From assembly GCF_021917145.1 (NCBI RefSeq), contig NC_061081.1:7197153-7261152 (forward strand): a stretch of DNA of 64,000 nucleotides, read 5' to 3'. The notes under the pieces are model-generated. The model was not told the DNA's origin and did no database searches. It worked only from the letters and a program-made list of their open reading frames with translations. The position numbers and the translations under genes were made by a program. Shown here one piece after another: positions 1 through 64,000 of this stretch (its first letter is position 1; each line of letters starts with the position of its first letter). This DNA comes from Hypomesus transpacificus (taxonomy: Eukaryota; Chordata; Actinopteri; Osmeriformes; Osmeridae).

Positions 1-2891
1 TCACCTCGCTGGCGGGAAAGGAGCCTGAGCTGGTGCGCGAGGTAGAGAGTTTCCGGCTAGATATAGTCGGCCTCGCCTCGACGCACAGCGTGGGCTCCGG
101 AACCAGTCTCCTTGAGAGGGGCTGGACTCTCTTCCACTCTGGAGTTGCCCTTGGTGAGAGGCGTCGAGCTGGGGTGGGAATACTGGTTTCCCCTCGGTTC
201 GGCGCCTGTACATTGGGGTTCACCCCGGTGGACGAGAGGGTAGCCTCCCTCCGCCTTCGGGTGGGGGGACGGGTCCTCACTGTCGTTTGTGCTTATGCAC
301 CAAACGGCAGCTCAGAGTACCCACCCTTTTTGGAGTCTCTGGGGGGGGTGCTGGAAAGCGCTCCTCCTGGGGATTCCCTCGTCCTCCTGGGGGACTTCAA
401 TGCTCATGTGGGCAATGACAGTGAGACCTGGAGGGGCGTGATTGGGAGGAACGGCCCCCCCGATCTGAACCCGAGTGGTGTTTTGTTGTTGGACTTCTGT
501 GCTAGACACGGTTTGTCCATAATGAACACCATGTTCAAGCATAAGGGTGTCCATATGTGCACCTGGCACCAGGACACCCGAGGTCTCAGTTCGATGATCG
601 ACTTTGTAGTCGTGTCATCGGACTTGGGGCCGCATGTCTTGGACACTCGGGTGAGGAGAGGGGCGGAGCTGTCAACTGATCACCACCTGGTGGTGAGTTG
701 GCTTCGATGGTGGGGGAGGACGCCGGTCAGGCCTGGCAGGCCCAAACGTAATGTGAGGGTCTGCTGGGAACGTCTGGCGGAACCCTCTGTCAGAAGGAGC
801 TTCAACTCCCACCTCCGGGAGAGCTTCGATCATGTCTCGGGGGGGGCCGGGGACATTGAGTCCGAATGGGCCATGTTCCGGGCCTCCATTGTTGAAGCGG
901 CTGACCGGAGCTGCGGCCGCAGGGCGGTCGGTGCATGTCGCGGCGGTAGCCCTCGGACCCGGTGGTGGACTCCGGAGGTGAGGGATGCCGTCAAGCTGAA
1001 GAAGGAGGCCTATCGGACTTTATTGGCTGGTAGGACTCCAGAGGCAGCTGATGTGTACCGGCAGGCCAAGCGGAACGCGGCTTTGGCGGTCGCGGAGGCA
1101 AAAACCCGGGCATGGGAGGAGTTCGGCGAGGCCATGGAGAATGACTTCCGAACGGCTTCAAAAAGGTTCTGGACCACCATCCGGCGGCTCAGGAGGGGGA
1201 AGCAGTGCTCTGTCAACACTGTATACGGTGGGGATGGTGCGCTGCTGACCTCGACGGGGGACGTCCTGGATCGGTGGAAGGAATACTTCGAAGACCTCCT
1301 TAATTCCACCAACACGCTTTCCGACGTGGAGGCAGAGTCTGGGGACATCGGGGGGGGCCCTTCTATCTCTGGGGCTGAGGTCGCCGAGGTGGTTGAAAAG
1401 CTCCGCGGTGGCAGGGCCCCTGGGGTGGATGAGGTCCGCCCGGAGTTCCTTAAGGCTCTGGATGTTGTAGGGCTGTCTTGGTTGACACGACTCTGCAACA
1501 TCGCGTGGACATCGGGGACAGTGCCTCTGGACTGGCAGACCGGGGTGGTGGTTCCCCTCTTTAAAAAGGGGGACCGGAGGGTGTGCTCCAACTTTAGGGG
1601 GATCACACTCCTCAGCCTCCCTGGGAAAGTCTATTCAGGGGTCCTGGAGAGGAGGGTCCGTCGGATTGTCGAACCTCGGATTCAGGAGGAGCAATGTGGT
1701 TTTCGTCCTGGCCGTGGAACAGTGGACCAGCTTTATACACTCCGCGGAGTCCTGGAGGGTACGTGGGAGTTCGCCCAACCAGTCTACACATGTTTTGTGG
1801 ATTTGGAAAAGGCGTTCGACCGTGTCCCTCGGGGGCTCATGTGGGGGGTGCTCCGAGAGTACGGGGTACCGGATTTCCTGATCGGGGCTGTCCGGTCCCT
1901 GTACGACCGGTGCCAGAGTTTGGTCCGCATTGCCGGTAGTAAGTCGAACTTGTTTCCGGTGAGGGTTGGACTCCGCCAGGGCTGCCCTATGTCACCGATT
2001 CTGTTCATTACCTATATGGACAGAATTTCTAGGCGCAGCCAGGGTGTTGAGGGGGTCCGGTTTGGTGACCTCAGGATCGGGTCGCTGCTTTTTGCGGATG
2101 ATGTGGTCCTGTTGGCTTCATCGGGCCGTGACCTTCAGCTCTCACTGGAGCGGTTCGCAACCGAATGTGAAGCGGCTGGGATGCGAATCAGCACCTCCAA
2201 ATCTGAGGCCATGGTAATCGACCGGAAAAGGGTGGAGTGCCATCTCCGGGTCGGGGAGGAGATCCTGAACCAAGCGGAGGAGTTCAAGTATCTCGGGGTC
2301 TTGTTCACGAGTGAGGGAAGAATGGAGCGCGAGGTCGACAGGCGGATCGGTGCGGCGTCCGCAGTGATGCGGGCTCTGCATCGGTCCGTCGTGGTGAAGA
2401 AGGAGCTGAGTCGAAAGGCGAAGCTCTCTATTTACCAGTCGATCTACGTTCCTACCCTCACCTATGGTCACGAACTATGGGTAGTGACCGAAAGAACGAG
2501 ATCGCGAATACAAGCGGCCGAAATGAGCTTTCTCCGTAGGGTGTCCGGGCTCTCCCTTAGAGATAGGGTGAGAAGCTCGGTCATCCGGGAGGGGCTCAGA
2601 GTAGAACCGCTGCTCCTCCGCGTCGAGAGGAGCCAGCTGAGGTGGCTCGGGCATCTGATTAGGATGCCTCCTGGACGCCTCCCTGGTGAGGTGTTCCGGG
2701 CACGTCCCACTGGGAAGAGGCCCCGGGGAAGACCCAGGACACGCTGGAGGGACTATGTCTCTCGGCTGGCCTGGGAACGCCTTGGGGTCCCCCAGGAAGA
2801 GCTGGCGGAAGTGGCCGGGGGGAGGGAAGTCTGGGCCTCCCTGCTTAGGTCGCTGCCCCCGCGACCCGATCCCCGGACAAGCGGCAGATGA
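1..2891 (+). CDS. Rex3/RTE-clade non-LTR retrotransposon (LINE) polyprotein, cut by the left window edge
   Basis: Single long ORF encoding an AP-type endonuclease followed by a reverse transcriptase, the machinery for target-primed reverse transcription. It is open from base 3 with no ATG near position 33, where the codon is GTG, so the true start lies outside the window. About 960 codons are visible, ending in TGA at 2889-2891. Endonuclease motifs: GDFNAH near 400 and STDHH near 680. Reverse transcriptase motifs in order: GFRPGRGT near 1700, [12 protein letters not shown] near 1800, [10 protein letters not shown] near 1975, FADDVVLLA near 2095 and [13 protein letters not shown] near 2285. 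A basic C-terminal stretch ([10 protein letters not shown]) follows near 2730. The bases encoding QGCPMSP resemble the conserved site used to detect Rex3 in fish, and the FADD box and very short 3' UTR fit the RTE clade. There is no frameshift or internal stop, so this is a recent, possibly active copy. Family name from memory; RTE-type LINE is near certain. Confidence 0.9.
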
Positions 2892-2906
2892 CGACGACGA
2901 CAACTG
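2892..2906 (+). repeat. Short GAC-repeat 3' tail of the LINE
   Basis: The LINE stop codon overlaps a run of GAC triplets (GATGACGACGACGAC), which ends at about 2902 before unrelated AT-rich DNA. RTE/Rex3 elements usually end in a short tandem repeat rather than poly(A), so this is probably the element's 3' end. The exact end and any target-site duplication cannot be set because the 5' end is outside the window. Confidence 0.45.
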
Positions 2907-4624
2907 CTAGAACTGATGATTAAAAAAATCATGATGTTGTGCTCAGGCAGTTTGCTAGCAGTGTTGTAATAAATGAACGTAACTACTTAACTGAATTGCT
3001 GTTTGGTATTGTACTTTGGACCTTTTTACAAGATGTCTCTAAAGTTAGCCGTGTTAACATGAATGAATCTAAATCATTCAATTTATAAAAAATGCTAATT
3101 GACTATAACATTTTGTTGTGCCAGTGTGTGACTTCAACTGCCTACAAAGTTAATGCCAAGTTTAGATTAGAATACTGCATGTAGTTAGCCAACACAACAG
3201 TAGCTGAAATATGGATAGCACAATTTAAGTATTGATATGAATAACCACACTATGAGATAAAGAATGAGTGACCACTATCATGTTCATGGTAATTATGAAG
3301 TCCCATGTATTCCATTTAAAAAACACTTTAAAGCACTTTATGACATGTTGTTGGAGAGGCTGGACTCTTAAGTACCCTGACCAGTGGTGAATAGATGTTT
3401 TTTGAAGTACAGTAGACCAACACTTCTAGTCCTGTAGCTATGAAAACTGTGTATTGAAATAATCTCGATAGTTCATCTGTAAAGTTATGGAGTAACAAAC
3501 CTAATTCACCTCATAAAACATACAGTGGACTCATTGATATACTCTAGGTATCTACTGTAAATACAAACATCCTTTCCTCATTGAGACATCTCACCTGAAT
3601 GATTTGAAAACCTCGGCTATATGCAACTAATCCAATCATGGCACTTCAGCCATATTTTGAGTAAAACATACAAGATTATGCATTTAATCTCCACTATGTG
3701 AACTTTTGAATTATCAAACACACATTGTTGATGACACAAGCATTACTGGGAAGGCTACAGAAGAACTGCAGTGGCAGTCTAGAGCTTTTCAAGTTCACTT
3801 GATAGGGCCATGTAGTCAGAAGAAGCAGGCGAACCAATCTTCGATAGTGATAAGATGTCTGAATGTATTTACAAACTCAAGCTTATTCGGTTTATTACCT
3901 GTTGTGTAGTACTCAGAGCCATTTAGTAAAGAACAATCAATTACAGACTATTTTTGTTTTCATCCCTTTAAATAAAGACATAGTTTAACGAACATTTGAG
4001 AGTATGCTCAAAATCAAAGCCGTTTCTGTGAAAGAACATTCCAATAGCAAAAATTAAAATATGAGTAAGATGACTGTGGAAAGGCAACAACATTTGCAAC
4101 AAAACTGCACGTACAATTGGCCAAAACAAGATGAAAAAATCTGGATTGTTCAAACAAAACTACACTGCTGAAATATGAAAACGATTCAGAATTCTTTTAA
4201 ATGCTGAATCTCTTAATAAGTAAGAGTATGTTACTTAGAAAATTCACGTATCTTTCTACTTACACTAAGCACAAGCACCTTGCTTCCTGCTGTGTACCAT
4301 GTACCAAGGACCATCCAATTTAAGTATATTTTCAAATAAATACAGGCTTGTAATGATTTATGCTCAGTATTGCAATGTTTAGTAATTTTTTGGACCATAT
4401 GCACACACAACAAAACAAATCATTTCCAGCAGTTGCAACATTCAGTGGAAGATTTATCATCTAGAAGCTTGACTATGAATGATGGTGGCATTAATTACAA
4501 TTGTGTGGAACATATGACGTGTAAAGAGACACCTAATAGGGGGTTGATTGTATGCTACTGTTGGTTGGGTGGTGGATTGGGTGTTTGGTCTTTCCATCAT
4601 ACATGAAATCTCTCAATGACATGA
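2907..4624. other. Intergenic DNA and probable ptpa 3' UTR
   Basis: AT-rich sequence between the LINE (plus) and the last ptpa exon (minus). No coding exon was recognised. The part next to 4624 should be ptpa 3' UTR. The first 1 kb after the LINE shows nothing recognisable. Confidence 0.6.
3891..3896 (-). terminator. Candidate ptpa polyadenylation signal
   Basis: TTTATT on the plus strand reads AATAAA on the minus strand, about 730 bases downstream of the ptpa stop codon. It is a candidate only, since such hexamers are common in AT-rich DNA. Confidence 0.3.
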
Positions 4625-7600
4625 TTAGGGCTTCACAGGTTGAATAGAGAGGAGGCTGCCAAACTTGAAGTGCTGAATGACTGGGAACTTCTCCAAGCAC
4701 TAGATATGGTGAAGAAGGTAGAGATAGGGGGACAAGAGAGATGGAAAAGAGAGAGAGGAGAAAAGTTGGAGAAAAAGGGCAGGAAACAAAAAGGATTCTT
4801 GTTAGGTAAAAAGGAAATAAATATATTTCTTAAATTACATACCACAATCACTTTGAAACATTGTTGTTTTAGGTGGTTCACCTTTACTCTTGAAGTGCTC
4901 TACTGTCTAAGCAAACACTACATTTACATCACGGCATGCAAACTGGTTTACTTGTGTACTGGTAAAACCACATTTATGAATGTGCCTTTTGCAGAGTTCC
5001 CACCTTATTTTCAACATCAAATGCAATTACTTAAGTCAAAGTCAATGACATGTTCTGTGAAACATCTTATGTGAAACTGTGGCCACTTTCCTGCACAGGT
5101 ATTGCATGGGACCAGTATAAAACTGAAACCAATATGAAATGTAGGTATGGAATGTATGTTTGAATATATGAGCCAAAGTAAGTCCTGCTGCTTTAGAGAA
5201 AGTGACCATTAATTTATTACTCTCTGATGTAATAATAATTATCATATTTGACGACTTCCAAATGTAATTCACACAAAAAGTATAATGTTGATGTTAAACT
5301 TTGCTTTCAAAAAAGTTGGTTAAGCTCAGCATTGATATGGCAGTGTGTGAAGAACACAGAGTAGGATATTTGCAAATACAAACTTGATAATACACCTAAT
5401 ACATAAGAATGATGCACTTTATGATGGAACATATTGTAAATACATAAATACTGTTAATAAACCGTGATTAAGCTAAATAAGTGTATTTCTAAACATGGAA
5501 AACAGTGGTTTGGGGTTAGCTGGAAGCTTAGTTACCTGAGACAACTGAAAACATCAAATTCCTACATTTGGTCTTATTTGTGTTCTGAGGGTTCCTAACT
5601 TGAGCAACCCCAGGGTTCCTAACTTGAGTAGATATTACCTCAAACTTCTTTCTTTTCTCTTTTCATGTGACTGGGTTAGCTATTCTCTGGATGTGCCAAT
5701 CTAATACCAAAATAAATACCAGAACCAGAGCCTTCACCATTCAAAAGTAAAACACTCAAACATGTTTTATTGAAGCAGTACCTATAAAAGAGATGGGGGT
5801 AAATAAAGTGTGAATCTAGTCTAATCAAAGATCAGAAAATGGTCCTTGCTATTAATTTAGGTAATTAATTGAACATCAGTATAATTTTCAGGACTTGAAC
5901 TGAAACAGGATTAAATTCTAGTCTGACAGGAGTTTATGATAATTACTTTTACATGGCAGAAAGTTTCAATTTGTTCTCTGATGTATGAAAGTCCAGCAGA
6001 TTCTATAAAATCCATTTACTCTACTTTGTAAACTTCAAACAACAACTCCCAAAAAATCATGCAGAAACCTTGAAATTCAATTATAGGTAACATAACTACC
6101 CAGTATACACCTGGATACATATATTAGTTCATAAACCAACCATTTAAAGTGGCTTGTGGATAGTTTCAAATAATTAGTAAATGGTTTTGAATCCTACACA
6201 CTAAAATACAGCATGGCGATACAGTATGTGTATGAAGTTCAGGAGTGGAAAGATAACAAAGACTACTGTTTTAACTTGAACACCTCACACAGGGGCGTCA
6301 TTCTTTACTTCATTACTCATCTGTTTCATAAATGGCTCATAAATAATATGTTTTTTAGAAAGTCACTTGGCGTTACTTAACTATTCTGAGCTAAATGTTT
6401 GGTTTTTGAGCGCCAGCAAATAGGGAAAGAGAGACTAGCTGAGATTGAGAGAGTCAGAAACAGAGACAAGGAAAAAGATGGAAATACACAGAGAGAAAGA
6501 GGACAAAAAAAGAAAGTAAGGGTAATTTCTGAGAGAAGCATAATGAGAAAAATGGAGAGATGCAGAAAGAGAATAGACCTACAGTGAAAGCAAAATATAG
6601 ATTGAAAGCCACAGAAGTAGAGGGAAAGAGGCTGAGAAGAGAGAGGAGCTTGTTCCCTGTGTGTGTGGGGCCGGGGGAGGGAGAGTGGAATGCGAGCCTG
6701 CTGATGGCTGCTCCAGGCTTGGAAGGAGAGGGGGGAGGGGTGGGGGTGAGAGTGGATAGTGTATGGGCGGAGGGTGCGGGGGAGGTGGGGGGGGGGGGGG
6801 GGGGGGGGGTGAAGGCAGACAGTTTGGCCCCTCAGCTCTGGGAAGAGTCACAGGCTGCACTCGAAAACACAGGATGTGGGCTCACAGGCAGGAGAAGGGG
6901 GTGGGGCCCACACATACACACACACACACACAGTTCTTTCCTCTCAAGTTAACCCTTTATTGTCACACTCCCTCTCAAATTGAAAGGCATGATAAAATCA
7001 CTCCTTTTAAAGTGTACAGCGCAAGCAAGGTGTGACTAAAATATTAAAATTAAAACCTTAAAACTACAGAACCCAGATGCTTACACAACAAACTGATTTG
7101 CTCATCCACAAAACGAACAAGAGTAATGACTGAAATGTAGGTTCTCTTTTAATGTGTTCCTCAATTATTAGCACAGGTGTCACTGTGGTACAATAGAAAA
7201 AACGTAAAACCTTGATTTTTGGACAATCAATCTGACTGAGTGAGCATTTGGGCAGTGTTTGAGTAAAATATGTATGTTTGTATGTATATATTTTAAGAGT
7301 AGGCTGGAGAGGAATAAGAAGAAAATGAAATCTCTGGTTGAGATTTTAAAATATGTTGACGTTAATGTGCTGAATATGCCTATAAGACTGTAAATATATC
7401 CTACCTCTGCTTTGTACATTCGTATCAAACCCTGGTTCACTTTGGACCAATTGGGAACAGCGCTGATGTTCCACAACTGGTTGGAGTGCTCGGCAAACGG
7501 ACCTGTCTTCATCTACAGAAAGAAGGTGAAAGAAAGAGACAGAGAGAGACACGGGGAGAAAGAAAGAGGGCCAGGAAAATGATGGGGGTAGGGAAGGCAG

Positions 7601-10600
7601 GGTTGAAATAGGAGAGGGGAAGGGAAATATATGAGATATAAGGAGTTAAAATATATCAGTTAAATTCAGCACACATCAGACTTGTGAATGAATTAAAATA
7701 ATGAAGGAGAGACAAAAGTAGGAGCAACAAATTGACATTTGACCTTTCAGTCAACAATCAACCCATATTTGTTATTTAGGACCTTATATTATGCTGTGTG
7801 TCTCAATATCTTTTAATGAGGAAACATTTCAACAAATTAATACCCTGGATTTGAAGGGACTGAACCCTCTTCCCATAACCCCCCTTATTTTCCCAGCACC
7901 TCCTTACCCAGAGGGCATCTTTTGACCTGGGCAGGAACCCCAAGTTAGTCCCTGGCTTCCCTCAGGCCTCCATCCACCACCCCCCCTCTTAGACTACACC
8001 ATTTGCTATGGCCTCATGTGAGGAAGGAAGGGGGGAGGGGAGAAGAGAGATGTGAGGGAGGGAGGGAGAGAGGGATGGGGGTGGGGTTGAAGGAGGGTCC
8101 CTTGGGGAAGGAGTGATTCACAACAGTATGTGGGGAAGGAAGTGACTCATGTGAGCTTAGGACTCTACACACACGCGCACGCACGCACGCACACACAATG
8201 TGTGAGTGTGAGTGTAAAACAGAGCAAGTACCCATTTGAGTGTCTATGTGTGCATGGTAGAGCATGGAAAAGGAATGGAATGTGCTGATGGCATACACAT
8301 ACAAATAAAGGAGCTGGCAAGGTCAAGAGACACAAACACACAAAAAAGTGACAACTATATTTTCCAGGTTCCAACAAAAGCATAAGCAGAAGAAGAGAAA
8401 AGGAAGGAGTGACATTAAGATTGAGAAAAATGATCTTCAGTTGAGTCAGGGGCCCTAAACCACTGCTCTCTTATTTTATGCAGTTTCCTCTATTTTCCCG
8501 TCTTTCCTTTCTCCACCCCTTCTTTCCTTCCTCTGCTACAGGAAACTGAGCCAGAGAGGGGAGGGGGGCGGGGGGATGGAGGGACCGGGAGAACCGAGAC
8601 AGTCTGACACAACATAGAGAGAGGGAAAGGCAGACAGAGTGAAATAGAAAAAAGAGCAGTGAGACAAATAAGACTCAAACACACTAAAAGACATCCAGAC
8701 AACAGACAGATTGTGAGAGGCTGACAAACACAGAATGAGTCCTGGTATCAGGAAACAAAGAGAAGGCCCGCCAGACAGAGAGAGAGAGGCTCTATGTAGC
8801 TGTAGCATCTTCTCTTAACGTAGCCTGTTATTGGGAAGGAGGTGGATGAGGAGAAGGGAGGTGGGTGGGTGGGGAAGAAGTAAGGTGAAAGGTTCGGGAG
8901 GGTGGGAGACATGACATTGCCAGTGCCTCCTCCCCCTCTTTACTCCCCTCCATGGGTTACCCCCACCCTCCATTATTTTTATTATTCCCACTCCTTTTTT
9001 GGTCAAGTATCCCAGCTAGCTAACTGATGTAAAGTTATATAGAAACACATTACCTTTTCCTTAGTGTGTGCTTAAGGGTCTTACTCCAGAACAAGAAAAT
9101 CTGTCCTATATAAAAGCCTGTCCCCGCCTCGTTTTCGCTTTGGCCTTCAATCCTCATTTTATTTTCATTCCTTTGATCAACATGTGTGATCCTTGGGAGA
9201 CATTTTCCTACTCACCTGATTTATGAATTTAATGCACTCCAGAAACATGTAGTCCTTGTAATTCTCGTTCACCACTTTCTCATCTACAAAATGCCTTGGT
9301 TCAAGTGTTGGGTGATCTAGGACAAAGGGTGGAGAGAGAAAGGAGAATTGCATGTACTTACTCGTTTACACCACTGGGTGTCCTCCTATCCCTTCACAAG
9401 TATGATACAAGTATGATTTCTTTCTTTAATATAGGAAACATCATTTATTTAGAGATTTTTCATGTAACTTTCCACATTCATTTTTCAGGACCCTCCCTAA
9501 TCAAACCATGACTGCAAAGTATATTGTTTGGACAAGGTACTTGAACAGAAGTTCAATTTTGCTCGTATGTTAAGCCTTGTCATCTCAAAGGATTGCCTGG
9601 ATAAAAAGAAGCTATTCAATGCAGACAGTTCTGAATCAGTGATTTTCTCACAGGGACTTAATTTCAAGAACGATACATTTGAATATTTTTGAAGCAGGAG
9701 GAAAAAATTTTACAAAGTGGTCTCAGGTTTTAGGATTGGGTTCTTACCTATGAACTGGGAACTACCCCAAATAAAGGGGAGAAATTGGAAATCGTCTAGC
9801 CCCCAAACGCCTTGGCTGCCAGCAGGCTCCATTCTGTAATAGTGCTGAAGCTTTCGCATAACTGCCAGATACCTGACCAGGTTAGATGGGTACAACACTG
9901 CTGAATTAGCAATGACAGGTGCTGATTTTGAAAACAATTGGCATTTTATGTTGTCTCACACACATAGAACGTTGTTTCATTGAAACAAGAGCACACCCTA
10001 CCTCTCGAACACCTTAAAAACGATGGCCAACTGGTCGTCCACCCTGAGAGCTCCTATTTTGCAGAGACAGCAAAGGAAGGTGGCAAAGGCTGCTTCATGA
10101 CCTGAGAACACAACCCCCCCCATCCCCTCAGTCAGTCATCTGCTACTCAAGGTACTTACCCATTACATTTAAAACAACTGACAACCAATAAAAAGGTGAA
10201 AAAGAGGAATTGTGTGCAATGGCTCTCGCATGGACATCGAAAATGGGGTTTGTGTGAGACTACATGTGTGATTACCTGTTCCGTAGTCTATTCTAGTGGA
10301 GTTGCCCACAGCCTCCTTCAGATACACAGCTATCTCTGGAACTGCTGCACTCTTGTCTGCCGGGATCACTTCTGCAACCAGTGTCTCTGCCTCCTACGCA
10401 GAAAAGCACACATCATATCTTAAGTTCGAACTTTTTCAAAAACCTCTGAAGCATGTGTTAGTGCATGTGTATGTACACACCTGGTCCAGCTTGGCATACC
10501 AGGTCCTGTAGGCTTTGTTGCCAAAACGTGAAGGCTGGTCTACGGGGGGGGTCTCATCAATCCAGCGGTCTAGTGTGTCCAACAGACCCAGTAACTTCTC

Positions 10601-11098
10601 TATTGTCTGAAATAGAATGCTTCACCCTTATTATTATTAGAATGAGTCTTTTAAGAACTATTTATCATTTACAATGACATCCTATTCAAAACAGTAAAGT
10701 ATAAAAACCAACTGATAATCAGCACACAAACATTTCTCTAAACATATTGTGAAAAACATGTTATTGCTTTGTTATTATGGAAGACATTTTTATTTAGTCC
10801 ATTTAAAAACATCCATACTGCAGCAATTGGCAATTGCACTTTAACATGAAGCTTTTCCTCTTTTGCCATTCACTCTCAGGTTCATGTATTTTTCTCTCTC
10901 CATCTCTCTCCTTCTTTGACTGTTGCCTCCAGGGACCCATTAGACAGAAAGGGCGGCACCAATCTTTCACACCCTGAGTGACAGTGTTGCTATGGCTGTA
11001 GATACTACCCTCCCCCTGAACAAAATATTCCATAATTCATTAGCAGTCTCCAGAGCAAGGCATGTTTCTGTATGTGTGTTATTACATGTTTCTGCATA

Positions 11099-11175
<77 letters not shown>

Positions 11176-13385
11176 AATGATGTATCTAAAGCAGGATACC
11201 ATATTTGGAAAAGCTCAGATAACAGATCATTTTTTGTTTCTAGTGTGGCAGAATTTTAGCCTGTTCAAAAAACAGACAGAAAAGCTAAAGGTTCTTGCCA
11301 AATATCTGTCAAGATGTGGGTGCCATGCTGGCCTGGCTGAACATGGGTAACCTGTATGGATCCTATCAGCCCAATGTTAGATCCCTTTTTCCCATAGCTC
11401 ACAACAACATTCTCCTGCCAATGTAATCCACTTATGTCAGCGACACACGACATCTACCACAATATTTTGGCATTGCAATTAAGCAAAAATGAATCACCCT
11501 ATCCCACATAAAACCAAAGATTCTTACACATTATGGTCAACAGTGGAATCACACAACGCTCTCTCCATAAAGTAAGTGAGGATCATTAGAAGTCCAAAAG
11601 TATCACAGCACTGTATCTGTTGTTTTGATAGTTAGCACAAATTCTAATGAATCAGTGTGGAGTTGTTGCTAAGAATTGTGGTTGTATATCATCAACCTAC
11701 ACTGCATAGTATCTAGTAAAAACACACAATTTGCTTTTGTGCATTAATCCATTATTTAATTTCCATTTCAATATAAACGTACACATATATTTACAAGAAC
11801 TCTCTGCATCTGTTATACTTTGGGTACAAGAGAGTTTGAGTTTGCCCAGTTGTTTGCACCCAGATCCTCAACCACCAGATTGCCAACTTAAATTGTGCTT
11901 GACAAGACAAGCAGTTTGCACATACTGGTACCTACCTCCGACACTTTGTATTCACATGTCAGCTTCTTCCCCTTCACTCCCTCGTTCATCGTCAAAATGA
12001 ATCCCATGTAGTCAGCATATGCCTTTGTAGCAAATTAGAAGAAATTATGTAAATATATGACTTGGTACAACCATGGTGCCTCATGATGGGGGCAAGGAAA
12101 GGTGTAGATAGGAAATCAGAAATGCTTTGGATGCACATACCAACTTTCTTTACAACCAAAATGTTTTGGTAATCATAGGACTGTGCATTCTAATAAAGTG
12201 TTTGGGGTTAGTTTAGTCTTAAAATTATTTAGTCTAATAAGAGGTTGAAGCTACTGTAGGCCTAAATAACATGCTATGCTATTTGTGTGAGATACCTGTG
12301 AGCGTTTCCATTTCCCCATGTCCGGAACCATGCTGATCTCTTTCTTTGGCACCATGAAGGTAAGATTGCTCAGGACTGGGACCAAGTCATCTTCAGGGGA
12401 GGATCCTCGAGTAGCACAAAATCATAGAAGATTCTAAATCTACATGCTCTGTTCTCTGAAAGTGAATAGCTTTCTAATATTTCAGTCAATTTCAGGTGGT
12501 GCCTTGCACACCACGTGCGGTTTAGCTAATCTTGTAGGATTTAAGACTTTGATTGCATACATAATCAATTGTCCAATCTAAGCAAGTCCTCATCCCAGAG
12601 TTATCTAGCAGTTTCAAGGAAAAAACTCATGCAAAACAACAACATCAACGGAATTCCTCTTTGCAGAAATCCTTCAAAAACATAAGCATGCCTATCATAA
12701 TGGACACGTACACAATGGGCCTGTTCCATAAAGCTTGCTCCAAAAAATCATAATTTATGCATGAATGCATTTAATGTTTTATTTAGTTGATTTCAAATAA
12801 ATACATATTGAACTGATGAAAGTGATACAAATAAACAAACTCTCACACACTAACTCGACCATTCATCTGAAATGTGTATGGCCATCCAATGAAAAATCCA
12901 CAATTACACATTGACATCAACTAGCTAAAGAGAATGCCTTGCTAATGCGGTTATATTTCTTGATAATAATAGTCAAGTAACTATATCTTTATTTATAAGT
13001 AGGAAAGCTAGATAGGCTACTTCCATGTTACGGCAGCTGCTAATATTAGGCATTTCAAAATCCAAACATTAATACAATTTTATAATTAAAGCCTGACTCA
13101 TTTTAAGATTATATTGAACATCAAGCTACTTGGCTGAGATACTGTACTAAACGTGATAATTACGCAAATTAAATGTCTAACCAACTAGCTAGCCTCCTGC
13201 TGCTTTAGGCTACAAGATAAACTGGCTAGATTAAGATAGCTAGCTATCTAGCACAGTCGACTAGTCGTCAGAAAAGGATTAGTTAATAGCACATCCAGTG
13301 GCTAAAATATACCTAGGACTGCGGCCCCACGTCTATTATAATGAGTTGTTTCTTAGTTACCTGTCTGTTGTTTCGTCTCCGCCAT
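4625..13385 (-). CDS. ptpa: Serine/threonine-protein phosphatase 2A activator (PTPA, PPP2R4)
   Basis: PTPA is a peptidyl-prolyl isomerase-type chaperone that helps assemble and activate the PP2A catalytic subunit in cytosol and nucleus. Ten coding exons on the minus strand: 13361-13385, 12296-12405, 11936-12022, 10481-10606, 10276-10393, 10002-10101, 9748-9872, 9216-9316, 7405-7512, 4625-4699. All junctions are AG/GT and the frame is continuous, giving 975 nt and 324 aa, close to the short human isoform. Recognisable family blocks are [76 protein letters not shown] and a C-terminus [20 protein letters not shown]. The start is the ATG at 13385, in a MAETKQQT context. The last intron (2.7 kb) is rich in purine and G runs. 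It lies head-to-head with crat. The N-terminal 40 residues are variable in the family, so exon 2's 5' end is the least certain boundary. Confidence 0.96.
6660..6830 (+). repeat. G-rich tract with a 23-base G run in ptpa intron 9
   Basis: Dense G runs at 6667-6830, including an uninterrupted run of 23 G at 6787-6809. The sequence is G4-prone on the plus strand, so the ptpa transcript carries the C-rich complement. No coding function; it lies inside the last intron. Confidence 0.8.
7513..9215. other. ptpa intron 8, strand-asymmetric purine-rich sequence
   Basis: Long stretches of the plus strand are almost all A and G (7515-7625, 8020-8100, 8560-8660, 8755-8790, 8830-8900), so the ptpa transcript is pyrimidine-rich here. 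Short CA repeats occur at about 8166-8200. No exon was recognised. Confidence 0.6.
11103..11174 (+). repeat. (TG)36 microsatellite in ptpa intron 3
   Basis: An uninterrupted run of 36 TG dinucleotides. It creates artefactual open frames in several phases that should not be called genes. Confidence 0.97.
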
Positions 13386-14358
13386 GTTTTGATAGAAGCG
13401 AAGAGTTTTGACAACATAAACTTTGAACTTTCACCTGCCTAAGTCCATTTAGACAACTAAATGAACATCAATTTAAAATAGAGCGTCGTCCTACCGGTAC
13501 GGAGGACAAAAAACATTTCAGCAATTTTTAAGAAACGCGCTTTTTATACCTCTAGACACATGACTTAAAATCATGCCATAAAGTACACGTACTTGGTAGG
13601 CTAAAATAATCTATATTCGATATGTGCTTAAAGAGTTTTCAGTTGTACCCCTATGCAGGGTCGGCCCCAAGGGGTTTGACGGGCAATGCCCCCCCCCCCC
13701 CCCCCCCCTCCCCCCAATGGAAAGTGTTACGGTTTATCATGGTTTGAGGAGAAACTGACCTGGAACACATAGCCATTTAAATACAGTTGGGAATGTAAGA
13801 GAGTATAGCCAAGAGAAGCCGTAACTTCATGCATGCAGTGTCAGGAATGGGGTGCAAATGCGATGTATTCTTCTTAATAGGACCTTGATTAAATATGTCA
13901 TTGACAACGTTTTTTTGGTCATTGTTGGAACTACTTGTTAGAGTATAGTCTCAGACTTTTCTTTAATGAAACTTCTTGAAATCTGTAAATCATGTGTTGT
14001 TTTGACATGTGAGTGTATTTATGTGCTGAGGGAGCTGTGTTTAGAGAGGGTTGGGGTGTCACCCGGTTTAGGATTTTAACCTGCAAACTCTTGGTCGGCA
14101 GTCAGATAGATCCACTGAGATAAACCTACTACACATAAACGTACAGTAGGTAGCACTAGCGGTGATGCATCGACGTTGACTGCTATCAAGATAGCTGCAA
14201 CAGGAAGAGGCGGGACTTCGGTACTAGATTGACGTGTGATGATGTTGACTAGCTTGGTAACCTTCTAGAATCTCTGGAAGTTAATAATTCACCCTTCTTC
14301 GGGTGTTTCAAGCGCTACCTAACACAGGCCCTTTGGGGGCGTATTTCTGGAATTCACG
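13386..14358. promoter_or_regulatory. Head-to-head (bidirectional) promoter region of ptpa and crat
   Basis: 973 bp separate the ptpa ATG (minus) from the crat ATG (plus), and no other gene lies between. A GC box (GAGGCGGG, 14207-14214) preceded by an ETS-like CAGGAAG (14201-14207) lies about 145 bp upstream of the crat start. A 20-base C run (13689-13708) marks the middle. In human the two genes are also divergent neighbours, so the arrangement is conserved. Transcription start sites are not visible. Confidence 0.6.
13689..13715. repeat. Poly(C) tract in the ptpa-crat intergenic region
   Basis: Twenty C in a row, one T, then six more C. A simple repeat, prone to length polymorphism and sequencing error. 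Confidence 0.9.
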
Positions 14359-17300
14359 ATGTTGAGTATTTTGGCCAGGACCATGGTAAGTAGAGAAGAA
14401 TTTCGCCAAATTCCAGAGTTTCAGTTTGCTCGTTGTCAACCAGATAATACTAGCACGAGCTTGCCTGCTACTAGTATTAACAAACAAGTGCATGTTGGTG
14501 TAACTATTTAGCGAGCCAAAGCCATCAAACTTTGAGACTTCGTTGCGCAGCTTGTCGTTCTGTGACTTTGAGTCGTAGCTCACTGTCATAGCAGATTTAC
14601 TACAGAAATCATTATGGCAGCTGACATATTTTATCTTCAGTAAAATGTTGTTACTAACCGTTGAATTGCTAGCTAAGTGTGAACAAATGCTGAAGATGAA
14701 AATGAACGCATTGCTTAATGCTGCTTGCTGACGAATTGTAACAACAAACCCGGCAGAGGTGCAAATACAATATACTACGATTGGGGATAAAGTTCCACGC
14801 TACCCACGTTAGCTAGTTAAGTACTTCTGAACTAAGGGTGCTGTCAAGCTCTATTTACATTATATGTCTGCTTTTACTGTAGCTTTTGATTTCGGTAAAG
14901 TACACATTATTGTTGGGAAGTAGGCTACCTAGGCCTTAACAGTCGGTTATATCTGGAAGAACGCCGATTATAATTCTACGTGAAATCATAAAACATGAGT
15001 AAATTATGAAATTATGTTTTTTATGATCAAGTCAGCTAACATTGCAATCTTTTTACTTTTTTTTTTTTACAATTGTAGATAATTGATGTGTAACATGTTT
15101 TCACATTAATTGGTGAACATGTGGACCATCTTTCGATACCTCTAGAATCTCTGATTACACCCTCCATGGGTTAGCGGCCACAGCAGGTCTCACCCGGTTA
15201 TATGTTTCTTTAAAGGTTTGGAAGGTTTGGAAGCCCATTCTTCAAGGCTTTAAGCACTTTAAGCACGAAATAAAAACAACTTTTTTTTTTATGTGACGAG
15301 TTATGGTTTATGAAAAGCCTCACAAGAAAGGAAATTCAAATGATCCCCTCAAACCTAGCCCAACTTACTCCAGTTGGCCTACAGAGCCTTTACACCTGCC
15401 ACAGACATGTTGGTCTACTGTACTTCAAACATCATACCATTAGTATCACCTTGTTTGTGCATCGTTTTTCTTTCTTTCACAGTTCTTTCTGGTGAATTTA
15501 CAGCAGGTCCATGGCAAATGTAAATTGGAAGTTGAAGATATATATGTTTATCAAATAAAAAGAAGCAGCTTTGAGTCGGGCCCAAGCAGTGTTCTGCATT
15601 TTCAGGAATCAGGGTCTCTAGGTTGGATTTGGAGTCAGACTTTGTAACTGGAGTTAACGGCATTATTATAACATTATTACATTATTTTGTATAGTTTATT
15701 ACAACCTTGATACTACCTTACTACGTTCTCAATCCTTTTTCAAAAGACTACTCATATACTTTGTATTAATTTACTTTCCACATAATCAGAAATGTTAACG
15801 TACTAGTTAAAGTTCAATTCAATGAAACTCAATAATGACTGATAGTGTGTGAATCTATCACTTACCTTAAAATATCATAAATAATTCTGTAAATAGACTT
15901 CTAACTCTTACCTAAACCGAGGTTGAAACGGAGTCTCCTTTGTGTCAGTCGGATGCTTGCTTCATTGTGCCACTACATTTTGTTGGTTGAAGCCATCCCT
16001 ACAGTACATACGTTTGTAAGAATAAACTTACAGAGTATTTAGTACAGACCAGACAATATATAATTTTTACTTTATCTTCTCTCATAGGCAAAGACAGGTA
16101 TGGAGAAATCCTGTTGCTTGGTTAAGCCTGTGTCTGTGACGCGGATTACCGGTCGCTACCTGGCTCACCAGGAAGGGCTCCCCCACCTGCCCGTGCCGCC
16201 TTTGCAGCAGACTTGCCAACGCTTCATCATGGCCATGGAGCCTATTGTGGACAAGGAGGAGCTCAGTCACACCAAGGAGCTGATAGCTGAATTTCAGAAG
16301 CCAGGGGGTGTGGGGGAGAGATTACAGAGGAGCCTGGAAAGGAGGGCGCAAAAGACTGAGAACTGGGTGAGGGGGCCGGACCAGATGTTGTGTTGTTACA
16401 TTCCAATTTCTTAATTTAGCAGACAACTTTATTCAAAGCAACGTATAGAAGTGCCGGTAACAAGTAATGCAGATAATCAAAAACCAGAATCTGTTCTAAC
16501 AGTATTACAGTGATTAGTCCCAAGGCAGTCTGTGTTTTACAAGACAGTGAAACAATATACATAGAAAACGTAAGTACACCTACACCACAGATGGCCCTCA
16601 CTAGTGCTCTACAGGTGTAACAAATTCTTACGTTTCTGATGTTATTCATCTGCAGTATAAATCACCATCCAAAATGTGCTGCCTCCATTTTTATGGACTG
16701 TGAAAGTAACTGGGCTGACCTTTGCTTCTGCATTGGGATCTCGTATGCCTTGGATGCTGAGTGATGGAAAAAAAGGTTTGCTGAAAAGTAGAGACAAATT
16801 ATGGTATTCTTGAGTGCATCTTTTGGGTTTTCTGAAGCAATACGCTTAGATCCTGATAATGGGCCCCAACATAGATTGGAATTAAACACACTGTATTTAG
16901 GCATCATGCATTCCGTAAGCAAAACCAACCAAATTCCAGTGACAGAGCAGATTAGCCAGACTTTATGAGGTACAGAAAAACGGATGATATTACAGACAGT
17001 ATATTAATTCCTCTTCACCTTCAATTCCTTGAATGACCTACAGTAGTATGCAGTAGGAAGCCCCAACATGAAGATAATTGGGGTAGTATCTAGGATCAAT
17101 TGGATATGGTAAAGTAACCGTAAAATGGGAAAAATCCCATTAGCTACTACAGAGTCCTCCTTCAGTCAACTTGTCCAAGTGATTCCTCGTTTTAGTTATG
17201 TTGTGGTCTGGACTCTGAGGTGGCCGCTGGGATTTCTTTCCACTAAATTTAAAAAAAGGTTTTAACTGTTACTTAAAATGTGTTTTTGTCTGTCTTACTT

Positions 17301-20300
17301 TCTGTATCATATAAATGTACACCTACACAACAGCTCTCAGACTGGTGGTTGAAAACAGCCTATCTAGACTACAGGATGCCTGTGGTGATCCACTCAAGCC
17401 CTGGGGTGGTTCTGCCACGCATGGAGTTCAATGACAGGCAGGGACAGATGAGGTGAGACCCTCCCCCTCATACGCACACACACACAAACACGTGCTTTTC
17501 CCCTGCTACAATGTGTAGGGTTTGCCGCAAAAATTGTGTAACACACATCCAGCAGCAGTCCTGTGGAAATAAACAGCTTATTGATAAACAATTAGGGTTA
17601 TGCAATGAATCTATTTCTGAAAACTAACAGGTGCACCTAAAAATTAGGAGCTGTGTTTGTAGACAACCACACCAGGTTCCACTACTGTCTGCTTAACACA
17701 AGAAGTGGCTCCAGTGGTTACCAACTATCACCAACATTAGTGAATTGAGGTGTGAAAACATAGCTAGGTGAGTCCCAGTTCAGGATATGGTGTAGGCAAA
17801 ATGAGTTAATGGACCATCCTATCTAGCATCAATGGTACAGGTGGTATAATCATGTGGGGAGTTTTCCAGGCAAACATTATGTTCCCTGATACCAAATGAG
17901 CAATGTTTTGAATGCCACAGCATTTCTCAACATTCTTGCAGATATGGTGTATCCTTGCATGGTTATGAGTTGATTACACGAATACTTCCAGGTGTGTATT
18001 GCCCCATGCACATATTATCTCAGAATGTTCAAGGAAGATGGCGTTCATTTTACACACTCCCCGGACCTTAACCCAAGCATCTTTGGGATATGGAATGAAC
18101 CACTGGTCAATATGAAGAATCTGTTAGATGTCATTGTGCCAGCATTGACTAACATCCCTGTTAAACTCCACCTTGTAAAATCCATGCCCCTGAGAGGGTG
18201 CTCTAAAGGAAAGTCCAACCCTGTACTAGATGGGTGTACCTAATTAACTGATTTGGGAGTTATGAAAGTGATTTCTGTGTACAAGAACATGTCATGACTC
18301 AAATTGCTACCATTTATATTTGTCTGCTGAGTTTTGACAGTATGGCTGAAAATGTAATGAACCAAACTGAGAGCATAGATGGTTAAGCTTTGTTTGTCAC
18401 CAGTTTACAAGAAACACAGATTTAGGCTCCATTAGGTAATGAACAGGTGTTCTGCATTTCTTGGCCATTGTCTTGTCATCTGAGAAGAATGATATTTAAA
18501 AAGAGTCCAGAGTCCAGTCTGTAAAAATACATAATGACAGCATGACTGTCTTGCTCTAAATGGAGCAGGCCACATATAAACTTCTGCCCCAAATAAACAA
18601 AGATTTGCTGTGTCTTTCCTTTACCCTTGTGCCCTGTTGGTAACGGGATGGTATACCATAATGTAGTCACTGTGTGCTTTATACCTTACTACTGTAAAAA
18701 TACATAATGACAGCATGACTGTCTTGCTCTAAATGGAGCAGGCCACATATAAACTTCTGCCCCAAATAAACAAAGATTTGCTGTGTCTTTCCTTTACCCT
18801 TGTGCCCTGTTGGTAACGGGATGGTATACCATAATGTAGTCACTGTGTGCTTTATACCTTACTACTCTAGGCCACGACCTTTGTACACACTAACCTACAG
18901 TCTGCACTGTGATATTAGGAGTATGCTAGCTGACTTATTACATTGACCTTGATGTGATATCAGCTGTCCATAATTGAAGAAAATAAGGCATACAAATCTT
19001 AAATGCATGTTTGTGATTGATTGGTGTGCTTGATTATCATGCACTATATGGAAACCTACAACAATCTCATACCCTCTATACAGATTTGCTGCCAAACTGA
19101 TTGCTGGAGTTCTGGACTTTAAGGCAATGATTGACAAGTGAGTACCACTTCTTTATCCTAGAGGGGACTTTGGCCACCCAGACACAAAGCCACCCGTTAA
19201 AAAGCCATGATAAATTAATCAATCAGATTTAAGGGGATTGCCACAGCAATAGTAATCACTTTCTAATCAATTTCTAAACAGGCTTTAATTATTATTATTC
19301 AGACTTGGTTATAAGAGCTGTTGACATTTGTTTTGATAAACAGATGACAACACATGTCCACACTCTGCACCTACCATTGGGGTCATAGTGTACCAATTAG
19401 CTTGATTTAAGGGCTGCATACTGTATGTTAATACAGTATGCAGCCCACTACATGTTAGTTATTACTTTAAACTATAACGAAGTCTCCACATAATTAAGTA
19501 TGCCCATAAAGCACTGACCTAGGGATCTAGATTTATTTGATTTAATTGAACTTTTCTTTGATCAATCATCAATATCATAATATTATATTCTCATTTGTAA
19601 TAATCCAAGTATGCAGACACAAGCATTGCTTTTGATTATCATTAACATTAACATTGCGATTAACATTGCTTTTGATTATCTTGTCAGTGAGACTGTACCA
19701 GTGGAGTACCTGGGAGGGAAACCTCTGTGTATGCATCAGTACTACCAGATCCTGTCATCCTGTCGCATCCCTGGCCTGAAGCAAGATACAGTGGTCAACC
19801 ATGCCCAGAGCTCCAGACCCCCCACACACATCACTGTGGTTCACAACTTCCAGGTACAGAACACATCTTAACTGAGGTGTGTGTGTGTCTAAGGACATCT
19901 TGCACACATACACCGCTGTAAATTTGCACTATTGGACCAAATCATAAATCATATAAAGTGCCAAAGTATACATGAGTATAACTCTATGTTACACATCTTC
20001 CAGTTCTTTGTGTTGGACGTGTATAACAGTGATGGAACCCCACTGACGGTGGACCAGCTGTACGGGCAGCTGGAGAAGATCTGGAACTCCTCCCTACAGA
20101 CTAACAAGGAGCCAATCGGAATACTGACTTCACAGCATCGCAATACCTGGGGGAAGGCCTACAACAACCTTATCAAGGGTTAACACAGACTGAATACATT
20201 TGATTACTTAGATTTCTTTCTGTCTTGCAGACTTTATTAGGAATAATTTATTGTAATCTCAGATTATGTTCATCTCAAATCTGCAAATGCCTTTTCCTTG

Positions 20301-23141
20301 AACAACCAGTTCAGTTGTATCTCAACATTGAGGCTGCACTGCACACCGCATTTGACCAATTATTATTCCCTTTTAATTGAATTCTTCCCCTCCAGAAAAG
20401 ACAAATAAGGACTCTGTGCGAGCCATCCAGAAGAGCATCTTCACTGTGTGTCTGGATGCTCCCATGCCACGTGTCTCAGATGAGATGTACCACAGCCGGG
20501 CCGCCGTCCAGATGATCCACGGAGGAGGCAGTCGCTGGAATAGCGGCAACCGCTGGTTTGACAAGACCCTGCAGGTGAGACCAGCGGGCAAGTTAGAAAA
20601 CCCCAAAATGTACACACTTGGAGACAGAGACAAACACAAAGCATTATAACTAATAATTGATGCACTAATAACAAACTCCAGACACAGAGTTATTTGTTTG
20701 CTAGATTTCTAGATTTGAACCGTTTCACTCTTTCTAGTTTGTCATTGGTGAAGATGGGTCATGTGGTCTGATCTATGAACACGCCCCTGCAGAAGGCCCA
20801 CCAATTGTTTCCTTGATTGACCATGTGGTCGAGTACACGTAAGTGAACAACTACTATTCATTAGTTTGTTTTTAATAACTTGGTTTAAGTTATTGTTTTA
20901 TTGGACACTGTTGTTTAATTTCCATGACTTAAATAAGCTAATAATGGTAGTTGTTTTTTGTATGAACTCTACATTTGACTCTGAATTTGTCGTATAGAGA
21001 TATTACATAATTGTTTAGTAATACGTTTTACATCCTGATATACCAGACAGGCATCTGACAAAATGTTGAACATACTGTAAATCATTTGAGAATTGTTTTC
21101 TATTTGTTGTCCGCAAACAGGAAGACATTTGAGATGATACGTACACCCATGGTGCCCCTGCCCATGCCCAAGAAGCTACGCTTTAACATCACACCCGAAG
21201 TCAAGAAGGACATTGAGAAGGCCAAGCAGAACATGAACATGTGAGGTCCAATGAATGGCAATGAACAAGTCCATAAAGCATATCACTTTTCTTTGCCACC
21301 ATTTGCAAAAAGCTGGACTTTTTTATTACTCTAGTGTTCTAAAACCACTGCTATGTTTCACACTTTACCCCACAGAATGGTGCATGACCTGGATGTTAAA
21401 GTGATAGTCTTCTCCCACTTTGGTAAAAACGTCCCTAAGGCCCACAGTATGAGCCCGGATGCCTTCATTCAGATGGCTTTACAGCTATCCTACTATAGGT
21501 AAGATATTGTCCAATTTGTTCTATTCAGCATCTGTTTATGAAAAATTATCTACCATATATTCTTCCTGTCCCCATCTTTCTTCTCACCATATCTTCTCTC
21601 TCTTTGTCTTCCATTGCTGCTTTCTCCCTACCCCTCCTCCTTTGTCGGCCTCTGTCTTTCTGCTGCCTCCCCCCGCTCTCTCTCTCTCAGGATGTACAAG
21701 CGATGTTGTGCCACATACGAGAGTGCCTCCCTGCGTATGTTCAAGCTGGGCCGTACAGACACCATTCGCTCTGCTTCCATTGACTCTGCCAACTTTGTGA
21801 AGGCCTTTGATGAACCAGCGAGACAAGTGAGAGAGACAACCCAATTCAAAATAGAGGCAAAAGATGATTATAGTAATTCATATAACAACCAATGTTTAAT
21901 TTTGCATGACACGAGGATGTGTGTGCTATTTGTAATGCCAACTTGAGAGCTTTATACCAATCTACAAATGTTTAAATGTCGTGAGTAATATCTTTGATTC
22001 AAATCATCTTTGGACAGAACACAGAAAAGGTGGCTTTAATGGAGAAAGCTGTGAAAGCACATAGGGCATACACTAACATGGTGAGTATATTTATCACAGT
22101 AGTCAAATTAATTATGTATATATTAAGACAAGACCTTTTAGCTACGGGTAGTAGCTCTATATCTCGGTCAGTTTGTTGGTCTAGAAAAGTAGCTGGTGCG
22201 TATGTGGTCACAACTATGAGCTTTAGCTTGTTACACTACAATTAACAATGAATACAGAATGTTTCTTATCACCATCTTTTCTCTACTATCTCAGTGTATT
22301 TATTGTGTGAATGAGATGCATGAGAAGTCCCATGGGAGAGGGATTTTTGTTTGCAGAGGACTAACCTGCGTACTGAGTTGTCTTGTTCCCTTATTTATAT
22401 ATATATATATATATTTTTTAACTCTGTCCCTAGGCCATCCAAGGCCAGGCCATTGACAGACATCTCCTTGGCCTGAAACTGCAGGCGATAGAGGACCTGG
22501 CCTCCATGCCAGAGATCTTCATGGACACATCCTATGCCGTGGCCTTGCACTACAACCTCTCTACTAGCCAGGTGAAGTTTTGGCTTAGAATCACAGTACT
22601 TTTGCCTTTTGCCACACAAAATTATCAGGGGTTGTTGTACCTTACTAGCTTGAAGTGATTGAGTGAGTTCATGGCTCATGGAGCCCAGAAACCAAACCAC
22701 CTACATTGATGCAAGGCTTCTTCTTGAGAGTGTATCACCTACCCTAACTAAAACTGAAAATGTTCCTCAGTGTGAAAACAGTAATCCCCATTTCTGAGCC
22801 TAAGCAAAATGGCAGCTGCCTAGTTCTTGGCCACCAAGGCAATTTGCTGCTCTTGTAGAGCTGCAACATCTTGCGATTTTATATTCATATGTACTTTTCT
22901 TCTCTACCTCCACAACCCCTACCAGGTGCCAGCCAAAACGGACTGTGTCATGTGCTTTGGTCCTGTGGTGCCTGATGGCTATGGAGTGTGCTACAATCCC
23001 ATGGCCAATCACATCAACTTTTCCGTATCTGCTTTCAACAGCTGCAATGAAACGAACGCAGCACGCATGGCCAAAGCCCTGGAAGATGCTTTATTGGATA
23101 TGCAAAGCTTACTGGAGCAGACACCTAAGGCCAAGCTGTGA
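14359..23141 (+). CDS. crat: Carnitine O-acetyltransferase
   Basis: CRAT reversibly transfers short acyl groups between CoA and carnitine in mitochondria and peroxisomes. Fourteen coding exons: 14359-14385, 16088-16366, 17334-17452, 19084-19137, 19688-19853, 20004-20178, 20396-20574, 20738-20838, 21121-21240, 21376-21498, 21691-21826, 22018-22080, 22434-22571, 22926-23141. The frame stays open through all 13 GT-AG introns: 1,896 nt, 631 aa (human 626). The catalytic histidine is H348 in [10 protein letters not shown]. The choline/carnitine-acyltransferase motif STS is at 557-559. Other family blocks are [19 protein letters not shown] and [15 protein letters not shown]. The nine-codon first exon (MLSILARTM) gives a basic, presumably mitochondrial N-terminus. 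An internal Met at residue 14 could start a non-mitochondrial form. The protein ends in AKL, a peroxisomal PTS1. Introns 2 and 3 hold transposon debris. Confidence 0.97.
16413..16470 (-). repeat. Fragment of a fish SINE 3' tail in crat intron 2
   Basis: On the minus strand the segment ends in GTCTGCTAAAT, preceded by a CTTTGAATAAAG-like stretch. This is the common fish SINE tail also seen intact at 58319-58345. No tRNA-like head was found nearby, so only the tail is supported. Confidence 0.45.
17662..18245 (+). pseudogene. Decayed Tc1/mariner-type transposase in crat intron 3
   Basis: Degenerate copy of a widespread fish IS630-Tc1-mariner element. Near 18058-18080 the translation gives HSPDLNPS, the region of the last catalytic acidic residue (usually SPDLNPIE). 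The end (18208-18245) matches the usual close of this family, GTCCAACCCxGTACTAG followed by GTGTACCTAAT. Upstream pieces such as CCACACCAGGTTCCACT (17668-17684) align with the same coding region. The frame is broken many times, so it is not functional. The family was recognised from memory; internal deletions make the left end approximate. Confidence 0.7.
18521..18866 (+). repeat. Perfect 173-bp tandem direct duplication in crat intron 3
   Basis: Bases 18521-18693 are repeated without visible difference at 18694-18866, and the two copies abut directly. The unit has no recognised gene or transposon. Identity over 173 bp means a very recent duplication or an assembly artefact. Confidence 0.95.
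19411..19446. repeat. Perfect 15-bp hairpin in crat intron 4
   Basis: GGGCTGCATACTGTA (19411-19425) and its exact reverse complement (19432-19446) flank a 6-base loop, TGTTAA. It may be a miniature transposon core or a chance palindrome. No flanking duplication is evident. Confidence 0.85.
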
Positions 23142-23226
23142 GAGTAGGCTAGACTGTAGACAAGGCCAAGGTTAAATGATTTGAGCTGAAACAGGTGAGG
23201 CTAATGCATGGCTAGGTTTTGGAAAC

Positions 23227-23232
23227 ATTAAA
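23227..23232 (+). terminator. Candidate crat polyadenylation signal
   Basis: ATTAAA, 86 bases after the crat stop. A canonical AATAAA at 24213-24218 is the alternative if the 3' UTR is about 1 kb. The choice cannot be made from sequence. Confidence 0.35.
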
Positions 23233-23557
23233 ATAATATGTATGTATTGTTTTTAATGATGAACAATGGGACTGATTGATTGATTGCCTTTTACTGTGTG
23301 CCATGTTCCTTGATTCAGCTACAAAAGACACATAGACAGTGGAACTGTTTTTGTAGTTACAGTTTTGTACAAATATTACACGTGTTAACACATGAACACT
23401 TAAAGAATGTACAGACTGGTAATTATCGTAATGTTTCTTTGAAGAACGCAGGATGGAATGTGGACAGAGCATGTGTCAGGTATATATTTACTATGATTAA
23501 CACTGTTCCACAATAAGATTGATGTCCACAGTAATTTCAGGTTTGTCTGTGTGTGTG

Positions 23558-23572
23558 TGGGGGGGGGGGGGC
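23558..23572 (+). repeat. TG repeat followed by a G run
   Basis: A short (TG)n at about 23549-23559 runs into a G run just downstream of crat. Simple repeat only. Confidence 0.7.
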
Positions 23573-23593
23573 ATTGTTTTTATATTGACTGTA

Positions 23594-24031
23594 TAGTCAT
23601 GGCCAAAAGTATTGGCAGTGATATACATTTTGTGTTTGCAAAGTTTGCTGCTTCAATTGTTGTGGTGTTGATTCACATTGTTACTCAATTATTGTGCAGA
23701 GTGATCAGAAGGACTTTTAATAAAAGCCTCATTGGCCCCCTAAAGATGAAATATAATCACAAAAAAACTATTTCACAGTTTTTGGGGCCTGGCCAAATGA
23801 CTGCTAACATCATTTCACTAGTCTTATCAGCACTTGGGAAAATGTGAAGTAGTTCTGGTCAGGTGAAATCACTATCATTCTGATTGATTGCTACGTATAT
23901 TGAACGTTTTTGCCAACAAAAGTTTTATAACATTAAATGTGTGTTATTGTTTTCCAGTATTCCATAGAAACGTGAAAAATTAGCAAAACTAACAAAATGT
24001 GTAACTGCCTAAATACTTTTGGCTATGACTA
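23594..24031. mobile_element. Tc1/mariner-type MITE between crat and gpr107
   Basis: 438-bp segment bounded by TA. The left end TAGTCATGGCCAAAAGTATT matches the reverse complement of the right end (AAATACTTTTGGCTATGACTA) except for one base and a short indel. TA duplication and AAAGTATT-rich ends are typical of Tc1/mariner miniature elements. No transposase remnant is visible inside. It contains one AATAAA that could affect crat polyadenylation. Confidence 0.75.
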
Positions 24032-24488
24032 GTCTCCAGACCCACATCCCATCCTTAGTCCATCGGATGTTGCTACTTAACTTGTCATTGTTCAACAAGT
24101 TTTACAGATGATTTGCACTCAGTCTCACATGTCAGTCATATTTGTTTTACTTATATGACACGGACACATATATGGTGCTGAACACAAATGTAGCAAGAGA
24201 ACAGATTATGAAAATAAAAACATGAGACTCAAGCAGTCTGATTTTATTTCCTAAAATACACTCCAACGAATTTAAGAATTCCTTGCCTGCTGTAGCCGTA
24301 GGCTACATCCACTGTTCCTCAATGCTGAAATTAATTAATTTGATTGAGTAATTAATAGTCATGAATCGAACGTTTTCTCAAACTGTGAAACAAAACATGA
24401 CACTGAGATGGCCTTCAAGCTCCAACCTAGGCCACGCCTTGATCATCCTGCTCACTCACTGAAAAGGATGAACAACTAATGTAGACTT

Positions 24489-24494
24489 ATTTAG
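24489..24494 (+). repeat. Left target-site duplication of the foldback element
   Basis: ATTTAG immediately before the left terminus, repeated exactly at 27039-27044 after the right terminus. This defines a 6-bp target duplication. Confidence 0.85.
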
Positions 24495-24762
24495 TATGGA
24501 AGCAAATCGTGACCAAAATTCAAATGAAAATGCATTTCCAGAAATGCATTTTCATTTTAAGAATGTGGCTGCATTATTTGACTCATAAATCAAATTAGTA
24601 TTCAATCATCCTATTTGCATTTTCATTTTCTTCTTTAAGACTGCTCATTCTTTCCCTTAATTAAAATGAAAACGAAAAAGACATTTGAAATTTAATTTTC
24701 AAAATATGCCCCAGCAAATAGATACCAAAATTCAATTTGAAATGTAAAATTTGAAAATGAAA

Positions 24763-25032
24763 ATGCATTTCCAGAAATGCATTTTCATTTTAAGAACGTG
24801 GCTGCAAAATCGTGACCACAATTCAAATTCAAATGCATTTCCAGAAATGCATTTTCATTTTCAAGAACGTGGCTGCAAAATCGTGACCACAATTCAAATT
24901 CAAATGCATTTTCAGAAATGCATTTTCATTTTAAGAACGTGGCTGCAAAATCGTGACCACAATTCAAATTCAAATGTATTTCCAGAAATGCATTTTCATT
25001 TTAAGAATGTGGCTGCATTATTTGACTCATAA
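24763..25032. repeat. Subterminal tandem repeats, left arm of the foldback
   Basis: About four copies of a 69-70-bp unit, each holding the small palindrome GCATTTCCAGAAATGC and the phrase AAGAACGTGGCTGCAAAATC. A further copy of the palindrome lies at 24531-24546. A mirror array occupies 26501-26770. Such arrays are candidate transposase-binding sites. An open frame running through them is a by-product of the repeats, not a gene. Confidence 0.85.
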
Positions 25033-25148
25033 ATCAAATTAGTACTGATTAGTACTGAGCGGACATTGCATTTTCATTTTCATGTTCTGCCCGCAAAGAA
25101 CTGCCCATAATTCGAAAACGAAAATGCATTCTGAGCGGCGCAGTTGAG

Positions 25149-25156
25149 TGACGTCA
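25149..25156. promoter_or_regulatory. CRE/ATF-type site TGACGTCA in the left foldback arm
   Basis: A perfect 8-bp CRE palindrome 146 bp upstream of the ORF start codon at 25302, followed by the GC-rich stretch GTAGGGGGCGGTGTG (25207-25221). Together they look like a promoter for the transposase-like ORF. The mirror copy is at 26377-26384. Confidence 0.55.
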
Positions 25157-25301
25157 GTAGCCGCTCTTCTTCAGCTCCCAGCTGACCGAGCTACCCATCT
25201 TGTTCGGTAGGGGGCGGTGTGCACATACGCATTGCATTACATGGCAAATGTGCCGGGAAATTGATTGAATTGCCGGGTCTTTAGAGGAAGCATCACAGAT
25301 C

Positions 25302-25661
25302 ATGGCGCTCCCTCAAATTGTGCAGACACTGATAGAATTAGCTGAGCTGGTAGAAACTAATAATATATCTGAGTCTGATGCCCGTGACCGAGTAGAACAA
25401 GTCACAGAGAGCTTGGCTGCATACTCTGCCGTCACAGACGTACACATTAATGAGGTTGCCATAGTAAACCTCTCTTCAGTCCTGGAACGGCTGGATGCTG
25501 TGGAGCCTCAAATGGGACGGGGACGACCAACCATCCACATCCCGTTCGAGTCCATCGAAAACTATTTATTAAATGGTTTAAAAATAAAGGACATAGCGGA
25601 GCTGTTGTCGGCCACCAGACCATCCGTCGGAGGATGCAAAGCAACGGATTTATGGAGCTAG
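25302..25661 (+). pseudogene. Truncated transposase-like ORF, left foldback arm
   Basis: 119-codon ORF starting MALPQIVQTLIELAELVE. The N-terminal 92 codons lie in the arm and end in the block GRGRPTIHIPFESIENYLL. The last 27 lie in the loop and continue KIKDIAELLS, the start of a helix-turn-helix as in fish integrase-core (IS3EU-like) proteins. After about codon 103 the expected HTH continuation TIRRRMQSNGF appears in another frame at 25618-25650, so a small indel shifts the ORF to a premature stop at 25659-25661. The catalytic integrase part is missing. The ORF is probably a broken exon 1, or a DNA-binding fragment of the parent transposase. Assignment rests on motif resemblance only. Confidence 0.6.
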
Positions 25662-25955
25662 AAAGCTGACAAAAGTATCTGAATTTGAATATGAAAGATC
25701 TGAAATATTTGTGTGTCGAATTTCATAAAACTGAAATATATTGCTGTTGAATATATAATATCTGAATTATTTGTATGCCAAATTTAATACAACTGAATTA
25801 TTTTGATCCAAAAATAAAACATTCTAAAATTCAGATTGCAGGAATTCAGATTCTTGAAATTCAGATTGCGGAAATTCAAATTCAGATTGCGGAAATTCAG
25901 ATTTTGTCTGAACCAGGCCAAAGGTGAAACAGCTTGCTTTCACAGGAAAAAGTAG
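25578..25955. other. Loop (unique spacer) of the foldback element
   Basis: The left 90 bp continue the transposase-like gene past the arm boundary. The middle is AT-rich without features. The right part (25829-25908) is built of short repeats of the phrase AAATTCAGATTGCGG, which give an artefactual SEFPQ-repeat reading frame on the minus strand. The loop therefore joins gene continuation to unrelated filler, as expected if the inner breakpoint arose by end-joining or template switching. Confidence 0.7.
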
Positions 25956-26231
25956 ACCATTTAATAAATAGTTCTCGATGGACTCGAACGGGATGTGGAT
26001 GGTTGGTCGTCCCCGTCCCATTTGAGGCTCCACAGCATCCAGCCGTTCCAGGACTGAAGAGAGGTTTACTATGGCAACCTCATTAATGTGTACGTCTGTG
26101 ACGGCAGAGTATGCAGCCAAGCTCTCTGTGACTTGTTCTACTCGGTCACGGGCATCAGACTCAGATATATTATTAGTTTCTACCAGCTCAGCTAATTCTA
26201 TCAGTGTCTGCACAATTTGAGGGAGCGCCAT
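25824..26231 (-). pseudogene. Truncated transposase-like ORF, right foldback arm (mirror copy)
   Basis: Minus-strand twin of the ORF at 25302. Its start codon is at 26231-26229, and its first 92 codons are the same as the left copy's. Past the arm boundary at 25956 it reads into loop filler (LVQTKSEFPQ and similar repeats) rather than the HTH, and ends after 135 codons. It is a fragment created by the inverted duplication, with no domain of its own beyond the shared N-terminus. Confidence 0.6.
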
Positions 26232-26376
26232 GATCTGTGATGCTTCCTCTAAAGACCCGGCAATTCAATCAATTTCCCGGCACATTTGCCATGTAATGCA
26301 ATGCGTATGTGCACACCGCCCCCTACCGAACAAGATGGGTAGCTCGGTCAGCTGGGAGCTGAAGAAGAGCGGCTAC

Positions 26377-26384
26377 TGACGTCA
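26377..26384. promoter_or_regulatory. CRE/ATF-type site TGACGTCA in the right foldback arm
   Basis: Exact mirror of the site at 25149-25156, at the position predicted by the palindrome centre. It would drive the minus-strand ORF toward the loop. Confidence 0.5.
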
Positions 26385-26500
26385 CTCAACTGCGCCGCTC
26401 AGAATGCATTTTCGTTTTCGAATTATGGGCAGTTCTTTGCGGGCAGAACATGAAAATGAAAATGCAATGTCCGCTCAGTACTAATCAGTACTAATTTGAT

Positions 26501-26770
26501 TTATGAGTCAAATAATGCAGCCACATTCTTAAAATGAAAATGCATTTCTGGAAATACATTTGAATTTGAATTGTGGTCACGATTTTGCAGCCACGTTCTT
26601 AAAATGAAAATGCATTTCTGAAAATGCATTTGAATTTGAATTGTGGTCACGATTTTGCAGCCACGTTCTTGAAAATGAAAATGCATTTCTGGAAATGCAT
26701 TTGAATTTGAATTGTGGTCACGATTTTGCAGCCACGTTCTTAAAATGAAAATGCATTTCTGGAAATGCAT
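26501..26770. repeat. Subterminal tandem repeats, right arm of the foldback
   Basis: Inverted copy of the array at 24763-25032, including the same unit-specific variants (one unit with TTCAGAAATG, one with an extra C before AAGAACG, one with TGTATT). Confidence 0.85.
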
Positions 26771-27038
26771 TTTCATTTTCAAATTTTACATTTCAAATTG
26801 AATTTTGGTATCTATTTGCAGGGGCATATTTTGAAAATTAAATTTCAAATGTCTTTTTCGTTTTCATTTTAATGAAGGGAAAGAATGAGCAGTCTTAAAG
26901 AAGAAAATGAAAATGCAAATAGGATGATTGAATACTAATTTGATTTATGAGTCAAATAATGCAGCCACATTCTTAAAATGAAAATGCATTTCTGGAAATG
27001 CATTTTCATTTGAATTTTGATCACGATTTGCTTCCATA

Positions 27039-27044
27039 ATTTAG
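27039..27044 (+). repeat. Right target-site duplication of the foldback element
   Basis: ATTTAG directly after the right terminus, identical to 24489-24494. Confidence 0.85.
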
Positions 27045-27149
27045 AAGGCTACTCAGTCACCTATGTCTGTCAGCCAGGTAGACTCAGGGTAGTCTATTCC
27101 GTTTACCATACCTTTAAACGTCATTTCTGATACGTCAACGCGGCACTTG

Positions 27150-27158
27150 CCGGAAGTG
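27150..27158 (+). promoter_or_regulatory. ETS-family site in the gpr107 core promoter
   Basis: CCGGAAGTG, a consensus ETS (GABPA/ELK) site, 26 bp upstream of the gpr107 ATG. Such sites near start codons are typical of TATA-less housekeeping promoters. Only 112 bp separate it from the foldback terminus. Confidence 0.6.
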
Positions 27159-27183
27159 AATCCAAAAACGCTTTAATAGAAAA

Positions 27184-35585
<8,402 letters not shown>

Positions 35586-38500
35586 TGTGAAATGTATTTC
35601 CTTGGCTTGCACTTGGTTTCCGATACTTGCTTACTCAGTGAAGGAACAGAGTATTACATACCCACACTACCTGAGCTTGGGTGATAGATCCCTCTTTTAC
35701 ACAAAGGTGGACTTAACTGTACAGTATGTAAGTGTATATATGTACAATATATGTGGACACTTAATTTGAATTTTTCAGTCAATTCTTAATAACCAAATTA
35801 TTTTGATTCCTTATGTATTGTTTTCACACTCTGGTGATTGCTCAATATTTATTTAACTTTGTTATTGCTGTTTATTTATTTTTGTATAAATTAGTAATCA
35901 GTCTTCAACCACAAAAAGTCCCAGCCTCAACGTAATAGAAGCTGTTACACAAAATACCGACTTGTTTTAAAAACGCTGATAGGAAAGAAGCATTCTTTGA
36001 GGAAAAACATTGTTTTAGAAGGCTGTGTCTTGTATGGCCTTCCTTAGAACATAACATCAGTTCCATGTTTTCCTTCAATGAACTTGCCATAGCTCTCCTT
36101 TTTATTTTGACAGCTCTGGTTCATTAACCTGTCCAAAGGAACCCAAATTGCTTCAATTATGCTGAGGTTGGGGACCAAGTCTGATGTGTCCACTGGCACT
36201 GTTCAGAGTGGCCAAAGACTTTTACACTACTGTACAGTATATAACATTGCAAATGAGTGCATATACAACTGTAGTTATACAGTGTGTGTATATATATATA
36301 TATATTGACTATTGACTTGCCTTGATATATATCCTATCTTCCTATAAATATAGAAAACAATCTTCTAAAAACTATGAAAAGTAAACTTTTATTTTAGTTA
36401 TACTTGTGTTGTGAATCAGAATTATGCAATGTGCGCTTTTACTGTGGAGTGGTACTGTGGTTGTGTTGAGGCAAGTAAAATGTTTACAATTTCTGATCGT
36501 TGTGGATTAAAATACCCAGTCTAGCTCATGGGTTGCTAACTGAAAGCAACAGCACTGTAATACGGATGGAAATGTCAACGTACTATTCGAGAGGAATGCC
36601 TAAACACCCAATGGTTAGTTAGTTAGTAGGGATAGATAGATTATTATGGATTGTCAGATGATATGGTTATTATGGATGTCCAATCCCAAGTCACAAATAA
36701 ATTAATGTAATTACCATCAGCATTTCCAAAGCAGAGGCATGAGTCAGAGAAAGAGTAGAGTGCAGTGTTGTTTTGTAGATAACTGCACAACCTATATAGA
36801 CAACAAATTAACCAATTTGACAGTTATGCTGCTGTTATGGCAGGTTGTGCATAGGCCAGATGTGCTTGACCCAATAAGCTTTTTCTTTGCATTTAATTTT
36901 TAAGACAGCTGCATTCTTTTTGAATTTTTATCAGGGTTGTGTTACACGTCTTCATATTCAATAGCACCTTAAGTTTCCGTTAAGATCAATGACAGAATAC
37001 ATTAATGTGAAAATACTGTGTTCATAAAGTGGCTTTTCACCCTGTTTGTCTGCCTTTTCTCTCGTTTTGATTAAGGTTAAGGGTAATGCAATGCATCTGC
37101 TGTATATACTCCTGGACCTAAATTAACATAACCCATAATGCTGAATATAATGTTTTTATGAAAAGATAATGTATACTGAAGGTAAAGAGACAATTTATTA
37201 TGAAACAATTGAGCTGAGAAATTCCTCTATTATCCTTGATATGTTTATAATTTCAGAGGCCCAGATTATGAGACCACAGACTGCACCAGTGTATCATGGG
37301 TACTGTCTAACACTCCTGGAAAAATTACAATAATTTGGTCATTTGTGTATGGAATTTTTCTGGAAATGAGACAGGCTCTGACATGTGGGTGGACACCTGC
37401 AGAAAATATACAGACAATTCTCTGCTGCTTGATTTAAGTGGATATAACTCAGGTACTACAATGCTGTTAATGCTGTGAAATTAATCAATTGTCCTTATGA
37501 AGAAAATGTAACTAGCTGGGATAAAAAAATAATAATGCTGTTTTCACATTACCACTTTCTCCTTTAGTTGAGAGCTCTCCACTTTGTGAACAATGCCACT
37601 GCCAACCTCACTGACCCACTCTACAAAACTTGAAATGTACTGACCGGCCTGCCCATTGCATTAGACAGAGTGATGGTGCTTTGGAAAGTTTCTCATGCTG
37701 TGGTAAGGTAAACTTGCACTTCAAGCAGTTCATCCACAGGATCAACCCCTGACATTTCCCAGGTCTCTGGCTCTGTGGTGGTCACCCAGCCCCATCTCAG
37801 AAAGGGCTGTTTCTGGACAACTGGAGCAGTGACTCATCACTGTTCCAGTACCTCAGAGGAAAAACTGGAGCCTGTGTTCACTCCAATAAGAGTCAGTCAC
37901 ATCTTCTGCCAATTTCCTAATATTCATGAGCACTTTCACATGCTTTGTCTGAAGGGATTTTAACATATGCAAATGCTAGTTGGCTGGACCCTAGAAAAGC
38001 CCTGTTTTAAGTGCATGAAAATAAGGCATTAATCTTCTTTGAGTAGATCAGCTGTATATTTCTATGTAGAGGAGAGAAACAGAGAAGAGCAAAAGCCAGT
38101 AAAGAGGGGGAGTGGTTCACGTTGCCAGGGACAACAGTATCAACACGTCTTTCAGACACACTCCCACCCTCTTTCAGAGCAGTGAGGCAGACAGGAAACA
38201 TTCTCTTTGTGCCAGCCCAATCCCTCCATTTGTCCCTAGCCTGACGCTGGAAAATCTTCAGGGCATGAGAGATATCACTGGGCCTAAACCCCCCCCCCCC
38301 CCCCAAAAAGCATCTCTGTTCTCTATAGGGAGTTTCAGGTCCTGCAGCGGTGGTGGCAAAGCAGGATCACAGGAAGCAGGAGGGACACAACAGAGTGGGT
38401 GACAGCCCCCTCTCTTTCTCTCCCCAGACAGCCTTGCTTATCGCTTGCTCGCTGCAGTCTTTCTACCCAAGGAGGGGCCGGTCCTGCTATGTAATCGTAT

Positions 38501-38691
38501 TTCTACCCTTTTAACGTCCTGTCTTTGATTTTATCTTTTTATCGTAACGTAACTTCCTGTCCTACTTTGACTGCCATCTAAGGAGCAAGTGCCCATTACA
38601 TTTTTCCATGCATTTAGAATGAGTGCTAAAACATCTCAAGTGTTTTGAGGGTTGTGGCGGAAGCTTATACCACCGTGGCTACTTGGGAGCC
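35586..38691. other. gpr107 3' UTR and gpr107-ncs1 intergenic region
   Basis: No gene was recognised. An AATAAA at 36696-36701 is a possible gpr107 polyadenylation signal. 36115-36245 looks like the end of a Tc1-like element (GGCCAAAGACTTTT followed by TACTGTACAGTATA). A TA repeat lies at about 36291-36305, and a 16-base C run at 38289-38304. 37560-37960 shows short coding-like stretches that could not be identified. The ncs1 promoter must lie in the last few hundred bases. Confidence 0.5.
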
Positions 38692-41600
38692 ATGGGGAAG
38701 TCTAACAGCAAACTCAAGCCTGAGGTTGTGGAGGAACTGACCAGGAAGACCTACTGTAAGTTCTCTCTCTTTCTATTCCCTTGAATTGCAGTTGTTAGTG
38801 AATCTTGTAACCACAGGTAGAACACACCCCCATTTTATCAACAGGATAAGTGGAAATTTGGAATTTAGTCACAAGTTCCAATGAGGTTGATCAGAAATAC
38901 ATTTCTGAAGACAACCGCATTATAATATCATTGACATGTTGTAGTGTGAAATTCCTAATATCTTAATATCAATTAGCCAAAGAATATCAAGACACAAACA
39001 TATTGTAAACATAACATACAACTGTGTGATTGAAGACACCAGTTTGAAGCACATCACTGAGAAGTTTATCAATTAAGCGATAGATTTGGCTTGATGGAAA
39101 ATAAATAAATCATTGAGCCTTCCCAAATTAAATAGGTTGCTTTGCCCAGTCTCCATCCAAACAGAAATTGCATGCAGAAGTAAAACCTGCCACATGCTGA
39201 ATGATGTAGCCAGTTCTGCTCAAGATTGCAAACGGTAAAATGTATGTGTTCTATTCACCTCTCACTATTTGAAAAATTCAAAGACCAATTATTAATATCC
39301 ATTTATTTTCTGTCATAACGATTCTGTTTTCTTCTGTAATCGTTTGAAACACTATTCATCACAAAAGTAGACTTTCATGTAAGACAAGTTCAACAAACAT
39401 TGCGATGGCCTCATCTCAACTATACATGTTCCAGCAATAAAACTAAAAGCTTAAACAAATTAACTTTATTGTCCTCTCACGCCATTTTCAAATTACCTTA
39501 CCCAAGCCATCAGCATGTATCTATTACCCTAAATCACAAAATTATTTTCTTCAACATCTCTAAAGCTAGATTTTTCTCATGATTTATATTTTTTAATATG
39601 ATGCCTTATTTTATGAGAAACAATAGTTTAATGAACTTCCACGGTGTATTCAAACATAATTTTGTATTGCACTGTCACTTTGCACATTGAATTGCCATTT
39701 GTGCCACAGTGCATTGTCATTTGAATTGCAGATCCATTGCCAGAGTCAAATAAACGTCCACATTTGTCTTCCTCTTCAATTTTGCCCCTGTCCTTCAACC
39801 ACGTTTGTAGCAATCAGCTGTCCCCTCATGTGAACACACTTAATATTATTGGTCATGGAGGGCTTGTTCTTGTCTGTAGTAAAACTATATTAGACTCACA
39901 ATTGAACATATTGGGTACACACTAAAGACAGGTGCCAGTCATTGGAAGCTGGTCAGCTGGTCAGTTTGTCAGAATTACATACCGATATGTAGTTGATCCA
40001 AGTGTACTTAAGATAATGACATCAATTATGAGACAGTTTTAGACATGAGTGACTGCATTGCTTGACATAGTGAACTTTTTCCCATTAGTTTACCAATTCA
40101 CTAGAAAGTATGTATTATTTATAAGCAGAATGTAATATAAGTGTACATGTGGGAAACAACTGACATTCACCACCATATGAGGGGAGTTGGGTGTGTGATA
40201 GCGTGTATCTGGATGAACACCCCCTGCAGAGGGAAAGAGAGGGTTTCACTGGGGCTAGTTTCCTGCTCTCACAGTGGGATTCACAAAGTGTATCCTAATT
40301 ATGGGTGTGTGCTAGTGATGCTTGCTGGCGAGTGAGAACAGATGAAAAGGACTCCTTAGTTTGGAGGAATATCAAAACCTTCAGCCAGTAGTCAATCCAT
40401 TAGTTGCCTTCGTAGTGATATGGTGAGTGAGGCTATGGCTTACACATTTATCTTAATCATAGCTTCCTCAAAATGATTAGATGCTTTTAGATGGGGTTTT
40501 GCTCTGTTGCCTTGACACCAAATATTCAGAGTAATTGTTAATAAAATACAAATTATTAGACATTTATGTAGAGCCATCCATTTGATTTATAATATACAGT
40601 AACTCATTTCTCAATAGTGACCTTTGGTAGAAGTATGCAAGGGTGATTGTCATTTGGTTACAGGGAAACCATTGCTTTTTTCTGCCATTGTCTCCAAGCA
40701 TTCCCTCCCAGTCTGTAATCGCTTCTCTTTGACTGAGAAGTGTGATATGTAATTACGGTCCTCTTTCCTCTTCATTCTTCTCATTTCACTCTCTATCTGT
40801 GGTCTTTTGCTTCATTTTCCATTCCTCATTTATTTTCCCATCACATTGTAGCTTATCTAGCCTTATTTCTTATTATCTGCCTGTCCTTCTTATTGTATGA
40901 GACCCCTATCTGCTCTCCCTTATGAAAGCTAATCCCCTTTTCCCCTCCAACCCTTGAACAGGGAAGGGGAAGACCATCCACACGTGGCTGATTGAGGGTG
41001 CATAGGGCTCACAGCCCACTCTCAAATGGAGACGTGAATTTGTAGTGGATATGTATTAGAGATAGAGAACAGGGTTTCCTCATCTGTAAACACCTCATAT
41101 AGAGCACTCAAGAGGGAAGAAACTGTCTTGGATCCAGTGTAATGTGTTCCCTAGACCTATTTAGCAGGGCTAAGCAGAATCGCAAGATTTCCCAATGTAC
41201 TCCATGTGAGAGATGCTAGAGTACAGGACAAACTGTAAACATGCTTTTAACCAAAAGTTCTGGGAGAGGGACATAAATTGTTGCCAACATGACCAGGTTC
41301 TTAAACACAGAAGCAAATTATACCGGAAACATCAGTATCCACAAGCTGATGAACAGGCTTTATAATCCTAACACTAATCCTTTTCTGTTGTCTCTACAGT
41401 CACTGAAAAAGAGGTACAACAATGGTAAGTTTTCATAATTCTTTCATCAAGCTAATTCTTTCCAGCCCATTGTGCTATAATCTTTCTACATAATAAATGT
41501 TGAATATTCTACCCATGTGTCTTTGAGTCTGGTGACAGATGTAAACAGTTCAAATTTAATCATCTTTCCTTTCGAGGTTCCTTCCACCTTATTTATCTCA

Positions 41601-44600
41601 ATAAAATACCATGCAGAAATATTTACACTATTTGTTCCAGCAACCTTCTATTTGAGTCTTCTGTTGCCATGGACACCGAACACAACACTTTGTATTTTCT
41701 CCACAAGATCTTGGATGGAAATAGAAAAAATTGCAGGCGCACAAATTGTCACTGTTGAACTGTTTTCAACAGCTTTCATAGCTGTTACCACCACAAGTAA
41801 AAATGTAGACAGTGCATAAACTGTGCCCTTCACAACAAACATTAAGATCACAATTCAAATTGGTGGCTGGTGTGCATTAGAACATGGAACTATTTGCTTG
41901 GCTTGTTGTACTGTGCATTAACATGGCTTTTGCATTGCACAGTGAGTGTAGTGCAGGATAAATGTACAAAGCAGATGAGTGATGTTTGACTGTTTGTAAA
42001 GAAATTAAGACCTAAGACGGTAGTGCTCTAAAGACTTTACACAGTTCGTACTGTAGTAATAATGGATGCAGCAGTAGATTTAGATCCTCCTATATAAAGT
42101 TTAAACTCACTTAGGGGTAGGAATATCTCTGGCATAGAACATTTTACTAAATGGCCAAGCACTCTTCTGGCCTAAACCATAGCCTCCTCGTGCCCTCACA
42201 TAAACTATCCCCACGATGGAGCATGGTGGTGGCAACATCGTGCTTTAGGGTTTCATCTTAGGAGTAGGGGCAGGGAGACTGGTCAGGACTGAGCGAAGGA
42301 TGAATGGAGACAAATATTGAGAGATTCATTTAAAAAACTCCATTAGTACACACAGCCTCAGACTGGGGCGAAGTCCATGTGTCGCCAGTGGCTTTCGGCC
42401 ATTCCAAAAGCTGATGGTAATACACAGTCAAGACTATTGAAGTGGTTAAAAGTGTCTTTGCATTAACCCAAATGCAGGAGAAACGCAACTTATGACGAAG
42501 GGTTCAAATGAAGGGGGTGTTTAATGAAGGATCAGGGGTTGTTGAGAGGCGGGCAAGGCAGGAGAAAAGGGCTGGTCAGACGAGGCAGACAGTGCAGGTA
42601 GGCCAACGGGATAGGTAGGGCAGGTTGGGTTGACATTGGGTTGACAGGGCAGGGAGGTGTGACAAGCAGGTCAGGCAGGCTAAAGGTACAGGCAGGCAGG
42701 CAGACAGGGGACCAGGGAGTGACTTCAAACTAAAGGTGATTGATGTACAATATACGTAGACCACTTTTACATCTTCTCTATTGCTCTGCATCTCTTTCTT
42801 TTCCTTCCCCTGTTTTCCACTTTCCACAACTCTTTTTACCTGAATGATTTCTTCACAGGTATAAAGGCTTCATCAAAGACTGCCCCAGTGGTCAGCTAGA
42901 CTCAGCTGGCTTCCAAAAGATTTATAAACAATTCTTCCCCTTTGGTGACCCAACCAAGTTTGCCACCTTTGTCTTCAATGTCTTTGATGAGAATAAGGTA
43001 ACAGACTATGTCCAAGTATAGTTTAGGTCTTGTCTGTGGTTGTGTGTGTTTGTGCAAGTATGTGCAAGTGTATGGCTATGTTTGTCCAAACTGTTTTGAT
43101 GTATATAATGGACACCACCTTTGTCTAGTGCTATTCATGAAATTAATGGAAATGCAATATCACACTACTTTCTTGTCTCCCCACTTGTCTCATATTGTCT
43201 TATTCTTATTTTTTGTTCTTACAACTTTTTCCCTTTTATTTCTGCCCTTTATTTCTTTACTGTACTTTTCTTTGACTCTCTCAACACTTTGTCTCCATCG
43301 TGTTCTACATTGTATATTTCTCTGCAGGATGGGCGTATTGAATTCTCAGAATTCATTCAGGCACTGTCAGTTACTTCCAGGGGCACACTGGATGAAAAAC
43401 TACGATGTAAGAGAACACCATATAATCCACTACGTGACCTTAGTCCACCCACTATTTTGTTCACCTCTCAGTCAGGATACCTTTGTACATTTGAATTTAT
43501 TCATGGCGTGGGTTGTTGTGAATTCCTTGGATGTGATTATAGGTTAAAAAAAAATAGCAAATTGCCTTATTTTGAATTGGTTTAATAAGCAAAAACACTA
43601 CACTGTGTCACTACACAGAGTTAGTGGTGTGGGTTTTACGAGTAAAGTTATTATTATTTTTACAAATGGAAATAACAATTACATTTCCTAACATAACTGA
43701 CTAAGGTGTTTAAATTACACACACACAAACATACTGTTATACATTTCCTTTTGGGCTTCACAGTGTTTGAGTAACTGCTGTGCAGAGATGTAATATCACA
43801 GAGATGTATGAAACATGTCTTGTCTGTTTATGTGAATGTAAAAACAAATGTAAAGACGTTTTCCCATGTGCTGCTTTTCCGGTTCCCACAGGGGCCTTCA
43901 AGCTTTACGATCTGGACAATGATGGCTACATAACGCGAGACGAGATGCTGAACATTGTAGATGCAATCTACCAAATGGTGGTACGTCTTTCCTCTTATTT
44001 CCTGCCCCTCAAATGAGTGAAATCAGTCTTCCAAGTGCTATTTAACAACAAAAAAACAAATGGTAATATCTTGTGAAGAATTGGTCATTGTGGGCCACAT
44101 ACAGTATGTCTTTATTTGTGCATCTGGGTTTGCGTGCACTCCTCAGGGAAACACAGTGGAGTTGCCAGAGGAGGAAAACACACCTGAGAAAAGAGTGGAC
44201 CGTATCTTTGCATTAATGGACAAGGTAGAGAAACACAAACATGGTAGGAACACAAGTAGATCAGTTAGGAATACATACCAAGCAACTCGAAGCAGTTGTG
44301 CTGATCTGGTGGGAAGGTTTTTCTGTTCTGAGATAAAGGATCTGGCTCTCAATACTCTTCTACTGATTTGGAACACAGTGTTACGTTTTGAGAGTAAAAC
44401 TGATATTAATGTAATAATCCACTACATTAAGTCCTTGGTTTATTTGTCTAAAGGTCCTTTAGTGGCTCAGCCAAAGGTCAGACTTGAACCCCATAGAATA
44501 TGTATGGAGAGACCTTAAGATTGCAGATCCCTCCATTTAATATATCAGAGAAGCTGGGAGGAAAAAATGCTAAAATCTAGTTGTTCAAAGCTAGTAGAGG

Positions 44601-45031
44601 GATACCCATGACTCAAGGTTCTTACACGTTAATATAAACTACATCTCCCTTTATAGGTATCCGAAACGGCTGACATTTTGGTTCCATGGGATTCTTACTT
44701 GACCAAATCAGCATGCCAAATGTAATTAAAATGTATATAAAAAATTTGATGATTTGGCCCAGAGTTACCAGATTTAGGGTATATATACATGCAGTCAACA
44801 AACAATAATAACAATATTTTGGGGTGTTCCGTGTAGATTAATGCAAGAAAATACGACAATACTGAATACTTTCCAAAGGCACCCGTAGTCAGTATCTAAA
44901 CAAAAAATTAAAATGTGTATGTCTTTTGTCAGAATGCAGATGGTATGCTGACTCTGCAGGAATTCCAGGAAGGCTCCAAAGCAGACCCCTCCATTGTCCA
45001 AGCACTATCGCTGTATGACGGGCTTGTGTAG
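38692..45031 (+). CDS. ncs1: Neuronal calcium sensor 1 (frequenin)
   Basis: EF-hand calcium sensor that regulates exocytosis, calcium channels and phosphatidylinositol 4-kinase beta at membranes. Seven coding exons: 38692-38755, 41400-41424, 42859-42997, 43328-43406, 43892-43980, 44147-44224, 44933-45031. They give 573 nt and exactly 190 aa, the family length. MGKSNSK provides an N-myristoylation site at Gly2. EF1 is degenerate ([12 protein letters not shown], calcium-binding residues lost), as in all NCS proteins. EF2 ([12 protein letters not shown]), EF3 ([12 protein letters not shown]) and EF4 ([12 protein letters not shown]) look functional. Exon 2 is only 25 nt and exon 1 is followed by a 2.6-kb intron. 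The protein is nearly identical to mammalian NCS-1. A fish paralogue (ncs1a/ncs1b) cannot be distinguished from sequence alone. Confidence 0.98.
42205..42330 (+). pseudogene. Tc1-like transposase fragment in ncs1 intron 2
   Basis: CCCCACGATGGAGCATGGTG and the following bases match the VKHGGGSIMLWGCF block of fish Tc1-like transposases. One frame reads [10 protein letters not shown], then a stop. The similarity continues through GACTGGTCAGGACTGA. A short, broken fossil. Confidence 0.65.
42460..42720. repeat. GC-rich dispersed repeat in ncs1 intron 2
   Basis: Purine- and GGCAGG-rich block starting ACCCAAATGCAGGAG, with several GGCAGGCAGGCAG runs near 42675-42705. It shares the phrase CCCAAATGCA with the repeat at 46585-46871, which suggests members of one dispersed family. 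Superfamily not identified. Confidence 0.35.
44455..44660 (+). pseudogene. Tc1-like transposase 3' fragment in ncs1 intron 6
   Basis: One frame at 44467-44520 reads [18 protein letters not shown], the SPDLNPIE block with the third catalytic residue of Tc1-like transposases, then meets stops. Later bases (AAGCTGGGAGG, AAATCTAGTTGTTC) fit the downstream end loosely. Non-functional. Confidence 0.65.
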
Positions 45032-45906
45032 CATAACATGCCCTTGGTTCTCCACACTGTAAGTACTGGTTGACTCCATCAAGAAAACCATGTTCACTTT
45101 CTCCAGGCACAGTTGATTATAATATATGGGAGGAAAAGTTTGCACTCTCTCCACCCAAATAGGGGGTAGAGAGAGTTGAGGTTTTTGACAGAATTTCTGG
45201 ATCTACTGAATTTACGAAGAAGAAATCTGTCTTTTGGTCTTAAACTATTTTAGCTTGTAAACAATTAATTTGTATTTAAAGTATGTTGTAGAAAACTAAT
45301 TCATTCTCTCTCCATCCTCTAGTGTGGACTGTTAAATATGCTCCTTGTCATCTGAAAGGGACAGATCTGTTGTCTGTTCTGCCCTCTTTCTGCCCATCTT
45401 GCCCTTCTCAGCTACTTAGAGAGCATATGAACATGGACTCAGTATAACTGAAGTAGTGTGGATCTTGGTCGATAATCATTCAAGACCACGGCTTCTATAT
45501 AAACATCATGGGGGGAATATCCAGTGACATTAATATTCCTGCTTGAGAATTGTTTTAATTTACAAGGAAGAAAGCAGGGATCCAAACTGAATGTCACTGG
45601 AGAGTTGACAAAAACGCAGCTTATGAACTATGTTTTTCTATCTATTTATTTTGTTAATGAGTGTCAGTATGCCAATACAAGGAGCAGGCAACTGAAGCAC
45701 ATTGCTGCTGAGTACAAAATGATGCACCCACTGTCATTGGATGCTTAGGAAATACACACTTATTTGATGTGATTATGGCGTTTAATGTTTTATAAAGTAA
45801 TGCCTTTAATGTTTTTTTTGCACAAAGTACAATTTCGTTGATTTTAAAACCAATGAAGACATTTGAATGGCTGCTGCTGTAACTTTTTGTACAGGTATTC
45901 TGTATG

Positions 45907-46286
45907 TTAAAGGCAGGGTAGGTACGTTTTGCCAAACCAGCTATTTTGGTTTGAGTTTGAAAGTATCCAACCCAAAATATTCCACCCTCTCTCTTCAAAG
46001 CCACTCCCCTAAAACACAAACACGCTGCCTGACTTCTGCATTGATACACAGGCAGAGAGCATGCAGGTAGATAGGTTCAAAGGTAAGTAGCCTGTTCAGT
46101 CCAATCATTGCATTTGTTCCAAAGCAATGATTCTTAGTTTATTACAGTCCTGCGACAGCCACTGTTAGCAGATTTATTTTATTTTACAGTCAGAGCATTT
46201 GATGTATTGATTGCTATCAGGATGTCAAGTTTATTTCAGCAAATGACACAAAGTGCTTCTCAAAAACATTACCTACCTTGCCTTAA
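45907..46286. mobile_element. TTAA-flanked MITE, copy 1
   Basis: Left end TTAAAGGCAGGGTAGG and right end CTACCTTGCCTTAA form imperfect inverted repeats, with TTAA at both ends as the probable target duplication. The internal block CTTCAAAGCCACTCCC and the right-hand AAAGTGCTTCTCAA are shared with copy 2 at 61935-62307, so the two belong to one family. TTAA targets suggest Kolobok or piggyBac; the inner TIR start AGG favours Kolobok. Non-coding. Confidence 0.8.
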
Positions 46287-46584
46287 AGAAGTAGTTGATT
46301 TATTTATTGTAATGTACAAAAGTCATGTTGACAATCTAAGCAAATCTTCAAGGATAGCACTGGTATTATACTACTGTTCTGCAAACACACTACAATCTGC
46401 GCTGATATTGCACACTGTATAACACCCTATGCTCCAGACTGATTTATCATGAAGAGAGAAAAAAAAATCTGTTGTCAGTTTCACTGTGTCAGTTCCTGTA
46501 AGTGTGTGAATTTGGGATGATGGATAAAAAAAATTAGGTTAAGGGTTACCGGTGTCTTACTAAGGCATATCATTTTCACAGTGT

Positions 46585-46871
46585 GAGGTGGGGTAAGACC
46601 CAAATGCACGAGAGTACGCAGCCATTTCGAAAACAAAGGGTTTATTACCGGAAAAAGACAGGAACACAGAAAGGGTACTCACATGACACAGGTCATAAGG
46701 ACAAGACAAAGACTGGACACAAAACAGGAACCTAAATACAGAACCAAATGGCACACAGGTGGACACAATGACGCTAATGAGAACGAGACACAGGTGAAGA
46801 CAATGACAGGGAAACACTAGGGCAGGGCAAAATCAAAAACAACAGGGGGACACGGCTGTGGCCGTGACACT
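46585..46871. repeat. Dispersed repeat downstream of ncs1
   Basis: Begins near GTGAGGTGGGGTAAGACCCA and ends GGCTGTGGCCGTGACAC, with CAGGTG- and ACAGG-rich internal sequence typical of non-autonomous fish repeats. Terminal inverted repeats are weak (AGTGTGAGG versus AGTGTCACGG), and no target duplication could be confirmed. Confidence 0.4.
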
Positions 46872-47255
46872 CATGGCTTAGTTTCTCCTATTGTATTAAA
46901 TGGCGTATAGCCACACACAGAGAATCTAAGGGGTGTATTTTTCTTGTTTTTAGATGTGTTATAACATTTGACTGATTTTATCAACATCATTATTTGCACC
47001 TTCCATAGAATGTCTGTAATTATCTCAGAAGGCACCTGGGGTGGCCCAGCATCTGGCATGCCCTATGTCTGAAGGGATCATTGTAACCTGTTATATTGGT
47101 TGACTGAAATGTATCAAATGTATTTAGTCACCATGGTTTATTATTTTATTGATTGTTTTAATAAACAAAAGTGGACTGGAGCAGAAAGAGGATCAACTGG
47201 AGCCAAAAGAGGATGTAGGGATCTATTCATTGGAGACAGAACAGTAAGGCAAGTG

Positions 47256-47438
47256 GAGGTCAGATGGCTTAGCGGTCAGGGAATCAGGCTAGTAATCAGA
47301 AGGTTGTCAGTTTGATTCCGGCCATGCCAAATGACGGTCTGTCTTTGGGCAAGGCACTTCACCCTACTTGCCTCGGGGGTATGTCCATGTACTTACTGTA
47401 AGTCACTCTGGATAAGAGTGTCTACTAAATGTAATGTA
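47256..47438 (+). mobile_element. tRNA-derived SINE upstream of ppp6c
   Basis: tRNA-like head with A box GATGGCTTAGCGGTCAGG and B box GGTTGTCAGTTTGATTCC. Next comes the GGGCAAGGCACTTCACCCT body, then the tail CTCTGGATAAGAGTGTCTAC. It shares head, body and tail with the SINE at 58165-58357, with scattered substitutions. Confidence 0.8.
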
Positions 47439-48049
47439 AGTGCATCAAAGAGAGGACAAATATTATTTTAAAGAATTGTAAATAAGTACATGGTAGAGGG
47501 TGTAAAGGTATAGGTCAAATATAACACATCTCAAGGAAGTTCATCACACATTTAAAAAAAATACATTTCATTTAATGTTTGTTTACCCATGGAAATCATT
47601 TGAGAGTTTCAGTTTATCAAGGGGAACCTGCAGATGAGCGGCAAACTGGAAATAAAACAGCAATTGTGAACAAACTGAGTCACACAGGGAGTAATCATTT
47701 ATTCCCTTACAACACAGTCTACAAAAGCATTTAAAAAAACGTTTTACCCACATGTTTTACATTTACAAAGTAGGTCAATTATATTATTTTCCAAAATAAG
47801 TGCTTTGTGGACTATAGTCATCCATTTCCAATCCCTGAAACAGCACTGCCTAATGTTGTAATTAGCCCCCCTAGTGTTTTCTGTCTACCTGCAGGTGTGT
47901 CTCTGTGTGCATTTCAGACATTGTCGATTAGCCTACTGCACTTATTGTTTTGTAGAACAAATTAAGCATATAATGGTTCCGAAATGAAATTATTTTGGGG
48001 TCGTGACAATTACCAATTACAAATGTGGGTCCTGTAAAAAAGAATGGGC

Positions 48050-48270
48050 GCATGACAACTCCTCAAATGTGAAGCCAAAACATCGCGATCGCTCCCTGGT
48101 GGCTGGTAGGACCTCGATACCGCGGCTCCACCACCCGATCACAACTGCGCAGACTCTAGCCCCAAGTAACATCCCAAGCGCAAGATGGCAGCACCCGTAT
48201 CCAGGATATTTTGGCTTCATTTTTGTGCAGTGATAGGAAGCGGAGACGCGTCGTCCATTCTTTTTAAAAT
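48050..48270. repeat. CpG-containing repeat-like segment
   Basis: Locally CG-rich stretch (CATCGCGATCGCTCC, GCGGAGACGCGTCG) in an AT-rich setting, resembling dispersed fish repeats read on the minus strand. It lies about 350 bp upstream of ppp6c, so a promoter-associated CpG cluster is the alternative. Confidence 0.3.
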
Positions 48271-48555
48271 CTATGGGTTTATTATCTGACCAGTTGAAAA
48301 CATATGTCCTAGTGAACAATAAATAAACAGACCCACATTTGGTAATAAACAAACAAAAAAAACTGTAGGCCTGGTTGGTTGCCAAGCCTCACAAGTTGAA
48401 CCTAAACGTTCTTATTATTTTAGCAATTTTCTGAAATGAGTCATTATGTTTACATAGTAGTATTCAATTATCTTGTTCATATTCTTGTATCTTTGGGAAA
48501 GAAAGATTAGTTAATTTTCAAGTTCAACTTGTTTATGTTAATACTGAAGAAATCA

Positions 48556-48564
48556 ACCGGAAAT
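48556..48564 (+). promoter_or_regulatory. ETS-family site upstream of ppp6c
   Basis: ACCGGAAAT, an ETS (GABPA/ELK) core, 46 bp before the ppp6c ATG, as in many housekeeping promoters. Confidence 0.5.
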
Positions 48565-48609
48565 GAGAATCTTTTACTGGCTTCTCCCGTCCTACATGTT
48601 GTTCACAAC

Positions 48610-51011
48610 ATGGCGCCGTTAGATTTAGATAAATATGTGGAGATTGCAAGACAGTGCAAATATTTACCAGAAAACGACTTGAAGGTAAGTTTTAATGAGT
48701 GTACATATTGTGATTAATTGTATTGAACAATAATTGTAGCAAATAATAGTTGTGCTAAAAGTAGCTAGGTCATTCAGAAGCTAACAGTTGAAGGAAACAT
48801 TACAAACAGACAAGGCAGGGTAGCCATTAGCTATTAGCAAGCTTACTAGCTGTTTAGGCTAGTTAGAGCAGCTATTTTAGTTAATGAGTCTCTCTTGAAT
48901 TGAACCATCCTTGCTGAATATCTACTAACTAACGAGCAAAGTAGCTAATTAAACGCTAGTATTAGCTGAGGGCAATTATTAACATCAAGTCATTGGTGAA
49001 CTACGGACTTGCTCGCTAAATCAGACATATCCAGTGCATACCAAACGCTGTTAGATTGATTTAATCCAAAACTTACGGTACACAAATTTGCCAAGTAGTT
49101 TTGTAAGATTAGCTTTTAAACGATTTTGTAAATTGACTTCATGTTCCTAATGTTGCAGAGATTATGTGACTATGTGTGTGACTTGCTACTAGAGGAATCA
49201 AATGTTCAACCAGTCACCACTCCTGTCACTGTTTGTGGAGACATCCATGGTCAGGTAAGATCTCGTTCGAATTGGTTGCGTTATTTTACTTGTTTACCTC
49301 TCTCTTACACATTTTTGGAAGATCTCGTACTTCCACCACCAAATAAGTTCATAGTGTCTTTTAGAATTTTAGTATTCTGACATGTGATACATGCATCTGT
49401 CAAAAACACTTAACTTTCTGCTTATTGTTCTCAGTTTTATGACCTATGTGAGCTCTTCAGAACTGGTGGACAAGTTCCAGACACAAATTACATTTTCATG
49501 GTGAGTTAAACAATTGGTTATAATATAGATATATTATAATAGATCTGTTTGTAATACACTGTAGGTAGAGCAGCCTTTATTTATATTGGATTGTATCACT
49601 GCCATCTTACATTTTATTAAATATAAAGCATTTCTCTGCTTATCTGATTGTGCCGCAGTTGGCTGAAATAAATCATATGTATGTTCATTTATTTTCCCCA
49701 GGGAGACTTTGTTGATAGAGGATACTACAGTTTGGAAACATTTACACATCTGCTAGCCTTAAAAGCGAAGTGGCCAGATCGCATCACACTTCTGAGAGGG
49801 AATCATGAAAGCAGACAGATTACACAAGTGTATGGGTTTTATGGTAAAAATACAATATCTTCCAAATACAATGGACTTGAATATGTATTAGTTACTTCTA
49901 ATTTACCGCTCCAAAAGCTTGAATGGCTAAAACATATCAGTTGTCATTGAACTGATGAGACCTGTACATAGATTTCTATTCATTAACCCTAGATTATTCA
50001 ACTTTGCCCAGTGTCATGTACAGTGTGCATGTGCTATTACAGTATGTGTTTTTCATTTGATGAAAATGTTTATTACAAGTACATGGATTTGTGAATTTCT
50101 TGCAGCATATTTATGCTAAAAATAGAGGGAACATAGTCAGTATGAATGTTTATATTTGTTTCCATTTTCCAGATGAGTGCCAAACTAAATATGGAAATGC
50201 CAATGCATGGAGATACTGCACAAAAGTGTTTGACATGCTAACTGTTGCTGCTGTGAGTAAAACCAATCATTTACTTTCCCAGAAACTCTTACATTATCTT
50301 TTTTAATATACATAATTTAACTACCGACACTTAAGGTTTTCAAAATGGGTAATTAACTTTAGCTTGTATTCACAGTTGATCGATGAGCAGGTACTCTGTG
50401 TGCACGGCGGCCTTTCGCCCGACATCAAGACCCTGGACCAGATCCGCACTATTGAGCGCAACCAAGAAATCCCCCACAAAGGGGCCTTCTGTGACCTTGT
50501 GTGGTCAGACCCAGAGGATGTTGACACCTGGGCTATCAGTCCACGAGGGGCAGGATGGCTTTTTGGTGCCAAAGTTACTAATGAGGTAAACGCCATGAAT
50601 TTGACTGTTTTTCCAATTTCCAATTTTAAGGAACAATTGAATTTGGGCCTCGGTCCCTTTAAAAAATGTGTTAAACCCCTGTTTCCAAAATAGATTTAAA
50701 ACCATCCTTGGGATTATCAGAGGCACTAAATTATAGCTCTGATTACTTTTTTTTCTTTTCAGTTTGTTCACATCAACAATCTCAAGCTGATTTGTCGTGC
50801 ACATCAGCTGGTCCATGAGGGTTACAAGTTCATGTTTGATGAGAAGCTGGTGACTGTGTGGTCGGCACCCAACTACTGCTACCGCTGTGGAAACATAGCA
50901 TCAATCATGGTCTTCAAGGATGTGAATACACGAGAGCCCAAGCTTTTCCGTGCTGTTCCAGACTCGGAGCGGGTTATTCCACCCCGAACAACAACACCTT
51001 ACTTCCTGTAG
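48610..51011 (+). CDS. ppp6c: Serine/threonine-protein phosphatase 6 catalytic subunit
   Basis: Catalytic subunit of PP6, a PP2A-like metallophosphatase acting in mitosis (Aurora A), DNA-damage response and NF-kB signalling. Seven exons: 48610-48684, 49159-49254, 49435-49500, 49702-49843, 50173-50252, 50376-50585, 50763-51011. Total 918 nt, 305 aa, exactly the family length. Signature motifs are GDIHG (52-56), GDFVDRG (80-86) and GNHE (112-115), followed by the HGG block in exon 6 and [11 protein letters not shown] in exon 7, giving the two-metal centre. The C-terminus TTPYFL has the terminal leucine that is methylated in PP2A-type enzymes. The ATG follows AACATGGCGCCG, a good initiation context. 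Very conserved and intact. The scai gene follows on the same strand, as in human. Confidence 0.98.
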
Positions 51012-51874
51012 TTTTAAGATAATTTGTTTTCCCAGAAGGTGTTCCCTGCCCCCCACGACCATCTAACATGGTATTTGCTCCATACAGTTTAAGTCTAAAC
51101 AGTCGTATCCCAGAACCTTTCAGTTGCAGACTTCCAGCAAGTTTTGTAAGTAGGAACGTGTTGTGAGCCATATCTGATGTTCTGGAGAAATCTTAACTTT
51201 GTCTTTGGTAAATCTGTTTATACCTATATATTCATTCATGGAATGAGTGTTTTAGTTGACTGGATCTCTCTTTGATCATGGCCGTTACCTCCTCCAAATT
51301 TTATTTATAATTCTTTAGAAATTTCTATAACATACTTATGAAAAAAATATCCAGTCTGGCTGAATCTCATTTAAAAAAATAATCCGAATGAGTTTTCACA
51401 AATTTAGAAGAAAAAAAAAGTTGTTGGTCATTTTCTGTTCCCATGTCAAAATACCACCATATACAAAATGACAAAATGCATCATTTTGTGAATGGTTGTG
51501 CATCTGGTATACCACTTAAGATTTTCAGTATAAGCAATTCAGTCCTTAATAATATAATATTTTAAGATCCAGTTAATGTTGGCCTGTACGTAGGAAAAGC
51601 ATAAACATCTAGAAACAAATGTTTTTTGTTGCTGGCAGAAAAATATTTTAACTTATCTGTGGAGAATTGCACCCCAACATCCATTGTTCCACTTGTAATA
51701 ACTTAAGTGAGATTTTACTCTATCCCGTTTCCTTTTATTTCAATATTAAAAGGAAAACATTTGAGGGGCAGGGCACAGTTTTTGGCATGTGGGTTGTAAA
51801 GGTTTTATACACAATTTTATGTCTTAGTTATCCTTATCTTATTATTTTAGACTGCCAATTACTTACCAATTGAA

Positions 51875-51880
51875 AATAAA
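51875..51880 (+). terminator. Candidate ppp6c polyadenylation signal
   Basis: AATAAA about 860 bases after the ppp6c stop, before the sequence changes character. A plausible 3' end for a 0.9-kb UTR. Confidence 0.4.
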
Positions 51881-51889
51881 ATACTTAAA

Positions 51890-53959
51890 ACTCAATGTAC
51901 CTTTTAATTTGTATTATGTCAATACGTATATCCTGACATTAATTTGTTTGTGGTAACCCTGATTTGTTTGTTTGTGGTACCCCTATTTAGTTAAGACCTG
52001 TGGAGAGAGAGCTCAAATAAGAAATCCACTAAGCTACAAACCAGCTGCTTTGTTGTGATTATTAACTTGGAGTGAGCATTAAGAGGGTGTTGTAACACAG
52101 TCAGTTTCAACACTGCTTTAATGCTGAGTTTGTAATAAATCAACAAAAGTTTGGACACTGAAGGAATTGTTATTTAATCAATTTACATGGTTTAAGTGAC
52201 TTCCATTGCTGCAGGACATTTGTAAATTGCGAACCCATTCCCTTATATTATTTTGTATTTGTAAAACTTAAATGTACATAATTTTTCTGTTTTGTTTGAT
52301 GACCCTAACATTTTGTTCTGTCCACATGAGCACATCAAGAAGTAGCAAGCTCAACACCCCAGTAGGTTTTATGGATGAAATCATCTACCAAATAAAACAT
52401 TTGGCTGTTGAAACAATCCACAACAGGTACAGGACAAGAACATTATTCCTACCACTTAAGCCTCCTTGGTCGGTTTCTTGAGGCATGGATATAGTGATCC
52501 ACAAACAGGCATTCAACATGAACAATGATTTTACAAATTTAGCCTACTCTCAGGGGTGAAAATCTCATATATACTTTGGGTGGGACAGTAACATGAATTT
52601 ATCTGAAGAGTAATATTTGAGGGGACACACAGAAAGTAATGTTGTAACACATGACATACTATTTGGGGGACAAATCATATTTTGCCTAGGATTGTTGGGT
52701 TGTATCACCCCGGGATTTCCGCCAATGCCTTCTCTTGCTCACCAACTGCATCACGAGCACTATCTATAATTCCAGCAATATGTGTGTCACCTACATCCCA
52801 GGTACTGGGCAGTATCTATAGTTACAGGAATCTGTGTTTGTGCTGTAGACCAACATATGCACTGTGCAGTCGTTTCACAAAATCCCCCACTGCACCTTTA
52901 AGGACTCCGGCGCTGTATGACCTTTATTTTGAAATTCGAATCCAGATGCAGCAAGGTATGCTGTGCTCGCTCTCGCGGCTACCCTGCGACTGGATGCTGT
53001 TGTGACCTAGTGTAGTAGTAGCTGCGAGATGCAGCAGTTCTATCAAGCTAATCAGAGAAGTGAGCGACATCTGCATTCCCATTGATTAAAAGCGGGACTT
53101 TATCCCCAGATTGACAGCCAAACAGTTGCATACAACAGGACTGTCACCCAGTAAATCGAGAAAGTCGGTAGCTAGCCTTGACGGAAATGCTGGAGAAACT
53201 AAGCATTGGCTAGCAAGCTAGCTAACATTTTCGACTAGAGGATAAGGGTCGTCGCAGCAGGGCATCATTAAACAGCTGTTTTGTGTCTGTTAGCTGGGGG
53301 ACAATTCTGGTAAGATCGATTGCTGCCTATGTATTTATAACGTTAACTGGATGACTGTCTTAAGCATGCTAGAAGCTAGCTGCGTCTAAAAAGCGATACT
53401 AGAAACTAGTGTTAAGCGCCACACAATGGAATTGTGTTGAGTTGGGCATGCTAGCCTAGACAAGCCAGGCAGTGATGATGTGCACAACCCGCTTGGAGCA
53501 TCTTCTGGCTGTGGACTCGCTTGATTATTGCAACGATGTGGAACATATCCACTTGAATTGACATATACAATTTGAACCAGCCTACATTTGACATAACTAA
53601 GATACCATTAATTACTGAAGATCAACCATCCCGTCACTTTCAAATAATTTTACATATTTGAGAATCCATGTGCTAGTAGCTAGTTACTCACTCAGTTGTG
53701 TCTTCTGGCTCCTTTTCCTATTTAACACCATTGACCTACTAGAAACTGGAGCCTCTCATATTAAAGTTAGGAAATTTACCTATTTACATTTTGCTGAACG
53801 CAACCGATCCCAATTTCTTTCTAATTCAAAAATTACGTTTTATTTAATTAGTGAAATTATGAATGACTATTAGAACATACAATATTTAAGAACGCACAAT
53901 GTTAAGGTCAGCATTTATGCAGCAATAATATCTTGTTAAGGTGTGGAAAAATAAGTGCC
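51890..53959. other. ppp6c-scai intergenic region and scai 5' region
   Basis: No protein gene was recognised. 52550-52690 resembles a decayed dispersed repeat. 52900-53330 is the most promoter-like part. A good splice donor (TCTGGTAAGAT, GT at 53310-53311) suggests a non-coding or N-terminal first scai exon ending at 53309. Confidence 0.45.
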
Positions 53960-56900
53960 ATGACTGGAGCTGGGGCTGAAGATGACATTCCATCAGGTGA
54001 AAGGAAGACAGTTACAGACTTTTGCTACCTGCTGGACAAGTCTAAACAACTCTTCAATGGGCTGAGGTCAGGTTTTCTGCTAGTTTAGGTCTTACATGTT
54101 TTTTTTGTTTTTTTTTACTGCCATGTTTGCATCAACATCTATTTATGTAGTCAGATTTAGTGGTTTTGCTGCAGTCCCTTGACTAATTAATTGATGATTT
54201 GGTACTATCTTCTGTTAAAATAGAGACCTTCCACAGTACGGACATAAGCAGTGGCAGTCCTACTTTGGGCGCACCTTTGACGTCTATACAAAACTGTGGA
54301 AATTTCAACAGCAGCACAGGTCAGTTGAATACATATTAATACCTTGCTTGAATACATTTTGCGAACACCTTATAGTTGGTTTAGCATCAATGCAGAATAT
54401 TCCAAACCTAGTATGCAGTTAAGATAGTGTCCACTGTTGTTTGTGTGAAATCTTTATGATGGAAGGCTTCAGCCAATCTTACAGGCCTGTACGTTAGGTG
54501 ACACTAAATTGTCTTTTGAGCGTATTGTACTGCTGGGGTCAGACAAGTGAGTCAAGGGAAGAAAAGCCAGTGTTCAAAAAAAAAATGTTCTTTCTGAATG
54601 ATCCTTTCAGTAGTTAATATAAATTTAAAAAATATCAAAGTCAAATGTTTGCATAGTTATGGCTAAACAGTGCTTACTTTTTTGAGTGCAGGCAGGTGCT
54701 GGACAATCGATATGGCCTGAAGAGATGGCAGATTGGAGAGGTTGCATCCAAAATTGGGCAGCTTTACTATCACTATTAGTAAGCTTTATAATGTATTATC
54801 ATTGTTTATACTGTCACCATACACCACAAGATTGTAGTGTCCGGGTCCAAATGCATAGAAATGGCTTGGCTGATTTACCACATGTAAAATACATATAATT
54901 AGGATGCAGTAAATGACTTAAATTCCCCTCTACAGTAGTTTTAGATGTATTCTAGTGTTTTAAGAAATTGATGTCAAATGCCGTAGACTGTAACAATTTG
55001 AATTATTTTAACATAAAGTTTTATGTACTCATTTATCTAAGTGAAAGGTGTGGTCGTGAATAAATGAACTCGTAAAGAATGGATTTTCCTACTGGTTGAC
55101 CTCAAAAACACACTAACTGCCAGGCTTGGGCAGAGCAGAATTGGATTGTTGAAGCCTTTCAGTTGGAAAATCTTCTGTTGATGTGTGCAAGTATTTTCAA
55201 ACTCGTATCATGGTATTTTACTCACAATTAATTTATCTTGAGAGTCATAACAATGACTGGCAGAGTACAACATGACTGTCCTTTTGATAGGTAAATGAAA
55301 CCAATGATGATATTGATGTGTTAAAAAGTGTCAGAGACAAAGCAAGCCCTTTTATTTCAGTTTCTTTGTTACAGCCTTCGTACCTCAGAGACAAGTTACC
55401 TGAATGAAGCATTTTCATTCTACTCTGCCATCCGACAGCGTTCCTACTACTATCAGGTTAACAAAGAAGATAGGTAAGTAGTAGAAGTAAAGTTGTCTTG
55501 TTTTAGAAATGTATGGAAAGGCACTATTGTTTCCTTGGCTCATTTAGCTGGCATTGCTGTATGGGCAATACGAGTAATGTAGGTATATGTTTTTGCTTAG
55601 TAGGTGGCTATTTACCGTAAGTAGCCTAGCTATTTGACTGACCTACTGTAGTGTTCAGTGTAATCAATACATATTTGATTGTGTAAATAAATAAAAAATA
55701 TATTAAATTAATTTAACTTTTGTAATCTTAAGGGCAGTGGTTAATCAAATTCCCCCTTTCCCCTAGTTAACTGTGTCCTGCTTTATTTCATCCACCCCAC
55801 CACACCCCTTCTCCCCTCCATGTTAGGCCAGAGTTGGTAGTGAAAAAGCTTCGATATTATGCTCGCTACATAGTCGTCTGTTTACTGCTGAACAAGATGG
55901 ACCTTGTGAAAGTTTTGGTCAAGGTATGGAACCGTTTTTATGAACAAAAAGTTGTGCTTCTATGATAAGGAATATAAAGAGTCAAGTGTAGATTAGGGGT
56001 TAACTTTTACCTGCCATTAATGGCAACAATAGTTGTGTATGTGTTGAAATAAGGTTAAATGGAATCTTCAAAGTTAAAGTCAAAATTCATGCAAATGTAG
56101 TCAATGAAGGCTTTAATATGACCCATTTTTTAAATTATGAATTTAAGATATACATGATTCATTGTTTAATCAACACTTAATGCTAAGGAAATTAGTGTTT
56201 AACCATCTTTTCTTAACACTAACCTACACTTAATATAGTTCGCAATTTAATTCAATTTTTTCAAACATCTGGACATAATCTTGAGGCACACACAAACTCT
56301 ATACACGCATATTTTACCATATTTATAATGTCTTGTGTTTTCTTTTGTAGGAGCTGTCAGAGGAAATAGAAGACTACACTCAGAGATTCAATACTGAAGA
56401 TCAGTTAGAATGGAATCTTGTTTTACAAGAGGTTGCAGCTTTTGTGGAGGTCAGATCCTTAAATAACTTTGTCAATTAAAAAAAGGTTTTATAAGCTAAT
56501 AATGCATTCAAAGTTGTCCTTTGTTGATATTAATGCCTAATGTCTGGGACATGCAAACTTTTTCTGTGCCGTGTATATAGTCATTACATCATTACCCACC
56601 CAAAGTGGAACAGTACAACGCAAAAAAAGAGTCAAGATGAGTTCTGACCTAAATTCAGGATGGTCTTTAAAAAGAAAGGAACCATCTCATTGCACTTTCC
56701 TGTCAAATATAAATGTCTACATTTATTTCACACTCATGCAGGAATGCCTACCGTGTGTTATGTGTTGTTGTCCTGTATTATTTGAGCAGGCAGACCCAGT
56801 GATGGTCCTAAACAATGAAAATTCTGTTGCCGTGACCACCAATCGACTGCAGGAGGGTGGTGTGCCAGCATTGGAACAGGGAATGGTTGTTGGGCAACTT

Positions 56901-59900
56901 ATCCTGGCAGATGCGCTTATCGTTGGCAACTGTAACAACCAGGTATTAACTTATTGTGATTTATTGAAAGATTGTAGCAGTACTGTGAACACTCTATTTT
57001 GTCTTTTGTGTGGTTTGATCTGTTTCTATCCCATTTGAAACCGTCTTTCTTATTGTCTCAAGTTTGTTGTTTGATTTATTCTGTAACTGTTCCCATCTGG
57101 TATTGGGAAAGTACACTTGTAATGTAATAGTACATTTCAAACCAAACATTTATTTTTGGTTTTCATTGTCTGCCACAACCCCATGGTATATGGCTAGTAA
57201 ATAAAAGTATATAAACCTTTGGATAAGTAAATTAATAAGGCAGCTTGGTGATCTTTCATCCAAGTTTGATTTGATCTAATGTAATTGGGACAAATCAGGT
57301 TGCTGCTTTGACCTGCTCTCAAACCTGACTGAAATTTGCTTAAAATGTTTTTCTTGCTCAAATAATAAGGCATTGTTTAGAAATACAATAAAAACCCATC
57401 ACATTTCCAAAATATTTAACATTCTAAACCTGTTTCTCTCCAATTCTTTTTTATAATTTTTTTTTTTGGTAGGTGAAATTCAGTGAGCTAACTATCGACA
57501 TGTTTCGCATGCTTCAAGCTTTAGAACGGGAACCGGTCAATCTGGCTATTCAAACAACTAAAACAGGGTCATTGGTAAGTGTAACACACCATGAGTGTCT
57601 TTCATCTCTCTAATAATGCCAGGAGTGTGTGTGTGTGTCTGTGAATTTTTTTGAATGGGATTTTAGGGCAGCGAGTTTCCACGATTATCTCAAGAACTGG
57701 GCATAAAGTTCATATTTTGCAGGTGTTGTTTTTTAAATCCAATGGAGTGGAGTGACACGTTTGATGTTGTTGGATAAGCATTTCCCAAAAATAATTTGCC
57801 ACCGGTTTTGCGATGGATCTTTTTCAGCCATGTTCAGCTCGCACGATACGTTTCACGAAGCACTTGGACTTTCTATGTACTAGAGATAGGAGGCTGTATG
57901 ATAACTTCAGTGAATTAAGTTTAGTTAATGAACAAATGTGATTAACAAAGGCATTTGTAATGAAATGAAATTAAGCGCTTAACGCACCAGAGTTCGTAGT
58001 AAGGAAAATACGGACATTTTGTTTGCTCTCTTCGCGGGCAAATGAATCAGCTGCTTTCAAACGTTTTTTTATGGATGAAATGCTGGGTTGCTAACAGAAC
58101 AACACTATAAATTGATTGTAGAACTTTAAGGTATTCAAGCTGCAAAAAAATACATTCCTTTGTGGAAAAGTCAGTTGGCTGGGCAGTGAGGGAGTCGGGC
58201 TAGTAATCTGAAGGTTGCCAGTTCGATTCCCAGCCGTGTCAAATGACGTTGTGTCCTTGGGCAAGGCACTTCACCCTACTTGCTTCGGGGAGAATATCCC
58301 TGTACTTACTGTAAGTCGCTCTGGATAAGAGCGTCTGCTAAATGACTAAATGTAAAAGTTTACAAATTATATGTATTTGTATTTCTTTATAGGAACCTAG
58401 TGAGAAGCCAGCTAAGAGAGAAAATCCTCACAAGTATTTACTGTACAAGCCGACATTCAGCCAGCTATACACTTTCCTGTCTGCCTCTTTTAAGGTCTGT
58501 TTCTAATGAGACACTTCGTCTGCTCATTTTCGATAAATTTATTTTGTCAAATCTCAATTTCATCATTTATTTGATCTGATCAGTGTATATATATGTTATT
58601 TTGGTGTCATCATTTGATCTGATCAGTGTATATATATATATATATATATATATAGGGAAATTGTCTGAATTCTAATTTAAATTATGGTATTTTGTAGGAA
58701 TTACCAGCAAACAGTGTGCTGCTTGTCTATATCTCAGCCACTGGAGTCTTTCCTACAGGACGCTCAGATTATGAGGGTATGTAGGGCCTTGAGCCTTGTT
58801 TTTGTTATAAATTATGTCATATGTATTTTTGAAGAAAACACAGGCATTAGCTAATATGTGCTGTATGAATGACACACCTTAGTCAAATCATTCATTTTGC
58901 CACTCATATGATGAATAGGTAGTCATGCTGGAAGTGGTAGTCACATAAGAATAGTATTTTGCCATGTGTGATTATATTAATGAGATCAGGGTCATTGTCT
59001 TAAAATGTTCTCTTGGTTTGATGACTTGAACTTCCATTTTTTCATAGGGCCATATGACTTTGGAGGAGTTCTTACTAACACAAATCGAGATGTGGTGAAT
59101 GGGGAGACACAGCAGAAAAGAAACAATGCCCAGAAAGAAATGCACTGGTAAGAATGAGTTAGTCAATACAGCGTTTAGCTATCTTGCAGTTATTTTAGGA
59201 CCAACTGAGTATACATATTATACATGTCCTTACAAATATGTATTGTTTTATATGAATAACTTAAATTTGCAAAGTTTTTATGTATTTTCTGTTTGCAATG
59301 TGCCCAAGCCTTCACCCCGGAGACTTGTTCCCTTTCACCCGGAAGCCGCTGTTTGTCATAGTGGACTCTTCCAACAGCACAGCCTATAAGGTTTGTTACA
59401 TTGATTTACTTTTTTTTTTTTTTATTGACCATATGTCAAAGTATGTAATAATAATTTGAGAAGGTTCAATCCCATACACCAGGGTTCTCTAATCCTGGTC
59501 CTTGAGGGCAGCTGTCCTGTAGGTTTTAGATATTCCCTGCTCCAGCACACCTGTTTCAAATGAATGGGTTGTTATCAAGCTCTGTGGAAGCCGGGTAATG
59601 ACCATTCATTTGTATCAGGTGTGCTGGAGCAGGGAAACATCTAAAACATACAGGACAGCTGCCCTCAAGGACCAGGATTGGAGAATCCTGCCATACACCA
59701 TATGGACAAAAGTATAAACACCAGACCATCACACCTTATATGAGTTGGTTGGACATCCCATTCCAAAACCATGAGCATTTAAATGGACTTGCCCCCCGTA
59801 TGGTGTTATAACAGCTGCCACTCTTCTGGGAAGGCTGTCTACAAGATTTTGGATTGTGAATGTGTGCCTATTCAGTCACAAGAGCCTTAGAGAGGTTGGG

Positions 59901-62810
59901 CACTGTTTTTGGTAATTACAGATGGCATTAGAATTGATCCCAAATTTATTTTGTCGCTTTCTGCTTGGAGATATTATTAAGCCAATTACCAATTTGGGCA
60001 GTTTTTCATGGATTTGGATGAAAATCCCTTAGTTATACTGCTGGACATATTAATGCTAAAGAGCATTTGGAGAAAGCTATTTACTGTTTCGGCTTGAAAA
60101 TGCCTCATGCACAAAGCAAGGTCCATATACTATTGGCCATATTGTGTAGATATGGTCACAACCTTGGTAGCAAAGATCCAATAATTTCTGAGAATAGTAA
60201 TCAACTAACAATAGCATAATGTTATTTAGTCAAAAATATTAATGACTAATAAATGCATTAAATATCCAACATAAATATATATTTATGTCTGTCTTGCTAC
60301 TACTCCCAAGTCCTACAGCTTGCAGTGGTGACGTTTGCATATAGTTGCATGAATAGGCCCCATTCAGTTTTGATTATGCTGAGAAGGATTCTGAGAGTTT
60401 TTATCCACATACAAAAAGATGATTTCAACTTTTTGACTGTATACATTCCCAAGGAAAAAGGAACCTTAATGTGTCTTCACCCGTCACTATGATGTAATTT
60501 TGAAAATGTAATCAAAGTAATATTGTTAAATTCAAGCAATGTGAAGAAGAAGATGTGGCGTGACACAATCTTTTCTTACAGAATTTCTCAAATCTCTTTG
60601 GCCAGCCGCTGGTGTGCCTGCTATCTCCCACAGCCTATCCTAAGGGTATACAAGGTACATTATTAAGCCATATATCAGTCAGTTTTCTCATCTAAATAAA
60701 TACCATGTTAGCTGATCTAAATAAAGTTAAGGGAAATTACAAAACACTGTGACTAGAACATAAGGGCCTCAGAGAGGTAGTTTATATTAAGAGTACGTTG
60801 GGAAGTTAGGGGAGTGTGAGGGGGATCAAAGGGTGTTTTCAGTCAGGTGTCATGCAGTGGGAAGAAGAGGGGTTTCCTAAGGTCTGCAGTGTAAAAACTG
60901 ATATTTGCATGTTTAACCTATTTAGGACAGATATCAGACATTAACATTCTTGGATGTATACAGTATATACAATATTAAACTTAGTGTCTTCAGGAAGTAT
61001 TAAAAGTGCGTCAGACCTATTTGACTACATTAGGCTCCATGCTCTCATGTGTTGTGCCGCTGTAGCAATGAGATGTACAATCAGTATCTATAACCTGATC
61101 TGACATGCCAAAGTAGCGTTACATAATGCTACACCATGTTTAGTTATATTTACTTTTATAAAACAATATTTGTCACATTTGATACTTTTCTGTTCTTCAC
61201 AGTCATAACTGCTACCTTTATTTCAGATCAATCCCAGCGTGGAAGCCTTTTCACGCTGTTCCTTTACTGCCCCCTAATGGCATTTTTGTCAGTGTGTGGC
61301 TTGAGCAATGTGCGCCAAGTATTGTGGGAAAAGGCTCAAGAGTTTCTCCGCAAGGTGTATCGTGACATTGGCCAGATGATGACACGCTCGCGAACCATAG
61401 GTATCTCCCAGCTTTGTGAATGCTATTTTATTCATGCATGTGTAAATATATATATGCATGTATACATACATTTATACATACATTTAAATACAGTTTGTGA
61501 GATGTGTTTGAAGTATTTAATTTAACATTGATTTGCTTAATTATTATAGATTTTTTCCACCACCACATCTTGACTTTGGTAATGATTAAGCCTTATTAAA
61601 TTGTCAGTGGACTTACTTTACGGTTAAGCTGTAGAGAGGTGATACAAAATAGTGAACACTGATATATTTTTTGCAGTCTTTACATGGCAAGTTTTGGAAA
61701 TGCAGTTAATCAAAACCTCATTACACTCAACGTGGGAAATGCAAAGGCTGCCATATTTTTTACTGGTCTTGTCGACTGTGAACTGCAACATCACAAGATG
61801 TCTGTCTTGCTCCCAGCCACTTTCAGTCTCATTTCTCTATCCCAGGGTCCCTTTGATATAATTTATGTTGCTTAAGCATACTTTTTTCCTGTCTTTGCTA
61901 GACTCTCCTCCCTTTTATCCTGTAATTTAGAGGGTTAAAGGCAGGGTAGGCCAATTGCACAAAGCTAGCTATTTTAGCTTCTTTTTGACACGATTCAAAC
62001 CAAAATATCCCACCTCCTCCCTTCAAAGCCACTCCCACAAAACTACAGGAATGAGCATTGAGTGGAGGGGCAGAGTGCGCACAGGTAGGTAGGTAGACAG
62101 ACAGACTGGTAGCCCGTCCAATCAATAGTCAGACTACCCCTTAATGATTGGTCGTGTTTATTACAGTATTGCGACGCCCACAGATATCGGAATGATTTCA
62201 TATTACCGTCAAACCTTTAATATATTGGTTGCTATCAAGATGTGAAGTTGCTTTCGGCAAATATGACAAAAAGTGCTTCTCAACAACATTGCATACCCTG
62301 CCTTTAAATATGGTGTATAATGTTTTTTATTATTATATTAATTAAAAGTTGTTTCCTGTCTTAGCTGCTGTAATACTTTTTAATCCGCAAACCGATAACA
62401 TTTGGTTAATATTCAATATTATCTCAATGAAAATGTTTTCATAGACCAAGCCTTTCTACAATTCTATGGAGACGAGTTCCTTCGATTACTGCTGGTTCGC
62501 TTTGTGTTCTGCTCAGCTACACTGAGACTCCACAAACTCTTCCGGGTAAATCACTCACTTTTTGTGCAATTACTGCATAGAACATTTTTATTACAAGAAA
62601 TATTTATTGCTAGGTGAAAAGCTAGTTGCACTGTAACAGTTGCACACATTTCCCTTCTCACAGGAATCCAGAAGCTTCCCAGAGTCATACCCACAGCTAC
62701 CCAAACAGGAGACCGTGGAGAGTAGTGTTTTGCAGAAGCATGTTCTCGAGCTGGCAGCCATGCTAGATGTGCAAAATCTTTTCTGGAATGACATGCAGGA
62801 GAACAACTAA
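53960..62810 (+). CDS. scai: Protein SCAI (suppressor of cancer cell invasion)
   Basis: Nuclear cofactor that binds MRTF-A/SRF and represses their transcription; also linked to 53BP1-dependent repair. Sixteen coding exons: 53960-54066, 54224-54319, 54692-54778, 55375-55473, 55827-55923, 56351-56449, 56790-56942, 57473-57574, 58393-58494, 58698-58776, 59048-59147, 59309-59390, 60582-60654, 61227-61400, 62445-62545, 62664-62810. Total 1,698 nt, 565 aa, frame open throughout. Family blocks include TVTDFCYLLDKSKQLFNGLR, SYFGRTFDVYTKLWKFQQQH, DRYGLKRWQI-like exon 3 sequence, LYKPTFSQLYTFL and DQSQRGSLFTLF. The human protein is about 40 residues longer at its N-terminus. Here the exon stays open upstream of the ATG to a possible acceptor at 53939-53940, so an upstream coding exon remains possible. 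Introns carry a SINE and several MITEs. Confidence 0.95.
58165..58357 (+). mobile_element. tRNA-derived SINE in scai intron 8
   Basis: Same family as 47256-47438. It has tRNA-like boxes (GTTGGCTGGGCAGTGAGG; GGTTGCCAGTTCGATTCC), the GGGCAAGGCACTTCACCCT body and the intact tail GGATAAGAGCGTCTGCTAAA. It ends only about 35 bp before scai exon 9, so it covers the usual branch-point zone. Confidence 0.85.
58629..58654 (+). repeat. (TA)13 microsatellite in scai intron 9
   Basis: Uninterrupted TA repeat. It is preceded by a duplicated phrase, CATTTGATCTGATCAGTGTA (near 58564 and 58610). Confidence 0.9.
59480..59690. mobile_element. hAT-type MITE with 8-bp target duplication, scai intron 12
   Basis: 211-bp near-palindrome starting CAGGGTTCTCTAATCCTGGT and ending in its near reverse complement. 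The inverted arms run about 80 bp each with few mismatches. The 8-bp direct repeat CCATACAC flanks it exactly (59472-59479 and 59691-59698). CAG...CTG ends and an 8-bp duplication are diagnostic of hAT elements. Non-coding. Confidence 0.9.
59699..60145. mobile_element. Decayed DNA transposon fossil next to the hAT MITE
   Basis: Starts TATGGACAAAAGTATAAACA and contains CCACTCTTCTGGGAAGGCTG and GCACAAAGCAAGGTCCATA, phrases of a widespread non-autonomous fish element. Several internal blocks are missing. Superfamily uncertain. The hAT MITE inserted at or beside its left end. Confidence 0.55.
61935..62307. mobile_element. TTAA-flanked MITE, copy 2, scai intron 14
   Basis: Left end TTAAAGGCAGGGTAGG and right end TACCCTGCCTTTAA are near-perfect inverted repeats with TTAA at both ends. 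It has the same internal landmarks as copy 1 at 45907 (CTTCAAAGCCACTCCC, AAAGTGCTTCTCAA) but is otherwise diverged, so the two insertions are not a recent local duplication. Confidence 0.85.
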
Positions 62811-64000
62811 GTGAGAAGGACTAGTCAGCAATTTCATAGGTTATATAATAGCAAACAAATGTTAACATTTGTAAAAGCCACCTTACTGTCTATTACAGGT
62901 AATTTAATTGCTTGTTGAGCTCATCCAGTTTCTTTTACTCTTTAACCTACATATGAAATACATGAATCTGGTTGAGCATTCAATATACATACTGTATATT
63001 TGCAATGAAATCAACATGGTCCAGCTATCAAGTCAATGTAGGGCACACAAGAACAGAATAACCCTCCCCCAAAAAAAGAAATATATATATATATTGACCT
63101 AGAACTTTTCCACCACTGCCGGTAATGATTCCAGATGTCTGGACTGAAAAAGACATGCATTTACACTGTAGGGTAATGCTCTACATCAATGGTATGTATA
63201 TTTTATCTATTTTATTTGTTTATCATAACATTCAAAATCAAGGCTTCCCAAGATTTGAAGGAGAAAAAAAAGAATTAAGTTGGAACAAAAAACACGTAAT
63301 TCGAAAGTAAATTATACCAAGAAATATGACAAATGTAATTTTTACACAAACCTTTAAAATAATAATCTGACAAAATCATTTTGTATGTGCATCTGTGAGT
63401 CCAGCTTTTTAAATATCAACAAGGCACTAATCAATGCATCCCTGCAAGCTGTATATTATCAAAAGGAGTAGACCCAGCTGTTTACCATTCATATGTCCTC
63501 ATACATGTTCCTAAAGAACAAATAATAAACAGAACCACATCTTTTTCCTATGTTTGAAAATATGGATTAGTATTGAAATGAATATTTTCCCCTTTCCTGC
63601 TAAATCCACTCAATTAATTGGTAATAGTATCAAGTGAACCTGTGGATTCTTTCAAACAATTCCAATCATTACACTATGTGACCAACAGGCTACGTTCTAG
63701 AGTCTAAACCTTAGAAAGTTGACTGCCTGTGTGCGCTTCCTTGACTTATTATCTCAGCTCACGCTTGCAAACACAGAATGTGGTAGTATGCTGAAAGGTG
63801 AGATTGCACTAAAATTGATCAATTAATCGATCCAATGGTATTTTTGGTTGCTGAGACTAAGAAGTAATTTTTCAAACTTAATCAGTCATTTGGCTTAATG
63901 AATAATTTATTAATTTGTTTTGTCAGTGACACTCTCATAGTGTTATTGTTTGGCACCATTTGTATGCTTGTGGCTCCCATAGTTGTGGGGGTTATTTTTA
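62811..64000. other. scai 3' UTR and downstream sequence
   Basis: AT-rich sequence after the scai stop. AATAAA at 63524-63529 is a candidate polyadenylation signal. No further gene or recognisable transposon up to the right window edge. Confidence 0.5.

Follow-up and report, generated by a model that had tools for sequence, protein, structure and literature searches.

The inverted sequence at positions 24495-27038 of the analysed window, the whole stretch of 64,000 nucleotides taken from the genome of Hypomesus transpacificus (assembly GCF_021917145.1, contig NC_061081.1, positions 7,197,153-7,261,152), is very probably one copy of a young, high-copy foldback family that is non-autonomous and descends from an IS3EU-like DNA transposon. 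The palindrome comprises 2544 bp, of which 2166 bp are contributed by inverted arms. The left arm (24495-25577, plus strand, 1083 bp), which is present in 32 genome elements, begins with TATGGAAGC... and contains the terminus, a tandem array of 3.7 units of about 70 bp that is related to the terminal region (24761-25017, plus strand), a 5' leader and the first 92 codons of a transposase-like open reading frame (ORF). The right arm (25956-27038, minus strand, 1083 bp) is an inverted copy of the left arm and carries the corresponding tandem array at 26516-26772 (minus strand). Both arms align without gaps, 24495-25577 against the reverse complement 27038-25956, with four mismatches at the position pairs 24513/27020, 24659/26874, 24713/26820 and 25559/25974; the self-match has an E-value of 0.0 and lies far above chance. 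The 378-bp loop (25578-25955) holds the remainder of a coding stretch that by eye resembles a helix-turn-helix, followed by AT-rich repeats. A 119-aa ORF starting with MALPQ (25302-25661, plus strand) represents a transposase-like N-terminal part and is frameshifted in the loop relative to an older element at locus L026, and a 135-aa ORF (25824-26231, minus strand) spans the border between right arm and loop; a complete transposase gene is absent from the window copy. The target-site duplication (TSD) ATTTAG flanks the element on the left (24489-24494) and on the right (27039-27044). Arm length, number of mismatches, loop length and flanking ATTTAG had been described in an earlier note on this DNA and are all exact to the base on realignment. 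Outside the ATTTAG duplications palindromy stops, which speaks against the locus being a fold-back artefact of assembly. The tandem units in the arms are similar (81-86%) to the terminal region of the element itself and may provide extra sites for a transposase, a role that the Tetris paper (PMC4079207) ascribes to those of Galileo.

A 30-base pattern spanning the junction of loop and right arm (25944-25973, plus strand), used as a copy-number tag with up to two mismatches allowed, was found at 170 places in the 437.2-Mb genome of 376 contigs (99 forward, 71 reverse), some of which may be truncated copies, while the reversed pattern used as control gave no match. Querying the genome with the left arm, for which the best 40 of 504 candidate stretches were scored, gave 99-100% identity over 1076-1083 bp, and these 40 arms resolved into 32 elements, i.e., the window copy and 31 fetched loci (L-numbered). 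As these elements were picked by likeness to the left arm of the window copy, their divergence and age are biased low. All 32 elements carry the termini TATGGAAG...CTTCCATA (TATGG...CCATA), exactly 2544 bp are found in 15 of them, and 23 deviate by at most 11 bp from this length. The proposal, made from the window alone, that the palindrome transposes as a unit is borne out by perfect 6-bp TSDs in 31 of the 32 copies, all of which differ from one another; L039 is the sole element without a matching TSD. Statistics on the arms were performed with 28 of the 32 elements, leaving out L025 (length filter, 2480 bp), L030 (insertion) as well as L038 and L039 (truncated), and these 28 full-length copies are 0.16-0.63% distant from their consensus. 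Two copies, L035 and L036, occupy different sites with different TSDs and show no substitution between them. A search for empty sites revealed that the joined flanks of L016, L021, L027 and L033 align continuously elsewhere with at least 91% identity over 169-394 bp, weaker continuous matches (79-89%; L011, L016, L021, L022, L025) being excluded from this count. The best of these cases are L027, whose flanks are contiguous in L038 and contain TCGCTA once (99.5% over 394 bp), and L033, whose flanks are contiguous in L026 and L019 (97.3% over 224 bp). Junction matches, distinct TSDs, empty sites and low divergence together indicate frequent and recent transposition of the entire palindrome. The idea of an event specific to the window locus does not hold, given that the palindrome with its 170 junction matches predates the burst. 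With the arm of the older relative as query (40 of 495 candidates scored), more young-type copies were obtained, as well as older relatives that are 90-95% identical to this query. At the 31 insertion sites G or C occurs 3 bp outside each TSD end (26/31 and 25/31 as raw counts), which may point to a weak palindromic target preference.

The window copy lies between exons of a carnitine acyltransferase gene upstream and exons of a GOST-type seven-transmembrane protein downstream, the latter with GOST_TM (PF06814) in the ORFs at 31380 and 31719; we read these genes as crat and gpr107, respectively. A likely first coding exon of the gpr107-like gene, delimited by the position of the ATG and by a splice site assigned by eye, is located at 27184-27279 (plus strand), and we presume that it belongs to the GOST_TM exons. 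Its start codon is situated 146 bp downstream of the insertion (27038-27184), and the element therefore may affect a host promoter; the insertion probably sits in the promoter or the 5' leader of this gene. Other repeats in the window are a 173-bp unit present as two tandem repeats (18519-18866) and a 211-bp self-complementary, MITE-like hairpin that is 84.5% identical to its own reverse complement (59480-59690). A 962-aa open frame at 1-2900 presumably encodes a non-LTR retrotransposon endonuclease/reverse transcriptase.

The affinity to IS3EU is suggested by termini and target sites. According to the IS3EU sources (PMC10045372, PMC12730594, PMC10853768), published elements have TA..TA ends and usually a 6-bp TSD (PMC10045372), those of rust fungi have TAYGG..CCRTA termini and terminal inverted repeats (TIRs) longer than 30 bp (PMC12730594), and the related Styx has 36-bp TIRs. 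The foldback copies share the 6-bp TSD (31/32) and, in all 32 copies, ends of the TA..TA and TAYGG..CCRTA type. They differ in their 1083-bp arms, compared with the published TIRs of more than 30 bp (rust fungi) and 36 bp (Styx), and in carrying the 5' end of the transposase as an inverted duplicate. The arm ORF starts with MALPQ and runs for 92 codons until the arm ends. In the older element of L026 this frame continues through the helix-turn-helix-like stretch (by eye), in which the window copy lacks 4 bp and is frameshifted. The intact 34-base stretch, searched with up to three mismatches, is present at 20 places in the genome, and at two of these, C19 (around 14.747 Mb) and C365 (around 0.763 Mb), pieces of the integrase core rva_4 follow on the same strand about 1.7 kb downstream of the arm reading frame. 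We take rva_4 to be the IS3EU catalytic core. A DNA search with the 3' part of this rva_4-bearing gene retrieved only C19 and C365, which are 97% alike. Each of them has at least one rva_4 piece with an in-frame stop, and the leader at C19 is interrupted, with a 51-bp piece 100% identical to arm positions 599-649; the sequence bordering this piece on both sides also occurs within the older L026 element. Due to these stops and the interrupted leader, both relatives look inactive. An intact autonomous partner of the exact foldback family was not found, both transposase-bearing places having an rva_4 stop. At C19, 2151 bp starting about 170 bp past the last rva_4 piece, compared as two pieces, resemble neither the young nor the old element, so that its right end is located farther out or was lost.

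Scoring of 150 of 273 candidates gave at least 151 rva_4 matches in the genome, many of them open, compared with none in 14 control genomes. This abundance of often open rva_4 copies makes a transposase source that acts on the foldback family in trans plausible. Among the matches listed (150 of 273 candidates scored), none lies inside the 32 foldback elements. Five near-identical rva_4 pieces are found within 150 kb at G000:C14:3076262-3226046, perhaps by local amplification. The locus with the best rva_4 match, L040, was rejected as a relative because it has no arm similarity, and L030 was rejected as a longer parent because its extra 3.4 kb sits inside the loop; the ORFs in this extra segment look hAT-like to us. 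Relatives of the arm ORF were not detected in the genome-contig and viral-contig collections, the terminal pattern had no match in the viral-contig collection, and Pfam profiles gave sub-threshold matches only on the arm ORF.

The near-identity of the arms had been attributed in the earlier note to a recent event. As plain recency this is not borne out, since the arms appear to exchange sequence with each other. Arms diverging independently after a single founding event would be expected to be as distant within a copy as between copies, with each variant confined to one side. In the 28 copies, the mean difference between the two arms of a copy is 5.57 compared with 6.65 for arms of different copies, a value reached in 1 of 20000 permutations; for 24 representatives the values are 5.17 within copies and 6.47 between them, with 0 of 20000 permutations being as low. 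On average, the partner arm of the same copy ranks at 0.41 instead of the expected 0.5, which is a modest but real excess. Out of 83 variants, 24 occur in two or more arms and 15 of these 24 are found on left and right arms alike. Four variants (in arm coordinates, 686A in the window copy, 452A in L023, 934T in L028 and 419T in L033) are private to one copy among the 28 and yet present in both of its arms, where 0.013 are expected. Moreover, the left arm of L034 and L011 contains the right-arm marker 1065G and 83 bp of the loop before it returns to the arm end, which we interpret as the overshoot of a copying tract. This derivative with an added 83-bp inverted loop end has itself transposed and is present in two copies with different TSDs (L011:7028-9701 and L034:1000-3645). 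As judged from both-arm variants, private pairs and this overshoot, arm-to-arm gene conversion is likely; assembly polishing could spread variants from one arm to the other and thereby imitate part of the signal. The marker 1065G is seen in 13 of 28 right arms and in 0 of 28 left arms as aligned, so exchange seldom reaches the innermost part of the arm. Haplotypes are also mosaic between copies, and some change sides (L015/L019 relative to L017/L027). A simple flip of the loop by crossover was rejected, as these changes of side are not a clean reciprocal swap, and for this reason we speak of exchange rather than inversion.

How the palindrome may have originated is indicated by the older inverted element at L026:3070-6694, the left half of which is 91% identical and which has the TSD CCAAAC on both sides. 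Its right arm is shorter, beginning at arm position 906, and by eye it appears without a tandem array and with a foreign insert. The loop of this element passes GTAGAC (GTAGACGATTTCAG..., 747 further bases) before the inverted right arm is reached. In those young copies that were aligned, GTAGAC abuts on arm position 1083 (GTAGACCATTTAATAAATAG), where the old element keeps GTAGACGATTTCAG. Both sides of the young junction share AC(G/C)ATTT, a 7-bp imperfect microhomology (ACGATTT/ACCATTT). We infer that the palindrome arose once, which is suggested by the one common junction at 170 places, and through a template switch: on leaving the loop, synthesis would have turned back to the left arm by way of ACGATTT/ACCATTT. 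An IS3EU transposase would then move the palindrome in trans by binding to its termini and perhaps to the terminal-like tandem units. The arms would repeatedly be copied from each other, by gene conversion and synthesis-dependent repair, so that they are kept alike and can lengthen. Arms that reach 906 in the older relative (right arm), 1083 in the burst copies and 1083 plus 83 bp in the L011/L034 derivative would fit such a lengthening ratchet if these stages followed one another in this order. The earlier claim that the 5' end of a gene-bearing element was copied in inverse orientation onto the other end stands, as terminus, tandem array and gene start are all included; the replacement of the 3' half, which had been part of the same claim, may have been stepwise, because the L026 relative is already inverted with a shorter right arm.

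Long palindromes are difficult to assemble, and the whole structure could in principle be an assembly artefact; the matching TSDs of 31 of the 32 copies, each in a different flanking context, and an identical junction at 170 places make this extremely improbable. The main rival to the template switch is a fusion of two neighbouring elements of opposite orientation by loss of the DNA between them. It would likewise yield one common junction, and neighbouring copies do exist, as in L026, where an old and a young element lie next to each other, but the loop continues the left-arm sequence as it does in the old L026 element and the right junction carries the short imperfect microhomology, so that we regard a fusion as less likely than the template switch.

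That arms are alike through youth alone, with both-arm variants stemming from recurrent mutation or from recombination between different copies, would be compatible with the small distance of merely 0.16-0.63% from the consensus and with the mosaic haplotypes between copies. Against this stand the four private both-arm variants versus 0.013 expected (private among the 28 copies only), the 1 in 20000 permutations and the 83-bp overshoot in L034/L011, which reads as inter-arm copying, and youth alone is accordingly considered improbable relative to arm-to-arm conversion. Finally, the family might act on its parent, either by a hairpin RNA that silences the transposase gene, similar to Mu killer, or by a repressing 92-aa N-terminal fragment. 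Leader and gene start are inverted in the arms, and 170 palindrome junctions are opposed to two places with the 3' part of the parent gene. The start motif was matched in 59 of 64 arms, and in each of these 59 the frame stays open over 90 aa or more; the five others are the truncated L038L and L039L as well as L013R, L017L and L027L, which vary inside the motif and are not necessarily broken. The variants in the ORF, 7 synonymous, 20 non-synonymous and 0 stop, are in proportions near the neutral expectation (0.27/0.69/0.03) and show no sign of selection, for which reason the ORF looks like a passenger and selection for a repressor function was discarded as unsupported. An action on the parent by either route is therefore doubtful in our view. 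Extended further, this idea would make the family a mobile counterpart of Mu killer, which reportedly acts on MuDR: an inverted duplication of leader and gene start would have become a successful transposon, its hairpin transcripts would silence the parent, and arm copying would preserve the palindrome and ratchet its arms longer (906, 1083, 1083 plus 83). This is a speculative and rather improbable scenario.

Despite the instability expected of long palindromes, the one described here reached 170 junction matches, and 23 of the 32 elements, a sample picked by likeness to the window arm, remain near 2544 bp. The family is a natural and countable record of how foldback arms stay alike and grow. 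It shares with foldback and other long-TIR elements that inverted arms account for most of the length, that they contain tandem repeats and that the transposase gene is incomplete. Galileo, a member of the P superfamily in Drosophila, likewise has long TIRs with internal tandem repeats that recruit internal and coding sequence, and chimeric copies are reported (PMC3573991, PMC4168063); on the basis of chimeric and extended copies, its authors propose that break repair from the other arm extends the TIRs (PMC3573991). According to these sources, Galileo differs in its P-type transposase and 7-8-bp TSD (PMC4168063), compared with 6 bp here, in recruiting a 69-bp ORF end, whereas leader and 92 first codons are recruited here, and in its strongly variable TIR length, whereas 23 of 32 copies deviate by at most 11 bp from 2544 bp here. 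Tetris/Foldback elements are also non-autonomous foldbacks with tandem units that are partly derived from the terminal domain, but Tetris has an 8-10-bp TSD instead of the 6 bp observed here, is suggested to be related to Mutator and is represented by three structurally complete copies only (PMC4079207). Mu killer of maize is comparable in that part of a transposase gene is duplicated in inverted form and accompanied by copies of its terminal repeat; silencing is reported there, while the family described here is mobile and abundant (PMC3440606). A search of the open-access literature, covering titles and the openings of abstracts, revealed no IS3EU foldback among the papers listed. The foldback kind as such is already known from Foldback, Galileo and Tetris, and its origin from IS3EU, as read from sequence comparison, appears to be new as far as these searches show, by which IS3EU would join the superfamilies that give rise to foldback elements.
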